From Halopenitus persicus (GTDB lineage: Archaea; Halobacteriota; Halobacteria; Halobacteriales; Haloferacaceae): DNA of 64,000 bases. A program made the translations under genes and the position numbers. The stretch is taken from positions 558,001-622,000 of the forward strand of contig NZ_AP017558.1 in NCBI RefSeq assembly GCF_002355635.1. Direction: 5' to 3'. The first letter of the stretch is position 1. Each line of letters opens with the position of its first letter. Under the pieces are notes generated by a model that saw nothing but the letters and a program-made list of their open reading frames with translations, was not told where the DNA came from and ran no database searches. This document shows positions 1 through 64,000 of the stretch, one piece after another.

Positions 1-17
1 CAACAGATCGCCCGGCC

Positions 18-713
18 TCATTCCGGACTCACTCCGTCCTGACCGCTCCCGCCCTGGACCACCCCGTCGATCAGTTCGACCACGCGGTCGGCGTACTCGA
101 CCAGCTGCTCGTCGTGGGTCACCGAGACGACCGCGACGTCCTCGTCGGTCGTAAAGCGCGTGAGTTCGTCGAGGATCGTGGCCCCGGTGTCCCGGTCGAG
201 GTTGCCGGTCGGCTCGTCGGCCAACACGATATCGGGTTCGTTGATCAGCGCCCGCGCGATCGCGACGCGCTGGCGCTGGCCGCCCGACAGCTGATCGGGC
301 GTGTGCGTGAGTCGATCGCCGAGTCCCACGCGGTGGAGGAGGTCGATCGCCCGGTCGCGCCGGTCGACCGACGTGTCCCACATCGAGGGCAGCTCGACGT
401 TCTCGACCGCGGTGAGCATCGGCAGCAAGTGGAAGTCCTGGAAGACGAAGCCGATCCCGGACCGGCGCTCCTCGGTGAGCTCGGCCTCGGAGAAGTCGCT
501 CACGACCCGGCCGTCGATCCGAACGGTCCCGCTCGTCGGCGTGTCAAGCAGCCCGATCATATTGAGCATCGTGCTCTTGCCCGAGCCGGAGGGACCGATG
601 ATCGAGACCATCTCGCCGCGGTCGGCGTGGAAGTCGACGTCGTCGAGCGCCACCACCGTCTCGGCCCCGCTCTCGTAGCGCTTCGTCACCGACTCCAGGA
701 CGATGACGCTCAT
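18..713 (-). CDS. ABC transporter ATP-binding protein (MacB/LolD type)
   Basis: Cytoplasmic ATPase subunit of an ABC exporter of the MacB/LolD class, 231 aa, the full length for this subunit. Walker A is GPSGSGKST near residue 40, the Q-loop region reads FVFQDFHLLP, the signature is LSGGQRQRVAIARAL, Walker B is DIVLADEPTGNLD, and the switch His lies in SVTHDE. Its ATG overlaps the stop of the upstream CARDB-type gene by 4 bases, so the two are translationally coupled. The permease is expected just outside the left edge of the window; this is inferred. The pairing suggests export or extraction of a surface molecule. Confidence 0.93.
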   Translation of the reverse strand: MSVIVLESVTKRYESGAETVVALDDVDFHADRGEMVSIIGPSGSGKSTMLNMIGLLDTPTSGTVRIDGRVVSDFSEAELTEERRSGIGFVFQDFHLLPMLTAVENVELPSMWDTSVDRRDRAIDLLHRVGLGDRLTHTPDQLSGGQRQRVAIARALINEPDIVLADEPTGNLDRDTGATILDELTRFTTDEDVAVVSVTHDEQLVEYADRVVELIDGVVQGGSGQDGVSPE

Positions 714-1933
714 CCGCGGATCCGACGAAGGGTCCCGATCCCGACGACCACGACGAGCCCCACGATCGCTCCCAGCGCCACGCCGCCGAGGCCGCCGAGC
801 CCACCGAGCAGCCCGGATCCGCCGGATCCGTTTCCGGAACCGTCACCGCCGGTGCTTCCGGAGCCACCCGATCCGCCGGCGTTCGCGCCCACGCCGCCGA
901 TCGAGCCCGCTGCGCCGACGTCGACCGTCTGGGTGGCCGTGACGCGCTCGTCGTCGACGAGGTAGCTGATCTCGATCGGGACCGACGAGACGTCGCCCGC
1001 GAGTCTCGCGGTCAGCTCGAAGGTGGCGAACTCGCTGGCCTCGATCCCGCCCACGAAGTACTCGCGTGCGGGCGCGACCGGGGTCACCCCGTCGGCCTCG
1101 CCCACGCGAACGAGCACGGACTGGGCGTCGGTGCCCCCGAGGTTCGCGGCGTCACCCTGGATGCGAACTCCGCTCCCGGCCGGAACGACCTCCAGCCCGG
1201 TGAGGCGGACCTCGCCGTCGACCGGCCGGTCGAGATCGACGGTGCGGGAGACCGAGTGCTCGGCGCCGGCGGCGGTGTAGGTCGCCGTGAACGTGACCGC
1301 GTCGCTGCGGACGCCCGAGAGGTCGACGGTGGCGGTCCCGTTCGACGCGGGCGCGATATCGGTCACGTGAGTGCGGTCGACCACCTCGCCGTCGACGGCG
1401 GCGGACAGCGCCACCGCGCTGGCGTTCACGTTCCCGTAGTTCGTGAACGTGACCGTGGCGGACTCGCCGTCGGCGGCGGTCGTGGCCGACAGGTCCGCGG
1501 TGGCCACCGGCTCCTCGACCTCGACCGAGACGGGGTACTGGTAGGCCTGCTGGACGCCGTTCGCGCCGCGGACGCTCACGTAAACGGTCAGGAAGTGGGT
1601 GCCGGCCTCCTCGAAGGTGGCGGACAGCGGGACCTCGACCGATCCGCCGGGGGCGACGTACCCGATCTCGCCGGTCTGGCCGTGTCGGTCGGCACTGCCG
1701 GACGTCCGCACGTGGACGGACGTGACGTCGACGGCGTCCGCGCTCGATTCGAGGTTCGCGATCTCGACGTCCAGCGTGACGGGCTCGCCGGTCGTGGGCG
1801 TGTCGGGCGAGACGGCAACGCCCGCGATCTGAACCTGCGGGTCGTCGGCCGCGGCGGGCAGCGGGACGGTCCCGACGCCGACGCCGAGAACGGCGAGGAC
1901 GAGAAGTCCGGTCAGCAGTCGCGACCCGCTCAT
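710..1933 (-). CDS. CARDB/COG1361-type secreted surface protein, first gene of ABC exporter operon
   Basis: 407 aa. A Sec signal peptide covers about residues 1-29 (LLTGLLVLAVLGVGVG then AAA). Three or so Ig-like beta repeats of the CARDB/COG1361 type follow, each with the recurrent TFTNYGN or ANLGGTDA pattern. Then come a Gly/Ser-rich linker and one C-terminal membrane helix (GGVALGAIVGLVVVVGIGTL) ending in RRIRG, which gives a membrane-anchored extracellular protein. It overlaps the ATPase gene by 4 bases. In archaea such proteins often accompany MacB-like transporters, so it is probably the extracytoplasmic partner of the exporter. The ligand is unknown. Confidence 0.8.
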   Translation of the reverse strand: MSGSRLLTGLLVLAVLGVGVGTVPLPAAADDPQVQIAGVAVSPDTPTTGEPVTLDVEIANLESSADAVDVTSVHVRTSGSADRHGQTGEIGYVAPGGSVEVPLSATFEEAGTHFLTVYVSVRGANGVQQAYQYPVSVEVEEPVATADLSATTAADGESATVTFTNYGNVNASAVALSAAVDGEVVDRTHVTDIAPASNGTATVDLSGVRSDAVTFTATYTAAGAEHSVSRTVDLDRPVDGEVRLTGLEVVPAGSGVRIQGDAANLGGTDAQSVLVRVGEADGVTPVAPAREYFVGGIEASEFATFELTARLAGDVSSVPIEISYLVDDERVTATQTVDVGAAGSIGGVGANAGGSGGSGSTGGDGSGNGSGGSGLLGGLGGLGGVALGAIVGLVVVVGIGTLRRIRG

Positions 1934-2239
1934 CGATCGAGGATCGAAGCGTCTTGGTGCGGCGTGCGGGCAGGACCGGTCGTGGAGCGAACGCGCCGTG
2001 GAGGTGCGGGTCGGCAGCGGGGGATAGGAACGGCAGCTCGGTTCGTCATAGCTCCGGTTGGGTGCCGAGGCATAAACACGTTACCCAGCCGACGGGTTCG
2101 CGATCGAGCGTTCACAAGAGTGGCTGCTCGCGGCGTCCGGTCTCGCCGAGCGCGTGCTGCGGCTGGTCGGTCGGAGCAGCGCAATAAAGAAACGCGAAAT
2201 CGGAGCTGACCCGTGGGGGTCAGTGGTTAGGCGTCCGTG

Positions 2240-4714
2240 TTAGGGACGGCGGCGGACGGCGAGGAGCGCAGCGGCGACGAGCGCGACGAGGGCGACGACG
2301 GCACCGAAGCCGGGCGTCTCCTCCTCGGTGGGCTCAGTCGTGTCTGCGGGTTCCTCGGTGGGCTCTTCAGTCGGCTCCTCCGTGGGCTCCTCGGTGGGCT
2401 CAGTCGTGGGCTCCTCGGTGGGCTCAGTCGTGGGCTCCTCCGTGGGTTCCTCGGTGGGTTCCTCACGCTCGGTCACGAGTTCGACTTCCATCGTGTCGGA
2501 GTTGGTTCCGTCGTCGGACTCGACCGTGTAGGTGCCGGTCTCGAGGTCGGACTCGGAGAGGTCGATCTGGACGGACCACTGTCCGTCAGTACCCCACTCG
2601 TCCGTGCTCACGACTTCGGTCGCCGTGTTGTCCTCGTTGGTCAGTTCGACGGTGATGGTGTTGTCGTCCGGCTGACGGTTGGTCGTGCCGGAGACGATCA
2701 TCGTCTCGTCGATGCCGACCGGGTTCGAGCCGGATGCCTCAACGCCCTCCGCGTGGACCGAGCTGATGCTCGTTGCGCTGTCGGTGTAGCGGAAGGTCGT
2801 GGAGACCATCTTGTCGTCGGAGGCCGTCGCTTCGATCGTGTTCGCGATGATCTGCTCGCGGACCTGGTCACCGTTGGCGCTCGAGTCATCAACGGGGCCG
2901 TTGATCCACGCTACCAGGTCATCGTAGGAGCCAGCAGTCTCCGAGCCGGAGGTGTTAAGCTGGCTTCCATCGCCGACGGAAGCATCGTTGCCGTTAGTGA
3001 TGACGTGAGCGCTCACGCTACCTTGGGAGAGTCCGAAACCGCTCAGGTCGAAGTCCTCCTCGTCGAACGTTCCGTCGCTGTCCACCGAGATAATCTCGGC
3101 GTGGGTGTTTCCACGACGGTCAACGAAGGCGACGACGACTTCGTTTTCACCGGTTGCGGTACCGCTGAAGTCGACGGTATTGTCGTCAGTGTTTACCTGA
3201 CCGTTGATCGTTGCGAAGGTCGCACTCAGGTCACCTTCGACGACGCGGATCGACTGCGTCGTGCTGGTTCCGGAGCTGAAGTTCGAGGTCGACATCTGCC
3301 TACCCTGGGCATCCGCCGCGTCGATCATACCGAGACGGTAGGTTCCAGTGAGGCCGAGAATGTTATTCGGAGCCGCGCTGGACAGAGTGACGTCCTCCTG
3401 TTCGAAGGTGTCGTCGGACTCAACGGTGATCGTGTCATCGAAGGTTCCATCCTCGTTCAAGTCGACACGCTGCCACTGAGCGTTGTCCCGAACGTACACG
3501 GCAACAGCGTCGGAGCTGGTCGCCGTTCCGTTCAGGGTCACTTCGGAGCCGACCACGTACGGCGAAACCGAGTCAAACGTGATCTCTCCTTCCTCGACGG
3601 TGAGGGAGACGTCGTCCTCGGTGCTGGTGGCGCTCCACGCAGCGCTGACGTTGCTCTCATCGTAGAGCTCGACGTCGACGTCGCTCGTGTCGAGGTGCTG
3701 CGTGTTGATCGATCCGCTGGCCTGCGTGCCGTCGATCTCGACGACCGCGTAGGCAATCGCGTTGGATGCGGTGCCACTATTAAGCTCGGTGCCGTCGTAG
3801 ACACCCTTCACGTTCACGTCCTGAACGTTACGGAAGATGGTCCGTGCGTTCGAGACGTTGTTCGACCGCCAGTCGCCGGCCTGAATCGCGACGACGTGCG
3901 TGTTACCGTCGGTACCGCCCGAGACGGTGTACTGCACGTTGTCGCCCTGCGTGACGGTGTCGGATTCGACGTCGATGCCGAGGTCACGCGAGGTCGTCAG
4001 CGTGATGGTGTCGGAGACCTGGGACGCACCGAAGTCCAGGTCGTCCGCGCCTTCGAAGGTGATCGTGTACTCGCCGGCGTCCTCATTGGAGAAGTCGAGA
4101 TTAACGCTCGCACCGGGACTAGATCCAGCAAGGTCGGACGTGTTGATCGTGGAGTCATCGGTGACCGCGTCGGTGATCTCGTTCCCGTCGGGGTCCTCGA
4201 CGACCACGTCAACTTCTTCGGCCTTCACGAAGTTGTACTGGACGGTAGCCTGCAGGTTTTGCGCCTGATCGGTCGAAACGCTCCCACCGAGGATGTCGCT
4301 TCCGCTGCCGCCGTTCAGCCGGACTTCCTGGTCCGTGATACGTGCGGTGGTAACCGTCACGTTGCTGGCGGCACGACTCCCATTAGTGGAGTAGGTACCA
4401 CGCGGCTGATCCTCGGGGATCGGAATGCCGAGCTCGAGGAGCTCGTCCTCCGCAGCGCCGCCGACACCGATGAGCTGCTCGTCGGAGTCGAAGGCATGCA
4501 TTCCAGTAACATCTTCACCTTGGTAGACGGTGGCTCCACTCGTTACGTTTTTCGTCGTGTTACCGGGCGCAATGTCAGGACGGACATCAGTATTCCCATG
4601 GGCTGCCGCTGCGGAGCCCACGAACGCCGTGGACATCGCGACAACGGACAGCACCATAATGGCCGCCAGGAACACTGCGCGTCCCTTTTGCCGATAGTTT
4701 GTTTGGCTTGTCAT
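2240..4714 (-). CDS. S-layer glycoprotein with PGF-CTERM anchor
   Basis: 824 aa, the usual size of haloarchaeal major cell-surface glycoproteins. The N-terminus MTSQTNYRQKGRAVFLAAIM with cleavage near AAAAHGNTD is the classic S-layer signal peptide. The body is rich in Asp, Glu, Thr and Ser, contains several N-glycosylation sequons, and is built of repeated beta domains. The C-terminus has a Thr/Glu/Pro repeat stalk (EEPTEEPTTEP and variants), then the tripartite PGF-CTERM signal: PGF, a hydrophobic helix, and RRRP. Family knowledge says an ArtA-type archaeosortase processes such tails to a lipid anchor. It is probably the main envelope protein, strongly expressed from a long 5' leader. Confidence 0.92.
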   Translation of the reverse strand: MTSQTNYRQKGRAVFLAAIMVLSVVAMSTAFVGSAAAAHGNTDVRPDIAPGNTTKNVTSGATVYQGEDVTGMHAFDSDEQLIGVGGAAEDELLELGIPIPEDQPRGTYSTNGSRAASNVTVTTARITDQEVRLNGGSGSDILGGSVSTDQAQNLQATVQYNFVKAEEVDVVVEDPDGNEITDAVTDDSTINTSDLAGSSPGASVNLDFSNEDAGEYTITFEGADDLDFGASQVSDTITLTTSRDLGIDVESDTVTQGDNVQYTVSGGTDGNTHVVAIQAGDWRSNNVSNARTIFRNVQDVNVKGVYDGTELNSGTASNAIAYAVVEIDGTQASGSINTQHLDTSDVDVELYDESNVSAAWSATSTEDDVSLTVEEGEITFDSVSPYVVGSEVTLNGTATSSDAVAVYVRDNAQWQRVDLNEDGTFDDTITVESDDTFEQEDVTLSSAAPNNILGLTGTYRLGMIDAADAQGRQMSTSNFSSGTSTTQSIRVVEGDLSATFATINGQVNTDDNTVDFSGTATGENEVVVAFVDRRGNTHAEIISVDSDGTFDEEDFDLSGFGLSQGSVSAHVITNGNDASVGDGSQLNTSGSETAGSYDDLVAWINGPVDDSSANGDQVREQIIANTIEATASDDKMVSTTFRYTDSATSISSVHAEGVEASGSNPVGIDETMIVSGTTNRQPDDNTITVELTNEDNTATEVVSTDEWGTDGQWSVQIDLSESDLETGTYTVESDDGTNSDTMEVELVTEREEPTEEPTEEPTTEPTEEPTTEPTEEPTEEPTEEPTEEPADTTEPTEEETPGFGAVVALVALVAAALLAVRRRP

Positions 4715-5173
4715 AGTTTATTTCGTTGGCTGCATTGACAGCAACACTTTCCCGCGGATCCAGGATGTGCGTTCGTCATCAACGACGATATCGTCGGAGA
4801 TCGACTGAACTGAACCATCGGTACTCGATGTTGCTCCCTTGGATAGGGGTGTTCGAAGCAACACGTCGACTTATTAAATGTTTTGTGGTTCAGTCACCGT
4901 CATCTCATAACGTCTGACACGATAGTTGAGTGAATGATCGATGTCGGTGCATTCGACGTCAAACGATGATATCACGTCCGAGAAGGCTATGGCACGGCGA
5001 TCTGAAACGTCATACTCTCGTCTGTCGTCCGACAGACGTGCCGAGTATATGTGAACTCATCACAAGGTAGACACGCGAGAGGCTCCCGAAGAATACCGTC
5101 GTTCGTGTCGTCGAGACTGGGTGGGAACCGCAGTTGGATCGTCAGCGAGGACTTTCGACGGACATGTCCGGTC
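4715..5173. other. Intergenic region upstream of the S-layer gene
   Basis: This 459-base gap has lower GC than its surroundings. It carries the putative S-layer promoter and a leader of roughly 130 bases. Short open frames on both strands show no recognisable protein features, and I see no RNA gene. Confidence 0.5.
4871..4878 (-). promoter_or_regulatory. Candidate TATA box of S-layer gene
   Basis: Read on the minus strand this is TTTAATAA, the best TATA-like element in the gap. A start about 25 bases downstream would give a leader of about 130 bases, similar in kind to the long leaders known for other haloarchaeal S-layer genes. Position is inferred from sequence only. Confidence 0.4.
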
Positions 5174-6832
5174 CTAGTCGTACCGTTCCGGACCCGCAAG
5201 CATAGTGTCGTTCTGGGTCACGGAGACGCTCAGCGGCGGCTCGTTCAGCTGGTCCGGAAGGCTGAATTGACACGATATCGATCCGGTACGGTCGACCGTC
5301 GCGACGCACTGCGAGAGGTACGAATAGCTGCTCCTGGTCGACTCCGTCGACAGGCGAACGATCACCTGATTGCCGGTGGCAAGGTTCGTCTCAGCATCCA
5401 CCGACACGGACGCCGGTTCGTCGCCGGAGCGCGTCGTCCGATCGACCGACGTGATCGTGACCGATGGCGAAACGATGGAGACGTTTTCGCTCATCGCGAT
5501 CCGATCCCATCCGAACCCGTAGTGATCGCGGGCGTCAAGGGACACCCGATACTCGCCGGTGCCGAGACGGTCCGTATCGAGGTCGGCCAGTAACGTCCCC
5601 GCCTCGGGGTTATACGTCGTGTTCACTCCCGCAAGCGGCGCCACGATCCGATCGTCATCGTCCTGGATCCGGAGGTCGATTCCGTGGCCGAGCGTCCCCT
5701 CCCCGGCGGGACCGTACACCATCGTATCGGTTTCGTTATACAGATCGTCGTCCCCCGGAACGTCCGAGGCAAGCGAAACATGGACCCCGTTTCGGTCGGT
5801 CGTTTCGGGGTTCCGTGTGGAGTACGCCATGATAAACGTGTCCGATTCCGAGATCGAGAGCGGACGATCGAAGGCGATCGTTGCCATCCCGCTCGAACTG
5901 GTACGGATGTTCACGATCCGGATCTTGAGCGATCTATCGACCCGTCCGTCCCGATCCGTGTCGATCCCGATCGTCTCGATGCCGTCACGGGAGATCCGTT
6001 GCGTGTTCGGAACGGTTTGACTCGACCCGTCGTATACGACCCGAACCGATCTGACGTCCGAGACGTTCTCGTCCGGCGATAGTTGAATGAGATGCGTGGT
6101 TTCCGCACCGGGGTGTGAGTCATTGGCGAAGACGAGACGCTCGCTCGGCGGCGTTCCCTCCATCGCACCTTCGATGCTCGGGACGTCGAACTCGACGCGA
6201 CCGACGTCGCCGACCGTGACGTTCGTTGAAGATTCCACAGTGGCGTTCATCGTGGCGTCCACAGTGGCGTTCATCGTGGCGTCCATAGTGGGAACGTCCG
6301 GCTCCCGTGGCACCGGATCGGTACGACGATGGAGGGCAACGCTTCGGCTGTCCCCGACCGACCCGTTCTCCAGTCGGAGCACCGATGCGATCCGGGAGTC
6401 GCCGGTCGACACGATGAGGTTGTACCGGCCGGATTCGAGCACCGACGGCGACTGTCCGGCTGACTGTTCAATGGCGGTCACACGATCCTTGGGCGAAGCC
6501 GTATCGAACGAGGCTCCATCGGAGCCGTTCGCTCCGAGGAACGTGTTGAACCGAACCCCGACGTGCCCGTCGTCGTTATCGTCGTGAACGCGAAGAACCG
6601 CTCGATATTCCCGGTCGGAGGATTGGATCAGAAGCTTCGCCTCGTCCGTGTTCACCAATTCGATTCCGATGGTGGCGACGTTGCCCCGATCCACGACGAT
6701 ATCCGTCTCGGAGAAACCGACTGCACTGTCGGCTGCAGTACCCCCAGCGACGCCGATTCCGACGGCTGCTGCGGAGACGAGAAGACAGAAGGAGAGCAGC
6801 AGCGTTCGCGATCGGCGATTCCGGATAGCCAT
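5174..6832 (-). CDS. Secreted surface protein resembling S-layer/BGTF-type proteins, without C-terminal anchor
   Basis: 552 aa. The signal peptide is clear (LLLSFCLLVSAAAVGIGVAGG, cleavage near TAADSAVGF). The mature N-terminus (FSETDIVVDRGNVATIGIEL) resembles the first domain of haloarchaeal surface glycoproteins of the BGTF/DUF7827 kind. A central Thr/Asn-rich stretch (DATMNATV repeated) offers many N-glycosylation sequons, followed by more beta-rich domains. Unlike the adjacent S-layer protein it has no PGF-CTERM or membrane helix and ends at PERYD, so it is either released, held by protein contacts, or has lost its tail. Its gene is separated by 459 bases from the S-layer gene and probably transcribed independently. 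Confidence 0.7.
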   Translation of the reverse strand: MAIRNRRSRTLLLSFCLLVSAAAVGIGVAGGTAADSAVGFSETDIVVDRGNVATIGIELVNTDEAKLLIQSSDREYRAVLRVHDDNDDGHVGVRFNTFLGANGSDGASFDTASPKDRVTAIEQSAGQSPSVLESGRYNLIVSTGDSRIASVLRLENGSVGDSRSVALHRRTDPVPREPDVPTMDATMNATVDATMNATVESSTNVTVGDVGRVEFDVPSIEGAMEGTPPSERLVFANDSHPGAETTHLIQLSPDENVSDVRSVRVVYDGSSQTVPNTQRISRDGIETIGIDTDRDGRVDRSLKIRIVNIRTSSSGMATIAFDRPLSISESDTFIMAYSTRNPETTDRNGVHVSLASDVPGDDDLYNETDTMVYGPAGEGTLGHGIDLRIQDDDDRIVAPLAGVNTTYNPEAGTLLADLDTDRLGTGEYRVSLDARDHYGFGWDRIAMSENVSIVSPSVTITSVDRTTRSGDEPASVSVDAETNLATGNQVIVRLSTESTRSSYSYLSQCVATVDRTGSISCQFSLPDQLNEPPLSVSVTQNDTMLAGPERYD

Positions 6833-6907
6833 TATGACGCTGGTTTCCGTGCAATGGATAAGTACTTTCTGTGCCGGATGTCACCTGAGTACCGAGTATG
6901 CGTCGGG

Positions 6908-9394
6908 TTATGTTTCGGTCACACGCTCCGTGAGCCCCGCGAACGGCGCCGCCTCGTCGTACCGGGCCCACAGCAGCACCGCGGGCGGGAGCGCGACCAC
7001 GGACATCACGAACGAGTAGGTCACGCTCAGCGCCATCAACAGCCCGAAGTCGCCGAGGACGGGCGTGATCGCGAGCGCGAGCGCACCGGTGCCCAGCGAC
7101 GTCGTGAGCATGCTGCCCAGCAGCGCCCCGCCGGTCCCCGAGAGGGTTATCACCATCGCCTCGTGGGCGTCGTGGCCGTCGTTGTACTCGTCGATGAACC
7201 GGTGGGTGGTGTGGACCGAGTAGGCGATCCCCAGCCCGATCGAAATGGAGAGGATGGTCGCGGTCAGCGCGTTCAGCGACATCCCCAACAGCCGCATCGT
7301 TCCGATCAGGTAGGCGATCGCGATCAGGATCGGGAAGACGTTGACGACGCCGAGCATCGGCTTCCGGTTCAACACCCCGTAGGAGAGCACGAGGAAGATC
7401 CCCGTCAGCCCGACCGCCAGGATCAGCCCGTTGATCGCCGACGCGAAGATGACGTCGGTGACGGCGTCGAAGACGACGAGCGACCCGGTCGCGGTCGCCG
7501 TGTACCGGAAGTCGTCGGCGAACTCGCGGGTGTCGGCGGCCGCCTCCCCCTGGCTGGCGTCCGACTCGATCGCGTAGGTGACCTGCGCGCTCCGGCGGTC
7601 CTCGGTGAGATACTGCGCCGCCCGGTCGCCCGCCGGCGAGGCGAACAGCTCGTCGTAGATCCGGTCGAGGTTCCGGTCCGGGATCCCGTTGCCGTTCAGG
7701 TCGTTGCGCGCCACGAGCGCCGCGAACTCGGGGTCCGACCGGGCGTGTGACTCGATCACGGTGAGGATGCTTCCCTGTGGCCGTGCCTCGCCGCCGTCGG
7801 TCACCGCGAGCGCGTCTGGCGGGTCGTCGTTGGGCGCCGCAAGCGACTCGAGGGCGTGGTCCTCCTCGAAGTTCCCCTCGACGTACAACTTCACCGACTG
7901 GTCCTGGTTGGTCGCGAACTTGTCCTCCAGCAGGTTGATCGTCTCCGTGACGGTGTACTCGCCGGGCGCGAACGGCTCGGGGAGGACGGTCACGTACGCC
8001 GGCTGCTCCTCGGGCGGCAGGAAGTCCTCCGTCTCGAAGGAGGTGTCGACGCCGCTGCCGTACGCCGCCGCCACGCCCCCGGACAGCAGCAACACGATCA
8101 CGAACGCGACCGGCGCGTACCGGCTGACGACGGCGGGGAACGCGAGCGCCCGCCCCAGCGCCGAGTCCTCGGAGGCGATCGGCGAGGAGTTGAACTCGGG
8201 GACGCCAAACCGGTCGCGCAGCCGGTCGACCTCCAGCTTGGCCGCCGGCAGGAAGAGCCCGAAGATCAGGAACGTGAAGACGATCCCGACCGCCGAGGCG
8301 ATCCCCATGTTCCGGATCGGCGCCAGATCCGAGATCACGTTCGCGCCGAACCCGAAGACGGTCGTCACCGTGACGATGATGAAGGCGATCATCAGCTGGG
8401 TGTTCGCCTCCCGCATCGCCTCGATCGCCTCATACCCGCGGACCGTTTCCTCACGATAGCGATTGATGATGTGGATCCCGAAGTCGACCCCGACCGCAAG
8501 CAGCAACACGGGCACGGAGATCATCTGCTGGTTGAACGGGATCCCGGCGTAGCCGAGGAATCCGAACGTCCAGATGACCGTCATCAACAGCGCCAACAGC
8601 CCGAGCGCCAGGTCGATCGGGTCCCGGTAGGCGACCGTCAGGAAGCCCAACAGCAGGATGACGACGACCGGCATCACGATCGTCAGCGAGTCGCCGATGA
8701 CGTTGCCCATCTCCGCGTTCGTGATCCCGGACCCGAACGCCCGAATGTCGCCGGGCTCGTCCGCCGCGATCGACTGGATCTCCGTCTGGATGGCGGTCAG
8801 GTCGTCGCTCGAGAAGCCGCTCGGCACGTCGTGTGAGAGGCTGGTGATCGACGCCGAGGCCGAGGGGCCGTTCGGGTTGTAATCCTCGGAGACGGGCAGG
8901 TTCTCGCCCCCGACCTCCCGGATCGCCCGCCGGATCTCCAACCGGGAGGCCCGCTCGAGGACGCGCCGCTGTTCGGCGGCGGTCGTCGCCGAGGGGTCGA
9001 TCGTCCGCGCGACGATCGGCGCGGGGCCGGCGGCCGCCCGTGGCCCCGACGCCAGCCGGAGGTCCGGACGATCCTCGACGCGCTCGATGACTCGGATGTT
9101 CCGGACGAGCGCCCGCTTCGTGAGGACGTTCTCGCCGGTGTGGATCAGCTGCGTCGACTCGTCGTCGGGCTGGAAGGGATCCTCGAACTCCGCGTTGACC
9201 GAGTCGAGCGCCTCCTGCTCGGGAAGCCCCTCGGTGAACGAATCGGTCGAATCGGTCTCCGTACTGATGAGCCCGAACCCGCCCGTAAAGAGCACGGTGA
9301 GCACGAGGAACGCTATCACGACCCGTCTCGGGCTGTCGACGATCGCATCGTTGAGGCGGGCGGTCGCCGCCTCGATCCGCTCGCCGAGCGGCAT
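6908..9394 (-). CDS. RND/MMPL-family transporter with sterol-sensing-like domain
   Basis: 828 aa integral membrane protein with two halves, each having one helix, a large extracytoplasmic loop, and a block of five or six helices: the MMPL/RND plan of about 12 helices. The first half keeps the charged TM4 motif (GVDFGIHIINRYREE). The second half has GLGIAYSVHTTHRFIDEY, in which the equivalent Asp is absent, so proton coupling may rely on the first half. The gene starts 3 bases after the stop of the CARDB-type gene, so the two form an operon. Probable role: proton-driven export of lipid-like or envelope compounds. Substrate unknown. Confidence 0.88.
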   Translation of the reverse strand: MPLGERIEAATARLNDAIVDSPRRVVIAFLVLTVLFTGGFGLISTETDSTDSFTEGLPEQEALDSVNAEFEDPFQPDDESTQLIHTGENVLTKRALVRNIRVIERVEDRPDLRLASGPRAAAGPAPIVARTIDPSATTAAEQRRVLERASRLEIRRAIREVGGENLPVSEDYNPNGPSASASITSLSHDVPSGFSSDDLTAIQTEIQSIAADEPGDIRAFGSGITNAEMGNVIGDSLTIVMPVVVILLLGFLTVAYRDPIDLALGLLALLMTVIWTFGFLGYAGIPFNQQMISVPVLLLAVGVDFGIHIINRYREETVRGYEAIEAMREANTQLMIAFIIVTVTTVFGFGANVISDLAPIRNMGIASAVGIVFTFLIFGLFLPAAKLEVDRLRDRFGVPEFNSSPIASEDSALGRALAFPAVVSRYAPVAFVIVLLLSGGVAAAYGSGVDTSFETEDFLPPEEQPAYVTVLPEPFAPGEYTVTETINLLEDKFATNQDQSVKLYVEGNFEEDHALESLAAPNDDPPDALAVTDGGEARPQGSILTVIESHARSDPEFAALVARNDLNGNGIPDRNLDRIYDELFASPAGDRAAQYLTEDRRSAQVTYAIESDASQGEAAADTREFADDFRYTATATGSLVVFDAVTDVIFASAINGLILAVGLTGIFLVLSYGVLNRKPMLGVVNVFPILIAIAYLIGTMRLLGMSLNALTATILSISIGLGIAYSVHTTHRFIDEYNDGHDAHEAMVITLSGTGGALLGSMLTTSLGTGALALAITPVLGDFGLLMALSVTYSFVMSVVALPPAVLLWARYDEAAPFAGLTERVTET

Positions 9395-9397
9395 CGG

Positions 9398-11029
9398 CTA
9401 CTGCCTCCGGTAGCGGACGATCGCCGCAATGGCCACGAGACCGAGGATCGCACCGAGGATCAGCGGGATCGGGAGTCCGCCTTCCTCGGCTTCGACCACG
9501 TCGACCGGAACCCGAACCGTGTTCGATAGCTGGCTGTTCCCGTCCGCGTCGTCGTACCGGAAGTCGAAGGAGATGGGGTACGTCTTTTGAGGAGTCGCGG
9601 TTCCGGCGGCGGTCAGCTCGAAGGTCACCGTGACGGTCTCGCCCGGCTCGATGGACTGAACGTATCCGGTGTCGGTCGTGCCGGTGTCGAGCGGATCGTC
9701 GGCGAACAGCCGCGCCTCGACGTCCGTGGCCGTCTCGTCGAGGTTGTTCGTGACCGCAACCGAGAGCGTTCGCGAACCGCCGGACTCGATCGTCGCGTTG
9801 TCGAGCGAGACGTCGAACTGGTCGCGCTCGGGCGCGACGTCAGCGGTCACGTCGAGCTTGTCGTAACTCCGCCGGTCGCCGTTCTGGTTCCGGTAGCTGA
9901 CCGCGAAGCCGACCGACTTCGCGCCGGCCTCCGACTCGCTGCTCACCTCGATCGGCAGGGCGAACGACGCGGTCTCGCCCGGCCCGAGCGATCCGACGGC
10001 GACCGATTCCTCGACGGGCAGTATCGCCGAGGAGTCGTCGGCGTATCGAACCACGACGCCGTCCGCCGTCTGCGGCCCGGTGTTTCGAACGGTGCCCTCG
10101 ATCTCGCCGTCCTCGCCGACCCGGAGCGACGAGGTGACGTCCTCGAAGGCGAACGACTGCTCGGCGACGGTCGTGACCCCGGCCGTCATCGGCTCCGAGG
10201 TCGCCGCGATGCCGTCGGTGTCCTCGTAGTTCACGGAGAGATCGAGCGTGTATCCCCGACGAGCGGCGTCGCTGGCCAGCGAGACGGTGTAGTTGATCGT
10301 CCGCGTCTCCCCGGGTTCCCAGGCACCGACGAACGCGTTCGAGCTTGCCGCGCCGGATTCGAACGTCAACGCGTTGCTTCGTGACTCGGTCACCACGCTC
10401 GCGTCCTCCGCGGGCTGGGTGCCGACGTTGCGAAGCGTCAGGGACACGTCGCTCCGGTCACCGACCTGGGCGGTGGCGTTCGTCTCGACGACCTCGAAGC
10501 GAGCGTCCTCGGTCACTTCGACCGTGATCGATCCCGTCCGTGAGCGCGTGAAATCATTGTAGTCCGTGCCGTATGGTTTATAATCAACGAGATACGTGGA
10601 CTGGTACTCGTATTTGATCGGGAGCCGGTAGGTTCCCGGTTCGGCGCTTTCGGCGATCGTGATCGGGACGGTCCGTTCGGCGAACCCAGTCGGGAGGTTT
10701 CCGATCGTGATCTGCCCGGCTTGGACGTCGATGGGGACGTTCGAGTCATCGATCCGCATCGTCATTCCTTCCGCGGTCGTGACACGCTCCTCGTACTGGG
10801 AGGGTCCCCCCCGTGTGATCGTACCGCGATTCGTGATCGCGATCCGAAGCTCGTCGGCCGTACCGGCAGCGACCTCGCCGGAAGCCGTTGCAAACGTGAT
10901 GTCCGGTTGTCCGATCACCTGTCCGGACTGCTGTTGGGCTACGCTCGTCGCGGGCACGAGAGCGACGCCGCCGAGAGCGGCGCCCACGACGAGGAGGGCG
11001 AGGAGGATGGACACGCGATTCGAACTCAT
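9398..11029 (-). CDS. CARDB/COG1361-type secreted protein partnered with RND exporter
   Basis: The chosen ATG gives MSSNRVSILLALLVVGAALG, a proper signal peptide; the longer frame adds 21 residues of non-signal sequence and is rejected. The mature protein (543 aa total) has four or five Ig-like CARDB repeats, each with a pattern such as VTNNLDETATDVEARLF or LRNVGTQPAED, and one C-terminal helix (IPLILGAILGLVAIAAIV) ending RYRRQ. It is thus a membrane-tethered exoplasmic protein. It lies 3 bases upstream of the RND gene in the same operon and is likely its extracytoplasmic adaptor or substrate collector, which is an inference from context. Confidence 0.78.
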   Translation of the reverse strand: MSSNRVSILLALLVVGAALGGVALVPATSVAQQQSGQVIGQPDITFATASGEVAAGTADELRIAITNRGTITRGGPSQYEERVTTAEGMTMRIDDSNVPIDVQAGQITIGNLPTGFAERTVPITIAESAEPGTYRLPIKYEYQSTYLVDYKPYGTDYNDFTRSRTGSITVEVTEDARFEVVETNATAQVGDRSDVSLTLRNVGTQPAEDASVVTESRSNALTFESGAASSNAFVGAWEPGETRTINYTVSLASDAARRGYTLDLSVNYEDTDGIAATSEPMTAGVTTVAEQSFAFEDVTSSLRVGEDGEIEGTVRNTGPQTADGVVVRYADDSSAILPVEESVAVGSLGPGETASFALPIEVSSESEAGAKSVGFAVSYRNQNGDRRSYDKLDVTADVAPERDQFDVSLDNATIESGGSRTLSVAVTNNLDETATDVEARLFADDPLDTGTTDTGYVQSIEPGETVTVTFELTAAGTATPQKTYPISFDFRYDDADGNSQLSNTVRVPVDVVEAEEGGLPIPLILGAILGLVAIAAIVRYRRQ

Positions 11030-11430
11030 GAACGAACACCGGCGGTTGGATCGGATCTCATTGATGTGTTGGCGGGTGGCTGCAGGCGACACGAGATCGA
11101 GGGTCCACGTCGATCCGACGGCCCGATCGGCGGTCGGCGATCGACGTGGGGCCTCGATCGTCGGTTAACTAACTACTCAGTTACATTCCAGCAGGGATAC
11201 ACATCAATCCGTTGGTTCCTCGTTGAACGCGGTCCGAATCGGGACGAAGCGACCGTCACCGCCGATCCCGAGGGGAGCGTTCGAGCGGCGGTCACCGGTC
11301 GGCGGCTGCTAGTCAATGCCGGCGACCGATGGTCAACGGTTCGGGGTCGATGGCCATCAACCGCCGACCGGATCCGCATCGATGGCCGATGTCCGTTCCT
11401 TTTTGAGGGTGGAACGGCGAGGCACGAGCA
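11030..11430. other. Divergent intergenic region between the RND operon and cofH
   Basis: About 400 bases separating divergently transcribed genes. Overlapping open frames here have no protein-family character. It should hold the promoters of both transcripts, but I could not fix a convincing TATA box for either. Confidence 0.4.
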
Positions 11431-12837
11431 ATGACGTCGGCGCGCGAAGTGGATCCGGCGGATCTCGAGTTCGAGCACGTCCCGGAGACGGACCAGTCGT
11501 TCGAGAACGCGCTCGCGAACGCCCGGGACGGACGCCGGCTGTCGGTCGCCGACGGGATCGAGCTCATCACGACCGGCACGGACATACCGGGGATCGACCC
11601 GAAGCGCAAGGAGGCCGTGCTCGAGGCCGCCGACCGCCGGCGCGCCGCGGTCGTCGGCGAGGAGGTCACCTTCGTCGCCAACCTCAACAACAACGTCACG
11701 ACCGCCTGCAACACGGGCTGTCTGTTCTGCAACTTCAAGGACACCGCCCACGCCTTCGAGGCTGACAGCGGGATCGACCATTCGGGATTCACCAAGACGC
11801 CCGCCGAGTCCCGCGAGATCGTCGCCGACGCCCTCGAGATGGGAATCTCAGAGGTGACCTCCGTTTCGGGGCTCCATCCCGCCTTCGCGTTGAACGAGGA
11901 GCATCACGAGATCCTCCGTGCGCACGCGAACCCCGAACGCGAGGTGAACTACAAGCCCCCCGAGGTCTACGCCACCGATCCGGGAACCTACCGCGAACAG
12001 CTGGCGGCGATGTCGGTCGGCGACGTCCACCTCCACTCGATGACCCCCGAAGAGGCCGCCCACGCGAAACGCGGCACCGAGTGGAGCTACGAGGACGTCT
12101 ACCGGGAGCTGGCCGACGCGGGTCTCGACAGCGCGCCGGGTACCGCCGCCGAGATCCTCGTCGACGAGGTCCGGGACGTGATCTGTCCCGGCAAGATCCG
12201 GACCGACGACTGGGTGGCCGCCATGGAGGGCGCGATGGCCGCCGGCCTCGACACCACCGCGACGATCATGTACGGTCACGTCGAGAACGCGGCCCACCGC
12301 GTCCGCCACCTCGAGGTCGTTCGCGATCTGCAGGACCGGACCGGCGGGATCCGCGAGTTCGTCCCGCTCTCGTTCGTCCACGAGAACACCCCCCTCGCGA
12401 AACACGGCGTCGTCGACTCCGGCGCCAGCGACGCCGAGGACGAGCTGCTGATCGCCGTCTCCCGACTCTTTCTGGACAACGTCGACCACGTCCAGTCCTC
12501 CTGGGTCAAATACGGCGACGCGAAGGGGCTCAAGCTCCTCAACTGCGGCGCCGACGACTTCATGGGAACGATCCTCTCCGAGGAGATCACCGCCCGCGCC
12601 GGCGGCGAGTTCGGCGAGTTCCGCAGCGTCGCGGACTACGTCGAGATGATCGACGCGATCGGCCGCGTCCCCGTCGAGCGCTCGACCGACTACCGGACGC
12701 GCCGCCGTATCGATCCCGACGACCCCGACGCGAAGCCCTTCGGCCCGACGATCGGCCCCCGGGCCGACGGCACCCCGCTGCTCCCCGACGACGCCGGCGG
12801 TCCGGGCGAACGTGGCCCCGCGCCCGCGGACGATTAG
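11431..12837 (+). CDS. cofH: FO synthase subunit 2 (5-amino-6-(D-ribitylamino)uracil--L-tyrosine transferase)
   Basis: Radical SAM enzyme of 468 aa. CofH condenses tyrosine with 5-amino-6-ribitylaminouracil, the first of two radical steps making the F420 chromophore FO; CofG finishes it. The radical SAM cysteines are CNTGCLFC (C-x3-C-x2-C) near residue 95, preceded by FVANLNNNVTTAC, a family hallmark. Further CofH-like blocks are VYATDPGTYREQL, LDSAPGTAAEILVDEVRDVICPGKI and PLSFVHENTPL. A disordered acidic tail of about 25 residues is typical for haloarchaea. No cofG is present in the window. The gene stands alone on the plus strand. Confidence 0.93.
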   Translation: MTSAREVDPADLEFEHVPETDQSFENALANARDGRRLSVADGIELITTGTDIPGIDPKRKEAVLEAADRRRAAVVGEEVTFVANLNNNVTTACNTGCLFCNFKDTAHAFEADSGIDHSGFTKTPAESREIVADALEMGISEVTSVSGLHPAFALNEEHHEILRAHANPEREVNYKPPEVYATDPGTYREQLAAMSVGDVHLHSMTPEEAAHAKRGTEWSYEDVYRELADAGLDSAPGTAAEILVDEVRDVICPGKIRTDDWVAAMEGAMAAGLDTTATIMYGHVENAAHRVRHLEVVRDLQDRTGGIREFVPLSFVHENTPLAKHGVVDSGASDAEDELLIAVSRLFLDNVDHVQSSWVKYGDAKGLKLLNCGADDFMGTILSEEITARAGGEFGEFRSVADYVEMIDAIGRVPVERSTDYRTRRRIDPDDPDAKPFGPTIGPRADGTPLLPDDAGGPGERGPAPADD

Positions 12838-13006
12838 CGGCCACGCGTTCGAGTCTCCTCGCTCGAGTTCGCTGTTCGAGTTGCTCGCGATCGCTCCGTG
12901 AGGATGTCGTCGGAACCGGAGAGCCAGGCGGCCCGTCGGACGCCCTCCGGCGACCGGCTTCGGAGGACTCGAACGGGTCCCTAAGGATCTGAAAACACCC
13001 AACAAG

Positions 13007-13014
13007 TATTTAAA
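13007..13014 (+). promoter_or_regulatory. TATA box for the small winged-helix gene
   Basis: TATTTAAA lies about 25 bases before the ATG at 13036, as expected for a leaderless haloarchaeal transcript. This decides the start in favour of 13036 over the GTG at 13027. Confidence 0.6.
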
Positions 13015-13035
13015 GTGTGCTAACAAGTGCCACAT

Positions 13036-13290
13036 ATGGCCGCAAGCCGGTGTGCCGACCTCGATCGAACCGACGAGCGGGTACTGTCGTACCTCCAGGA
13101 GTGTGGCGCCGACTATCCGGCGCTCATCGCCGGGAACACGGGACTCCACGTCGCCCACGTCGAACGGCGACTGGAGACGCTGGCGAACACAGGACTCGTC
13201 GAACCGGTGAGCGGCGAGGTCATCTACCGGCTGACCGACGAGGGAACCGACGTCATCGACTCGGCCCCGGATAGCGGCCCGTCGGTCTAG
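13036..13290 (+). CDS. Small winged-helix DNA-binding protein (PhiH1/ArsR-like)
   Basis: 84 aa from the ATG at 13036. The protein reads as a single winged-helix domain: DERVLSYLQECGADYPALIAG (helix 1 and turn), TGLHVAHVERRLETLANTGL (recognition helix) and VEPVSGEVIYRLTDEGTDVI (wing, with the common YRLTDEG ending). This pattern matches haloarchaeal PhiH1-repressor-like or ArsR-like regulators. There is no ligand domain, so it probably acts as a simple dimeric repressor. It is monocistronic with a TATA box at 13007. Target unknown. Confidence 0.8.
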   Translation: MAASRCADLDRTDERVLSYLQECGADYPALIAGNTGLHVAHVERRLETLANTGLVEPVSGEVIYRLTDEGTDVIDSAPDSGPSV

Positions 13291-13356
13291 GGTCGGATCT
13301 CCAGGATCGGGTCCGTTGCGACGCTTTCAAACCGTTCTCCCGCCGAGTGTGTGGCG

Positions 13357-13815
13357 ATGGGATACGCGTGTCCGGTCTGTGAAACGCCGCAGCGCGACGG
13401 CGAGCACCTCGCACATCACCTCGCGTTCACGGCGATGTTGCACGGCGGCGGCCACGAGGAGTGGCTGGCGGAGCACGCCCCCGAGTGGGCCGACCGCGAG
13501 CCCGAGGAGCTCGCCGCCGAGGTCGTCGAGCACGCCGAGGAGGCCGAGTACCACGAGGTCTTCGAGGACACCGTCCACGATCGCGGCCGACCGGACGTGG
13601 GACCGCGCGGAACGGGAACCGGTCACGAACACGATCACGAGCACGGACACGAACACACACACGCGACCGCGGCCGGATCGAACCCAAGCGGATTCGACGA
13701 GGAGACGCAGGCGGCACTCGAGGAGGCGCGGGAGTTGACTCGTCGGATGATGGCGGACGAGGGCGATGGGACCGACGCGAGCAGCGACGAGGCCGACAAC
13801 GAGACCGATACGTAA
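13357..13815 (+). CDS. Haloarchaeal DUF5810-like zinc-finger protein
   Basis: 152 aa from ATG 13357; a GTG two codons upstream is less likely. It begins MGYACPVCETPQRDGEHLAHH, with a CxxC pair followed by His residues, probably a zinc-binding site. A helical segment rich in acidic residues follows, then a His-rich stretch (HEHDHEHGHEHTH) around residues 90-103 that could bind metal. It ends with an Ala/Glu helix and an acidic tail. I recognise it as the haloarchaeal family DUF5810, usually beside a DUF5809 gene as here. Function unknown. Confidence 0.75.
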   Translation: MGYACPVCETPQRDGEHLAHHLAFTAMLHGGGHEEWLAEHAPEWADREPEELAAEVVEHAEEAEYHEVFEDTVHDRGRPDVGPRGTGTGHEHDHEHGHEHTHATAAGSNPSGFDEETQAALEEARELTRRMMADEGDGTDASSDEADNETDT

Positions 13816-13881
13816 CGCCACGATCGAAGATCTCCCGCGTGGAACCGAACGCCCTTATCGGTCGCTTCCCGTACGCGACGT

Positions 13882-14325
13882 ATGGAAACACGAGGACTGA
13901 TCGCTCCCGAGACGGTCGCGGAGGCCCGGGATCGCTACGCGGAGGCCGGCCCGGCGGCGCAGGTGGTCGTCCGGGAGACCGCGAAGGCGATGTCGTTCGA
14001 CGCCGCGGAGTACGACGAGCGCGTGACCGGCGACGTCGTGGAAACGGCGCGTGACGCCCTGTTCGCCTCGCTTCTGGAGGTGCACGTCGCCGACCGCGAC
14101 GCCTTCGACGAGTGGCTCGCGTCCCACGACCGGTACGCCGACGCGGACGTCGAGCTGCTCGGATCCGAGCACGTCGACCGGATCGTCTGGCACGCGGCGC
14201 CGATCGCCGAGTCGGTCGTCGCCGCGACGTTCCACGAGGAGGAGGCGGCCGCGGTCGGGACCCTGCGTCGGAACGCGTTCGGACGAATCTACCGGGATCG
14301 GCTGCGACGCGAAGCCGAGGAGTGA
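13882..14325 (+). CDS. Haloarchaeal DUF5809-like protein
   Basis: 147 aa soluble protein starting [19 protein letters not shown]. It is mostly alpha-helical with a conserved core ([19 protein letters not shown]) and a second half ([26 protein letters not shown]-like region, [11 protein letters not shown]). I recognise the family as DUF5809, found next to DUF5810 in many haloarchaea. The two genes are 66 bases apart on the same strand and ahead of the translation and transcription cluster. No catalytic motif is evident and no function is assigned. Confidence 0.72.
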
Positions 14326-14422
14326 GGCCCGGTCTCGATCCCCTCCCGAGGCGACTCTCTCGACGCCGGTCACGGCACCGATGCGTGGCACCGATCCCCG
14401 GTCCCGTCCGGAGAACAGCACC

Positions 14423-14470
14423 TTTATCACTCGCACGGGGCGAATCTCCGACAAGATTGCTTCAAGGAGG
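14423..14470 (+). promoter_or_regulatory. Promoter and Shine-Dalgarno of aIF2 gamma
   Basis: A TATA-like TTTATC lies at 14423-14428, and a strong Shine-Dalgarno AAGGAGG at 14464-14470 sits 6 bases ahead of the GTG at 14477. This is one of the few good ribosome sites in the window and decides the start; a much longer upstream frame is spurious. Confidence 0.7.
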
Positions 14471-14476
14471 TTCACG

Positions 14477-15700
14477 GTGACACAAGACCATACACGACCG
14501 GAGGTGAACATCGGACTCGTCGGCCACGTCGACCACGGGAAGACGACGCTCGTCCAGGCGTTGTCGGGCTCGTGGACCGACCAGCACTCGGAGGAGATGA
14601 AGCGCGGGATCTCCATCCGGTTGGGCTACGCGGACGCGACGTTCCGCGAGTGCACCGGCCTCGAGGAGCCGGAACGATACACCGTCGATGCGGACTGTCC
14701 CGACGGCTCGACGAGCGAGGTGATGCGGACCGTCTCGTTCGTCGACGCGCCCGGCCACGAGACCCTGATGGCGACGATGCTGTCGGGGGCCGCGATCATG
14801 GACGGCGCCGTCCTCGTCGTCAGCGCGACCGAGGACGTACCGCAGGCACAGACCGAAGAGCACCTGATGGCGCTCGACATCATCGGGATCGACAACGTCG
14901 TCATCGCCCAGAACAAGGTCGACCTCGTCGACCGCGACCGGGCGGTGGAGAACTACGAGCAGATCCAGGAGTTCGTCGAGGGCACCGTCGCGGAGGACGC
15001 GCCGATCGTCCCCGTCTCGGCCCAACAGGAGGTCAACCTCGACCTCCTCATCCAGGCGATCGAGGAGGAGATCCCGACCCCGGACCGGAACTCGGACGCG
15101 CCCCCGGAGCTGTTCGTCGCCCGCTCGTTCGACATCAACCGCCCCGGGACGACCTTCGAGGACCTGACCGGCGGCGTCATCGGCGGGTCGCTCGCCGAGG
15201 GCGAACTCGCCGTCGACGACGAGATCGAGATCCGGCCCGGTCGCGAGGTCGAGGAGGGCGGCCAGACCGAGTGGCGGCCCCTCTCGACGACGGTCCGGTC
15301 GCTGCAGGCCGGCGACGACCAGGTCGACGTCGCCACGCCGGGCGGGCTGCTCGGCGTGGGCACCGGCCTCGATCCGAGCCTCACCAAGGGAGACGCGCTG
15401 GCCGGCCAGGTCGCCGGCGAGCCCGGGACGCTCCCCCCGACGCGACACGCCTTCGAGATGGACGTCGAGCTACTCGACCGGATCGTCGGCGAGGGCGAGG
15501 TCGAGGAGATCACCACCGGCGAACCGCTGATGCTCACCGTCGGGACGGCGACGACGGTCGGCGCCGTGACCAGCGCACGCGACGGCGAGTGCGAGGTGAA
15601 CCTCAAGCGCCCGGTCTGTGCGGCCGAGGGCGTCCGGATCGCCATCAATCGCCGCGTGGGCGCGCGCTGGCGGCTCATCGGTGTCGGAACGCTGAAGTGA
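14477..15700 (+). CDS. eif2g: Translation initiation factor aIF2 subunit gamma
   Basis: 407 aa GTPase that carries initiator Met-tRNA to the small ribosomal subunit with the alpha and beta subunits. G1 is GHVDHGKTT near residue 17, the switch I region has [15 protein letters not shown]3 is DAPGHE, G4 is NKVD and G5 is VSAQQEVN, followed by EF-Tu-like domains II and III ([30 protein letters not shown]). The zinc-knuckle region between switch I and G3 keeps only two Cys where four are usual in many archaea. The GTG start is fixed by the AAGGAGG site. It heads a five-gene cluster with the PIN protein, rpo7, spt4 and dephospho-CoA kinase. Confidence 0.95.
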
Positions 15701-15701
15701 C

Positions 15702-16316
15702 GTGACCGAGGACACTCCATCGGAGCAGCCGACCGAGCGCGGGTCGACGGAGCGCGACCGTGGAACACCGGAGCGCAACCGCAGCCCGACCCAACGCGAC
15801 CGCGAATCGGCCGACCACGACCGCGGGTCGGCATCGACGACGCCGGTCGTCGCCATCGATACGAGCGCCCTGATGGCCCCGGTGGAGGCGGACGTCCGCC
15901 TGTTCGAGGAGCTGGACCGGCTCCTCGGGACGTACCGGGCCGTCGTCCCCGACGCGGTCCGGGCCGAACTCGACCGACTCGCGGACGGGAACGGACGCGA
16001 GGCGACGGCGGCACGAGTCGGCCGCGACCTGGCCGACCGTGCCGACCCGATCGAGCCCGACGGCGGCGACGCGGCACCCGACGACGTGGACCGCGCCGAC
16101 CCGGCGACTGAGAACGCGGAGCGGTCGACCGACGACGCGGACGGGAACGGATCGACGAACGAGTACGCTGACGACGTGCTGGTCGCGCTCGCCGAGGCGG
16201 GCGTGGTCGCGTACGTCGTCACGAACGATCGCCCCCTCAAAAACCGGATCCTGGCGCGGAACGTACCAGTAATCGGTTTAAGGGGGCGGAACGCACTGGC
16301 GATAACGGAACCATAA
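15702..16316 (+). CDS. PIN-domain ribonuclease, Fcf1/VapC9-like
   Basis: 204 aa, with a GTG start one base after the aIF2 gamma stop. After an acidic disordered leader of about 45 residues comes a PIN fold: VVAIDTSALMAPVEADVRLF (first acidic residue), FEELDRLLGTYRAVVPDAV with AELDRLADG, then after a low-complexity acidic insert YADDVLVALAE and VVTNDRPLKNRILARNVPVI (the last acidic residues). This matches the Fcf1-like archaeal PIN proteins encoded between aIF2 gamma and RNA polymerase E' in many euryarchaea. A role in rRNA processing is inferred from family and context. The insert of about 35 acidic residues within the PIN domain is a halophilic embellishment. Confidence 0.85.
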   Translation: MTEDTPSEQPTERGSTERDRGTPERNRSPTQRDRESADHDRGSASTTPVVAIDTSALMAPVEADVRLFEELDRLLGTYRAVVPDAVRAELDRLADGNGREATAARVGRDLADRADPIEPDGGDAAPDDVDRADPATENAERSTDDADGNGSTNEYADDVLVALAEAGVVAYVVTNDRPLKNRILARNVPVIGLRGRNALAITEP

Positions 16317-16324
16317 GCGCACGC

Positions 16325-16909
16325 ATGTACAAGCGAGTACGACTCACAGACACGGTCGAAGTGCCGCCGAAACACCTGGCGGACGTCTCGAACGAACGGG
16401 TGAAAGCCCTGCTGCAGGACAAACTGGAGGGACGCATGGACGAGGACGTCGGCAGCGTCGTCAGCGTCATCGAGGTCCACGACATCGGGGAGGGAGCGGT
16501 GCTGCCGAACCGGCCCGGCGTCTACTACGAGGCCGAGTTCGACGCGCTCACCTACGATCCCGACATGCAGGAGGTCATCGACGGCACCGTCGTGGAGACG
16601 GTGGAGTTCGGTGCCTTCGTCGGGATCGGTCCGGTGGACGGCCTCCTCCACGTCTCCCAGATCACCGACGAGTATCTGACCTTCGACGGGGCGAACCAGC
16701 AGCTCGCCTCCTCGGACTCCGACAAGACGCTCGGCGTCGACGACGCCGTCCGGGCCCGCATCGTCACCAAGAGCATCGACGAGCGCAACCCCCGGGACTC
16801 GAAGATCGGCCTCACGGCCAAACAGCCCGGGTTGGGGAAACACGAGTGGCTCGAGTCCGAACGCCGCCGCCGTGAACAGCAGGGCGAGAGCGTCGAGGAG
16901 GCGAACTGA
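16325..16909 (+). CDS. rpoE1: DNA-directed RNA polymerase subunit Rpo7 (E')
   Basis: 194 aa stalk subunit of archaeal RNA polymerase, equivalent to eukaryotic Rpb7. The N-terminal tip domain starts MYKRVRLTDTVEVPPKHL and includes LLQDKLEGRMDEDVGSVVSV. The C-terminal S1 RNA-binding domain runs from about residue 80 (GTVVETVEFGAFVGIGPVDG, LLHVSQITDEY) to KIGLTAKQPGLG. The last dozen residues are an acidic tail. The stop codon overlaps the spt4 ATG by one base, so the two are translated together. It binds Rpo4 (not in this window) and guides emerging RNA. Confidence 0.96.
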   Translation: MYKRVRLTDTVEVPPKHLADVSNERVKALLQDKLEGRMDEDVGSVVSVIEVHDIGEGAVLPNRPGVYYEAEFDALTYDPDMQEVIDGTVVETVEFGAFVGIGPVDGLLHVSQITDEYLTFDGANQQLASSDSDKTLGVDDAVRARIVTKSIDERNPRDSKIGLTAKQPGLGKHEWLESERRRREQQGESVEEAN

Positions 16910-17106
16910 TGGCCGAGGACCGCCTCGCATGCCGGGAATGTCACTTCGTGAACGATCCCGATTCACAGACCTGCGAGCTGTGCGGGTCCTCCTCGCTGAC
17001 CGAGGACTGGGCCGGCTACGTCATCATCACGCATCCCGAATCGAGCCGGATCGCCGAGGAGATGAACGTCACCGAGCCCGGGTCCTACGCCCTGAAGGTC
17101 CGGTAG
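16909..17106 (+). CDS. spt4: Transcription elongation factor Spt4 (RNA polymerase subunit E'')
   Basis: 65 aa zinc protein. Cysteines are in CRECHF and CELCGS, the four-Cys zinc site of Spt4, followed by TEDWAGYVIITHPESSRIAEEM, the conserved core that binds the Spt5 NGN domain. Full length for archaea. The ATG overlaps the rpo7 stop. It works as the Spt4-Spt5 clamp that raises processivity of RNA polymerase. Confidence 0.95.
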   Translation: MAEDRLACRECHFVNDPDSQTCELCGSSSLTEDWAGYVIITHPESSRIAEEMNVTEPGSYALKVR

Positions 17107-17154
17107 TCCAACCGTGATCCGATCCGACGTCCGGACCCGATCCGACACCCACGA

Positions 17155-17736
17155 ATGCTGACTCTTCCTGCTGATCTCCGATCCGAGTTCAAGGAGCCGC
17201 TCGGCCCGGTGACGAGCGACGCGGTCGAGCTGCTCGACCGCGTCGAACGCACGCGCGAGGCCCACGACGCGCCGGCGGCGCCCCTCGTCGCCGTCGGCGA
17301 CGTCGTCACCTACCACCTCCGTGAGGCCGGGCGCCAGCCCGACGTGGCGCTGCTCGACGGCAAGACCGAACGCGAGGCGGTCGCCGCCGAGATCCGCCGC
17401 GCGCTCACCGACGTCGGCGACGCACGGCTCTCCGTCGAAAACCCGGCCGGGAAACTCTCCCGTGAGCTGTTGGTCGCCCTCCGGGAGGCGCTCACGAGCG
17501 ACGAGGCGACCGTGATCGAGGTAGCCGGCGAGGAGGACCTGGCCGCCGTCCCAGCGATCCTCGCCGCCCCGCTCGGGAGCAGCGTCGTCTACGGCCAGCC
17601 CGGCGAGGGGATGGTGCACGTTGCCGTGACGCCGGACACGCGGAGCCGCGCCGGCGAGCTCCTCGCGGGGTTCGACGGGGACGTCGCCGGCGCGCTCGCG
17701 GCGCTCGGCCTCGAGGGCGACGCCGGCGGATCCTAA
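17155..17736 (+). CDS. GTP-dependent dephospho-CoA kinase (DUF359)
   Basis: 193 aa. It matches the archaeal DUF359 family, which phosphorylates dephospho-CoA with GTP in the last step of CoA synthesis and is unrelated to bacterial CoaE. Recognisable blocks: LRSEFKEPLGPV, LVAVGDVVTYHLREAGRQPDVALLDGKTER, SVENPAGKLSRELL, IEVAGEEDLAAVPAILAAPLGS and VVYGQPGEGMV. Residues of the Asp-rich active site (GDVV, DGKTER, GEEDL) are in place. It lies 48 bases after spt4 and is usually co-clustered with it in archaea. Confidence 0.92.
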   Translation: MLTLPADLRSEFKEPLGPVTSDAVELLDRVERTREAHDAPAAPLVAVGDVVTYHLREAGRQPDVALLDGKTEREAVAAEIRRALTDVGDARLSVENPAGKLSRELLVALREALTSDEATVIEVAGEEDLAAVPAILAAPLGSSVVYGQPGEGMVHVAVTPDTRSRAGELLAGFDGDVAGALAALGLEGDAGGS

Positions 17737-17784
17737 GGACGGACGACCGCAGTATTCTGCAAAGACGCTGCCAAACCGGCGCGA

Positions 17785-18135
17785 CTAGGACGCCCGTTCG
17801 GCGTCGACGAGTTCCGCAGCGACCGTCTCGGCGTCCAGCAGTGCCGGGTCGACCGCGAGGTCCGCGACGCCGGCGACGAACTCCGGCAGCGACCGGTCGG
17901 CGTAGGTCACCGTTCGGACGTCCGGGTTCTCCTCCTTGGCGATCGGAATCCCGGTTGCCTCCTCGACGTCGGTGATCACGAGGAGATCGGCCGCGTCGAT
18001 CCCGGCCTCCCGGAGCGCCGCCGCGGAGACGACGTCGTCGATCCGTGTCACCGCGGCCCCGACAGCCGCGAGCGCGCCGGCGAGGTCGTGGTCGTCCGGT
18101 CCCGCGACGATGGCGCGGTAGGTATCGGCCGCCAT
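17785..18135 (-). CDS. Small nucleotide-binding-fold protein next to guaA (DUF7126-like)
   Basis: 116 aa from ATG 18135; a GTG at 18141 overlapping the guaA stop is an alternative. The sequence is a compact Rossmann-like fold: YRAIVAGPDDHDLAGALAAVG, VTRIDDVVSAAALREAGIDAADLLVITDV, then EENPDVRTVTYADRSLPEF and DLAVDPALLDAETVAAEL. It resembles the N-terminal part of RCK/TrkA domains but lacks the full glycine motif. I recognise it as the haloarchaeal family DUF7126, often mislabelled CTP synthetase because it sits beside pyrG and guaA. It is the last gene of the pyrG-guaA operon. Function unknown. Confidence 0.7.
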   Translation of the reverse strand: MAADTYRAIVAGPDDHDLAGALAAVGAAVTRIDDVVSAAALREAGIDAADLLVITDVEEATGIPIAKEENPDVRTVTYADRSLPEFVAGVADLAVDPALLDAETVAAELVDAERAS

Positions 18136-18137
18136 CG

Positions 18138-19055
18138 TCACTCGTACTCGATCGTCGCGGGAGGTTTGTGGGTGACGTCGTAAACGACGCGGGCGACGTC
18201 GTCGTTCTCGCCGGTGATCCGGCTCTGGATCCGCTGGAGCGTGTTCCAGTCGATCTCCTGGGCGCGGGCGGTCATCCCGTCACGGCTCTCGACGGAGCGG
18301 ACCGCCACGATCCAGCCGTGGACGCGGTTGTCGCCCTTCACGCCGGTTCCCTTGCCGATGACGGCGGCGAACGCCTGCCACGGCTCGTACTCCTCGAGCT
18401 CGTCCTCGACGACGTGACAGGCCTCACGGGCCACGGCCGCCTTCTCGCGGGTGACCTCGCCGATGACGCGGACGGCGAGTCCGGGGCCGGGGAACGGCAT
18501 CCGCTCGGAGATGATCTCCTCGAGCCCGAGCGCCCGCGCGACCTCGCGGACCTCGTCCTTGTACAGGTCCCGGACCGGTTCGACGATCGTTTCGAAGTCG
18601 ATGATTTCGGGGAGTCCGCCGACGTTGTGGTGGGACTTGATCCCGCCCTCGCTTTCGATCCGGTCGGGGTAGATGGTGCCCTGCACGAGCACGTCGGCGT
18701 CGACGTCCCGGGCCTCGCGCTCGAACTCGCGGATGAACTGGTCGCCGATGACCTCGCGCTTCGTTTCGGGGTCGGTCACGCCCTCCAGCCGGTCGAAGTA
18801 ACGGTCCGCGGCGTCGACGACGCGCAGCGACTCCATGAAGGAGAACGTCTCGCGGATCTCCTCGGTCTCGCCCTTCCGCATCAGACCGGTGTCGACGTAG
18901 ACGGGCGTGAGCTGGTCGCCGACCGCCTCGTAGGCCAGCGTCGCCGCGACCGACGAATCGACGCCGCCGGAGAGGGCGATCACCGCGTTCGAGTCGCCGA
19001 TCTGCTCGGCGATCTCCGCGACCGACTCCTCGATGAACGACTCGGGGTCGACCAT
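18138..19055 (-). CDS. guaA: GMP synthase (glutamine-hydrolysing) subunit B
   Basis: 305 aa, the ATP-pyrophosphatase and dimerisation half of GMP synthase, which in archaea is a separate chain from the glutaminase. The PP-loop [19 protein letters not shown] is at about residue 29. Further blocks are [57 protein letters not shown] and, at the C-terminus, [27 protein letters not shown] with the xanthylate-binding KPP. It converts XMP to GMP. Its start overlaps the pyrG stop, so pyrimidine and purine triphosphate steps are co-expressed. The glutaminase subunit gene is not in the window. Confidence 0.96.
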
Positions 19056-20803
19056 CAGGCGGTCACCTCCTCGTCCGCCTGTGCGTCGTCCGGATCCGTA
19101 TCAGCCTGCGCGTCGGTTTCCGTATCAGCCTGCGCGTCGTTTTCCGTATCAGCCTGTGCGTCGTCCGTGGCGTTCGCGCCGGCGGTCCGATCGAGGATCG
19201 TCTCGACGAACGAGACGAACGGCGGGCTCGCCCGGTCCGGGCGCGACCGGAACTCGGGGTGGTACTGCGTGCCGAGGAAGAAGGGATGGTCCTCGCGCTC
19301 GAGGATCTCCATCCGGTTGTCGGCGGAGCCGGAGAACCGCAGGTCGTCGGACTCGAGCCGGTCGATGTACTCGGGGTTCACCTCGTAGCGGTGCCGGTGG
19401 CGCTCGGTGCAGGAGTCGGCCCCGTAGACCTCGGCCGCGAGCGTTCCCGGGTCGATGTCGGTCTCGTGGGCGCCGAGCCGCATCGTGCCGCCCATGTCCT
19501 CGGTCTCGTACTGTTCGGGCAGCAGGTCGATGACCGGATGCGGCGTCTCCGGGTCGATCTCGGCGGAGTGGGCTCCCTCGAGGCCGAGGACGTTGCGGGC
19601 GTGCTCGACGACCGCGAGCTGGAAGCCGAGACAGAGCCCGAGGAAGGGCACGTCGTGGGTGCGGGCATAGCGGATCGCCTCGATCTTCCCGTCGGTGCCG
19701 CGGGAGCCGAACCCGCCGGGGACCACGATGCCGTCCGCCTCCGCGATCCGCTCCTCGTGTTCGGTCGCCATCTCGTCGGCGTCGACCCACAGCACGTTCA
19801 CCTCCGTCTGGGTGTGGATGCCGGCGTGTTTGAGCGCCTCGTGGATGGACATGTACGCGTCCTCGAGGGCGTACTTGCCGACGAGGGCGACGTCGATCTC
19901 CCGGTCGCGGTCGCGGGTGACCAGCTCGCGCCAGCGCGTCGATCGATCGTCGGCGGGAAGCGCCTCGTCGCCCAGCCCGAGCTGCTCCATCACGTACTCG
20001 TCGAGTCCCTCGTCCTCGACCATCAACGGGACGTGATAGACGTCCTCGACGTCGGGGTTCGAGAAGACGGCGTCGGTCGGCACGTCACAGAAGAGCGCGA
20101 TCTTCTCCTTCACGTCCGGGGCGAGCCGGTCCTCACATCGCCCCACGAGAACGTCCGGCTGAAGGCCGATCGACCGGAGCTCCTTGACGGAGTGTTGGGT
20201 CGGCTTCGTCTTCTGTTCCCCGTTCTTCGAGTAGGGGACGAGGGTGACGTGGGTGAAGAGGACGTCCTCGTCGTCCTCCTCGTGGGAGAACTGCCGGAGC
20301 GCCTCGAGGAACGGCATCGACTCGATGTCCCCGACGGTGCCGCCGATCTCGACGATACAGACGTCGGTTCCCTCGGCGGCCTCCCGGATCCGGCGTTTGA
20401 TGTCGTCGGTGACGTGCGGGATGATCTGGACCGTCTTGCCCAGGTAGTCGCCCGCGCGCTCGTTCTCGATGACGTGCTGGTAGGTCTTGCCCGTCGTGAC
20501 GTTGTGGTCGGAGGTCATGTCGACCCCGAGGAACCGCTCGTAGTTCCCCAGGTCGAGATCGACCTCGCCGCCGTCCTTCAGCACGTACACCTCCCCGTGC
20601 TCGTAGGGGTTCATCGTTCCCGCGTCCACGTTCAGGTAGGGGTCGATCTTGACCGCCGTGACGTCGAAGCCCGCGTTCGAGAGGAGCCGTCCGGTGCTGG
20701 CGGCGGTGATGCCCTTGCCCAACCCGGACATCACGCCCCCAGTAACGAACACGAACTTGCGGCCCAGCGATGGGTCATACCCCGTGTCTGGATCCGTCGG
20801 CAT
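19055..20803 (-). CDS. pyrG: CTP synthase
   Basis: 582 aa from ATG 20803, giving [23 protein letters not shown]; a longer frame upstream is not coding. The N-terminal synthetase domain has [15 protein letters not shown] and [21 protein letters not shown]. The C-terminal class I glutaminase has [11 protein letters not shown], the nucleophile motif [10 protein letters not shown] and the His/Glu pair in [12 protein letters not shown]. It makes CTP from UTP. The last about 35 residues are an acidic tail built of four near-identical 8-residue repeats (DAQADTxx), outside the catalytic fold. It leads the operon with guaA. Confidence 0.96.
19080..19165. repeat. 24-bp tandem repeat inside pyrG 3' end
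   Basis: Three to four copies of a 24-base unit (core CCGTATCAGCCTGCGCGTCG) encode the Asp/Ala/Gln/Thr tail of CTP synthase. The unit is a multiple of 3, so copy-number change would keep the frame. Confidence 0.8.
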
Positions 20804-20933
20804 ACCGACCGTGCGCGAGCGTCCGCCTAAACGGTTTCGGGACCGCGGACGACTGGGTGGAACTCCCACTCACGGGGACCGACCCGTCGGAGACGAAGTC
20901 GACCATTCCGGGATGGACTGGCTGAACGGGCGA

Positions 20934-21512
20934 CTACCCGAGGAGCGTCCAGCGGGCGATCCCCAGAAACAGGAGCATCCCGAAGACGTCGACCACGTTC
21001 GTCACGATCGGGATGGTGGTGTCGTCGGGGTCGATCCCCAGCCGGTAGGAGCCGTAGGTCGTGGCGACGCTGAAGACGAGCGCGATGACCGCGAGGCTCA
21101 GGCCGCTCGACAACGAAATGAACAGTAGCGTTCGAAGCGGCAGCCCGTTCCCGACCAGCACCCCGATGATCCACGTGCCGACCGCAAGAACGGAGAACAC
21201 CGTCGTGGCCAGCGCGAGCGTCGCCGCCACGTTCGCCCAGAGATGCCGGTCCCGCGGGTCGAAGGCGGTGGTGCCGAGGTGGAGCCGCGTGGTGAGCCGC
21301 GAGCTCACGATCGCCCCGAGGTTGCCGCCCATCCCGACCATCACCGGCACCATCACCGCAAGGAGGCCGTACTCGGCGAGCAACGCCTCGGCGTCCTCGA
21401 GCCGGATCCCGGCCCACAACACGACCACCGAGAGGCCGACCAGAAGCGGGAACATGTTCCGGACGATCCGCCGGGCCGACCACGTCCCCAGATCGCTTTC
21501 GGGCGGCTCCAT
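20934..21512 (-). CDS. MgtE/SLC41-type divalent cation transporter half, second gene of pair
   Basis: 192 aa starting MEPPESDLGTWSARRIVRNM; a much longer frame extends into its neighbour and is rejected. Five membrane helices. The conserved MgtE pore block MVPVMVGMGGNLGAIVSSRLTTRLHLG lies at residues 50-76, with a later IDPDDTTIPIVTNVVDVFGM block; both are signatures of the MgtE transmembrane domain. There is no cytosolic N or CBS domain. The ATG overlaps the preceding gene's stop (ATGA), so both halves are made together, probably forming one Mg2+/divalent-cation channel or carrier like the two repeats of SLC41. Confidence 0.87.
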   Translation of the reverse strand: MEPPESDLGTWSARRIVRNMFPLLVGLSVVVLWAGIRLEDAEALLAEYGLLAVMVPVMVGMGGNLGAIVSSRLTTRLHLGTTAFDPRDRHLWANVAATLALATTVFSVLAVGTWIIGVLVGNGLPLRTLLFISLSSGLSLAVIALVFSVATTYGSYRLGIDPDDTTIPIVTNVVDVFGMLLFLGIARWTLLG

Positions 21513-22081
21513 CAAGCCATCACCTCGATGACGCCGACGGCGACGAGCAGGAACGCCATCCCGAAGACGTCCCCGAGCGTGGTGACGATCGGGCCGACCA
21601 GGTTGTCCGGGTCGTAGCCGCGCGTGTAGCCGACGAACAGCAGCGTGAGCAGCCCGACGATGAGCACCGCCGAGGTCAGGGTCCCGGCGATCACCATGAT
21701 CCCGAGGAACTCGAGAGGGTGTGCGGCGGGACGGCCGAGCAGCGTCAACGCGCCCCACGAGAGGAGCGCGATCACCGCCGAGATCCCGATCCCGTTGACG
21801 AAGGAGGCGACGACCGCGTTCACGAGGCGCTCGTCCCATTGAAACCGCGGCTCGATGAGCCCCTGGTGGAGCCCGCTCGAGATCCGCCCGCCGAGGGCGC
21901 CGTAGACGTTCCCGCGGGTGGCGAGGAAGACGGGAACCATCACCAACAGGCCGGGGAAGCGACCGACGCTCGCCAACAGCTCCTCGAGGATCAGCCCGGA
22001 GAAGAGTCCGCCGCCGAGCGCGACGAGCAACACCGGAAGCGACTCCCGGTAGATGGAGACGACCTCCTCGCGGACGTCCAT
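21512..22081 (-). CDS. MgtE/SLC41-type divalent cation transporter half, first gene of pair
   Basis: 189 aa, five membrane helices: YRESLPVLLVALGGGLFSGLIL, LLVMVPVFLATRGNVYGALGGRISSGLHQGL (the MgtE pore block), FVNGIGISAVIALLSWGALTLL, and the ion-binding block DPDNLVGPIVTTLGDVFGMAFLL. Each half carries one copy of the domain, so the pair is equivalent to the duplicated domain of SLC41-type proteins. The stop overlaps the next gene's start. Likely cation is Mg2+, by family only. Confidence 0.87.
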   Translation of the reverse strand: MDVREEVVSIYRESLPVLLVALGGGLFSGLILEELLASVGRFPGLLVMVPVFLATRGNVYGALGGRISSGLHQGLIEPRFQWDERLVNAVVASFVNGIGISAVIALLSWGALTLLGRPAAHPLEFLGIMVIAGTLTSAVLIVGLLTLLFVGYTRGYDPDNLVGPIVTTLGDVFGMAFLLVAVGVIEVMA

Positions 22082-22127
22082 ACGTTCACCTGGCCGAATT
22101 CGAAGTTAAAAGTACCTACTCGCGGAA

Positions 22128-22211
22128 CGACCGACTGGCGACGACCGACCGGCGACGACCGACGGGCGACGACCGACTGGCGATGACCAACCGACGATGA
22201 CCAACCGACGA
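22128..22211. repeat. 14-bp tandem repeat, six copies, intergenic
   Basis: Six head-to-tail 14-base units (first copy CGACCGACTGGCGA). The first four differ from each other at one or two bases; the last two are identical to each other (TGACCAACCGACGA). It lies between the GTPBP1-like gene stop and the MgtE pair promoter. Confidence 0.85.
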
Positions 22212-22218
22212 CGGCGGG

Positions 22219-23976
22219 TCAGTCGTCGGCCGGCGATGGACCGGCGGCGGACCCCACGTCGGTGACGGTCCCGACGCCCTTGCTCGATCCCTCGCGGAAG
22301 ACGAACCGCTGGCCCTCCTCGACGAGGTAGGGGCGGAACTTGAACCGGACCTGCGTCCGGCCGGTGTCGCCGGGCAGCAGCCGGCCGGACTCGGGGGTGA
22401 ACTCGGCCGCCTCGCTGGCGGTCTCGAGGTGGACGACCGGCTCGTATCCCGACCGGATCCGGGTCGGGTGGTTGAGCACCATCACCTCGGCCTCGAACTC
22501 CCTGACGGGGTCGGGGTCGGCCGAGCGGGGCAGCAACACCATCCCGCGTTCGATCGCCTCCTCGTCGACGCCCTTCAAGGCGATCCCGACGATACGGCCG
22601 GCGCTCGCCCGGTCGACGCGGTGGTAATGCATCTCGATGGAGCGGGCCGTCACCGGCTCGAAGGATCCGTCGGGCATCGGACCGAGCAGCAACTCGTCGC
22701 CGGCCTCGACGGTCCCGGAATTGACCGTCCCCGAAGCGACCGCGCCGACGCCCTTGACGTCGTACGAGCGGTCGACGTACATCCGGAACTCGCCGCGCTC
22801 GGGCGTCGCGCGCTTGGGCAGCTCGGCGAACAGCGTGTCGAGCCGGTCGAGTCCCTCGCGGGTGACGGCGCTCGTCTTCACGATGGGGACGACCGAGTCG
22901 TCGATCTCCGCGATCGCGGCGTCGACGCCGTGTCGCGGGACGGGAAGCGGTGTCGTCCCGGCGTCGCGCAGCAGCGACTCGATCTCGGTGAGAACCGCCT
23001 CGACCCGGTCGTCGTCCACGAGGTCGGTCTTCGTCACCGCAACGACCGTCGGGAGCTCGGTGGCAAGCAGGATGCCGAGGTGTTCTCGGGTCGTCTTCGT
23101 CGGCCCGTCGTCGGCCGCGACCGCGAGCAGGCCGTAGTCGATCTTCTGACCGACGAGCCCGCGGATCGTCGTCCGCAGCCAGGGTTCGTGGCCCACGGTG
23201 TCGACGAAGGAGACGAGCCGGTCCGCCTCCGCGACGATCCGGGCCCGGTCCTGCTTGCGGTGGGGATTGTCCATCCGGACCGGGACGTGTTCTCGCGTCG
23301 ACGTCTCCTCCTCGTCAGCGAGATCCCCATCCGGCTCGTCGAATCCGTACACCGCGTACGACAGATCGGCGGAGAGCCCACGCTCGATCTCGTGGGGCTG
23401 GACGTCGAGGAAGCCGCGGGTTCCGCCCTGGCCGTCGTCGGCCTGGCCGGTCACGAGCGACCCCACGAGGGTGCTCTTGCCGTGGTCGACGTGGCCGGCG
23501 GTGCCGATCACCAGGTGGTCCTCGTCGGTCTCGAGGGTCGATCCCTCGCGGATCGTCGCGATCCCCACCAGGCCGGGCGTTCCGTCCGTTCCATCCGTCC
23601 CGTCCGTCGCGTCGCGGTCGTCTGCTGCGTGGGCTCCGGACCGCGCGGCGACGTCCGCGACGTCCGCGACGTTCCAGGTGTCGACGTCGTGGATGTGCGC
23701 GTCCGCCTCCTCGGCCAGCAGGGAGAGGACGTCCATCGTCTCGGAGAAGCGGTCGGGATCGATCCCGGCGAGGCCGCCGTCGTCGGTAACGCCGACGACG
23801 TAGGTCGCCTCGCCGTCGCCCGAGAGGACCCGGTGGCGCAGTTGCGCGGCGAGCGATTCCTTGCGTCCGTCCGCGAGGTGGACCTCACGAGTCAGCCGTT
23901 CCTTGAACTCGATCGACCCGCCGTCGCGTTCCCCGCGCTCGATGGCCTGTCTGAGGACAGACCGGTCCGCGCTCAT
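22219..23976 (-). CDS. GTPBP1-like translational GTPase
   Basis: 585 aa from ATG 23976 (MSADRSVLRQAIERGERDGG). The first about 150 residues form the GTPBP1-type N-terminal domain (SIEFKERLTREVHLADGRKE, then YVVGVTDDGGLAGIDPDRF). The GTPase domain has G1 GTAGHVDHGKST, G3 DTVGHE and G4 TKTD, then EF-Tu-like domains II and III (YDVKGVGAVASGTV, FRPYLVEEGQRFVFREG). This domain order is that of archaeal and eukaryotic GTPBP1/2, related to EF1A and Hbs1 and thought to act in ribosome rescue or mRNA surveillance; the role here is inferred. It has low-complexity DGTDGTDGT between domains. It stands alone. Confidence 0.88.
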   Translation of the reverse strand: MSADRSVLRQAIERGERDGGSIEFKERLTREVHLADGRKESLAAQLRHRVLSGDGEATYVVGVTDDGGLAGIDPDRFSETMDVLSLLAEEADAHIHDVDTWNVADVADVAARSGAHAADDRDATDGTDGTDGTPGLVGIATIREGSTLETDEDHLVIGTAGHVDHGKSTLVGSLVTGQADDGQGGTRGFLDVQPHEIERGLSADLSYAVYGFDEPDGDLADEEETSTREHVPVRMDNPHRKQDRARIVAEADRLVSFVDTVGHEPWLRTTIRGLVGQKIDYGLLAVAADDGPTKTTREHLGILLATELPTVVAVTKTDLVDDDRVEAVLTEIESLLRDAGTTPLPVPRHGVDAAIAEIDDSVVPIVKTSAVTREGLDRLDTLFAELPKRATPERGEFRMYVDRSYDVKGVGAVASGTVNSGTVEAGDELLLGPMPDGSFEPVTARSIEMHYHRVDRASAGRIVGIALKGVDEEAIERGMVLLPRSADPDPVREFEAEVMVLNHPTRIRSGYEPVVHLETASEAAEFTPESGRLLPGDTGRTQVRFKFRPYLVEEGQRFVFREGSSKGVGTVTDVGSAAGPSPADD

Positions 23977-24110
23977 ACCAATCCGTAGGCCGCATCGGCG
24001 TTTAAGCGTTTTCGTGCCGTGGGTATCCATATCACAATACTGCTCCCGAGGGATCGAAGCACACGAAATCCACTCTCCCCGGGACGATTCAGCGTAATGC
24101 AAGGTGGAGC

Positions 24111-24144
24111 CTCCGACCTCAAGGAGCGAGCGAGTAGGTCGGAG
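24111..24144. repeat. Hairpin relic resembling a TnpB-element right end
   Basis: Perfect 9-base inverted repeat CTCCGACCT / AGGTCGGAG with a 16-base loop reading CAAGGAGCGAGCGAGT. Loop and stem edges match the hairpin at the 3' end of the tnpB gene (25481-25530), which has CCTCAA at the 5' shoulder and GAGCGAGTAGG at the 3' shoulder. It is probably the decayed end of an earlier related element, or a left-end structure of the present one. Confidence 0.55.
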
Positions 24145-24245
24145 AGGAAACCGACACGGTACTACACCAACCACGTTCGATGGCTGGCTGACTCCCTACC
24201 GAACCGTTACTAATATAAAAACAACAGCTTACATCTGAAACACGG

Positions 24246-25523
24246 ATGGAGGTACGTCGCACCGTCCCCGTCAAACTCGACGTGGCCGACAGCGACGCCG
24301 ACCTCCTCCACGAAACCATCTCCGAGTTCCTGTGGGCTGCCAACTACGTCGTCGACCACGCGTGGCAAGGCGAGTACAAGACCACGAGCAAAGCCGAGCT
24401 CCAACGCGAAACCTACGACGATGTGCGTGCCGAGACGCGTCTCCAAGCGAATCTCGTCCAGAACGCTCGCAACAAGGCCGCCGACGCCGTACAGAGCATC
24501 GTCGCTCGGTGGAAGCAAGGCGACTACGCGGGGAAGCCGCACTTCTCCGCGCCGACGCTCGTCTACGACAAGCGGTGTGCGACGTTCAATGACGACCACG
24601 CGACGCTCTCGACCGTCGAAGGTCGTATCACTGCGGAGTACGTCCTTCCCGACGAGAGCCGCGAAACGCCCCACTCGGAGTACCTGTTCAACGACGACTA
24701 CGAAGTGACTGGCGGGGAACTCCACTACCGCGACGGTGAGTTCTACCTTCACGTCCGAACAAAGGCGGACGCGGAGTTCGAGACTGCCGACGACGGCAAT
24801 GACGGGCACAACACAGTCCTCGGCGTTGACCTCGGCATCGAAAACGTCGCCGTTGCCTCGACAGGTGCGTTCTGGAACGGGTCAGAGTTGAACCACTGGC
24901 ACCGCGAGTTCGAGAAACGACGCGGCTCGCTTCAACAGCGTGGAACGCGAACAGCTCACGAAACCATCCAGTCGGTTGGACGTACCGAGACGGGTCGCTA
25001 CGACCACTTCTTACACACCGTCTCGAAAGAACTCGTCGCGGAAGCCGTCGAAAACGGCTGTAGCGTGATTGCCTTTGAGAACCTGACAGGGATTCGTGAG
25101 CGGATGCCGAACGTCAAGAAATTCCACGCATGGGCGTTCCGACGTTTGTTCGAGTACGTCGAATACAAAGCCGAGATGTTCGGTATCTCGGTCGAACAGG
25201 TGAGTCCTGCGTACACGAGTCAGCGGTGTTCTAAGTGCGGGACGACGCTCCGAGAGAACCGCCAGACGCAAGAGCGATTCTGTTGTGTGAAGTGTGGCTA
25301 CGAAGTGAACGCCGACTACAACGCGGCGAAGAATATTGGCCTGAAGTATCTCCGCTCGGCGCAAAAGTCGTCGGGCGGAGGCGTACCCGTAAACGTGCGC
25401 TTGAATCGCGGGACATTGAACGTGAATGGCGATTACGAGCCTTCCGCCGATGGCGGCCAGAACGGGAGTCCACGCGAAAGCCCCACCCTCAACGAAGCGA
25501 ACGGCGAAGCCGTGAGCGAGTAG
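24246..25523 (+). CDS. tnpB: TnpB RNA-guided nuclease (OrfB, IS1341-type)
   Basis: 425 aa. TnpB proteins are RuvC-type nucleases guided by an omegaRNA made from the element's 3' end. The RuvC triad appears intact: D195 in LGVDLGIEN, E278 in IAFENLTGIR and D357 in NADYNAAKNIG. The zinc finger has Cys 328, 331, 346/347 and 350 (RCSKCGTT, RFCCVKCG). The N-terminal helical domain starts MEVRRTVPVKLD and includes ANYVVDHAW. The stop codon lies in the 3' hairpin, as expected where coding and guide RNA overlap. No tnpA is nearby, so mobility would need help in trans. A frame disruption is not seen; it is probably active as a nuclease. Confidence 0.93.
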   Translation: MEVRRTVPVKLDVADSDADLLHETISEFLWAANYVVDHAWQGEYKTTSKAELQRETYDDVRAETRLQANLVQNARNKAADAVQSIVARWKQGDYAGKPHFSAPTLVYDKRCATFNDDHATLSTVEGRITAEYVLPDESRETPHSEYLFNDDYEVTGGELHYRDGEFYLHVRTKADAEFETADDGNDGHNTVLGVDLGIENVAVASTGAFWNGSELNHWHREFEKRRGSLQQRGTRTAHETIQSVGRTETGRYDHFLHTVSKELVAEAVENGCSVIAFENLTGIRERMPNVKKFHAWAFRRLFEYVEYKAEMFGISVEQVSPAYTSQRCSKCGTTLRENRQTQERFCCVKCGYEVNADYNAAKNIGLKYLRSAQKSSGGGVPVNVRLNRGTLNVNGDYEPSADGGQNGSPRESPTLNEANGEAVSE

Positions 25524-25530
25524 GGTGGGG
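25481..25530 (+). ncRNA. omegaRNA-like terminal hairpin of tnpB element
   Basis: Perfect 9-base stem CCCCACCCT / AGGGTGGGG at 25481-25489 and 25522-25530 encloses an inner hairpin ACGGC-GAA-GCCGT (25501-25513). It spans the tnpB stop codon and marks the right end. By family knowledge the RNA guide scaffold ends here and the guide is the sequence just beyond, starting TAGTTTACC; this is inference. Confidence 0.6.
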
Positions 25531-25605
25531 TAGTTTACCTCGGACGATCCCATCGGGGCGACCGGCCACCCGAGTCCGCGACGTGGCTCTTCCGGCGAGG
25601 TCTTC

Positions 25606-26595
25606 TTAAACACCCTCGAGAAGCGCCGCGTAGGCGTCCTCGTACGCGGCCGCGACTCGATCCGGGGAGGTACGGTCCTCGGCCGGCAGCGGCGGCAACG
25701 CGACCGTCTGAAGCGGTTCGACCATCGACGTCACGGCATCGGTGTGTTCCTCGAGTGCGCCCTCGCGCGCGCTGCCCGACGCCACGGCGCACGCGCGGGC
25801 GTACCGGTCGCCGTCGTAGAGCCGGACCCGCGTCGGGGCCACGACCGCGACCGCGTCGATCGCGGGGGCGTGGACGGCGGCGTCCCGGTCGCCGTCATCC
25901 TGGTTGCTCTCGCCGGCTGCGGCATCGAACGGGAGCGCGACGTCGCCGTACGACTCGACCACGACCGGACCGGGATCGGCCGCGACCGCGGCCGCGAACC
26001 GATCGAGAACCGGGAGATACGACTCCGCCATCACGTCGTTGAACTCCGAGACGTCGTGGACGCGGACGGCGTCCGCGACCGGGAGCCACTCGTCGACCGT
26101 CGGCGGGAACAGCCCGGTCTCCTCCGCGGTCCCGTTCACGACGACCGTCGGATCGTCGGCTCCGGCGCGGCCGATCCGGTCACAGAGGAACGTCCGATCG
26201 GCCTCGCCGAGCATCCCGGTTCGGCCGGGCGTGGGACGCCAGAGGCGATGGAGCGGGTTGATCGATTCCGGCGGCACGTCCGGACCGGTCCCGGATGAGT
26301 CGGGATGGGTTCCGGGCGATCCGGCCGGCGTCGGGTCGGATCGGACTGCAAGCCCGCGGTCGCTCGCGGCCGCGAGTCGGCGTGCGTCCTTCCCGTAGAG
26401 TCGGGTCTCCGCGGCGGCCGCCCGGAAGTCGTCGTGGTCGTACCAGAAGTCGTGTCCGGCTCGCGGCTTCACGCCCACCGGAGCGAGCCCGCGAGCCGAG
26501 AGGGCCGCCAGGAGCCCGACCGAGAACGTCGTCTTTCCGGCGTCGACCCGCGAGTCACCGGCCACGAGCAGCGTCGGCGACGTGTTCCCGGTCAC
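25606..26595 (-). CDS. P-loop ATPase of the CobB/BioD (DtbN) superfamily
   Basis: 329 aa from a GTG at 26595 that overlaps the upstream stop (GTGA). The P-loop is VAGDSRVDAGKTTFSVGLLAAL near residue 10, of the deviant Walker A type seen in BioD, CobB and CobQ, followed by GVKPRAGHDFWYDHDDF. Downstream blocks are TVVVNGTAEETGLFPP, VVVESYGDVALPF and a C-terminal VAPTRVRLYDGDRYARA. Many haloarchaeal homologues are annotated only as ATPase. No biotin or cobalamin genes lie nearby, so the substrate cannot be named. An inserted Pro/Gly-rich loop sits around residues 85-105. Confidence 0.7.
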   Translation of the reverse strand: MTGNTSPTLLVAGDSRVDAGKTTFSVGLLAALSARGLAPVGVKPRAGHDFWYDHDDFRAAAAETRLYGKDARRLAAASDRGLAVRSDPTPAGSPGTHPDSSGTGPDVPPESINPLHRLWRPTPGRTGMLGEADRTFLCDRIGRAGADDPTVVVNGTAEETGLFPPTVDEWLPVADAVRVHDVSEFNDVMAESYLPVLDRFAAAVAADPGPVVVESYGDVALPFDAAAGESNQDDGDRDAAVHAPAIDAVAVVAPTRVRLYDGDRYARACAVASGSAREGALEEHTDAVTSMVEPLQTVALPPLPAEDRTSPDRVAAAYEDAYAALLEGV

Positions 26596-26939
26596 CGTTC
26601 GTCGTCGGATGCCGATTCCGCGGCCGAGTCCTCGGTGGTCGGCGATTCCGCGCCGGCATTCCCGTCGATCGCGGTCTCCGCGAGCCCGTAGTAGCCGGGG
26701 CCGTCGTCCGCGAGCGGCTCGGCGATCACGAGGTCCGCGGCGTTCTGCATCACCCACGGGATCGCCCAGTCGATGAGGACGGACTCGGTCCCCTCGTCGA
26801 GGGGCTCGTCCGGGTCGGCCCCCTGGAGGAGCCGGGCGATCTCCGGGATCGTGTACATCAGGTCGGGTTCGAGCAGCTCCGCTGCCGTGTAAAACTCACA
26901 CGGATAGGTCGCCTCGAAGGCGTCTTTGGGCGTCGGCAT
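26592..26939 (-). CDS. Conserved haloarchaeal protein, possibly DUF5827
   Basis: 115 aa starting MPTPKDAFEATYPCEFYTAA. A compact helical core reads YTIPEIARLLQGADPDEP and VLIDWAIPWVMQNAADLVIAEPLADDGPGYYG, followed by a disordered acidic tail of about 25 residues. I think it belongs to the haloarchaeal DUF5827 family but am not certain. The stop overlaps the GTG of the CobB-like ATPase, so the two are coupled. No catalytic motif is seen; function unknown. Confidence 0.65.
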   Translation of the reverse strand: MPTPKDAFEATYPCEFYTAAELLEPDLMYTIPEIARLLQGADPDEPLDEGTESVLIDWAIPWVMQNAADLVIAEPLADDGPGYYGLAETAIDGNAGAESPTTEDSAAESASDDER

Positions 26940-27074
26940 AGCCGTGTCTCGGCGGTCGCTCCCCTAAACGGCACGGGTTCGGTCACGGGAGCCGGGACTG
27001 GTGACGTCGACGGCGCCGAAAAAATTCGGGATCGATCGGGGTCGTCGGGGACGCTCCGCCTCGCGGCGGCGACG

Positions 27075-27677
27075 TTACTCGAAGTTGGAGACGACGTTGT
27101 CGTAGTTGTCGGCGACCTCGTCCCAGTCGACGACCTCGAAGAACGCGTCGATGAACTCGCCGCGCGCCGGGCCGTAATCGTGGTAGTAAGAGTGCTCCCA
27201 GACGTCGAGCGCCAGGATCGGATGGGCACCCCACAGCGCGCCCTGGTCGTGCTTGTCGACCTTCAGGTTGCGCAGCTGCTTGGCTACCGGGTCGTACACG
27301 AGCAGGGCCCAGCCCCCGGCGGCACCGGCAGCGGCCTCGAACTCGCCCTTCCAGGCCTCATACGAGCCGAAGTCCTCGGCGATCCGGTCGGCCAGATCGC
27401 CGTCCGGCTCGCCGCCGCCGTTCGGGGACATGTTGTTCCAGAACAGCGTGTGGAGGTAGTGACCGCTGCCGTTGTGGGTCACGTTCCCGAGCGCGCCCGC
27501 CGTGCTGCCGTAGTCCCCGCTCTCGCGGTTCCCGGCGAGCGTTTCCTCGGCGGCGTTGAGCCCGTTGACGTAGCCCTGATGGTGCGTGTCGTGATGCCAG
27601 GTGAGCACCTGTTCGGAGATGTGCGGTTCGAGCGCGTCGTAGTCGTACGGAAGTGGATCGAGTTCGTGGTCGCTCAT
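27075..27677 (-). CDS. sod: Superoxide dismutase (Mn/Fe type)
   Basis: 200 aa, standard length. Metal ligands are visible as the His in LEPHISEQVLTWHHDTHHQGYV (first helix pair), the His in NVTHNGSGHYLHTLFWNNM, and the Asp and His in LALDVWEHSYYHDY. The N-terminus LDPLPYDYDALEP is typical. Halophilic archaeal enzymes of this group usually use Mn. It removes superoxide in the cytoplasm. A TATA-like CTTTAACA at 27712-27719 on the minus strand suggests its own promoter with a leader of about 15 bases. Confidence 0.97.
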   Translation of the reverse strand: MSDHELDPLPYDYDALEPHISEQVLTWHHDTHHQGYVNGLNAAEETLAGNRESGDYGSTAGALGNVTHNGSGHYLHTLFWNNMSPNGGGEPDGDLADRIAEDFGSYEAWKGEFEAAAGAAGGWALLVYDPVAKQLRNLKVDKHDQGALWGAHPILALDVWEHSYYHDYGPARGEFIDAFFEVVDWDEVADNYDNVVSNFE

Positions 27678-27813
27678 GATTTCACCCAGGATATCGATCG
27701 GTCGCGGTCCTGTTAAAGATTGAGGAGACGTACGCTACCACGACACAAACGGGAGATACCCGCGACGCTGCGCAAACGGACAATTCACACGACGCTGCGC
27801 AACCGTGGGATTT

Positions 27814-27863
27814 GCGCCGCGATGCGGCGCCGCGCTCGAAACGGTGGGACTGGGATTTGAACC
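27814..27863. repeat. 50-bp repeat, copy 1: relic of duplicated tRNA-Ser locus
   Basis: This copy matches 27937-27986 with about one mismatch. It holds a hairpin GCGCCGC-GAT-GCGGCGC (27814-27830), then the last 21 bases of tRNA-Ser (27843-27863). Beyond that the tRNA body is missing, and sequence like the tRNA 5' flank follows (TCGGGACGATC, then TCCCGCCG), as if a tandem duplicate lost its middle. Confidence 0.8.
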
Positions 27864-27936
27864 GAGTCGGGACGATCATCCTCGCACCGCTCGGATGCTG
27901 CGTCCCGCCGGCTTCAAATCCACGCATAAAACTCGC

Positions 27937-27953
27937 GCGCCGCGATGCGGCGC
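27937..27953 (-). terminator. Hairpin downstream of tRNA-Ser
   Basis: Perfect inverted repeat GCGCCGC-GAT-GCGGCGC starting 12 bases past the tRNA 3' end. It may stop transcription or guide 3' processing. A duplicate is at 27814-27830. Confidence 0.5.
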
Positions 27954-27964
27954 CGCGCTCGCAA

Positions 27965-28048
27965 CGGTGGGACTGGGATTTGAACCCAGGAAGCCGTGAG
28001 GCTACCTGCTTTCAAGGCAGGCGCAATGGGCCACTCTGCCATCCCACC
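27965..28048 (-). tRNA. tRNA-Ser (anticodon TGA)
   Basis: 84 bases on the minus strand. The acceptor stem GGTGGGA pairs with TCCCACC, the discriminator is G as required for Ser identity, the anticodon stem-loop is CCTGC-CTTGAAA-GCAGG (anticodon TGA), there is a long variable arm typical of class II tRNA, and the T arm is CTGGGTTCAAATCCCAG. CCA is not encoded. No intron. Confidence 0.95.
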
Positions 28049-28215
28049 TCGGGACGATCGAACGTCGCGGGTGCATCCCGCCGCGTTCGAGGATTGTGAG
28101 AGGGGTGACTAATGGATGTCGGTTGTGGTCGTCGAACGTGTACGTCCCTTCACCGATCGAATCCGGTCGCATCGGCGGTCGGCGAACCGCGACGAACGGA
28201 GGCCACGGGTCCACC

Positions 28216-28977
28216 TCACCCCCGAACGATGGTGAGTTCGCCGGTTCCGTCGTCCTCGTGAACGGCGAGCCCGTGTTCGTGGACGAACGTCGCCGTGTGC
28301 TCGGGGACGACTCGCTCGGCCGCAAATCGAGCCCGCAACAACGGCACGACGTCGAGGAGGTCGCGGCCGGTCTCGATCGTCGGCAGGGACCGGACGAACT
28401 CCACCTCGCCGCCGGCGTCGCGCGTGCGCTCGGCGAGCGTCTGCACGCTCGGGGGGGTGAAGGCGTCCGCGAAGTCGATCGGCTCGGTGAATCCCGCGTA
28501 GTGACACCGTCCGGCGGTCGAGGGACCGAGGATGGTCGTCGCGGTGCGAAGCTTCATCGCCGCCGCGTCGATCACCGACCGGGAGAGGAACGGCGTCGTC
28601 GGCGTGACGATCGCGACCGAGCCGGCCCCCTCCTCGCGGAGCAGGTGGGTCGCCGTGTTGCCGGCGCGGGCGCTGAACGTCGAGCCGACCTGCGGCTCGA
28701 AGCGGACGTCGCTCGCGTCACCCAGGGTATCGGCCACGAGCGCACGCAGCTCGGCCTCGGGTGGGGTTTCGGTACGGGCGTCCGCGGGGAGCTGCTCCTC
28801 GGTCGGATGGTTCACGAGGAGGCTCCCGCCGGACCGGTCGACGGCCCGGACCAGGTCGCGAAGGACGGCCTCGTACAGTTCGCTCGCCTCGGCGGCCGAG
28901 AGCGGGCTCGTCCCCGGCAGGGACGGATAGCCAAGTCCCTCGCGTGGCGGGTCGGCAAGCACCGCGATGACGGTCAT
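28216..28977 (-). CDS. DUF2064/MobA-like nucleotidyltransferase-fold protein
   Basis: 253 aa starting MTVIAVLADPPREGLGYPSL. It has the outline of a GT-A/nucleotidyltransferase fold like DUF2064 proteins: a first strand (VIAVLAD), a helix with the YEAVLRDLVRAV pattern, and a central block GAGSVAIVTPTTPFLSRSVIDAAAMKL at the place where family members have a DxPxL site, here TPTTPF. The second half includes RTATTILGPSTAGRCHYAGF and ETGRDLLDVVPLL. The usual acidic metal site is not obvious, so activity is uncertain. Monocistronic. Confidence 0.6.
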   Translation of the reverse strand: MTVIAVLADPPREGLGYPSLPGTSPLSAAEASELYEAVLRDLVRAVDRSGGSLLVNHPTEEQLPADARTETPPEAELRALVADTLGDASDVRFEPQVGSTFSARAGNTATHLLREEGAGSVAIVTPTTPFLSRSVIDAAAMKLRTATTILGPSTAGRCHYAGFTEPIDFADAFTPPSVQTLAERTRDAGGEVEFVRSLPTIETGRDLLDVVPLLRARFAAERVVPEHTATFVHEHGLAVHEDDGTGELTIVRG

Positions 28978-29045
28978 ACCGGATCTGGTCGCCTCCGCGC
29001 CTTCAACCCCTGGTTTTTAAGCGCCGCGCGGTCGATCCCGCGGAC

Positions 29046-29240
29046 ATGTCCGTGCTCCGTCCGCTGGCCGCGCTCGCGGCCGCCATCGTCGTGCTCGTTC
29101 TCGCCAGCGCCGTCCTCGGCCTCCCGGCCGCGCTGGGGTCGCCGGCCGCCATCGTCACCGCCGCGATCTGTCTGATCGTCGTCGCCGCGATCGTCGCGCT
29201 CGGCGGACGCGAGACCGGCCCGCGAACGCCCTACTGGTGA
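29046..29240 (+). CDS. Small two-helix membrane protein
   Basis: 64 aa. Two hydrophobic helices, about residues 6-26 (LAALAAAIVVLVLASAVLG) and 32-53 (AAIVTAAICLIVVAAIVALGG), with a short RETGPRTPYW tail. A TATA-like TTTTTAAG ends about 26 bases ahead of the ATG, fitting a leaderless transcript. No known function. It lies divergent from the DUF2064-like gene. Confidence 0.65.
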   Translation: MSVLRPLAALAAAIVVLVLASAVLGLPAALGSPAAIVTAAICLIVVAAIVALGGRETGPRTPYW

Positions 29241-29292
29241 TCCGCCTCGGCCTGCTCCGCCCGTAGAGGATCCCCGTTTCGGTGCGTCGGCG

Positions 29293-29928
29293 TCACCGAC
29301 TCCGCCGACCCTTCGTCTGCCGGTAGTCTCGTGCGAGCACGTTCTTCCGAACGTGCTCCAGGAAGGCCCGCTCCTCGGCCTCGTCCATCGCCTCCGGGTC
29401 CCGCATCGGGACGAGCTCGAACCCCCGCCCGCGGATCGTGGTCGCGTGTTCCTCGACGACGTCGAAGGAGTCCGGCGACCGCGTGGTGTACTCGAACGCG
29501 AGCGCCTCCAGCGCGCGCTGACCGACCGGGACGATGATCTGTGGGTTGATCATCCGGATCTCCGCGTCGAGGTAGGGTTCGCAGTTCGCGACCTCCGCGT
29601 CGGTTGCCGCCCGGTCGGGATGGCGACACCGCGTGACGGACGTGAAGAAGACGTTCTGGACGTCCATTGCGACCGTCTCCGGCGGGGACCGAACGAATCC
29701 GAGCTCCCCAAACATCGATCGGATCCGCCGGCCACCCGCGTCGTCGCCGAAGGGAATCCCGGTCGCGTCCGCGCCGGCGCTCGGGCTCCCGCCGACCACG
29801 AGGAACTCGCCGCCGACGTCGCCGTAACCGTGGACCACGGTCGACCGCTCGGCACACAGCGCCGGGCAGTTCTCGCAGTCCGCGTCCATCCCGAAGGGAT
29901 TCTCGAACTCGGTTTGGGCTGCGTCCAC
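29293..29928 (-). CDS. Uracil-DNA glycosylase superfamily protein (family 4-like)
   Basis: Chosen GTG at 29928 gives 211 aa starting with DAAQTEFENPFGMDADCENC; an upstream TTG is less likely. It has the four Cys of a 4Fe-4S site in the family-4 arrangement (CENC near the N-terminus, TRCRHP, NCEPYL). Motif 1 is GGSPSAGADATGIPFGDDAG, similar in place to the family-4 GxxPG...GxPF block. The strand IIVPVGQRALEAL also fits. The C-terminal motif normally HPS/HPA here reads PMRDPEAMDE, without the catalytic His. It may therefore be a divergent repair enzyme or a non-catalytic relative. Confidence 0.75.
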   Translation of the reverse strand: MDAAQTEFENPFGMDADCENCPALCAERSTVVHGYGDVGGEFLVVGGSPSAGADATGIPFGDDAGGRRIRSMFGELGFVRSPPETVAMDVQNVFFTSVTRCRHPDRAATDAEVANCEPYLDAEIRMINPQIIVPVGQRALEALAFEYTTRSPDSFDVVEEHATTIRGRGFELVPMRDPEAMDEAEERAFLEHVRKNVLARDYRQTKGRRSR

Positions 29929-30098
29929 GCCGGCGGGTTGGCGGGCGAGCGCCAAAAGCTCACGTGATCGTTCTCGAAACGTCTATGGCGGACGTCCGAA
30001 CCGACGCGTCGATCGTCGACGAGTCTGTCGATATATGCATATATGTACGTTATCACCCCACAAGATTTATGACGAGAACCGTGACACATCGAGACGAT

Positions 30099-30260
30099 AT
30101 GCCCGACTGTCAGAACTGCGGAACGTTCGTCACGCCGGCGTACGCACGCGTTTTCACGCCGAACGAGATCGACGAACCGCGCGTCTGTCCGAGCTGCGAG
30201 GACGCCGTTCGTGACGGTGCGGACGTCAGGAGCGCCCGATCGACGCGAAACACCGGCTGA
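30099..30260 (+). CDS. Small CxxC zinc-finger protein
   Basis: 53 aa from ATG 30099. Two CxxC pairs (CQNCGTFV and CPSCEDAV) about 30 residues apart form a likely zinc ribbon, joined by the segment VTPAYARVFTPNEIDEPRV. Similar short zinc-finger proteins are frequent in haloarchaea. A TATA-like GATTTATG about 30 bases upstream supports a leaderless start here rather than the in-frame ATG at 30069. Function unknown; nucleic-acid or protein contacts are possible. Confidence 0.75.
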   Translation: MPDCQNCGTFVTPAYARVFTPNEIDEPRVCPSCEDAVRDGADVRSARSTRNTG

Positions 30261-30383
30261 GAACGACCGGATCGACCGGTTGAGAACTGGGGCGGGGTAT
30301 CGAGGGAACTCGATCGGTCCAGTGAAACTTCGCGGTGACGGTAACCGGTCGGGGCGACCGGCGTGGCGATCGAACCGGTCGAG

Positions 30384-30650
30384 TCAGGCGACCCGGTACT
30401 CCTCGCCCTGCTGCTGGATGAACTCCTCGTTTCGCAGGGTTTTGAGGATGCCGTACAGCGAGATCTTCTTCATTCCGAGCGACTCGGCCATCTCGCCGAC
30501 CGTGGCGCGGCGATTGGTCGTGAGATACAGGTACACCAGCTTCGCTCGCGGCGACTGCAACTCCGGCGGGAGCGACAGCGCGGATCCCGTTCCGGCGTCG
30601 GTTTCGATCATCACCTGTTCCAAATCCTTCGACGATAATAAATCCCCCAT
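30384..30650 (-). CDS. Small winged-helix regulator (MarR/TrmB-like)
   Basis: 88 aa, or 75 aa if it starts at the internal ATG (30611). The core is a winged helix: LPPELQSPRAKLVYLYLTTN, then RRATVGEMAESLGMKKISLYGILKTLRNEEFI with the helix-turn-helix, and a wing QQQGEEYRVA. It has no ligand domain. Homologues are common in haloarchaea as stand-alone DNA-binding proteins. It lies between the zinc-finger gene and the sdh operon, on the same strand as sdh but about 200 bases downstream, so co-transcription is possible but not shown. Confidence 0.8.
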   Translation of the reverse strand: MGDLLSSKDLEQVMIETDAGTGSALSLPPELQSPRAKLVYLYLTTNRRATVGEMAESLGMKKISLYGILKTLRNEEFIQQQGEEYRVA

Positions 30651-30847
30651 TCAACGATCGTCGAAAATCCGGGACAGAGGCGGTACACGCCCGAACGGCT
30701 GCGGTATCGCCGACTGCCACGGTCCCGATCCGCGTCGGCGGCGCGGTTGACGCGTCGATCGACCGGCAACGCTTCGACCGACGTCGTATGTGTCGTGTGA
30801 ATACGTTACACGGAGTCTCGCGGGCGATCAGCAGACGGTTGCGCCGG

Positions 30848-32710
30848 TCAGTACGACCGGACCTTCGGCTCGTAGCGTTTGTTCTCGCCCTCGAGGATGA
30901 CCGGCCGGTACCAGAGGTCCGGATCCCCGTCGTTCCAGGAGATGAGCGTGTGTTTCAGCCAGTTCTCGTCGTCGCGGATCTGGTTCTCCTTGCGCCAGTG
31001 GGCGCCGCGGAACTCGTTTCGCGCGAGCGCGCCCATCGTCAGCGCCTCGGCGATGTCGAGGATGTTCCGCGTCTCCAGGGTGTGCAGGAGGTCGGTGTTG
31101 AACGTCCGCGAGGGGTCCGAGACGCCGACGTCGTCGTATCGGTCTCGCGCCTCACGGAGGTCAACGAGGGCCTCCTTCAGCCCCTCCTCCTCGCGGAAGA
31201 CGTTCACGTTCGCGGTCATCGTCTCCTGGACGGCCGACCGGATCTCGGCGTGGTTTACGCCGTCGCCCTCGAGCAGCTCCTCGACCTGCGCGACCTCGCG
31301 GTCGACGGCGATCTCGAGCACGGCGTCCGGATCGGTGACCGCCTCGCCGCCATCTGCGGCCGCGTCGGCGGTCGATTCCGCGTCGGCACCGGCCGCACGC
31401 TCCCCGAGCGTGACCGGGGCCTCGAAGTCGGCGTCCTCGTAGTCGCCGCGCTTGCCGGTCTCGATCTCGGGCTCCTCGAACTCCTCGCCGGCTGCGTGGT
31501 GACCGGCCAGCTTTCCGAAGACGATGAGCTCCGGCAGCGCGTTCCCGCCGAGGCGGTTCGCGCCGTGGACCGACGCACACGCGCACTCGCCGACGGCGTA
31601 GAGGCCGTCGACGCAGGTCTGGCCGTACTCGTTCGTCTCGATGCCGCCCATCGCGTAGTGCTGACCCGGCTTGACCGGCATCGGCTCCTCGAGGCCGTCG
31701 ACGCCCTCGAAGTCCTCCGCGAGGTGGAGGATGTTCTCCAGCCGGTCGAGGATCCGGTCCTCGCCGAGGTGACGCATGTCGAGGTGGACGTACTCGTCCT
31801 CGATGCCGCGTCCCTCGTTGACCTCGGTCAGCTCGGCGCGGGCGACGACGTCGCGGCTCGCCAGCTCGCCGTCGTTGTTGGCGTAGCCGTGCTCGAACAT
31901 GAACCGTTCGCCCTCGCCGTTGTACAGGATGCCGCCCTCGCCGCGAACGCCCTCGGAGATGAGCACGCCGGTGGAGGGCAGCGTCGTGGGATGGAACTGG
32001 ATGAACTCCATGTCCTCCATCGGAACCCCGGCGCGGTAGGCCATCGCGACGCCGTCGCCGGTGTTGGCGACCGCGTTCGTCGTGTGGTCGAAGACCTGGC
32101 CCATTCCGCCGGTCGCGAGGATGACCCCGTCACGGGCACGGAACCCGGCGATCTCGCCGGACCGGATCTCGTAGCCGACCACGCCGTGACAGCTCCGGTC
32201 GGTCGGATCGTCCTCGTCGGTGACCGCGAGGTTCATCACGTGCCACTCGTCGTAGACCTCGATGCCGCGTTTGACCACCTGCTCGTACATCGTGTGCAGC
32301 AGCTGGTGGCCGGTCTCCGCGCCGGCGTAGGTGGTCCGCGGGAACGAGAGGCCGCCGAACGGCCGCTGGGAGACCGTGCCGTCCTCCTCGCGGGAGAAGG
32401 CCATTCCCCAGTGTTCGAGCTGGATCGTCTCCTTGGGGCTCTCCCGACAGAGCGCCTCGATCGCCGGCGCGTCGCCGAGGTAGTCCGACCCCTTCATCGT
32501 GTCGTAGGCGTGGTCCTCCCAGGAGTCGCCGTCGCGGATGGCCGCGTTGATGCCGCCCTCCGCGGCGCCGGTGTGTGACCGCACCGGGTGAAGCTTCGAG
32601 ACGATCGCCACGTCGGCGCCGGCCTCCTGGGCCGCGATGGCCGCTCTGAGCCCGGCACCGCCCGCGCCGACCACGATCACGTCGTGTTCGTAGGTTGTGT
32701 TGGATGCCAT
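30848..32710 (-). CDS. sdhA: Succinate dehydrogenase flavoprotein subunit
   Basis: 620 aa. The FAD-binding Rossmann motif is VVGAGGAGLRAAIAAQEAG near residue 14, and the covalent-FAD His lies in VRSHTGAAEGGINAA. Substrate and FAD blocks include MEDMEFIQFHPTTLPSTGVL, ILYNGEGERFMFEHGY, HYAMGGIETNEYGQT and GANRLGGNALPELIVFG. The C-terminal helical domain ends YRPVILEGENKRYEPKVRSY. There is an Ala/Asp-rich halophilic insert near residue 440. It oxidises succinate to fumarate on the inner face of the membrane. It is the last gene of sdhCDBA, 28 bases after sdhB. Confidence 0.97.
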   Translation of the reverse strand: MASNTTYEHDVIVVGAGGAGLRAAIAAQEAGADVAIVSKLHPVRSHTGAAEGGINAAIRDGDSWEDHAYDTMKGSDYLGDAPAIEALCRESPKETIQLEHWGMAFSREEDGTVSQRPFGGLSFPRTTYAGAETGHQLLHTMYEQVVKRGIEVYDEWHVMNLAVTDEDDPTDRSCHGVVGYEIRSGEIAGFRARDGVILATGGMGQVFDHTTNAVANTGDGVAMAYRAGVPMEDMEFIQFHPTTLPSTGVLISEGVRGEGGILYNGEGERFMFEHGYANNDGELASRDVVARAELTEVNEGRGIEDEYVHLDMRHLGEDRILDRLENILHLAEDFEGVDGLEEPMPVKPGQHYAMGGIETNEYGQTCVDGLYAVGECACASVHGANRLGGNALPELIVFGKLAGHHAAGEEFEEPEIETGKRGDYEDADFEAPVTLGERAAGADAESTADAAADGGEAVTDPDAVLEIAVDREVAQVEELLEGDGVNHAEIRSAVQETMTANVNVFREEEGLKEALVDLREARDRYDDVGVSDPSRTFNTDLLHTLETRNILDIAEALTMGALARNEFRGAHWRKENQIRDDENWLKHTLISWNDGDPDLWYRPVILEGENKRYEPKVRSY

Positions 32711-32738
32711 TGTTGTGGTGTGTTCGAAGCCGGGTGAG

Positions 32739-33626
32739 TCACCAGAACTTCAGATTGTTTTTGACCGCTTCCCGTTTCAGTTCCTGGATGTGTTCGGTGA
32801 GCGGGATGTCCTTCGGGCAGACCTCGGTACAGGAGAACTGGGTCTGACACCGCCAGACGCCGTGTTCCTGCTCGATGATCTCGAGCCGCTCCCGTTTCCG
32901 CGATTCGCCCTCCCGCTCGTCCATCGCGAACCGGTACGCCTTGTTGAGCGCCGCGGGGCCGAGATACTGGTTGTCGCCGGCGGCGATGTTACACGATGAC
33001 ATACAGGCGCCACACCAGATACACCGCGTGGACATCTTCACCGTCTCGCGGTTCGCCCGGCTCTGGCGCTGCTCCTCGAGTTCGTCCTCGGGCAGCTCGT
33101 CCGCGTCGAAGTACGGCTCGACGGCGTCCATCTGGTCGTAGAAGTGCTGCATATCCACCACGAGGTCCTTCCGGACGTCGGCGTGTGGCAGCGGCTCGAT
33201 CCGGACCGGGTCCGACAGATCGGACAACTGGGTCTTACACGCCAGCCGCTGTTGCCCGTTCACGAACATCGCGTCGGAGCCGCAGACGGCCTGCCGGCAG
33301 GAGTGCCGGAAGGTCAGCGAGGAGTCGTAGGTGTCACGCGCGTAGATGAGCGCGTCGAGGACCGTCATCCCCTTCTCGAAGGGGACGTGGAACTCGTCGA
33401 ATCGAGGTTCCTGTTTCCCCTCGACCTCGGGGTCGAAGCGGAACACCTTCAGCTCGCGCGTGTCCTCGCCGGCGAGGGGGTCCGCCTCGGCGGCCTCACG
33501 CTCGCGTTCAGCGGCGCGCTCGGCCTTCTTCTCGCGTCGGAGGTCGCCCTTCGAGGGCTCCTCCTCGGCGTCCGGTTCGGTCTCCGCGTCCGTCTCGTCG
33601 GTCTGTTGTGGAACTTGCGTGCTCAT
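32739..33626 (-). CDS. sdhB: Succinate dehydrogenase iron-sulfur subunit
   Basis: 295 aa. After a charged halophilic leader of about 45 residues comes the [2Fe-2S] ferredoxin domain with CRQAVCGSD and a further Cys in RLACKT; the Asp in the CGSD motif replaces the third Cys, as in other SdhB. The C-terminal domain has CIWCGACMSSC and CQTQFSCTEVCPKDIP for the [4Fe-4S] and [3Fe-4S] clusters. It carries electrons from FAD to quinone. It lies 11 bases after sdhD in the operon. Confidence 0.96.
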   Translation of the reverse strand: MSTQVPQQTDETDAETEPDAEEEPSKGDLRREKKAERAAEREREAAEADPLAGEDTRELKVFRFDPEVEGKQEPRFDEFHVPFEKGMTVLDALIYARDTYDSSLTFRHSCRQAVCGSDAMFVNGQQRLACKTQLSDLSDPVRIEPLPHADVRKDLVVDMQHFYDQMDAVEPYFDADELPEDELEEQRQSRANRETVKMSTRCIWCGACMSSCNIAAGDNQYLGPAALNKAYRFAMDEREGESRKRERLEIIEQEHGVWRCQTQFSCTEVCPKDIPLTEHIQELKREAVKNNLKFW

Positions 33627-33636
33627 GCTCAGTACC

Positions 33637-34008
33637 TCACAGGGGGACGCCTCCGGCCCAGGCGTTCGCGGTGCGGACGCCCTGCACGATCAGGACGACG
33701 CTCGCGACGATCAGCGTCGCCTTGACGGCCTGCTTCTTGCGGCCGGTTAGCCCCTGGTTGATCAACGCGTTGTAGACCCCGTTGACGCCGTGGAACGTCG
33801 CCGTCAGGAGGAACAGGATCATCAGCGAGTAGTAGCTCAGCGTCTCCATCCGGGCCTGGCTCACGATGAACGAGACCTCGTCGGCGTGGTTGACGAAGTG
33901 GAGGAGGAAGAAGTGGAACGCCAACACGACGATGAGGAAGGCGGCCGTGATCCGCTGGAGCAGCCACATCGTTCCGCCGGGGGTGAACGAGGAGTAGCGT
34001 TCCGCCAT
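33637..34008 (-). CDS. sdhD: Succinate dehydrogenase membrane anchor subunit D
   Basis: 123 aa with three membrane helices: TAAFLIVVLAFHFFLLHFVNH (two His that may ligate haem), YYSLMILFLLTATFHGVNGVY and KATLIVASVVLIVQGV. The start MAERYSSFTPGGTMWLLQRI is typical for haloarchaea. It is encoded two bases after the sdhC stop. Together with SdhC it anchors the dehydrogenase and forms the quinone site. Confidence 0.9.
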   Translation of the reverse strand: MAERYSSFTPGGTMWLLQRITAAFLIVVLAFHFFLLHFVNHADEVSFIVSQARMETLSYYSLMILFLLTATFHGVNGVYNALINQGLTGRKKQAVKATLIVASVVLIVQGVRTANAWAGGVPL

Positions 34009-34009
34009 C

Positions 34010-34435
34010 TCAGAACGCCCCCGCGAGGAACGTCGGGACCGACGCGACCGTGATGAGTCCCGTCAGGATCAACGACGCGTAGAAGCTCTTGTCCTGCGAT
34101 TCCAGTCCGATGCCGAGGTCGATGAACAGCAGCCGGGTTCCGTTGAGGATGTGGAACACGGCCACCGCGAGAAGCCCGACCTCGAGGATCCGGACGAGCA
34201 GCAGCTCCTCGAGGGTGACGATCGTCTGGGTGTAGACGTCGTCGCCCGCCTGCAGAACTGCGGCCTCCTGACCGGACGCCGGGATCGCGGTGCTCAGCAC
34301 GGCGATGTGGGTGAACAGATAGCCCACAAGCACCCAGCCGGTGAACTTGTGGAAGATCCAGGCCCACATCCCCGCGCGGAACTCCCGCCAGCGGCCGAAG
34401 TCCTCGATGAGGCCCCGATTGTGCGACTGACTCAT
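34010..34435 (-). CDS. sdhC: Succinate dehydrogenase cytochrome b556 subunit
   Basis: 141 aa with three helices. [25 protein letters not shown] carries the SdhC signature (HKxTG) with haem-ligand His candidates; then [26 protein letters not shown]; then [19 protein letters not shown]. It is first in the sdhCDBA operon. A TATA-like CTACTTTACC on the minus strand around 34470 gives a probable promoter for the whole operon. Confidence 0.93.
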
Positions 34436-34500
34436 ACCGTTCGTGCGTCAGTCCCCAGCAGGTAAAGTAGTTACTAACCCGCCGGCGCGTCGAGGGACGG

Positions 34501-35310
34501 CTACCGCTGGTGGACCCAGAACTGCTCGCTCTCGGTGGTCTCCTTTTTGAATATCGGGACCTCCTCCTTCAGCCGGTCGATGCCGTCGGCGACGGTTCGA
34601 AACGCCTCCTCGCGGTGCCCCGCGAGGACGACGACGAAGACGATGTCCTCCCCGTCCGGGATCACCCCGGTCCGGTGGTGCAACAGGACCCGGAACACCC
34701 CGTCCCGCTCCTCGAGCTCGGTCGCGATCGCGTCCAGCCGGTCGGCGGCGACGCCCTCGTAGGCCTCGAAGGCCAGCTGGCTCGTTCGGTCGTCGTCCGG
34801 CGCGTCCTTGGCCCGAACCCGCCCCGTGAACGACGCGATGGCTCCCGACCGCTCCGCCATCGGGTCGGCCTTCGCGCGATCGATCAATTCCTCCAACGTG
34901 ATCCACGGTTCGGCCGTCTCGAGCGCCGCCAGCAGGTCCCCGACGTCGATCTCGGATGGCGACGTGACGGTCGCGATCACGTCGCCCGGGACGTCCGCCG
35001 CACTCCGGTCATCGCCGACGAGGACCGTGGGTACTCGAAGCCGCGTCTCGCCCGTGATCACCGCGTAATCATACGCGGGCGCGAACCGGTCGAGCAGGGT
35101 CGTGAGGTCGGCGTCGGCGTCCGTCCCGGCTGCGCCGGCGCTCCAATCACCCTCGGGGGTGAATCGAACCGTGGCAGCAGCGGCCGCCTCCGTCGGTTCG
35201 ATGCCGGCATCCTCGACGCGGTCGATCCGGACGACACCCCCCTCGAGACGGTCGGTCAGGCGCGTCGCTAGCGAGCCGGCGTCGGGGCCGAGAATGGCGA
35301 TCGGTTGCAT
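34501..35310 (-). CDS. moaE: MobB-MoaE fusion: molybdopterin synthase catalytic subunit with N-terminal MobB-like domain
   Basis: 269 aa from ATG 35310 (MQPIAILGPDAGSLATRL). Residues 1-125 resemble the MobB nucleotide-binding domain but with a loose P-loop (GPDAGSL). Residues about 135-269 are MoaE: SGAIASFTGRVRAKDAP, LAFEAYEGVAADRLDAI, VLLHHRTGVIPDGEDIVFVVV and the active-site Lys block RLKEEVPIFKKE, ending W-V-H-Q-R. It adds sulfur to precursor Z to form molybdopterin. The same fusion is known in Haloferax volcanii, where the ubiquitin-like SAMP1 serves as the sulfur carrier. No other molybdenum gene is in the window. Confidence 0.9.
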   Translation of the reverse strand: MQPIAILGPDAGSLATRLTDRLEGGVVRIDRVEDAGIEPTEAAAAATVRFTPEGDWSAGAAGTDADADLTTLLDRFAPAYDYAVITGETRLRVPTVLVGDDRSAADVPGDVIATVTSPSEIDVGDLLAALETAEPWITLEELIDRAKADPMAERSGAIASFTGRVRAKDAPDDDRTSQLAFEAYEGVAADRLDAIATELEERDGVFRVLLHHRTGVIPDGEDIVFVVVLAGHREEAFRTVADGIDRLKEEVPIFKKETTESEQFWVHQR

Positions 35311-35375
35311 ACCCGAACCGGAGCGATCCACGGGTTTAGGGTTTTCCCGTGGAGTGAAGTGACTCGGTCGGTCAA

Positions 35376-35436
35376 GCGAAGTGATTCATCCCGCCGAGCG
35401 AAGTGATTCATCCCGCCGAGCGAAGTGATTCATCCG
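35376..35436. repeat. 22-bp tandem repeat, about 2.8 copies
   Basis: Unit starts GCGAAGTGATTCATCCCGCC; copies begin at 35376, 35398 and 35420. The last partial copy runs into the stop codon of the sulfatase-like gene. A looser related copy (GTGAAGTGACTCGGTCGGTC) precedes it. Confidence 0.85.
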
Positions 35437-36374
35437 ACGTATCCGAGCGCCTGCAGGCGGTCCTGGACCGCCTCGTCGTCCTCGCCGTTCGCATCGTCCT
35501 CGTCTCCCGTGTCGGTTTCATCGCTCGTGGCCGGGTCGTAGGTCCCGCGATCGGTGGCGGTCGTGGTCGTCCACGGGACCGTCCGCACCGCGGGATGGAG
35601 ACAGCCGACCGGATGGTCGTAGATGCCCCACTCCCCGAGCGCGTCGCCGTGGTCGGCCGTGATCGCGACCGTGTCGGCGTCGACGTTCGACAGAAGGGTC
35701 TCGACGTCGTCGAGCGCGTGCCGCAGGTTGTCCTGGTAGGCCTCCCAGAACGTCTCGAAGTCGATCCGTCCCTTGCGGAGCGCGTCGACCGCCGTGTCCG
35801 ACAGCGCCGGGCCGAAGGGGTCGGCGTCGTATCGCTCGTCGAGATCGAGAAACGGGTGGTGCGGCTGGACGTAATGGACGATCAGGCAGTCGGGGTCGTC
35901 CTCGCGGGCGACCCGAATGGCCCGGTCGGTCATCGATCGTGGCAGGACGGTGTCGGCCTCCTCGTCCCAGGCGTCTCGCCAGACCTCGTCGAGGGTCTCG
36001 AACCGGTCGGCCGAGAGGATCCGGTCGGAGAAGACGTTGCTCGTGAGGTAGGCCGTGGTCGCGACCTCGTCGGCGTGCTCGTCGGTGAACGTCTTCGCCA
36101 TCCACTCCTTGGACATGCTGCCGACCGACTCCATCCGCTCGATCCCGCCGAGGAACTCGTACTCGTCGGCGACCGACCGCAGGAGATCGACCCGGCAGGC
36201 ATCCAGAACGACGAGGACGTCCCACTCCCGCTCGTAGACGTTCGTTCCCCGCGGGATCGGCCACGCGAGCCACCACAGGCCGGTGTACAGGTCGTACAGG
36301 ACGTCGGAGAGCCCCTCGAACCCCTTGTGGCGGACCTTGCGCGCCGAAACGCGGACCCAGTCGCGGAGCGTCAC
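35430..36374 (-). CDS. Sulfatase/alkaline-phosphatase-superfamily hydrolase
   Basis: 314 aa. The first metal-site region is WDVLVVLDACRVDLLRSVADEY near residue 53: the pattern DACR sits where sulfatases have the DxxR metal/nucleophile motif. MESVGSMSKEWMAKTFTDEH follows; later CLIVHYVQPHHPFL and VAITADHGDALGEWGIYDHPVGC provide the DHG and His metal ligands typical of the superfamily. The C-terminus DRLQALGYVG is the usual tail of haloarchaeal sulfatase-like proteins. It is divergent from the GT2 and flippase-like genes, so a role in surface polysaccharide or phosphoglycerol decoration is plausible. Confidence 0.82.
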   Translation of the reverse strand: MTLRDWVRVSARKVRHKGFEGLSDVLYDLYTGLWWLAWPIPRGTNVYEREWDVLVVLDACRVDLLRSVADEYEFLGGIERMESVGSMSKEWMAKTFTDEHADEVATTAYLTSNVFSDRILSADRFETLDEVWRDAWDEEADTVLPRSMTDRAIRVAREDDPDCLIVHYVQPHHPFLDLDERYDADPFGPALSDTAVDALRKGRIDFETFWEAYQDNLRHALDDVETLLSNVDADTVAITADHGDALGEWGIYDHPVGCLHPAVRTVPWTTTTATDRGTYDPATSDETDTGDEDDANGEDDEAVQDRLQALGYVG

Positions 36375-36399
36375 TCTGCGGCCGTTGGGCGGGGGAGTG

Positions 36400-36472
36400 C
36401 AATTATGTACCGATCGGCCATACGTGGAAGTTCGCCGATTCCGGCCCCGGAGCCGCAGGTTTAAATATTAAA
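36400..36472. promoter_or_regulatory. Divergent promoter region
   Basis: Plus strand: TTTAAATATTAAAA at 36459-36472 just before the GT2 ATG at 36483, suited to a leaderless start at 36483 or the nearby ATG at 36492. Minus strand: ACATAATTG around 36400-36408, about 25-30 bases ahead of the sulfatase-like start. Confidence 0.5.
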
Positions 36473-36482
36473 ACGGCCCCAT

Positions 36483-37775
36483 ATGTCGACGATGAGTCGG
36501 GTGAGTCGGCACGTCATGGAGCGGGCGGGCACGCTGCTCGGGATCCTCGGCCTGTTCGTGGTGGGGTTCCTCACGAGCCTCGACGTCTGGACCGTCGTGA
36601 TCGCGCCGCTTTTCATCCGGGTCCAGTTCCTCCAGGGCGTCCTCTCCGTCGGCGCCTTCAGCGTCGTGATCGCCGCGATCGGCCTCCTGTTGGTCCGCGA
36701 CGTCTGGCGGGACGACGCGGCCGACGCTCGCGTGCGTTCCGGCCCGCTCGTTCAGGCGATCGTTCCCGCGTACCGCGACGCCGACGTGGTCGACGCGAGC
36801 GTGACGAGCCTGCTCGAGAACGACTACGATCCCCTCCGGATCGTGATCGCCGTCGAGCCGGACGACGAACGAACGCGCGAGCGCGCCGCGCAGCTCGCCG
36901 AGACGTACGAACCGGTCGAGGTACTGGTCAACGACGCGCCCGGATCGAAGGCCACCGCGATCAACAACGCGGTCGAATGGAGCCCGGCCGACCACTTCGT
37001 CGTCTTCGACGCGGACGAGCGCGCCTCGCCGGCGTTCGTCTCGACCGCGATGGATGAGCTGCTCGGCGAAACCGACGTGTTCCAGGGGCGCCGCGTCCCC
37101 CGACCGACCGGTCCCGTCGAGACGCTGGCCTACTGCGAGCGCGTGGTCGTTCAGGCCGGCTACCTGATCGGCGATATGGTCGGATTCACCCACTGTCAGA
37201 GCTCGGCGACCGGATTCACCCGCGAGGCGATCGAAGCGGTCGGCGGCTACGCCGACGTGTTGACCGAGGACATCTACTTCTCCCACCAGTGTTACCAGGC
37301 GGATCTGACCGTAGCACAGAACCGTCGCTGTACGAGTTCCATGGAGGCACCCCACACGATCGGCGACCTCTGGGGGCAACGGAAGCGATGGCGGATCGGC
37401 CACGTACAGGTTTCACACCTCCGGGCCCGCGAGGCGTTGACCGGCCGTCCGACCCTCGCGGACCTCGTCACCGTCGGGCGCGCGATCGGCGCGGTGCTGG
37501 CCGGCGGCGCCCTGCTCGTGCTCACCGCACACGTCCTGTTCCTCATGATCGTGGACCCCAGCTCGGTGATCATTCCCTTCGCCGCCGTCTTCACGATGAT
37601 CGGCGGGGTCTGGCTGCGTGACCTGCGGGCCGGACGGATCGATCGACCGTCCTGGACCGTCGTGCTCGCGCCGCTCGTCTTCCTCGGACACGGCGTGCTG
37701 ACGGTGAAGGCCGTCCTCGAGTACGTCCTCACCTGGGACGGCGAATGGTATCAAGTGACGAAGACCGGCGCGTAG
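36483..37775 (+). CDS. Membrane GT2 glycosyltransferase (processive type)
   Basis: 430 aa. Two helices at the N-terminus (residues about 14-32 and 45-68), a cytosolic GT-A domain at about 80-300, and three C-terminal helices. The catalytic set of processive family 2 enzymes is present: IVPAYRDADVVDASVTSLL, the DxD site in VVFDADERASP, the TED base in VLTEDIYFSHQ, and the QRKRW motif. Similar enzymes include hyaluronan and cellulose synthase-like proteins; sugar and product are unknown. The gene is followed 53 bases later by a UPF0104 protein, a common partner in haloarchaeal glycan or lipid pathways. Confidence 0.88.
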   Translation: MSTMSRVSRHVMERAGTLLGILGLFVVGFLTSLDVWTVVIAPLFIRVQFLQGVLSVGAFSVVIAAIGLLLVRDVWRDDAADARVRSGPLVQAIVPAYRDADVVDASVTSLLENDYDPLRIVIAVEPDDERTRERAAQLAETYEPVEVLVNDAPGSKATAINNAVEWSPADHFVVFDADERASPAFVSTAMDELLGETDVFQGRRVPRPTGPVETLAYCERVVVQAGYLIGDMVGFTHCQSSATGFTREAIEAVGGYADVLTEDIYFSHQCYQADLTVAQNRRCTSSMEAPHTIGDLWGQRKRWRIGHVQVSHLRAREALTGRPTLADLVTVGRAIGAVLAGGALLVLTAHVLFLMIVDPSSVIIPFAAVFTMIGGVWLRDLRAGRIDRPSWTVVLAPLVFLGHGVLTVKAVLEYVLTWDGEWYQVTKTGA

Positions 37776-37828
37776 ACGACCGCGGACGGCGTCCTTTATA
37801 ACCACACCGCCCCTCGAGACTGACATCC

Positions 37829-38863
37829 GTGTCCCGAGACGACGGCGCGGTCGGCGCCGGCTGGGTCGACCGGTCGGCGGCGGCGAAGACGGTTGCGGGG
37901 TTCGCCGTCGCGCTCCTGTTGGTGTACCTGCTCGGCGTCGTCGTCGGATGGGGGCCGACGATCGACCGGCTCCGGGCGGCGGAGACGACCTGGATACTCG
38001 CCGGGGGACTCTCGTCGGTCGCGTGTCTGGTCGTGTGGGGAAAGACCTGGCACGTCGTCCTCCGGACGGTCGGGATCGACGTCCCCTATCGGAAGCTCGT
38101 CGTGACGTTTCTGTCGGCGACGTTCGCGAACTACGTGACGCCGATGGGACAGGCCGGCGGGGAACCGTTCATCGCGTACGTGTTGGCCCGGGACACCGGC
38201 GCGACCTACGAACGAAGCCTCGCCAGCGTCGTCACGAGCGACCTGATCCGGCTGCTTCCCTTTTTCACCGTCGGCGGCGTCGGGCTGGGATACCTCCTCG
38301 CGACCACCGCCCGGCTGCCCGCCGTGGTCCGGACGCTGGCGGTCGTGTTGATTGTGCTCGCGGTCGGACTTCCGGCCGTCGCCGCCGTGATGTGGCGGTT
38401 TCGCGACCGAGTTCGGGAGGGAATCCTCGCGGTGGCTGCGCCGGTCGCACGCCGGACCGACCGGGTTTCGTCAGCCTCGATCCGTGACCGGATCGACCGG
38501 CTCTACGGGTCGATCGAGCTCATCGCCGGATCGCCGCGCGCGCTGGCCGTCGCCGTCGGCTACGGCTACGTCGGCTGGATCCTGTTCGCGCTCCCGCTGT
38601 ACTTCGCCGGCCTGTCGATCGGAACGCCGATCCCGCTGTTGCTCGTGTGCTTTCTCGTCCCCGTGACCGTCATCGCCGGATCGACGCCGCTGCCCGGCGG
38701 CCTGGCCGCGATCGAGGGGACGCTCGTCGCGCTGCTGACCGCGCTGACGGCGCTCTCGACGGCTGACGCGCTCGCGGTGACGACCATCTATCGGCTCGTG
38801 AGCTACTGGCTCGTGGTCGCCGTCGGCGGGATTGCGACGCTGTGGGTGATCCGGCGAAACTGA
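37829..38863 (+). CDS. UPF0104/LPG_synthase_TM family membrane protein (AglD/flippase-like)
   Basis: 344 aa from a GTG at 37829, with eight or so membrane helices. Characteristic blocks of the UPF0104 (lysylphosphatidylglycerol-synthase TM region) family are WGKTWHVVLRTVGIDVPYRK, FLSATFANYVTPMGQAGGEP, and VTVIAGSTPLPGGLAAIEGTL. In haloarchaea such domains are stand-alone or fused to GT2 enzymes such as AglD. It probably works with the preceding glycosyltransferase in building or translocating a lipid-linked glycan, by inference from adjacency. Confidence 0.85.
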   Translation: MSRDDGAVGAGWVDRSAAAKTVAGFAVALLLVYLLGVVVGWGPTIDRLRAAETTWILAGGLSSVACLVVWGKTWHVVLRTVGIDVPYRKLVVTFLSATFANYVTPMGQAGGEPFIAYVLARDTGATYERSLASVVTSDLIRLLPFFTVGGVGLGYLLATTARLPAVVRTLAVVLIVLAVGLPAVAAVMWRFRDRVREGILAVAAPVARRTDRVSSASIRDRIDRLYGSIELIAGSPRALAVAVGYGYVGWILFALPLYFAGLSIGTPIPLLLVCFLVPVTVIAGSTPLPGGLAAIEGTLVALLTALTALSTADALAVTTIYRLVSYWLVVAVGGIATLWVIRRN

Positions 38864-38873
38864 GCGGTCGCTC

Positions 38874-38939
38874 CGAACGTTCCGCCGGGACGTTTCGAAC
38901 GCTCCGCCGGGTCGTTCCGAACGTTCCGCTCGAAGCCGG
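38874..38939. repeat. 22-bp tandem repeat, about three copies
   Basis: Copies of CGAACGTTCCGCCGGGACGT-type units begin at 38874, 38896 and 38918, between the UPF0104 gene and pyrH. Confidence 0.8.
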
Positions 38940-38980
38940 AGCCCGATTCTCCGCTCCAGGAACTCGTTCCCGCTTGATAA

Positions 38981-38988
38981 TTCTTAAG
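38981..38988 (+). promoter_or_regulatory. TATA box of pyrH
   Basis: TTCTTAAG lies about 26-30 bases ahead of the pyrH ATG at 39014, consistent with a nearly leaderless transcript that continues through lysS and the small zinc protein gene. Confidence 0.5.
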
Positions 38989-39013
38989 AGCGCGACAGGG
39001 TTATCCGGAGCCA

Positions 39014-39727
39014 ATGAACGTCGTCATCTCCATCGGTGGGAGCGTCCTCGCGCCGGATCTCGACCCGGAACGCGTGGCTGCCCACGCGAAGGCTATCGAG
39101 GAGCTGTCGGAGGCCGGATGCACCGTCGGCGTCGTGGTCGGAGGCGGCGGCGTGGCACGGGAGTACATCGAAACGGCCCGCGATCTGGGCGCCAACGGGG
39201 TTCAGCTCGATCAGCTCGGGATCGGCGTCACCCGGCTCAACGCCCGCCTCCTCATCGCGGCGCTCGGCCAGCGCGCGACGCTCTCGCCGGCTGCGGATTA
39301 CGACGAGGCGGTCGGATCCCTGCGACGTGGCGAGATCGCGGTGATGGGCGGGGTGATGCCCGGGCAGACCACGGACGCCGTCGCCGCGGAGTTCGCCGAG
39401 GCGGTCGACGCCGACCTGCTCGTGTACGCGACGAGCGCCAACGGCGTCTACGACGCCGACCCGAACGTCGACCCCGACGCGGAGCAGTACGGCCGGCTCT
39501 CGCCCGCCGAACTCGTCGACATCGTCCTGCCGATGAGCCGGGACGCCGGTGCCTCGGCGCCGGTCGACCTACTGGCCGCGAAGCTCATCGACCGCGCGGA
39601 TCTCCGGACGATCGTCCTCGACGGGACGGATCCCTCCGTCCTCACCGATGCGGTTCTGGGCGGAGACCACGGCGGCACCGACGTCGTCCCCGAGACGTGT
39701 GCGGAACCGACCCGGTGGGTGGAGTGA
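39014..39727 (+). CDS. pyrH: Uridylate kinase
   Basis: 237 aa amino-acid-kinase fold of the archaeal UMP kinase type. Motifs: MNVVISIGGSVLAP (nucleotide loop), VVVGGGGVAREYIETARDLG, GIAVMGG-like block in EIAVMGGVMPGQTTDAVAAE, and LLVYATSANGVYDADPNVDP. It phosphorylates UMP to UDP. It is 3 bases upstream of lysS and shares its transcript. Confidence 0.95.
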   Translation: MNVVISIGGSVLAPDLDPERVAAHAKAIEELSEAGCTVGVVVGGGGVAREYIETARDLGANGVQLDQLGIGVTRLNARLLIAALGQRATLSPAADYDEAVGSLRRGEIAVMGGVMPGQTTDAVAAEFAEAVDADLLVYATSANGVYDADPNVDPDAEQYGRLSPAELVDIVLPMSRDAGASAPVDLLAAKLIDRADLRTIVLDGTDPSVLTDAVLGGDHGGTDVVPETCAEPTRWVE

Positions 39728-39730
39728 ACG

Positions 39731-41410
39731 ATGGCGGATCCCGACGTGGAAGCCGGCGAACGGCCCGATGGTGACGACCGAGTCGATCCCGGAGCCGAGG
39801 CGATCGAGGAGCCGCACCACGCCTTCTGGGCCGACGCGGTCGCGGACGAGGTCCTCGAGCGCGATCCCGACGAACCGATCGTGATCAAGGGCGGCGTCTC
39901 GCCGTCCGGGGTGGCCCACCTCGGCAACTTCAACGAGATCATGCGCGGCTACTTCGTCGCCGAGGTCCTCCGCGAGCGCGGCCACGAGGTCCGACAGGTG
40001 TTCACCTCCGACGACCGCGACCCGCTCCGGAAGGTGCCGCGGAAGCTCGCGACCGCGGACGGCGAGATCGTCGGCCTCGGGGAGGTCGACGCCGGCGCGC
40101 TGGGGCGAAACCTCGGCAAGCCATACACGGACATTCCCGACCCCTTCGGCGAGGCCGACTCGTATGCGGCCCACTTCGCGAACCTCCTCGCGGCCGACGC
40201 CGAGCGGCTCGGCGTTCCGGTCGAGATGGTCTCGAACACGGAGCTGTACGCCGACGGGACCTTCGGCCCGGTCGTCAGGACGGTCCTCGAGAACGCCGAA
40301 ACGGCCCGTGAGGTGCTCGCGGCGTACCAGGACAAGGTCGACGAGGAGTACGTCCCCTTCAACCCGATCTGCGAGGAGTGCGGGAAGGTCACCGAGACGG
40401 TGACGGCGGTCGACCTCGAGGCGGAGACGGTCGAGTACGTCTGTACCGACATGGAGGCCGGCGACTCGACGATCGAGGGCTGCGGCCACGAGGGGACCGC
40501 GACGTTCCGGGAGGGAAAGCTCCCCTGGCGGTTCGAGTGGCCCGGCCAGTGGGACGTGCTCGGGGTCGACTTCGAGCCGTTCGGAAAGGACCACGCGGAG
40601 GGCTCCTGGCCCTCCGGCGTCGACATCGCCGAGACCGTCCTGGGGATCGATCCGCCCGTGCCGATGGTCTACGAGTGGTTCACGCTCAACGGGAAGGCGC
40701 TCTCCTCCTCGGCCGGGAACATCGTCACCGTCCCGGAGATCCTCGAGCTGCTCGAACCCGAGGTGCTCCGTTACTTCTTCGCGCTGGAGCCGAAGAAGGC
40801 CCGCGACCTGGACCTCGAGCGACTCGACCAACTCGTCGACCGGTTCGACCGGTTCGAGCGCGCGTACTTCGGCGTGGTCGACGACGAGGACCTGACCGCC
40901 GTCGCCGACCGCGCCTACCCGTTCCTCGTCGAGGAGGTCCGCGAGGAGCGCGTCCGGCTGCCGTACACCTTCGCCGCCGTGCTCGGGATGGTCGAGGACG
41001 AGGCGTTCCGCGAGCAGCTGGCCCGTGACGAGGGACACTTCGACGAGGACACACCCCAGTGGGCCATCGAGGACGCGCTCGACCGCGTCGAGCGCGCCCG
41101 CCGGTGGGCCGAGCGGATGGACAACGAGTACAACTACCGGCTCCAGACGGAGCTGCCCGACGCCGCGTTCGAGGACGACGTCGCGGCGGCGCTCGACGAC
41201 CTGGCCGACTTCGTCGCCGAGGGTCACGACGGCGAAGCGATCCAGGAACGGATGTACGAGACGGCCCGCGACCACGACCTCGAGGTGGCCGCCTTCTTCG
41301 AGGCCGGCTACCGGCTCTTCTTCGACGAGACGCAGGGCCCCCGGCTCGGGGAGTTCCTCGGCGAGCTGGAGCGGGAGTTCGTCGTGACCCGGCTCCGACG
41401 GGAGGCGTGA
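39731..41410 (+). CDS. lysS: Lysyl-tRNA synthetase, class I
   Basis: 559 aa. The HIGH-type motif is GGVSPSGVAHLGNFNEIM near residue 55, and the KMSKS-type loop is LNGKALSSSAGNIVTV. Cys pairs in CEECGKVTE, with Cys in VCTDMEAG and EGCGHEG, form a zinc site. The helical anticodon-binding C-terminal half is complete (FLGELEREFVVTRLRREA). The class I form is found in most archaea and a few bacteria. It charges tRNA-Lys. It starts 3 bases after pyrH and ends one base before the next gene. Confidence 0.96.
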   Translation: MADPDVEAGERPDGDDRVDPGAEAIEEPHHAFWADAVADEVLERDPDEPIVIKGGVSPSGVAHLGNFNEIMRGYFVAEVLRERGHEVRQVFTSDDRDPLRKVPRKLATADGEIVGLGEVDAGALGRNLGKPYTDIPDPFGEADSYAAHFANLLAADAERLGVPVEMVSNTELYADGTFGPVVRTVLENAETAREVLAAYQDKVDEEYVPFNPICEECGKVTETVTAVDLEAETVEYVCTDMEAGDSTIEGCGHEGTATFREGKLPWRFEWPGQWDVLGVDFEPFGKDHAEGSWPSGVDIAETVLGIDPPVPMVYEWFTLNGKALSSSAGNIVTVPEILELLEPEVLRYFFALEPKKARDLDLERLDQLVDRFDRFERAYFGVVDDEDLTAVADRAYPFLVEEVREERVRLPYTFAAVLGMVEDEAFREQLARDEGHFDEDTPQWAIEDALDRVERARRWAERMDNEYNYRLQTELPDAAFEDDVAAALDDLADFVAEGHDGEAIQERMYETARDHDLEVAAFFEAGYRLFFDETQGPRLGEFLGELEREFVVTRLRREA

Positions 41411-41411
41411 G

Positions 41412-41672
41412 ATGACCGAGGACCGTTCGCTCGACGAGTTCGCCGACGCCGGCTCGGCGGATGACCCGTCCCGGTCCGAGTCGGCGGCTGGCGGCGAAAC
41501 GGGCGATCCGGAGGAGATCGATGCCGAGGAGAACGCGAAGCCGGTCGAGCCGGCGACGCCCACGGCGACCTGGTCGTCGGGCGGCGCATCCTGTAACCGC
41601 TGCGGCGAGGTCGTCGAGCGGCGGTGGCTCGAGGACGGCGCGCAGCTGTGTGCCGACTGCAAGGAGTGGTAG
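41412..41672 (+). CDS. Small acidic protein with C-terminal zinc finger (DUF7573-like)
   Basis: 86 aa. The first about 55 residues are disordered and acidic (MTEDRSLDEFADAG leads). The C-terminal about 30 residues carry CNRCGEVVERRWLEDGAQLCADCKEW, a two-CxxC zinc ribbon ending in W. It matches a haloarchaeal family I recall as DUF7573, usually next to lysS. It starts one base after the lysS stop, so is probably coupled to it. No function known. Confidence 0.75.
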   Translation: MTEDRSLDEFADAGSADDPSRSESAAGGETGDPEEIDAEENAKPVEPATPTATWSSGGASCNRCGEVVERRWLEDGAQLCADCKEW

Positions 41673-41687
41673 CTCCGGGGATCACGG

Positions 41688-41735
41688 GAGAGCACCGATC
41701 AGCCGCGGGATGGAGAGCACCGATCAGCCGCGGGA
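41688..41735. repeat. 25-bp tandem duplication at mutL 3' end
   Basis: The sequence GAGAGCACCGATCAGCCGCG occurs at 41688 and again at 41713. The second copy overlaps the last codons of mutL, so duplication may have changed or supplied its stop region. Confidence 0.8.
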
Positions 41736-43640
41736 CGGCCGGTCGAAGCCCGCCGCGAGCGTCGCCTCCTCGATGGAGAGGACGGTCGGGCGTCCGTGTG
41801 GACAACTGAAGGGCTGCTCGCACTCGCCGAGCCGGTCGAGGAGGTTCCGCATCGCCGACCGGTCGAGCGCGTCCCCACGTTTCACCGAGGGGTGGCACGC
41901 AAGGTCGGCCAGCAGCGTCTCGTAGGGGTCGGTGGGAGCCTCTCCGCCCGCGAGTCGCCCGACGGCGTCCCGGAAGGCGTCGACGTCGGCTGCTCGACCG
42001 AAGGGCGCCGGCACGCGCCGGAGCCTGACCAGATCGCCGCCGAACGGCTCGGCGTCGAACCCCAACCGTCGAAGCGCGTCCGCGTGCGCCTCCAGCGCCG
42101 CCCGCTCGGCGCCCGTCAGCGAGACCGTCGCCGGCGGGTCGAGCGTGGCGACCGCGTCGGGCACGGGGGCGTCCTCCGTCGAGTCGGCGAGATCGTCCTC
42201 CGTCGAGTCGGCGAGATCGTCCTCGCGCCCGAACGCGCGCCGCAGTCGCTCGTAGTTGACGCGCTCGTGGGCCGCGTGGGCGTCGATCACGAGGAGTTCG
42301 TCGTCGGCGTCACACAACAGATACAGGTCGCGATACTGGCCGATCGGCTCCACGTCGGCGAACGGTGAGGCGTCCTCCGCCGGCGAGAGGGCCGTCTCGA
42401 GATCGGTCGCCACCTCGGCCTTCCGCCGGAGGTCGACGCCGGCGAGCGCGTCCGCGACCGCGTCCGTCACCGCCGCGACTACCGCGTCGCCGGACCGCAA
42501 TCCGACCTCCCGCTTGGCCGGATGGACGTTCGGATCGACCTCGCCCGCTGGCAGCCGGACGTCGAGCGCGGCCACCGGTTCGCGTCCCTCGGGGAGCAGG
42601 CGGTCGTAGCCCGCAACGATCGCTCGCTCGAGGCCGGCGTCGGAAACGGGGCGACCGTTGACCGCGACGCGAACGTGGTCGCGCGTGGCACGCGTGACCG
42701 AGGGATACGCGAGGATGCCCCGTATCTCGACCGCGCGGTCTCCGTCGAGTGCTCCCCGGTCGGTCGCGTCGAGCGTCGTCGACCGGCTCGCCACGTCGCG
42801 GTCGTAGACGCCGAGGACGGCGTCCGTCCAGCCGGTTCCCGGCGTCGAAAGCGTCTCCGACCCGTCGTGTTCGAGCGTGACGGCGACGTCCGGCCGGGCA
42901 AGGGCGTAGTCGGCGACGAGCGCGGAGATCCGGGCGAACTCGGCGTTCGGGCCGGCGAGCGACTCACGTCTCGCCGGGCGGGTGGCGAACAGGTCCGTAA
43001 CGGTCACCGTCGTGCCGCGGGCGCGCCCCGCGTCGGCGACGGTCGTGGCGTCCGCATCGGGATCGTCCCCACCGGGATCGTCCCCATCGGCGCCACCCCC
43101 ATCGGCGCCACCTCCACCGACGCCACCCTCGTCGACGGCCGACCGGTCGGCATCGCCGCCGCCGGCGACGATCCGGGTCCCGACGGGGCCGCCGTCGTTG
43201 GTGACGACCTCGAGGCGGCCGGCCGCCTCCGCGATCGCCGCCAGCGCCTCCCCACGGAAGCCGAGCGAGGCCGCCTCGACCGGGTCCTGACCGTCCCGGA
43301 GCTTGCTCGTCGCGTGTCGCTCGAGTGCGAGCCGGGCGTCCTCGCGGGACATCCCGCGGCCGTCGTCGCGAACCCGAATGGCGTCAGTCCCGTCGCCGTC
43401 GACGGCGATCGCGACGCGCGTCGCGCCCGCATCGAGCGCGTTGTCGATCAACTCGGCGACGACGCGGGCGGGTCGCGTGATCACCTCGCCGGCGGCGATC
43501 CGGTCGACGGTGCGCTCGGAGAGCCGCCGGACGCGGGGCTCGGAATCGGTGGTGCCGTGGTCGCTGCCGGCGGGGCCGGGCTCGGACTCCGCGTCGTGAC
43601 GGTCGGGCTCAACGTCGTCCGGATGCGAGCGTCCGGTCAT
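41724..43640 (-). CDS. mutL: DNA mismatch repair protein MutL
   Basis: 638 aa. After a disordered leader of about 35 residues comes the GHKL ATPase: [44 protein letters not shown] and [15 protein letters not shown] long Gly/Asp-rich insert ([19 protein letters not shown]) follows. The C-terminal domain carries endonuclease-type motifs: [15 protein letters not shown] (DQHA-type with Ala for Gln), [13 protein letters not shown], and [13 protein letters not shown]. It nicks the daughter strand after MutS finds a mismatch. The ATG overlaps the mutS stop by 4 bases. A 24-base duplication encodes the doubled DSTEDDLA segment. Confidence 0.93.
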
Positions 43641-46600
43641 CGGTCGAGATCCCGCTGGAGGTCGTGGAGCGTGTTCAACGCCTCCATCGGCGTCATCGTG
43701 GCGATGTCGAGCGACCGGATGGCCGCGGCCAGCTCCGCGTCAGTGGGGTCGTTCCCGGCCGCAGTGGCGGGACCCGACTCCGCGTCCTGCTCGTCGGGCC
43801 GGTCGGACCGGTCAGTCGATGCTGCTCGGTCGGTCGGTGCTGCTCGGTCGGTCGGATCGGTCTCATCGGCCGCCGCGAGGAAGTCGCGGAGGGTCGCCTC
43901 GTCGACCTCCTGATCGCGTGCGTCGTCACCGACCGCGTCCGGAGCGCCATCGATCGGCCCGTCACCCGGGGCATCCGCGTCCGCCGATGACTCGATGCGC
44001 TCGCGTGCGCGGTCGACGACCGCGGGCGGCACGCCGGCGAGCGCGGCCACCTCGATCCCGTACGAGGAGGAGGACGCGCCGCGGGCGACGCGGTGGAGAA
44101 ACGTCACCGTGCCGTCCTCCCTGGTCGCGGTGAAATGGAGGTTGCGGACGCGCTCGCGGCGGTCCGCCAGCTCCGTCAGCTCGTGGTAGTGGGTGGCGAA
44201 CAGCGTCGTCGCGCCGATCTCGTCCACGATGAACTCCGCGGCGGCGCACGCGATCGCCCGCCCGTCCGTGGTCGCGGTGCCGCGGCCGACCTCGTCGAGC
44301 AGGACCAGCGAGTCGGCCGTGGCGTCGTGGAGGACCTCGGTCAGCTCGCTCATCTCGCGCATGAACGTCGACTGGCCCCCGGCGATGTCGTCGGAGGCGC
44401 CGATCCGGGTGAACACGCGGTCGACGACCGGGACCCGGGCCGCCTGTGCGGGAACGAACGACCCCATCTGTGCCAACACGACCGCGAGCGCGACCTGCCG
44501 CATGTACGTCGACTTTCCGCTCATGTTCGGTCCCGTGATCAACGCGAGGTCGCCCCGTTCGAGGTCGACGTCGTTCGGGACGAACTCGCCCCGTCGCTCG
44601 ACCACCGGATGGCGGCCGCCCTCGATCGCGATGCCGTTCCTGCCGCCGTCGGGTCCGCCGCCGCAGTCGTTCCCGCCGGTCGACGGGTCCACGATCGTCG
44701 GCCGGACGTACTCCCGCTCGAGCGCCACGGTCGCGAGCGAGACGAGGGCGTCGAGCTCGGCCAGCGCGTCCGCGAGCGCTTGGAGCCGGTCGGCCGCCGC
44801 GGCGACGGCCGCGCGGACGTCGGTGAACAGCTCGTACTCGAGGGCGTCCGCGCGCTCGCTCGCGCCGAGGATCTCGTCCTCGCGGTCCTTCAGCTCGGGC
44901 GTGTAGAACCGCTCGCTGTTCTTCAGCGTCTGCCGACGGTGGTAGTCGTCGGGGACCGCATCAAGGTTGGGGTCGGTGACCTCGATGTAGTAGCCGTGCA
45001 CCTGGGTGTGTCCGACGGTCAGCGAGTCGATCCCGGTCCGCTCGCGCTCGCGGGCCTCCAGCTCGGCGATCCACTCCCGCCCCTCCCGTTCGGTCGCCCG
45101 GAGGTCGTCCAGCTCCGCGTCGTATCCGTCCCGGATCACGTCGCCGTCGGTGATCTCCTGTGGCGGATCGACGGCGATCGCCTCGTCGATCAGGTCCCGG
45201 ACGTCGGGCAGGGGATCCAATCGCTCACGGAGGTCCCGGAGGTGGTTACAGGGTGCGGTCGAATCGTCTCCACGGGATGCGGTCGAATCGTCCGCCGGCG
45301 ACAGGGCGTCTCGGAGGTCGGGAACGACCGCGAGCGTGGTTTCGAGCGACCGGAGATCGCGGGCGTTCGCCCGCCCGCGAGCGATCCGACTCACGAGACG
45401 CTCCAGGTCGTAGGCACCGGTCAGTCCGTCGCCGACGGTCTCGCGAACGATCGGCTCGTCGACCAGCCACTCGACGGCGTCGTGTCGCGACCGGATCCGG
45501 TTCGGGTCGATCAGGGGGCGGCGAAGCCAGCGCTCGAGTCGTCGACGGCCGAGCGCGCAGCTCGTCTCGTCGATCACGTCGAAGAGCGTGTCGCCGGCGC
45601 CCGGTCCCCGGTTCTCGAACAGCTCGAGGCTGCGCTGGGCGGCCGCGTCGAGCCGGAGATGCCTCCGAGGGTCGTACCGGCGGATCCGGGAGACGTACTC
45701 GAGCGGCCCGTCGTCGCCCTGGGTGTACTCGGCGTACGCCAGGACCGCCCCGGCGGCGCGGAGCTCCGCCTCGGTCGCGAACCGTTCCTGGGGTGCGGAC
45801 AGGTACGGCTCGAGGCGGTCGCGAGCCGCCTGCGGCGCGAACCGATCGCCCGAGAGGGTCGTCTCCATCCAGCGCGCGTCCGCCCCGACCGGGTCGGGCG
45901 TCGTTTCGGTGCCGGGTACGTCGTCGTCCGGCGCGGTGTCGCCGGAGTCGGCGCCTGTCGTGGCATCGCCGGAGTCGGCGCCTGTCGTGGCATCGCCGGA
46001 GTCGGCGCCTGTCGTGGCATCGCCGGAGTCGGCGCCTGTCGTGGCATCGCCGGAGTCGTCCTCCGTCGCCGGCTCGTCCCCATGGCCGGCTGCATCGATC
46101 TCCTCGGGCGGTCTGGTCCCCGGGCCGCGGACGAGTTCGGCCGGCGCCAGCCGATCGAGCTCTTCGGCGACCGTCTCCCGGTCGCCGCTCGTGGCCAGAC
46201 ACTCGCCGGTGGCGACGTCGACCGCTGCGAGACCGTACACGTCCCGGCCATCCCGGTCGCCTCGGTCGCCTCGGTCGTCTTTGCCGTCCTGGCCGTTCCG
46301 TCCGTCACCGCCGTCCTCGGTCGCCGCCGTCTCGCGGGTCAGGGCCGCGACGTAGTTGGTGGTTCGGTCGGTCAACAGGTCCTCGTCGACGACCGTCCCG
46401 GGCGTGATCACCTGGGTGACGGCGCGGTCGACGAGGCCCGAGGTGGCTGCCGCGTCCTCGGTCTGGTCGGCGATCGCGACGCGGTAGTCGGCGTCGAGCA
46501 GCCGCTCGAGATAGCTCGTCGCGTTGTCGATCGGGATTCCGGCCATCGGATACGCTCCGGTCGAATCCTCGCGTTTGGTGAGCGTCACCTCGCAAACGCG

Positions 46601-46783
46601 GGCCACCTCCTCGGCCGCCTCGCAGAAGGCCTCGTAGAAGTCGCCCACCTGAAAGAGCACGATCGCGTCCTCGTGGGCCGCACACAGGTCGGCGTACTGG
46701 GAGAGCATCGGGGTCAGATCGTCGCGAGCGGCCGCGATCGAGGGCGGCAGCCCGGTGACGGTCGTGGGGTCCGCCGTCGACAT
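43637..46783 (-). CDS. mutS: DNA mismatch repair protein MutS
   Basis: 1048 aa from ATG 46783, well above the roughly 850-880 aa of most MutS1. The mismatch-reading motif is [18 protein letters not shown] near residue 46, with [17 protein letters not shown]. The lever and clamp domains follow, and the ATPase has [54 protein letters not shown] and [10 protein letters not shown]. Extra length is mostly an acidic linker after domain I, including four tandem copies of the 9-residue GDATTGADS, and a TDRAxxTDR repeat near the C-terminus. It forms an operon with mutL. Bacterial-type MutSL is usual in haloarchaea. Confidence 0.94.
45941..46058. repeat. 27-bp tandem repeat inside mutS
   Basis: Four perfect or near-perfect 27-base units plus a partial fifth (minus-strand protein unit GDATTGADS). 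The copies are almost identical in DNA, showing recent expansion. Confidence 0.9.
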
Positions 46784-46848
46784 ACACGTGAGGGGGCGGG
46801 CTATGGAAATAAACGCCACGGACGTCCGGGACCGACGCCGTGACTGCC

Positions 46849-46940
46849 GGGACGCTTGCGGCTCCGTGTCCCTGGGACGCTTGCGGCTCCGTGTCCCCGG
46901 GACGCTTCCACGCCCCGTAACCGCCGGGACGCTTACGGTC
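46849..46940. repeat. 25-bp tandem repeat upstream of mutS
   Basis: Copies of GGGACGCTTGCGGCTCCGTG begin at 46849, 46874, 46899 and, degenerate, 46926. They occupy most of the gap between divergent mutS and the J-domain membrane protein gene, where both promoters should lie. Confidence 0.85.
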
Positions 46941-46960
46941 GTCGCGGCCCAACGACCCGT

Positions 46961-47506
46961 GTGACCGATCGACCGATCGTGGTGGGGCTGGCGGCGACGT
47001 TCATCGGGCTCACGGCGCTGCTGGCGGTCGCCGGGGTCGTCGTTCACCCGATCCTGCTGTTCGTCGCGGTTCCCTTCGGCGTCGCCGGGTACCTCCTATC
47101 GCTGCACGCCCGGGGGCGGCTCGACGAGCGGATCCGGGCGCGGACCGTCTCCCGGGCGGCGGCACGCGGACGCGAGCGGGAGCGCCGGGCCCGCGAGCGA
47201 ACGCGCCGCAACCGTGCGGCCGCTTTCGGCGGCGGGGACCGACGACGAACCGGCGGCGGGTCCGGACGGGCCGGCGGCTTCGGAGGGGGCGGCGGCCCGA
47301 ACGGTCCCCGCGACCCGGGTACCCGACCGACCGATCGGATGGGCCTCGAGACCGCGTATCGAACGCTTGGCGTCGAACCCGACGCGGACGAAGACACGAT
47401 CAAGCGCGCCTACCGGGACCGGGCGAAGTCGCTCCATCCCGACGCTGAATCGGGCGACGAGGAGGCGTTCAAACGGCTGACGCGCGCCTACGAGAGACTG
47501 ACGTAG
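46961..47506 (+). CDS. Membrane protein with C-terminal J domain
   Basis: 181 aa from a GTG at 46961; longer upstream frames run through the repeat. Two N-terminal helices ([19 protein letters not shown] and [17 protein letters not shown]), then an Arg-rich cytosolic linker, a Gly-rich stretch, and a C-terminal J domain: [37 protein letters not shown] with the HPD motif, then [12 protein letters not shown]. It would recruit DnaK (Hsp70) to the membrane. It faces the ferredoxin gene, which also has a J domain, end to end. Confidence 0.85.
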
Positions 47507-47566
47507 CCGTTGTATGGGACGGTGGGGCGGATCGCTGCCTCGGTCCGGCCGGCGAGTCGTATTCCC

Positions 47567-47587
47567 CCTTTTACCCTCCCTTTTTTT
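47567..47587 (+). terminator. T-rich terminator after the J-domain membrane protein gene
   Basis: The plus strand reads CCCTTTTACCCTCCC followed by seven T, the poly-T signal typical of archaeal termination. It overlaps the stop codon of the convergent ferredoxin gene. Confidence 0.55.
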
Positions 47588-48299
47588 AATCGTCCGCACG
47601 CGCGCGGTCGAAGGGATGCGGCGGCAGCCGGAGCTCCTCGAGGCCGGGGAGATGCTTGACGTTGAAGACGATCCGGAGCTCGTCGGTGAGCGGCTCCCCG
47701 ACGCAGGAGAGCCGGATGTCGCTGTCGATGAGCTCCTCCGAGAGGACGTTGTTGGCGGGGATGGACAGCTCTCCCTCGATGACCGCCACGGCGCAGTTCG
47801 CGCACGCGCCGCCGCGGCAGGCGTAGGGCCACGCGAAGCCGCGGTTCTCGGCGGCCTCGAGCAGCGACTCGCCCGGCTGGACGAGAAACTTTCCGTAGGC
47901 GGCGTGCGGGAGGTCGGCTTCAGCAGCCTTCTCGAAGAGGTCCTCGTCCCCGAGGTCCCAGCCGTGGTCGGTGAGACGTTCGTAATCGAGGTACTCGACG
48001 GTCGCCGCCGGCTCCGGCCCGCCGGCGTCCCGAGAGGAGTCGCCGTCCGACTCCGACGCGCCGTCGTCGGCGCCGCGGACGTCGACGTCGCTTCCGTCGC
48101 CGTCCTCCTCGATCCGGTCCATCTCGACCGTTCCGTCGCCATCGACGATGGCCTCGTAGGCCTCCCTCACGGTCTGGAACTCCCGGGCGGAGCCGCCGTG
48201 GTCCGGGTGCGTCTCGAGCACGCGGCGACGGTACGCGCGTTCGATCTCCCCGTCGTCCGCGTCGGCGTCGATGCCCAACACCTCGTACGGGGAGCGCAT
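47586..48299 (-). CDS. J domain-[2Fe-2S] ferredoxin fusion
   Basis: 237 aa from ATG 48299. Residues 1-55 are a J domain: SPYEVLGIDADADDGEIERAY, RRRVLETHPDHGGSAREF with HPD. An acidic linker of about 45 residues follows. Residues about 110-237 are a halobacterial plant-type ferredoxin: TVEYLDYERLTDHGWDLGDE (the acidic halophilic N-terminal insert), then PYACRGGACANCAVAV and RLSCVGEP providing the four Cys. The fusion links an electron carrier to the Hsp70 machinery, possibly for Fe-S cluster transfer; this is inference. The acidic insert is as in the well-known Halobacterium ferredoxin. Confidence 0.9.
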   Translation of the reverse strand: MRSPYEVLGIDADADDGEIERAYRRRVLETHPDHGGSAREFQTVREAYEAIVDGDGTVEMDRIEEDGDGSDVDVRGADDGASESDGDSSRDAGGPEPAATVEYLDYERLTDHGWDLGDEDLFEKAAEADLPHAAYGKFLVQPGESLLEAAENRGFAWPYACRGGACANCAVAVIEGELSIPANNVLSEELIDSDIRLSCVGEPLTDELRIVFNVKHLPGLEELRLPPHPFDRARADD

Positions 48300-48361
48300 A
48301 CGCACGTTAACCGGATCGGAGGCAAAAGCCTTGGCAACCGACCGGCGCGATCGTGCGGGGA

Positions 48362-48431
48362 CCCGACCGCGAGGGACGTGCGGAGGCCCGACCGCGAAGG
48401 ACGTGCGGGGCCCGACCGCGAGGGACGTGCA
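48362..48431. repeat. 24-25-bp tandem repeat, about three copies
   Basis: CCCGACCGCGAGGGACGTGC and variants begin at 48362, 48387 and 48411, in the 324-base divergent gap between the ferredoxin fusion and pdxS. Apart from this repeat and the presumed promoters, nothing else is seen in the gap. Confidence 0.8.
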
Positions 48432-48623
48432 GTGACTCACGACCGCCCGAAGATCGCGGACGCCCGACGTCGTTCCCTCGGGACCGTAACGCGGACGTAT
48501 CCACGGTTGTGCACACATCGATCGATCGCCGATTCGGTTGAAGAGTCAACACATCTCTATCCGAGAACCTGAATCGGAATCGAAAGGCGCGGTCGTTAAG
48601 TGGGTACCGTTCAAAGGGAACGT

Positions 48624-49532
48624 ATGGCAGACGCCACCGATCTCGAGGAGCTCAAACGCGGCACGGAGCTGGTCAAACGCGGGTTCGCCCGGATGCAGAA
48701 GGGCGGCGTGATCATGGACGTCGTCACCCGCGAGCAGGCCCGGATCGCCGAGGACGCCGGCGCGGTCGCGGTGATGGCGCTCGAGGCCGTCCCGGCCGAC
48801 ATCCGGAAGCGCGGCGGCGTCGCCCGAATGCCTGACCCGACGAACGTGACCGAGATCATCGACGAGGTCTCGATCCCGGTGATGGGGAAATCCCGGATCG
48901 GCCACCGCAAGGAGGCGGAGATCCTCGAGTCGCTCGGCGTCGACATGATCGACGAATCCGAAGTGCTCACGCCGGCGGACGACGAGTACCACATCGACAA
49001 ACGCGAGTTCACCGCGCCGTTCGTCTGCGGCGCTCGGAACCTGCCCGAGGCGCTCCGGCGAATCAACGAGGGCGCGGCTATGATCCGCACCAAGGGTGAG
49101 GCCGGAACCGGCGACGTCAACCAGGCGGTCAAACACCAGCGGACGATGCAGCGACAGATCCGCGAGATCGCCGGTCTCGAGCACGCCGAGCGCGAGAAAT
49201 GGGCCCGCGAACACGGTGCTCCACGCGAGCTCGTCCACGAGACCGCCGAGGCCGGCCGGCTCCCGGTCGTCAATTTCGCCGCGGGCGGGATCGCCACCCC
49301 GGCGGACGCGGCGCTGATGATGTACTACGGCTGTGACGGGATCTTCGTCGGCTCGGGCATCTTCGGCGCGGAGAACCCCAGCGAGATGGGGACGGCGATC
49401 GTCGAGGCCGTCACCAACTGGGACGACGCCGACGAACTCGCCGAGATCGCCCGCGGCGTCGGCAAGGGAATGCAGGGCCAGTCGACCGACTCCATTCCGG
49501 AGGAGGAGCGACTGCAGGGCCGCGGCGTCTGA
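48624..49532 (+). CDS. pdxS: Pyridoxal 5'-phosphate synthase lyase subunit PdxS
   Basis: 302 aa (beta/alpha)8 barrel, full length, from ATG 48624 ([20 protein letters not shown]). Conserved blocks: [76 protein letters not shown]-type block, [33 protein letters not shown] (with the catalytic Lys) and [21 protein letters not shown]. It makes PLP from ribose 5-phosphate, glyceraldehyde 3-phosphate and ammonia from PdxT, which is not in the window. A short T-run at about 49564 may terminate the transcript. Confidence 0.96.
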
Positions 49533-49625
49533 GTCGGGCACGACCCCCAACCGATTCCGACCGTTTTTCGACCGTCCGGTATACGGATCCGAGGAGAAAG
49601 CCACCGACTTCGGTCGTGGGAGTCG

Positions 49626-50501
49626 TCACAACACCGTCGCGCCGCGGCCGATCCGGGTCTGATACGCCCGTGATTCGATGCCCGCGTTCGCGAACGCGTC
49701 GACCATCGCAGCGGCGACGTGTCGGCGGTCGGCCTCCGGACAGACCGCGAGTACCGTCGGGCCGGCGCCGCTGACGGTGACGCCCGCCGCGCCGGCCTCG
49801 AAGGCCGCCTCGCGGACGTCGTCGTAGCCGGTGATGAGTCGGGCGCGCTCGGGCGTGACGACCGGATCGTCCATTCCCTTGCCGACGAGCACCGGGTCCG
49901 ACCGACACATCCCGATCGTGAGCGTCGCCGCGTTGCCGACGGTCTCGACGACGTCCGCCATCGATGCCGTCTCCGGCACGACACGGCGGGCGTCCCGGGT
50001 CGAGACGGCGACGTCGGGCAGACACGCCACCAGCGGAACGCCCGTCTCGACGCCGTGGGTCCCGGTCGGGGTGGTGACCGTGAACCCGCCCACGATGGCC
50101 GGCGCGACGTTGTCCGCGTGGGCGACGCCGGAGACGACCGCCTCACCTTTCGCGGCGATGGGGACGAGCTCCTCCCGCGAGTAGCCGCGGTCGTAGAGCT
50201 CGTTGAGTCCGACGGCCGCGGCGGCGGCGCTGGCCGCCGAGGAACCGAGACCCGAGGCCGGGCGGACGCCCTTGTCGATGTGGATCTCGGCGGGCGCCTC
50301 GAGCGCCTCGACGACCGCGCCGACGGTGTTCTTCTCTGGGTCCTCCGGGATGTACTGCGCGCCGACGCCGGTGACCTCGATCGAGGTCGTCTCGGCCTTC
50401 TCGACGGTCACGACGTCGGCCGGCCGGGCGAGCGCGGCGCCGAACGTATCGAACCCGCTGCCGAGGTTCGCGCTCGTAGCGGGTGCCCGTACCGTGATCA
50501 T
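49626..50501 (-). CDS. thrB: Homoserine kinase
   Basis: 291 aa GHMP kinase from ATG 50501 (MITVRAPATSANLGSGFDTFG); longer frames upstream are not coding. The ATP loop is VRPASGLGSSAASAAAAAVGLN near residue 84, of the GHMP PxxxGLGSSAA type. Further blocks are HADNVAPAIVGGFTV and, at the C-terminus, GAAGVTVSGAGPTVLAVC. It phosphorylates homoserine for threonine synthesis. Convergent with pdxS. No other threonine gene is in the window. Confidence 0.94.
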   Translation of the reverse strand: MITVRAPATSANLGSGFDTFGAALARPADVVTVEKAETTSIEVTGVGAQYIPEDPEKNTVGAVVEALEAPAEIHIDKGVRPASGLGSSAASAAAAAVGLNELYDRGYSREELVPIAAKGEAVVSGVAHADNVAPAIVGGFTVTTPTGTHGVETGVPLVACLPDVAVSTRDARRVVPETASMADVVETVGNAATLTIGMCRSDPVLVGKGMDDPVVTPERARLITGYDDVREAAFEAGAAGVTVSGAGPTVLAVCPEADRRHVAAAMVDAFANAGIESRAYQTRIGRGATVL

Positions 50502-50743
50502 ACTCGGGGGTTGCGTCGGCGAGCAAAAAAGGGGGTGGATCGATCCGCGATCGGAAGCGAACGCGAGCGATCGTGCGCTCGACGGCGGCGGACCGGAACG
50601 GAGCGGGATGGCGGATCGTGTGCAACACGGGGCGAAGAGGGAACGAGGAGGGAACGAGGAGAGGACGGGGGAGAACGGGTCGAACGGTCGGCGGACCGAC
50701 GGGACGGCGGCGTCGGGGAGAACGAGGAACCGAAACCGGCCGG

Positions 50744-50995
50744 TCACTCGGCCATCGTCCACAGGATCGGGCCGATGACGATGAGCACGAGGCCGAAGAG
50801 GATGTACGGAGCGGTCATCGTGGAGAACGGCGCAACGGCGAAGATCAACCCGAAAAGGGAGAGGTTGATCGCGAGGATGCGCTGGCTCTTCAGCGGAAGC
50901 GACCCCAGCGTGGTCACCGCGAACGTGAACAACAACACGTGCCCCAGGTGATAATTCAGCAGGAAGCCGTTGACCAGGGGTTGCAGCGGGATCAT
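50744..50995 (-). CDS. Small three-helix membrane protein
   Basis: 83 aa. Three hydrophobic segments: about 13-33 (LNYHLGHVLLFTFAVTTLG), 40-57 (ILAINLSLFGLIFAVAPF) and 62-80 (APYILFGLVLIVIGPILW). It looks like a genuine conserved haloarchaeal membrane protein because composition and codon pattern match neighbours, but I do not recognise the family. It stands alone between thrB and the low-GC region. Confidence 0.6.
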   Translation of the reverse strand: MIPLQPLVNGFLLNYHLGHVLLFTFAVTTLGSLPLKSQRILAINLSLFGLIFAVAPFSTMTAPYILFGLVLIVIGPILWTMAE

Positions 50996-51263
50996 TCTCG
51001 TTCGAGAGTGCGTCCGGTCGGCGCATTAAAGTTCCGTTTCGTTCGACCGAGCGCGTCGCCGCGCCGTTCAAGCGATCGGATCTGCGTCGGCGGGAAGCAG
51101 CCCGAACACGGCGATCGCGCCGCAAGCAGCAGTCCGTCAGAAGTGACGGGTTGTCCGGCACGACGCTCACGGACCGTCGTCTCGAAACCGGTAGAATGCG
51201 GAAATTGGGTGGCTGGAGAGTTTCCGGTCCCGATCTCCCCTAGCTGAGAACGGCCAGGATGTG

Positions 51264-51330
51264 AGGTAGGACAACACGGATTCGAACACGTGGGGCCGAG
51301 CGCTTCACAGCCGTCCGACGGGCAACCTCA
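51264..51330 (-). pseudogene. Degenerate tRNA-Ile relic (possible attachment-site half)
   Basis: The plus strand reads AGGTAGGACAACACGGATTC then GAAC-ACGTGG and GGCCGAGCGCTTCAC. Alignment to the intact tRNA-Ile at 56894-56967 keeps the acceptor 3' strand, T arm and part of the D arm, but lacks about 13 bases covering the anticodon arm, so no functional tRNA is possible. Similarity continues about 65 bases past the tRNA 3' end, for example GAAATTGGGTGGCTGGAGAG here against GAAGTTAGGTGGCTGGGGAG there. Confidence 0.7.
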
Positions 51331-51375
51331 GAGCGTCACAGATGGTTTTGCGGTCGTGCTGAATAGAGAGAGGTC

Positions 51376-51420
51376 GCTCAGGGAAGGGGCGCTCAGGGAA
51401 GGGGCGCTCAGGGAAGGGGT
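51376..51420. repeat. 15-bp tandem repeat, three copies
   Basis: Three copies of GCTCAGGGAAGGGGC, the last with one change, end one base before the stop codon of the fasciclin gene on the other strand. Confidence 0.9.
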
Positions 51421-51421
51421 G

Positions 51422-52036
51422 CTACCCTTCCAGCACTTGGTCGACTGTCGGAGTCGTCAACACTGCGTCGATCGCGTGGATGACACCGTTCGAGGCCTCA
51501 ACGTTGGCCGTGGTGATGTCTGCGCGGTCGTCGAGCGTCTTGCCGTCAACTGAGAACGACTCGCCGAGCAGCGTGTCGATTTGTGGAGCGTTCACCACCG
51601 ACGCCGCGTAGCGACGTCCTCCGGTCACGTGGAAGAGCAGCGTGTCCGTAAGGAGGTTATCGGGATCATCCAGTAGGTCAGTCGCCGTGAGGCCGGTCGC
51701 GTCTTCGACTGTGGCGAAGAAGTCCTCAAACGCTTCCTCCGTGGGCGCAAACACGGTATACTGATCGTCGTTGGTCAACGTGTTGAGAACGACCGGATCC
51801 GCTGCTTTGACCGCGGCAATCAGCGTGTCGAAGCCGAGTTCGTCAGCGGTGGCGACGATGCCTTTCTCCACGCTCGCGCCACGACGGTTCGCGGCGTTCG
51901 CACCACGACGATTCTCCCCGCTCGCACCACCACGGCGGTCATTGCCGCCGCCGCGGGCGGCGGCGCCGCCGGAGCTGGCGGTGATGATTGCGGCACCTGT
52001 CGCGATCTGCTTCAACACCGTTCGTCTGTCTTGCAT
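51422..52036 (-). CDS. Tat-exported fasciclin-domain protein
   Basis: 204 aa. The N-terminus MQDRRTVLKQIATGAAIITA is a twin-arginine signal (RRTVLK). A spacer with repeated NRRGA/RRGG units (residues about 27-52) follows. One fasciclin (FAS1) domain covers about 58-204: TADELGFDTLIAAVKAADPV, YTVFAPTEEAFEDFF, LLTDTLLFHVTGGRRYA and the C-terminal NGVIHAIDAVLTTP. It is expected folded outside the cell and may mediate adhesion. There is no membrane anchor or lipobox. The gene is the first inside the low-GC region. Confidence 0.9.
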   Translation of the reverse strand: MQDRRTVLKQIATGAAIITASSGGAAARGGGNDRRGGASGENRRGANAANRRGASVEKGIVATADELGFDTLIAAVKAADPVVLNTLTNDDQYTVFAPTEEAFEDFFATVEDATGLTATDLLDDPDNLLTDTLLFHVTGGRRYAASVVNAPQIDTLLGESFSVDGKTLDDRADITTANVEASNGVIHAIDAVLTTPTVDQVLEG

Positions 52037-52356
52037 CTTTGAACCTCATACGATGGGAGGGCTACCAAATCATAGTTATTTATTGGTTACTGTGGGTTTA
52101 TTCGTAAATTGTATATTAGTGATGGATAGGCGCGGAATAAGTATGGTTGGCAATACTCCATTCGTTTTCGGTATGCGTTCTGTACTGACTGATGCAATCG
52201 GACTCTTTCTGGCAAGGGTCCCAGGTGAGATGTGCGCGTCGTATTCAGCGCCTATTTCTATCGGGATCAATATATATCAACCGCGCCGTCCCGGAGTATT
52301 AGATCCGGGAGTAGGCTGAAAATAACACCAAGTAGCCTGATGACTACCGTGTTAGC
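52037..52356. other. AT-rich spacer without genes
   Basis: 320 bases of low GC between the fasciclin gene and the IS6 relic. Short open frames on both strands have no recognisable features. It probably includes the fasciclin promoter (ATAGTTATTTATTGG region near 52070). Confidence 0.45.
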
Positions 52357-53075
52357 GTCATGTTTAGTTACGGGTGAAACGTGAGGCGTGATGAGTTCTG
52401 TGTGCTCTCTGCCCGAAATCACACGCCGCAGCGGTGGGTGCGACTGGATCGATATGGGTGGTGTGGAGCGCGATCGCACACCCCGATCGGCGATGACGCT
52501 CGGTATGCAACTCCAGGGTGCTGAAATCTCATTTTTAAATACAATCTCCATCTCTGATTGTTTTGGTATCACACGCAGCCGAAAAGCCGTCCACGATTGG
52601 GTGCAGAAAGCCGATCTGCAACGCGATGGAGGCCGATCCGAAGCACGTTGCGGTTGATGGGAGCGTGAGTCGAATCACAGATCAGCAGTACTGGCTGTAC
52701 GCGGCCGTCGATCCAGCTACAACCCACTTCCGTCATGTTCGGTCCTTTTCCACGTATACGACTGCAGTAACTGAGATATTCCTCAGAGAGATACGTGAGA
52801 AACACGATGTCAATGATGCACACTCTCTCGGTGGTGATGCGGATTGGCTCCAAACCGCGCTCCACCGACACGAACTCGATTCAGCTCTCAAACGACACGA
52901 ACTCGATTTCAGAGACGAACGCCACGAAAGTCGCAACCGCGCCGAACGTGTCTTCCATGAGGTAAGACGATGTACCTCTTCGTTTGCAAACCGTATTGGC
53001 CACGGGATCCACGCACAGCTGAAACGCGGGTACACACCGTCGCCGTCCGGCACAATGCTACAAACCAAACACGAC
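52357..53075 (+). mobile_element. Decayed IS6-family element
   Basis: Left end GTCATGTTTAGTTA and right end AACCAAACACGAC match the terminal inverted repeats of the intact IS6 copy at 57834-58530 with single changes. No target duplication is visible at its borders, in line with age. Confidence 0.8.
52391..53069 (+). pseudogene. IS6-family transposase pseudogene
   Basis: The reading frame follows the intact transposase at 57869 up to VQKADLQRDGG (about 52630), then shifts frame by a deletion and continues as VAVDGSVSRITDQQYWLYAA, so one catalytic acid is changed from E to G next to the first Asp, and later VDDAD has become GGDAD. A short internal duplication gives HELDSALKRHELDF. The end lacks the original stop. 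It cannot make an active enzyme but could still be a binding site for the intact one. Confidence 0.85.
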
Positions 53076-53093
53076 GTCTGGAATCGGCCAGGG

Positions 53094-53101
53094 TTTTATT
53101 A
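53094..53101 (+). promoter_or_regulatory. TATA box of the JAMM protease operon
   Basis: TTTTATTA is centred about 26 bases ahead of the ATG at 53124, suiting a leaderless transcript. It lies just outside the right end of the IS6 relic, so the promoter is independent of it. Confidence 0.5.
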
Positions 53102-53123
53102 TCATTGAACATAATTCGTGTTT

Positions 53124-53372
53124 ATGGGTAACATGTGTGATGGGGGTCCAGATGTTACACTGGAAGGAACGCAAAGCGACGGAATTCGAGAGTTCACGCT
53201 CTCTGAATGTTCGACTAGGCTTCCAGTTGATCTGGGGATCTACAGCGACGATTACAGTCCCGTCCGTACGAAACGGTTGTGCGGAGGTACCGAAATGGAG
53301 TATCTGACCTTCGGCGCCGAATGCGGCTACGCAACGGTTGACGAAGACCCACCGATTGGTCTCCCCCCTTAA
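53124..53372 (+). CDS. Small cysteine-containing protein upstream of the JAMM protease gene
   Basis: 82 aa from ATG 53124 (MGNMCDGGPDVTLEGTQSDG), or three codons shorter from ATG 53133. Predicted mostly beta from alternation of polar and apolar residues (REFTLSEC, EMEYLTFGAECGYATV). Four Cys, in MCDGG, SECS, RLCGG and AECGY. It ends in DEDPPIGLPP and has no Gly-Gly tail of a ubiquitin-like modifier. It has no signal peptide or membrane helix. It is 21 bases upstream of the JAMM gene and shares its promoter. I do not recognise the family; a substrate or partner role is only a guess. Confidence 0.55.
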   Translation: MGNMCDGGPDVTLEGTQSDGIREFTLSECSTRLPVDLGIYSDDYSPVRTKRLCGGTEMEYLTFGAECGYATVDEDPPIGLPP

Positions 53373-53393
53373 CACGTATCCAACACGATTAGG

Positions 53394-54380
53394 ATGTCCG
53401 ACGATTCGTTCCACTCGTCAAGCCAGGACTTCGAGGCAGTTGGAGACGAGAGTGCGCAAGGAGACGAGAGTGCGCAAGGAGACGGAGAGGAGCAAGTTGA
53501 CTCACAGGACGAACCTTCGGAGTCGCGATTTGCGAGGTTACTGGACCGGGTCGCTGAGGACAACCCACCAACGACGTCGGACGATTTAGGGACACAGACG
53601 ACGGCCGAGGACAGCCGGGAAGACGAACCTCCGGAGTCACGATTTGCGAGGTTACTGGACCGGGTCGCTGCGGACGACCCTCCAACGACGTCGGACGACT
53701 CAGGGACACAGACGACGGCCGAGAACAGCCGGGAGGTGGTGGTTGAAACGCGATTAGCGGCGGCCCGGGACATACTCACAGAACGTTTCGAACGGCTAGA
53801 ATCCGATACGAACGTTGTACTTAACGGAACGCCGTCGAGTGCCACGGCCAAGCGATCACTCCTTGCTGCAACAGTTCTGGTCGTTACTATCGGCGGTGGG
53901 GGATTGGGTGTCTGGGTTGCGTTGCCTGAACTCGGCGTCGATGGGTCTGACCCAGTTGTGTCAAATACGGCGGGTGGGGCTGGGACACCAGAGTCAATTG
54001 CGTTGCCGGTTGATGAAGCGAGGTATTTGAACCGACTGTTTACGGAAGCAAATCACGAAATCGCCTACTGCGGCCAACTCTCCGCCGAGGAGACTCCATC
54101 CGTGTTAACTGTCTGGAAGGCTGATACGGTCCAATCTAACCGTGAGCGAATTCAATTCGATACCCAGAATTGTCCGGCAACGACACCGAATGTGCTCGTG
54201 CATACGCATCCAAATGGCGTACTCAAATTATCGGAACGTGACAAACAGACACTTGCCAATCATTCCGCCGAGTTCATGTGTGTCCAAGGCGGGGAACTTC
54301 GGATCCAACCAAGTCGAGAGTTGAGGTCCTTCGCGTGTTATCAGCAAACCCACGGCGAGGACGGCGAACTAGTGCTATAG
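53394..54380 (+). CDS. Membrane-anchored JAMM/MPN metalloprotease-like protein, C-terminus clipped by IS630
   Basis: 328 aa. Residues 1-42 are acidic and disordered, including a doubled ESAQGD. Residues 43-76 and 81-114 are two copies of a 34-residue repeat starting ESRFARLLDRVA and ending TAEDSRE/TAENSRE. One membrane helix lies at about 155-177 (LLAATVLVVTIGGGGLGVWV). Residues about 205-328 hold a JAMM site: E222 in HEIAYCGQ, then H270-x-H272-x7-S280-x2-D283 (HTHPNGVLKLSERD). Four Cys accompany it. Charges around the helix suggest a cytosolic N-terminus and an external protease domain. The stop codon is created by the IS630 insertion; without it 12 more residues (SRVPVILAHEQT) would follow. 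Family name otherwise unknown. Confidence 0.75.
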   Translation: MSDDSFHSSSQDFEAVGDESAQGDESAQGDGEEQVDSQDEPSESRFARLLDRVAEDNPPTTSDDLGTQTTAEDSREDEPPESRFARLLDRVAADDPPTTSDDSGTQTTAENSREVVVETRLAAARDILTERFERLESDTNVVLNGTPSSATAKRSLLAATVLVVTIGGGGLGVWVALPELGVDGSDPVVSNTAGGAGTPESIALPVDEARYLNRLFTEANHEIAYCGQLSAEETPSVLTVWKADTVQSNRERIQFDTQNCPATTPNVLVHTHPNGVLKLSERDKQTLANHSAEFMCVQGGELRIQPSRELRSFACYQQTHGEDGELVL

Positions 54381-54386
54381 TAGACA

Positions 54387-54878
54387 TTAGAAATAATTGC
54401 TCACTTTTGGGAGCGACAGCTGGTCAAGAGCGGTATCGATCGCCGTCGTGAGTTCATCGAGCGAGTCAAAGAATCGGTTGCTCAGAGCGTCCTGGAGTTG
54501 TCGCCAGCACTCTTCGACAGGATTGAGTTCCGGCGAATACGCAGGTAACGTGACGAAGGCGAGGTCGTCACGGGCCGCCAGGTCCGTGACGGCCGACGCC
54601 TGGAAGTACGACGCCCCATCTAGCACGACGATCAAGTCTTCTTCAAATTCTTTGCATAACGCGAGAATGAAATGTTTTGCGTGGTCGGCGGTGACGTACT
54701 CGGTGAACCGCGAGAAAAAGCAGTCACCGTTTTCGGTGACTGCGCCGAGTAGACACGTCCAGTCACGTTGGCCAGAGAGTTCGACGCTCGGCCGCGTGCC
54801 GCGCGGAAACCACGCGGCACGCGGCTCGACCTGGACAGATTTTTTCGTCTGATCGATACAGACTACTGTGGCGTCCAT
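54387..54878 (-). CDS. IS630 transposase, DDE catalytic part (orfB)
   Basis: 163 aa as its own frame from ATG 54878. It starts MDATVVCIDQTKKSVQVEP with the first catalytic Asp in CIDQT, contains LLGAVTENGDCFFSRFTEYV, the second Asp in LIVVLDGASYFQASAV, and LPAYSPELNPVEECWRQLQ with the final Glu: the DDE set of IS630/Tc1-mariner enzymes. It most likely joins the upstream HTH part through -1 frameshifting at a run of seven A around 54891-54897, where the frames overlap. Confidence 0.88.
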   Translation of the reverse strand: MDATVVCIDQTKKSVQVEPRAAWFPRGTRPSVELSGQRDWTCLLGAVTENGDCFFSRFTEYVTADHAKHFILALCKEFEEDLIVVLDGASYFQASAVTDLAARDDLAFVTLPAYSPELNPVEECWRQLQDALSNRFFDSLDELTTAIDTALDQLSLPKVSNYF

Positions 54879-55387
54879 CTCCGCTCGCTTTTTTTGATCT
54901 CGTCGTGGAACTCTTCTTGGTCGGATTCTTCAGATTCAGCGGCTGTACGTCGAGGTTTTTGATAGCTGAGTCCAGCTTCTTTCAGCAACCGCCGACAACT
55001 CGGGGCAGAGTACTCGACGCCGTAGGTTTCTTCGAGAAATTCCTGAACGAGCGCCGGCGTCCACGCCGGCGCGTCGATCCCAACTTCCTCGGGCGGTTCA
55101 TGAACAGTTCGTTCGAACTCTTTTTGCTGTGATTCTGAGAGCTTTCGTTTTCTCCCAGATCGATGAGCATCAGACACAGCTTGCTCAAACGGTTCGTCCG
55201 TATCAAGTCGCATTAACCAGCTGTAGATCGTTCTTCGCCCGGTATCGTGCCACTCTGCAAGTTCGGTCTGCGTTACACCGTTTTTGTACGCAATCGCCGC
55301 TAACAACCGTTGAGTCGGCTTGTTTCCGTCAACATTGTCGAGGGCGTCTTGGAGTTCTTCGACGGAGATCTCGTCGAGATGATCCAT
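54863..55387 (-). CDS. IS630 transposase, N-terminal HTH part (orfA)
   Basis: 174 aa from ATG 55387 (MDHLDEISVEELQDALDNVD); a slightly longer frame is possible. It has the IS630 helix-turn-helix pair: KPTQRLLAAIAYKNGVTQTE with LAEWHDTGRRTIYSWLMRLD, then the winged-helix block (GIDAPAWTPALVQEFLEETY, SAPSCRRLLKEAGLSYQKPR). It ends in zero frame at RRWTPQ just after a run of seven A on its sense strand. Frameshifting there would fuse it to the catalytic part. Confidence 0.88.
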   Translation of the reverse strand: MDHLDEISVEELQDALDNVDGNKPTQRLLAAIAYKNGVTQTELAEWHDTGRRTIYSWLMRLDTDEPFEQAVSDAHRSGRKRKLSESQQKEFERTVHEPPEEVGIDAPAWTPALVQEFLEETYGVEYSAPSCRRLLKEAGLSYQKPRRTAAESEESDQEEFHDEIKKSERRWTPQ

Positions 55388-55469
55388 TGAGTATAGCAAC
55401 AGTCTTTGAGCGGAAAGTTCTAACGATTACTATATCTCGGGTCCCGGTTATTCTGGCCCACGAACAAAC

Positions 55470-55660
55470 ATGACCCGCCAGGTGTGCGGTCGTAGCGCAG
55501 TTCTCGACCCGCAAATCGGTGAGCGATCGAGGACGTGAAACCATCATCTGCTGAGGACTTCAACAAAGCCCTCCGTGAGGGTGATGGTGTGGAACAGCTG
55601 AGATTCTATCAGCGTGTTGTTGGCTTTCCGAAACGGATGGCTGACTCGCCACTTAAATAG
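55470..55660 (+). pseudogene. Broken third gene of the JAMM operon
   Basis: ATG 55470 overlaps the original JAMM stop (ATGA), the usual sign of a coupled next gene. The frame gives MTRQVCGRSAVLDPQIGERS and soon stops (55538). A second frame from GTG 55535 continues as VKPSSAEDFNKALREGDGVE and then LRFYQRVVGFPKRMADSPLK to a stop at 55660. The pieces look like one gene carrying at least one frameshift, probably with an internal deletion. I cannot identify the family. Confidence 0.45.
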
Positions 55661-55707
55661 ACGGGTGGGTCTCAACGAGCGCTCACCGAAAAAGTATGGA
55701 ACGGTGT

Positions 55708-56136
55708 TCAATTAGGTGATTCAATGACGCCGAGTTGTTCCATAACGCTCATCGTATCAAACTTGGATACGGACTCAATAATTTCGCCATTCTCTACGTA
55801 ATGGATGACGATCCCGGTGAACTCTAACCGGTCGTCAGTGGGAGGTATCTCCCTGAATTCACCCTTGTGCGTCCCCTTGATACGAAAATGTTCAACGATC
55901 GCATCGTCACCGACGATCCGATCTTCAACTGTAATCGAGATGTCGGGGAATGCTTTGCTATACTCAGCCACGTACGTTTTAAACGCGTCTCTCCCCTCGA
56001 TCGGTTCGTCGGCGCCAGGGGTTTGAACGGCGTAGTCGCGAGGAATCTCCTCTTCAACCACGGTCATGTCTCCATCTCCAAACGCTTCCTTCCAGACTCG
56101 GTCTAACACTTCGGTGTCTACGGTCTTTGCTGACAT
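55708..56136 (-). CDS. SnoaL-like/ester-cyclase family protein (NTF2 fold)
   Basis: 142 aa from ATG 56136 (MSAKTVDTEVLDRVWKEAFG); a GTG- or ATG-started form six residues longer is possible. The pattern is that of SnoaL-like proteins: a first helix pair with WKEAFGDGDMTVVEEEIPRDYAV, then GRDAFKTYVAEYSKAFPDI, the strand ISITVEDRIVGDDAIVEHFRIKGTHKG, and FTGIVIHYVENGEIIESVSKFD. It forms a cone-shaped pocket; substrate unknown. GC and codon use are lower than in the core chromosome, as for its neighbours in the island. Confidence 0.85.
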   Translation of the reverse strand: MSAKTVDTEVLDRVWKEAFGDGDMTVVEEEIPRDYAVQTPGADEPIEGRDAFKTYVAEYSKAFPDISITVEDRIVGDDAIVEHFRIKGTHKGEFREIPPTDDRLEFTGIVIHYVENGEIIESVSKFDTMSVMEQLGVIESPN

Positions 56137-56429
56137 TGTTACCCCGCTCTCCATCCAATCGGATTCATTAGCTTCCGCGAATCCGAACTGGATAGACTGA
56201 ATACTACAAAATCACGCCTCAAATCAGTTCTTGACAGATACATACCAACTCCCTGGAAAATTCTCAACTCTTATGAACGTCGTCTTTTCTCAGTATACTG
56301 TGATACCCCCTGATGTGGCACGAACGGGGCATAGAGGGCATCACCTCCGAATGAGACGGCTCTGTTCAAATCCTACTTTCCAGACATGTCTTTGCCTGAA
56401 ACAACCGCTCGATGAGATCTGTGGAGTGA
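56137..56429. other. AT-rich gap without genes
   Basis: 293 bases between the SnoaL-like and amphi-Trp genes. A plus-strand open frame of about 100 codons shows no family features and ends inside the amphi-Trp gene antisense, so I do not call it. Confidence 0.45.
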
Positions 56430-56717
56430 CTACTCGATTTCTAACTGACCACTTCCGCCACCTTCCTCACCGTCGTTCTCGTCCCATTCGACTTCGAACT
56501 CGATACTTCGTTCAGTCATGTTGCCGGTCGGGCCTTCGCGTTCAGCTTTGACCTCGAACGTCGGTCGGGCAGGGGGATTCAGTGTTACAGACTCGGAGCC
56601 CGCTTTCAGGGTGATCGCGTCACCGCTGTCCAGATTGTCCGCGACTTTCCGAAGGTACGATGCAATCTCTTCTCGACTCTGGTCGCTCTCTGACTTGAAC
56701 AGGACTTCTTCAGGCAT
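56430..56717 (-). CDS. Amphi-Trp domain protein
   Basis: 95 aa. It matches the short amphi-Trp family seen in many haloarchaea: MPEEVLFKSESDQSREEIAS, YLRKVADNLDSGDAITLKAG, then SVTLNPPARPTFEVKAEREG and SIEFEVEWDE followed by an acidic tail with a Gly run. It has a helix-plus-beta layout. Function is not established. It is the last gene before the tRNA-Ile end of the island. Confidence 0.8.
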   Translation of the reverse strand: MPEEVLFKSESDQSREEIASYLRKVADNLDSGDAITLKAGSESVTLNPPARPTFEVKAEREGPTGNMTERSIEFEVEWDENDGEEGGGSGQLEIE

Positions 56718-56864
56718 ACAAACATACTATACTACCCTCACCGATAAGCCCACCCACTGTATCGACAGAGCAAATGAGGCCACCTCTAACGCGCGAATGG
56801 ACGTTTCTCTCAGGGTAATTGGGAACGAAGTTAGGTGGCTGGGGAGGATACAGCCCCTAACACG

Positions 56865-56883
56865 CCACGGCCAAAGACCGTGG
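56865..56883 (-). terminator. Hairpin downstream of tRNA-Ile
   Basis: CCACGG-CCAAAGA-CCGTGG, a 6-base stem starting 11 bases past the tRNA 3' end. A larger imperfect hairpin (GTTAGGTGGCTG with CAGCCCCTAAC) lies at 56830-56860. Either may shape the tRNA transcript end. Confidence 0.4.
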
Positions 56884-56893
56884 ACGCTGTAGG

Positions 56894-56967
56894 TGGGCCA
56901 ACACGGATTTGAACCGTGGACCTCCCGGTTATCAGCCGAGCGCTCAACCTGACTGAGCTATTGGCCC
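56894..56967 (-). tRNA. tRNA-Ile (anticodon GAT)
   Basis: 74 bases on the minus strand. The acceptor stem GGGCCAA pairs with TTGGCCC, discriminator A; the D arm is AGCTCAGTCAGGTTGAGC, the anticodon stem-loop CTCGG-CTGATAA-CCGGG gives GAT, and the T arm is CACGGTTCAAATCCGTG. CCA is not encoded. No intron. Confidence 0.96.
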
Positions 56968-57086
56968 AGGTGAGCGCATTCACCGCTTGCGGGGGTAAGA
57001 GTTTAAGGGTTTCCTTTTCGAGATCGTCGCGCAGTCCGTCGGTTTTCCCCACGGTATCGATCGACGTACTCGGAGCCACCGCGCCG

Positions 57087-57785
57087 TCAGCGATCGTCCG
57101 TCGACCGCGTTTCGTCGTCCGCGGGCTCCTCGTCGGTCCCGTCCTCCACGGTGTAATCGACGTCGACCACGTCGTCATCCCCCCGGTCGGTTCCGGAACC
57201 GGCACCGGGGCTCGATCCGGACCGGGGACCCGGCCCATCGGCTGCACTACCGTCTTCGGTTTCGTCACTGGCACCCGGCTGCGTGGCTCCGCCGAATCCG
57301 CCGCCGGAACCGCCGAATCCGCCGCCGAAGGCACCACCGCCGGCGCCGCCGAACTCGTCGCCGTCGGGAAACCCGCCGATGTAGACGTTCCCGCTGAGGA
57401 ATCCGTCGGTCCGGCGGTCGAGGTAGGGGACGAGGACGAAGCGCTTCGTCACCGCCCGGATGGGGATCCGGGTCGGCGGGAACGCGAGCAGGAACCCGAT
57501 CGCGTCGGTGACGAGCCCGGGCGTGAGCAGGAAGGCGCCCGCCGTGATGAGCAAGGCCCCGTCGAGCAGCTCGTTCGTCGGCGGCTCGCCGCGTGCGGCC
57601 TTCCGCTGGAGTCGAGCGAGCGTGTGACGCCCCTCGGCGCGGACGAGCAGCATCCCCAACAGCGCCGTGAGCACGACCAGGGCGACGGTGAGCTGCCAGC
57701 CGAGGTGGTCGGCCACGACGACGAGGAACAGCGCGTCCGCAAGCGGGATCAAAAGAAGGAGCGCGATCAGATAGCGCAGGCGCAT
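57087..57785 (-). CDS. FxsA family membrane protein
   Basis: 232 aa from ATG 57785 (MRLRYLIALLLLIPLADALF). Two N-terminal helices are followed by the FxsA core: WQLTVALVVLTALLGMLLVR, then ELLDGALLITAGAFLLTPGLVTDAIGFLLAFPPTR, the hallmark of the family. The C-terminal third is a Gly-rich and acidic disordered tail of about 100 residues. FxsA in E. coli overcomes exclusion of phage T7 by the F plasmid; the normal role is unknown. The gene lies outside the island, next to the fresh IS6 insertion. Confidence 0.9.
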   Translation of the reverse strand: MRLRYLIALLLLIPLADALFLVVVADHLGWQLTVALVVLTALLGMLLVRAEGRHTLARLQRKAARGEPPTNELLDGALLITAGAFLLTPGLVTDAIGFLLAFPPTRIPIRAVTKRFVLVPYLDRRTDGFLSGNVYIGGFPDGDEFGGAGGGAFGGGFGGSGGGFGGATQPGASDETEDGSAADGPGPRSGSSPGAGSGTDRGDDDVVDVDYTVEDGTDEEPADDETRSTDDR

Positions 57786-57833
57786 ACCTCGGGGTTCACG
57801 ACGGGGCCCCATAGCCCTTTTCGTCGGAGATGA

Positions 57834-58530
57834 AGTCGTGTTTAGTTAACTATGAAAAGTGAGGCGTGATGATTTCTGAGTGGTCTATGCCCGAAATCAC
57901 ACGCCTCAGCGGTGGTTGCGACTGGATCGATTTGGATTTTGTGGAGCGCGAGCGGACACCCCGATCGGCGATGAAGCTTGGTATTCAACTTCACGTTGCT
58001 GGTCTCTCACTTTCGAATACCATCTCGATTCTTGATAAGTTGGGTGTCACACGCAGCCGAAAAGCCGTCCACGATTGGGTACAGAAAGCCGATCTGCAAC
58101 TTGACGGAGGTGCCAATCCGGAACAAGTGGCGGTTGATGAGAGCGTGATCCGAATCAATGATCAGCAGTACTGGTTGTACGCGGCGGTCGATCCATCTAC
58201 AAACCACTTCCTTCATATTCGGCTCTTTTCCACGTATACGACTGCAGTAACTGAGATCTTTCTCAGAGAGCTCCGTGAGAAACACGATGTTGATGACACG
58301 CTATTTCTTGTCGATGATGCGGATTGGTTGCAAACCGCGCTCCAACGACACGGCCTCGATTTCAGATACGAACGCCACGGAAATCGTAACAGCGTCGAAC
58401 GTATCTTCCGTGAGATAAAACGACGCACCTCTTCGTTCTCAAACTGTTTTAGCCACGTTGATCCAAGCACAGCTGAAACGTGGTTACACACCTTCGCCGT
58501 CTGGCACAATGCTACAAACTAAACACGACT
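57834..58530 (+). mobile_element. IS6-family insertion sequence, intact, with 8-bp target duplication
   Basis: 697 bases. Both ends carry the 14-base inverted repeat AGTCGTGTTTAGTT, and both flanks carry the direct repeat GGAGATGA (57826-57833 and 58531-58538), an 8-base duplication as expected for IS6. The perfect duplication and intact frame show a recent insertion. It lies between fxsA and the DUF1405 gene and interrupts no recognised gene. Confidence 0.95.
57869..58522 (+). CDS. IS6-family transposase
   Basis: 217 aa from ATG 57869. The N-terminus has an HTH region (GIQLHVAGLSLSNTISILDK, VTRSRKAVHDWVQKADLQ). The DDE catalytic acids are in VAVDESVIRIND, LFLVDDADWLQTAL and ERHGNRNSVERIFREIKRRT. 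The C-terminal segment ends TFAVWHNATN. Length and motifs are complete, so it should be active by replicative transposition. The decayed copy at 52.4 kb is about 80 percent alike by eye. Confidence 0.93.
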   Translation: MISEWSMPEITRLSGGCDWIDLDFVERERTPRSAMKLGIQLHVAGLSLSNTISILDKLGVTRSRKAVHDWVQKADLQLDGGANPEQVAVDESVIRINDQQYWLYAAVDPSTNHFLHIRLFSTYTTAVTEIFLRELREKHDVDDTLFLVDDADWLQTALQRHGLDFRYERHGNRNSVERIFREIKRRTSSFSNCFSHVDPSTAETWLHTFAVWHNATN

Positions 58531-58619
58531 GGAGATGAGGGGCAACGGCGACGCCGCGGCGCGGTGACCGAATCGTCCGGGACCGCCACCGCTTTGTGAG
58601 GCGGCGACGACCCACGACT

Positions 58620-59375
58620 ATGGCACGCGGGTCCACCGTCGAATCGACCGACTCGGCCGCCCCTCCCGAACCGAGCCGGGAACGGGGGGCACCGCGGGAC
58701 CAGCCGGATCGACTGCCGCTCCCGCGGTGGGCTGCGCCCCTCCCGGCGCGACTCGAGACGGTCGCGCTCCGGCTGGTTTGGATCATCGTCGCGATCAACC
58801 TCGTCGGGACCGCCTTCGGGTTCTGGTACTACCGGTTCCAGTTCGAGCAGATCGCACCCCGGTGGTGGATCTTCGTCCCGGACAGCCCCGGCGCCACGCT
58901 GTTCATCGCGCTCGCGCTCGCGGCGTGGGCGATCGGCCGACCGAACGACACCCTCGCGTCGCTGGCGTTCGTCGGAAACATCAAGCTCGGCCTGTGGACC
59001 CCGTACGTGTTGGTTGCGTTCGCGCCGGGATTCCTCGAGTTCACCGCGGTGCCGATGTACCTCTTTCTGTTCTGGAGCCACATCGCGATGGCCGTCCAGG
59101 CGTTCGTCCTTCACCGGATCTCGGGGTTCCCGCTGCACGCGATCGCGATCGCCGCGGCGTGGTACACGGTCGACCTGCTGTTCGATTACTTCGTCCCGCT
59201 CGGCGGACAGGTCACGCACACGTCGCTGCCGTACGCGGGCTCAATGCCGTGGTTCACGACGACCGTGCTCCAGGTCGCGGCCGCGGGCGCCGTCGCGTTG
59301 ACGATCGCTCCGATCGCGTGGCTGTTGGCGACCCGGATCCGGATCGTCGCGACCGGCGGACACGCCTGGGAGTGA
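58620..59375 (+). CDS. DUF1405 family membrane protein
   Basis: 251 aa from ATG 58620. After about 40 disordered residues there are six or seven helices. Family-like blocks are LVWIIVAINLVGTAFGFWYY, FVPDSPGATLFIALALAAWA, FVGNIKLGLWTPYVLVAF and FLFWSHIAMAVQAFVLHRI. These match DUF1405 (YpjA-like) proteins found in Bacillus and haloarchaea. No function is known. A short spacer separates it from the IS6 end. Confidence 0.85.
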   Translation: MARGSTVESTDSAAPPEPSRERGAPRDQPDRLPLPRWAAPLPARLETVALRLVWIIVAINLVGTAFGFWYYRFQFEQIAPRWWIFVPDSPGATLFIALALAAWAIGRPNDTLASLAFVGNIKLGLWTPYVLVAFAPGFLEFTAVPMYLFLFWSHIAMAVQAFVLHRISGFPLHAIAIAAAWYTVDLLFDYFVPLGGQVTHTSLPYAGSMPWFTTTVLQVAAAGAVALTIAPIAWLLATRIRIVATGGHAWE

Positions 59376-59387
59376 TCCTCGCGACGA

Positions 59388-59432
59388 CGCGCTCGAGGCG
59401 TCCCTACCGCTCGAGGCGTCCCTACCGCTCGA
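59388..59432. repeat. 18-bp tandem duplication between DUF1405 and TatD-like genes
   Basis: CGCTCGAGGCGTCCCTAC occurs twice in tandem from about 59390, followed by a partial third copy that lies in the 3' codons of the TatD-like gene. Confidence 0.8.
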
Positions 59433-60276
59433 GCGTCGTCTCGGTGTCGATCCCGTAGACTCGTTTCGGCGTCTCGACGTGAGCGATCCGGACGGCGTCA
59501 TCGTAGCCCTCCTCGAGCAGCCAGCGAACGCGCCGCGGGACGGTCTTCGGGCCGAGGACCGCGCCCGGCTTGTCGGGATCGTCGACGAAGTCGGTCTCCA
59601 TCAGGAAGGGATCGCCGCGCTCGGCCGCGCGCTCGAGCCGGTCGCGCTCGCTCATCACGCTCGGGGTCGGTCCGCGGAGCCGACCGGCAGCGTAGTGTTT
59701 GACCACGCGCTCCGGATCGAGCCCGCGCTCGGCGGCCCAGTCGGCCAGCTCCGAGAGGTCCTCGCTGGCCTCCGTGTGCAGCTGGACCGCGCAGTCGTGC
59801 TCCGCGCCGAGCGTGAAGGCGTGTTTCGTGACCGCGTTCGAGGCGTCCCACGCGGCGTCGGTCACCTCGTAGTGTGGCCGCCCCGACTTGAGGGCGAGCG
59901 CGTCGCCGTCGGCGACGTACTCGGCCGCCACGGAGAGCCCGCCCTGCATCAGCTCGCGAGCCTCGTCGGGCGAGAAGTCGCGCTCGTCCACCAGCCGGCT
60001 GATCAGGCCCGGATGGACGCCGAGGACGGGCCAGGCGCCGCCGTCGAGCAGCTCGTCCGCCGCGGCGACGACGTCGATCGTCTCCTCGAAGACCGTCCGG
60101 AAGTCGGCCGGCTCGTCGGCCTCGACGCCGAGGTGCCAGGACGGCTTGTTGACCACGAGCAGGTGCGTGCCGCCGAGGGTCCGAAAGTCCCTGACCGCGT
60201 CCATCCCGCGACCGTGTCGCGGATCCAAATGGAGGTGGTTGTCGAGCACCGGCGTCGGGAGATCGGGATCCGTCAT
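59422..60276 (-). CDS. TatD-related metal-dependent hydrolase
   Basis: 284 aa TIM-barrel protein from ATG 60276 (MTDPDLPTPVLDNHLHLDPR). Metal-binding residues: DNHLHLD at the N-terminus, a Glu in SVAAEYVADGD, the His in CAVQLHTEASED, the His in VVKHYAAG, and the late Asp in LMETDFVDDPD. This is the arrangement of TatD-type deoxyribonucleases and related amidohydrolases. The precise substrate is unknown. Monocistronic. Confidence 0.87.
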   Translation of the reverse strand: MTDPDLPTPVLDNHLHLDPRHGRGMDAVRDFRTLGGTHLLVVNKPSWHLGVEADEPADFRTVFEETIDVVAAADELLDGGAWPVLGVHPGLISRLVDERDFSPDEARELMQGGLSVAAEYVADGDALALKSGRPHYEVTDAAWDASNAVTKHAFTLGAEHDCAVQLHTEASEDLSELADWAAERGLDPERVVKHYAAGRLRGPTPSVMSERDRLERAAERGDPFLMETDFVDDPDKPGAVLGPKTVPRRVRWLLEEGYDDAVRIAHVETPKRVYGIDTETTLER

Positions 60277-60329
60277 CGGCGAGTCCTTCGGCCGGCGGCC
60301 CAAAAGTCTCCGCGGTCGGAGCGGGGCGA

Positions 60330-60902
60330 TCAGAAGGACAGCCTGACCGCGCCGGCGGTATCGCCGGCGTCCCCGTCATCGCCGTCGATCGCCGGGACCG
60401 CGACCGCGGACTCCAGTTCGCCGAACGCCGCGTGGAGGTGCTCGTAGGTCCGATCGACCGCCTCGACGATCACCTTGGCGTCGCTCACCACCGGCATGAA
60501 GTTCGTGTCGCCGTCCCACCGCGGAACCACGTGGGTGTGGATGTGGTCGTCGATCGAGCCGCCGGCGGCCGACCCGCCCAGGTTCATCCCGGTGTTGACC
60601 CCGTCCGGCCCCGAGGCGGCCTCCAGCGCCGCGATCGTCGCCGCCTTGAGCCGGCCGTGTTCGAGCATCACGTCGTCCGCGAGCGCGCCCCACTCGGCGA
60701 CGTGGCCGTACGGGATCACCATCGCGTGGCCCGGATTGTAGGGTGCGTTATTTAAAAGAACGAAGTTGTGGTCGCCGCGGGCGACGATCCGGGCGTCGAC
60801 GTCGTCGTCGCGTTCGGGCAGGACGCAGAAGGGGCAGCCGTCGATCGGGTCCCGGTCGCGTTCGACCCACTCGATCCGCCAGGGGGCGTAGATCCGGTCC
60901 AT
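60330..60902 (-). CDS. HIT-family nucleotide hydrolase
   Basis: 190 aa from ATG 60902 (MDRIYAPWRIEWVERDRDPI). A zinc-type start CPFCVLPERDDD precedes the HIT core: VLLNNAPYNPGHAMVIPYGHVAEW, then GVNTGMNLGGSAAGGSIDDH with HIHTHVVPRWDGD carrying the HxHxHxx motif. Archaeal members of this group are close to Ap4A hydrolase or phosphorylase. A C-terminal acidic tail is halophilic. It is divergent from the aminopeptidase gene. Confidence 0.93.
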   Translation of the reverse strand: MDRIYAPWRIEWVERDRDPIDGCPFCVLPERDDDVDARIVARGDHNFVLLNNAPYNPGHAMVIPYGHVAEWGALADDVMLEHGRLKAATIAALEAASGPDGVNTGMNLGGSAAGGSIDDHIHTHVVPRWDGDTNFMPVVSDAKVIVEAVDRTYEHLHAAFGELESAVAVPAIDGDDGDAGDTAGAVRLSF

Positions 60903-61021
60903 ACCGTCGATGCGGTCCGCCGGGCCTTGAAGGCAGTCGGTCGTCGACGCCGGGGACCGTGCCCACCGAACCGGCCGACCGAAGCGACGGTTTTTGTCCC
61001 CGCGAGCCGACGACGAGAGTG

Positions 61022-62143
61022 ATGGACCCACGCGTACGCGAGCACGCGGAGACGCTCGTCGATTGGAGCGCGCGGATCGCGGCCGGCGACGACGTGATCG
61101 TCGACGTCGACGAGGGAGCACACGAGCTGGCCGTCGCGGTCGTCGAGGCGCTCGGCGAGCGCGGGGCGAACGTCGAGGTGACGTACGGCTCCGGCGAGCT
61201 ATCCCGGGCGTATTTAAAGGGACGCGAGGACGCCGACGAACCGTTCGAGACGGATCCCGCCCACTCGCTCGCGCTGTTCGAAGCGGCGGACGCGTACCTC
61301 CGGCTCGGCGGCGGGCGAAACACGATGGCGACCGCTGACGTCGATCCCGAGACGCGTCGGGCCCACGCCCGCTCACGGACCGGGATCCGGGAGGCACGGA
61401 TGGACGCCGACTGGGTCTCCACGGTCCACCCGACGCGGAGCCTCGCCCAACAGGCAGGGATGTCGATCGAGGCGTATCGCGAGTTCGTCTACGGCGCGGT
61501 CCTGCGCGACTGGGAGGCGCTCGCCGCGGAGATGGACCGACTCAAGCAGCTCCTCGATGCCGGCTCGGAGGTGCGGATCCGGATCGACCGCGAGGACCGC
61601 CCGACGACGGACCTGACCGTCGGGATCGAGAACCGGACCGCGGTCAACTCCGCGGCCTCCGTGGCCTACGACTCCCACAACCTCCCCTCCGGCGAGGTGT
61701 TCACCGCGCCGGCGACCGCCACGGGGGAGATCCATTTCGACGTGCCGATGACCATCTCCGGGCGTCGCGTTCGGGACGTTCGCCTCGAAGTCGACGACGG
61801 CGAGGTCGTGGATTTCGCGGCGGCCACGAACGAGGACGCGCTCGCGTCGATCCTCGAGACCGACGCGGGCGCCCGGCGGTTCGGCGAGCTCGGGATCGGG
61901 ATGAACCGCGGGATCGACCGGTTCACCGACTCGATCCTCTTCGACGAGAAGATGGCCGGTACCGTCCACCTCGCGCTCGGCCGCGCCTACGACGCCTGCC
62001 TTCCCGAGGGCGAGTCCGGCAACGACTCGGCGGTCCACGTCGACCTGATCGCGGACGTCACCACGAACGCGTCGATCGCGATCGACGGCGAGGTGATCCA
62101 GCGAAACGGGATCTTCCGGTGGGAAGGCGGCTTCGAGGAGTGA
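61022..62143 (+). CDS. Aminopeptidase of the M29 family
   Basis: 373 aa from ATG 61022 (MDPRVREHAETLVDWSARIA). The N-terminal domain is Rossmann-like (DDVIVDVDEGAHELAVAVVE). The metal-site half has TDLTVGIENRTAVNSAASVAYDSHNLPSGEVFTAP (Glu ligand in GEVFTAP), ELGIGMNRGIDRFTDSILFDEKMAGTVHLALGRAY (Glu and His ligands), and VHVDLIADVT near the end. This order is that of thermophilic M29 metallo-aminopeptidases. It would trim N-terminal residues from peptides in the cytoplasm. Confidence 0.92.
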   Translation: MDPRVREHAETLVDWSARIAAGDDVIVDVDEGAHELAVAVVEALGERGANVEVTYGSGELSRAYLKGREDADEPFETDPAHSLALFEAADAYLRLGGGRNTMATADVDPETRRAHARSRTGIREARMDADWVSTVHPTRSLAQQAGMSIEAYREFVYGAVLRDWEALAAEMDRLKQLLDAGSEVRIRIDREDRPTTDLTVGIENRTAVNSAASVAYDSHNLPSGEVFTAPATATGEIHFDVPMTISGRRVRDVRLEVDDGEVVDFAAATNEDALASILETDAGARRFGELGIGMNRGIDRFTDSILFDEKMAGTVHLALGRAYDACLPEGESGNDSAVHVDLIADVTTNASIAIDGEVIQRNGIFRWEGGFEE

Positions 62144-62159
62144 TGGGGCCGGTCGGACG

Positions 62160-62192
62160 CCGGGTCGGGTCGGGTCGGGTCGGGTCGGACGC
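62160..62192. repeat. Short GGGTC tandem run
   Basis: CGGGT repeated about five times in the gap between the aminopeptidase and nucleoside-recognition genes. Confidence 0.6.
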
Positions 62193-62291
62193 CGGGCCGG
62201 CAGCTCGATCGGCGAGTTCGACGTCGGACCGGCAAGCCGGACGAGCGAACCGGTCCGATGCACCTTTGACGACCGATGGCGAAGGGAGACC

Positions 62292-63422
62292 GTGTTCGGA
62301 GCCGCGACCATCGACCCGGCCCTCTGGACGGTTCACCAGTCGATGGTCGAGCTTCCACGGACGGTGCTCGCGCTCCAGGCGAGCCTAGGGGCCCAGATCC
62401 CCCCGACGAGCGCGATCGTTGCCGGGACGGTCGCGCTCCTCCGGGAGGTCCTTCCGCGACTGGCCCGCATCACCGTCTTCATCGCGCTCGGCGTCTTCAT
62501 CGCCAATCTGGTCGTCTCGTTCGGGTTGATCCGGTACATCGCCGGAGTGGCGGGCTACCTCACCCGACCCGCCAACCTTCCGGACGAGGTCGGCACCGCG
62601 ATCCTGACGACGGCGGCGTCGACGACCGCCGGCTACGCCACGCTCGCCGAGTACCGCGAGTCGGGGTTGCTCGACGACCGCGCGACGATCGTCGCCGTGA
62701 TGATAAACACGTTCTTCGGGTTCGTACAGCACGTCTTCACCTACTACGTGCCCGTTTTGATCCCGATACTCGGGTTTCACACGGGCGTCCTCTACGTCTC
62801 GATCCGCGCCGGGATCTCGATGGCGATCACGATCGCCGGCGTGGTCATCGGCGGGCTCGTCCTCTCCTCTCGGAACGTCGACCGGTCGGCGCTCGCGGAC
62901 CTCGAGACCGGCCACGAGGGCGATGCGACCGGAAACGACGCATCGGGAGCCGCCGACGACTCGTCCGATTCACCCCGTGACCGAGCGCGTGAAGCGGCCG
63001 GAAAGACCGCCGGCACGCTCCGGCGGATCGTGCCCCGGTTGGCCGTCGTCTACACGCTCGTGATCGCGCTCATCACCCACGTCGACGTCGAGGCGCTGAC
63101 CGGCGTGGCCGAACCCCTGACGGCGGCGCTCGGGCTTCCCGGCGCGTCGGTGGCAATCGTGGCCGTCTACTCGCTGGACACCACCGCCGGGGCGGTGGCG
63201 ATCGCGCCGCTCATCGGCGAGACCTTCACCCCGCGGACCGCAGTGATCACGATGCTGCTCGGCGGGATCGTCTCCTTCGCGGTCTCGACGTTCAAGCGGT
63301 CCATCCCCTTCCAGTTCGGGATCTGGGGCCCCGAGTTCGGCGCGAAGGTGATCGCGGTCAACACCGCGATGAAACTCGTGTTCATCACGGTCGCGGTGGC
63401 CGGGCTCCTGCTGGCGCCGTGA
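62292..63422 (+). CDS. Nucleoside-recognition (Gate) domain membrane protein
   Basis: 376 aa from a GTG at 62292; ATG 62343 (MVELPRTVLALQ) is an alternative. About eight helices in two halves. The Gate-type repeats are ITVFIALGVFIANLVVSFGL with GTAILTTAASTTAGYATLAEY and TFFGFVQHVFTYYVPVLIPILG, and in the second half VAIVAVYSLDTTAGAVAIAPLIGE with FAVSTFKRSIPFQFGIWGPEFG. An acidic cytosolic loop of about 45 residues joins the halves. Related to SpmA/SpmB and transporter gate domains; transport substrate unknown. Confidence 0.82.
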   Translation: MFGAATIDPALWTVHQSMVELPRTVLALQASLGAQIPPTSAIVAGTVALLREVLPRLARITVFIALGVFIANLVVSFGLIRYIAGVAGYLTRPANLPDEVGTAILTTAASTTAGYATLAEYRESGLLDDRATIVAVMINTFFGFVQHVFTYYVPVLIPILGFHTGVLYVSIRAGISMAITIAGVVIGGLVLSSRNVDRSALADLETGHEGDATGNDASGAADDSSDSPRDRAREAAGKTAGTLRRIVPRLAVVYTLVIALITHVDVEALTGVAEPLTAALGLPGASVAIVAVYSLDTTAGAVAIAPLIGETFTPRTAVITMLLGGIVSFAVSTFKRSIPFQFGIWGPEFGAKVIAVNTAMKLVFITVAVAGLLLAP

Positions 63423-63489
63423 GGGCGATGCTGTGGGGGCGATGCTGTGAGATCGGTCGGGTTAATGAGCCGGCGCGGCAACCCCGTCC

Positions 63490-63993
63490 GTGGTCAGACG
63501 TCGCGTGTACACGAGCCTGTACGCCAGCCTCCTGTTCACCGTCCTCGGGAGCGTCGCGTGGGTCACCGGGCAGCCGTTCATCTTCCCGAGCCTCGGCCCC
63601 TCGGCGTTCATCTTGGCCTTCGACCGCCACGGCGGGCGCGACCGAGCCCGGCGCGTGATCGGCAGCCACCTGATCGGCGCGGTCGCGGGGCTGGCGGCCT
63701 ACCTCCTGCTTGCCGCCGGCGTGACCCTCGTCGAGTCGCCGGCCCCGGCCTCCCTCGACGGCCTCCGGCTCGCGGCGTCGGGGACGGTCTCGATCGCGGC
63801 CACGAGCTGGGCGATGATCGCCACCGACACGAACCACGCGCCGGCGTGTGCGACGACGCTCATCGTCTCGCTCGGACTGTTGTCGACGCCGCGGGCCGCC
63901 GCAACGATCGTGGTCGCGGTCGCGGTGCTCGTGGCCGCACACGAGGCCACGCTGGCCGCCGCTGGTCGGGTTCGTGAGCAACTGGTGGGCTAG
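63490..63993 (+). CDS. HPP-family membrane protein
   Basis: 167 aa from a GTG at 63490 (MVRRRVYTSLYASLLFTVLG). Four helices. HPP-family blocks are PFIFPSLGPSAFILAF, with the conserved LGPSA, and TNHAPACATTLIVSLG, the place of the eponymous HPP motif (here HAP). Related proteins in cyanobacteria and plants take part in nitrite transport into plastids, but the haloarchaeal substrate is not known. It ends a few bases before the window edge and seems complete. Confidence 0.88.
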   Translation: MVRRRVYTSLYASLLFTVLGSVAWVTGQPFIFPSLGPSAFILAFDRHGGRDRARRVIGSHLIGAVAGLAAYLLLAAGVTLVESPAPASLDGLRLAASGTVSIAATSWAMIATDTNHAPACATTLIVSLGLLSTPRAAATIVVAVAVLVAAHEATLAAAGRVREQLVG

Positions 63994-64000
63994 CCGGCGG

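What the first reader, a model, noticed from the sequence alone, without database searches (positions are those of the whole stretch)
24111..25530. TnpB element with omegaRNA-like hairpin and a matching upstream relic hairpin
The 3' hairpin spanning the tnpB stop (9-base perfect stem with an inner 5-base stem) has a shorter cousin 100 bases upstream of tnpB, sharing CCTCAA and GAGCGAGTAGG at the stem shoulders but with a different compensated stem (CTCCGACCT/AGGTCGGAG). The covariation suggests both were functional RNA or DNA ends of related elements. The upstream one could be the last trace of a previous TnpB insertion at the same target, or a source of trans-acting guide RNA.
Basis: partly seen in the sequence, partly recalled or inferred. 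Interest (0 to 1): 0.55.

Follow-up and report, generated by a model that had tools for sequence, protein, structure and literature searches.

The report
Left-end hairpin of a TnpB transposon
The small hairpin upstream of this archaeal tnpB gene is the normal left end of the same jumping element, most likely the DNA handle that a transposase needs to move it, and not the trace of an older insertion or a spare guide RNA.

Summary
The hairpin at 24111-24144 lies inside a 1,446-bp IS1341-type element (24093-25538). Two more copies in the same genome carry the same hairpin and the same ends between unrelated flanks. A related genome lacks hairpin, tnpB and right end together at this site. A left-end model finds the hairpin 76-99 nt upstream of tnpB in 62 of 80 related loci, and upstream of tnpA in 20 of 48 Y1-transposase loci. 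A right-end model hits it at E 8.8e-6.

It carries the guide/cleavage pair expected of IS608-type single-strand transposition: GAGC at the stem's foot and TCAG 14 nt further out. All three pairs of that rule form in 63 of 69 left and 54 of 62 right ends of this hairpin class, against shuffle means of 34.6 and 31.4.

So it is a left-end DNA hairpin, probably used by a Y1 TnpA in trans. Ordinary in kind. The interesting by-product: a genome with one detected TnpA holds TnpB elements with three different matched guide sets but the same hairpin core.

The parts
24089..24092 (+). TCAG: left cleavage/target site (CL), kept in the left flank; predicted TAM of this TnpB
   Evidence: Common sequence of the three copies starts here, flanks unrelated; TAM role inferred
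24093..25538 (+). IS1341-type (tnpB-only) IS200/IS605-superfamily element, 1,446 bp, three copies in the genome
   Evidence: empty site in G002
24107..24110 (+). GAGC: left guide (GL), directly 5' of the left stem
   Evidence: Pairs with TCAG by the IS608 rule; 63 of 69 left ends of this class comply
24111..24144 (+). Left-end hairpin (IPL): CTCCGACCT / AGGTCGGAG with shoulders CCTCAA and GAGCGAGTAGG
24212..24220 (+). TATA-like box of tnpB (AATATAAAA), conserved in position; suggests a leaderless mRNA that excludes the left hairpin
   Evidence: Window and 26 relatives; promoter role inferred
24246..25523 (+). tnpB, 425 aa, intact
   Evidence: same length in the two other copies
25477..25480 (+). 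AAAG: right guide (GR)
   Evidence: Pairs with TTAC; 54 of 62 right ends of this class comply
25481..25530 (+). Right-end hairpin (IPR), also the expected 3' part of the omegaRNA; overlaps the tnpB stop
   Evidence: omegaRNA role inferred from ISDra2 and Halobacterium papers
25535..25538 (+). TTAC: right cleavage site (CR), last bases of the element
25539..25554 (+). Right flank; expected guide part of the omegaRNA (about 16 nt, by analogy with ISDra2)
   Evidence: Inference; flanks differ between the three copies

Best explanation
24111-24144 is the left-end imperfect palindrome (IPL) of the same non-autonomous IS1341-type element that carries tnpB and the right-end hairpin. As single-stranded DNA it would be bound by a Y1 (HUH) TnpA acting in trans. 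The 4-nt guide GAGC at its foot pairs with TCAG at the left boundary, and AAAG at the right hairpin's foot pairs with TTAC at the right boundary; this places both cleavages, forms the excision circle and directs re-insertion 3' of a TCAG site. The right hairpin does double duty: DNA end for TnpA and, with the flank as guide, 3' part of the TnpB omegaRNA, whose TAM would be the same TCAG. Shown: one unit, exact ends, conserved position, covarying stem, matched guides. Inferred: binding by TnpA, action in trans, TnpB cleavage and TAM.
For: Three copies with identical boundaries; empty site without hairpin; left-end hairpin 76-99 nt upstream of tnpB in 62 of 80 loci and upstream of tnpA in 20 of 48 TnpA loci, 17 of these 20 with the right hairpin too; these TnpAs cluster on a tree (2 changes, shuffled mean 15.6, 0 of 500 shuffles as low); stem covariation; guide/cleavage complementarity 63 of 69 and 54 of 62, at spacings of 13-16 nt; further guide sets in the same genome fit, read by hand. 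IS608 rule: PMC5934647, passages.
Against: 18 of 80 related loci lack the hairpin at that place, most of them one TnpB group of about 60% identity; 6 of 69 left and 8 of 62 right ends break the guide rule. The guide counts are over related sequences and were made only on ends that already match this hairpin class. The single TnpA found has other guides in its own element, so its action on this element is not shown. One other genome of the genus with such elements (G002) has no detected TnpA. Tree supports within the TnpA set are modest.
Confidence: 0.91

Rival explanations
1. Relic: the upstream hairpin is the last trace of an earlier TnpB insertion at the same target.
For: Such fusions and tandem left ends do exist elsewhere: end-only elements L021/L216 and L141, and a tandem left end in L129-L131.
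Against: The hairpin is inside all three copies at unrelated sites, absent from the empty site, and fixed in 62 of 80 relatives.
Confidence: 0.02
2. Source of a trans-acting guide RNA: the upstream hairpin is a second omegaRNA-like scaffold used by TnpB.
For: It scores against the right-end model (20.2 bits, E 8.8e-6) and shares the internal-loop core.
Against: No right-end tail after the stem, position upstream of the TATA-like box, no TCAG-flanked target for the would-be guide at up to 2 mismatches. Homology of form is explained by both being ends for the same TnpA type. No RNA data were seen.
Confidence: 0.03
3. The hairpin mainly regulates tnpB transcription (operator or insulator) and is kept for that reason.
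For: It sits upstream of the TATA-like box at a nearly fixed spacing.
Against: It is 18 nt from the exact left boundary, carries a matched guide/cleavage pair, and occurs in the same form upstream of tnpA. A regulatory side role is not excluded.
Confidence: 0.04

Closest known systems
IS608 (IS200/IS605 family, Helicobacter pylori) ends and TnpA (PMC5934647, passages)
   Same: Subterminal hairpins at both ends, 4-nt guides directly at their 5' feet, cleavage sites set by guide pairing, insertion 3' of a fixed tetranucleotide, no target duplication.
   Different: Here no tnpA in the element; target TCAG instead of TTAC; hairpins have a large internal loop with the CCTCAA/GAGCGAGTAGG core, and left and right stems differ.
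Haloarchaeal IS605-type and IS1341-type transposons and PATEs (PMC3119063, passages and one section)
   Same: tnpB-only elements with near-terminal palindromes at both ends and palindrome-only derivatives; this element belongs to that kind.
   Different: The passages I saw do not give guide/cleavage pairs; I could not compare the element with ISfinder entries.
ISDra2 TnpB with right-end RNA (PMC8612924, passages)
   Same: RNA from the tnpB 3' end and right end with a flank-derived guide of about 16 nt; TAM equals the TnpA target site.
   Different: ISDra2 carries its own tnpA and uses TTGAT; here TCAG is predicted only.
Halobacterium salinarum omegaRNAs / sotRNAs (PMC12558985, abstract and section 3.3.3)
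   Same: Right-end hairpin RNA of tnpB elements in a haloarchaeon.
   Different: Concerns the right end; the left hairpin here is read as a DNA end.

Membership tests
IS200/IS605 superfamily, IS1341 type | tnpB without tnpA inside the element | tested here: met
   Intact 425-aa TnpB; the one Y1_Tnp match of the genome lies elsewhere
IS200/IS605 superfamily, IS1341 type | subterminal hairpin at each end | tested here: met
   24111-24144 and 25481-25530
IS200/IS605 superfamily, IS1341 type | insertion 3' of a fixed tetranucleotide without target duplication | tested here: met
   TCAG before all three copies; right flanks differ and repeat nothing; empty site
IS608-type guide/cleavage pairing | 4-nt guides at hairpin feet complementary to cleavage sites (positions 1-2, 2-1, 4-4) | tested here: met
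   TCAG/GAGC and TTAC/AAAG here; 63 of 69 left and 54 of 62 right ends of the class
IS608-type guide/cleavage pairing | hairpin binding and cleavage by Y1 TnpA | not testable with these tools
   Only association: same hairpin upstream of tnpA in 20 of 48 loci
TnpB/omegaRNA system | TnpB protein family | tested here: met
   NF040570 184.1 bits over a cut-off of 100; Pfam PF07282 and PF01385 over cut-off
TnpB/omegaRNA system | expressed right-end RNA with flank guide and TAM-dependent cleavage | not testable with these tools
   No RNA or cleavage data
Second omegaRNA (upstream hairpin) | right-end tail next to a flank-derived guide, within a transcript | tested here: not met
   Tail is AGGAAACC, not TAGTTTAC; lies upstream of the TATA-like box
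Relic of an earlier insertion / PATE | hairpin present independently of the element | tested here: not met
   Inside all three copies; absent from the empty site

The most novel reading that the evidence does not exclude
The internal-loop core CCTCAA/GAGCGAGTAGG is a shared badge read by one clade of Y1 TnpA. TnpB-only elements that bear it are moved by that TnpA while keeping private 4-nt DNA guides, so one transposase serves several target sites in one genome: a natural counterpart of the engineered retargeting of IS608. At the right end the same core is also read as RNA by TnpB, so one motif serves two machines, and TAM preference and DNA guide must change together.
Probability: 0.4. Interest if true: 0.5.

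Novelty: new member of a known kind. Interest (0 to 1): 0.32.

Why it matters
It settles a plausible but wrong reading (relic or trans guide) and gives exact ends for a haloarchaeal TnpB element with many relatives. The by-product is a natural covariation data set for DNA-guided transposition. It predicts a target and TAM for each TnpB element (TCAG here, TTAG or TCAA for others in the same genome) and a trans-mobilising TnpA, all directly testable.

Tried and rejected
Relic hypothesis: rejected by copies, empty site and relatives. Trans guide RNA: no TCAG-flanked match to the would-be left guide and a position upstream of the TATA-like box. Rfam: only two tRNAs in the window at gathering scores, so no help. 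Hairpin stability alone is weak evidence for the left hairpin.

Do ends follow TnpA rather than TnpB? The other large TnpA clade has a short-loop hairpin of the CCCGCCG type, found in 12 of its 22 loci by an exact-stem search (one of the 12, L169, at a greater distance), and five of the eleven TnpB loci L076-L086, and L109, have a similar short-loop hairpin upstream. The TnpB tree could not decide: its label test compared the short-loop rows only with unclassified rows (7 changes, no better than shuffled), the label was wrong for L069 and L093, L017 was missed and L070 was dropped. This stays a lead.

Empty sites for the other two copies: for copy 3 the right flank aligned in G001 and G002 but the left flank did not; for copy 2 only part of the left flank aligned in G002. 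So there is one clear empty site, G002 at the window's own insertion. G001 also lacks the element there but is more diverged.

Guide-rule exceptions. Left: L051, L062, L087, L120, one of the two tandem ends in L129, and L202. Right: L116 and L118 (5' arm changed), L007 (TTAT), L021 (fused end-only element), L103 and L186 (GTAG at the fixed position, next to short repeats), L113 (one base shifted), L145. Rows entered the count only if they matched the core pattern and at least 5 of 6 outer pairs, in the loci held, identical ends once; so the count describes this hairpin class, not all TnpB elements. For left ends the spacing was free within 13-16 nt, in the shuffles too. My first shuffle did not re-choose the spacing and is superseded. 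The own-genome element B and C ends (fit) and the end-only element L216 (fits only at a spacing of 19 nt) were read by hand afterwards and are not in the counts.

The 48 TnpA loci are the best-scoring matches that two searches returned as loci plus the window genome's own, not a random sample.

Full report
Observation. Both hairpins exist as described. The right one (25481-25530) has a 9-bp outer and a 5-bp inner stem and spans the tnpB stop; the left one (24111-24144) has a 9-bp stem and a 16-nt loop and ends 101 nt before tnpB. A 9-bp stem alone is ordinary for this sequence, but the shared CCTCAA...GAGCGAGTAGG shoulders occur only at these two places in the window and never in 20 simulations.

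It is one element. The genome holds three copies of 1,446 bp. The other two are identical to each other and differ from the window's at 7 positions; all three keep a 425-aa tnpB. The common sequence starts with TCAG (24089-24092) and ends with TTTAC at 25538; the flanks beyond are unrelated. The upstream hairpin is therefore internal, 18 nt from the left boundary. In G002 (probably Halopenitus persicus, by matching contig lengths) the window's left and right flanks lie next to each other with no hairpin, no tnpB and no right end.

It is a fixed part of this element type. A model built from 40 left ends (the window's included) finds a left hairpin ending 76-99 nt before the start of the tnpB match in 62 of 80 related loci. 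39 of those 40 model sequences come from these same loci, so their hits are expected; the other 23 of the 62 were not in the model. The 18 loci without it: L052, L067 (411 nt of upstream sequence held), L069 (match starts at residue 45; a left hairpin lies far upstream), L076-L086 (most about 60% identical in TnpB), L092 (left-type hit elsewhere in the locus), L093 (hairpin further out), L109, L118. Several of L076-L086 and L109 have a short-loop hairpin upstream instead. The left stem covaries: 99.7% of cells pair, double-sided changes at 3 of 9 pairs, and slid controls drop to 35-52%. The window's left hairpin is 9 nt shorter than the 51-position family consensus, which explains 'shorter cousin'.

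A covariance model of 33 haloarchaeal right ends (the window's right end included, its left end not) hits 24111-24144 with 20.2 bits, E 8.8e-6 in the 64-kb window. The left-end model hits the right hairpin with 28.9 bits, E 4.7e-6. The two hairpins share a form.

Mechanism. In IS608 the cleavage sites are not read directly by TnpA but pair with 4-nt guides at the 5' foot of each hairpin: CL TTAC with GL AAAG, CR TCAA with GR GAAT (PMC5934647, passages). The text names the pairs of guide bases 1 and 2 with the second and first base of the site; the pair of the fourth bases I read from the sequences. The window's left end has TCAG, 14 nt, GAGC, stem; its right end has AAAG, stem, 4 nt, TTAC. Both fit. 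Over the ends of this hairpin class in the loci then held, all three pairs form in 63 of 69 left and 54 of 62 right ends, against shuffled means of 34.6 (maximum 46 in 5,000) and 31.4 (maximum 43). Left ends comply at spacings of 13-16 nt; of the other spacings tried (4-12 and 17-20) only 20 nt gave a hit, one. These counts are over related sequences, not independent events. The informative part is the distinct sets: TCAG/GAGC, TTAG/AAGC and TTAC/AATG at left ends, TTAC/AAAG and TCAC/GAAG at right ends, and, read by hand, TCAA/GAGT (left) and TGAC/CAAG (right) in another three-copy element of the same genome. The third position varies (TCAG, TCTG, TCCG with GAGC), as expected if it forms no canonical pair.

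Who moves it. The genome has one detected Y1 transposase, in a tnpA-tnpB element whose own ends carry the same hairpin core but other guides. The same left hairpin sits upstream of tnpA in 20 of 48 TnpA loci; 17 of those 20 also show the right hairpin, and the loci of the other three (L159, L184, L187) stop at contig ends. These TnpAs group together (2 changes on the tree against a shuffled mean of 15.6, 0 of 500 as low, though supports are modest), and the other large TnpA clade has another hairpin. I infer that this TnpA clade reads the hairpin core and moves TnpB-only elements in trans, with the target set by each element's DNA guide. In this genome three guide sets are each found on several elements: the window element (3 copies), the TTAG/TCAC set (the tnpA element, element B at C1:1876372-1877971, and a right end on C2:52864-52925), and element C (3 copies; a lone right end at C2:75883 has the same right guide). 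Against this: G002 holds such elements and shows no TnpA.

Why not RNA. A TATA-like box at -34 to -27 from the ATG is conserved in the window and 26 relatives aligned, which suggests a leaderless tnpB mRNA and leaves the left hairpin outside it. The left hairpin lacks the TAGTTTAC tail of right ends, and no TCAG-flanked match to its would-be guide exists in the genome at up to 2 mismatches. The right end is the expected omegaRNA part, as in ISDra2 (PMC8612924, passages) and Halobacterium (PMC12558985, section 3.3.3). No RNA data were available here.

Literature. Near-terminal palindromes at both ends, TnpB-only elements and palindrome-only derivatives are described for haloarchaea (PMC3119063, passages and one section); different left and right hairpins are noted in another IS200/IS605 survey (PMC7290912, passages); guides at hairpin feet are established for IS608. 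Six paper searches listed no title or abstract opening that reports guide/cleavage covariation in haloarchaeal TnpB-only elements. I read no paper in full and the library is partial, so I do not claim that it is unreported.

Verdict. Ordinary in kind: a standard left end.

Noticed in passing
L129-L131 (G001 C18:24285-24406, C18:263-384, C4:240-361): A multi-copy TnpB-type element of a related genome has its left end (hairpin, guide AATG) duplicated in tandem, 71 bp apart, in three places; other copies have a single left end. The copies sit near contig ends.
   Followed up: partly
L021/L216 (G000 C1:725594-725655) and L141 (G002 near C12:224188): End-only elements that look like a left end fused to a right end, with no tnpB between: PATE-like core deletions.
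   Followed up: partly
L127 and L128 (G001 C27:778600-779300, C22:22000-22700): A tnpB-less element of roughly 0.35 kb with both ends of this class at two unrelated sites (TCTG and TCCG), probably moved in trans.
   Followed up: partly
G000 C1:1200687, C1:1419930, C1:2433595: A second TnpB element in three copies (1,412-1,429 bp) with guide sets TCAA/GAGT and TGAC/CAAG; the sequence just after its left stem has a GGGGA-type repeat of varying number.
   Followed up: partly
L246 (G000 C1:1326727-1326744): A second genomic site with TCAG followed by 11 bases identical to the start of this element's right flank (the expected guide): a possible off-target or insertion site.
   Followed up: no
L076-L086, L109: Related TnpBs, several with a short-loop hairpin like that of another TnpA clade, hinting that TnpB elements can exchange end types.
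   Followed up: partly
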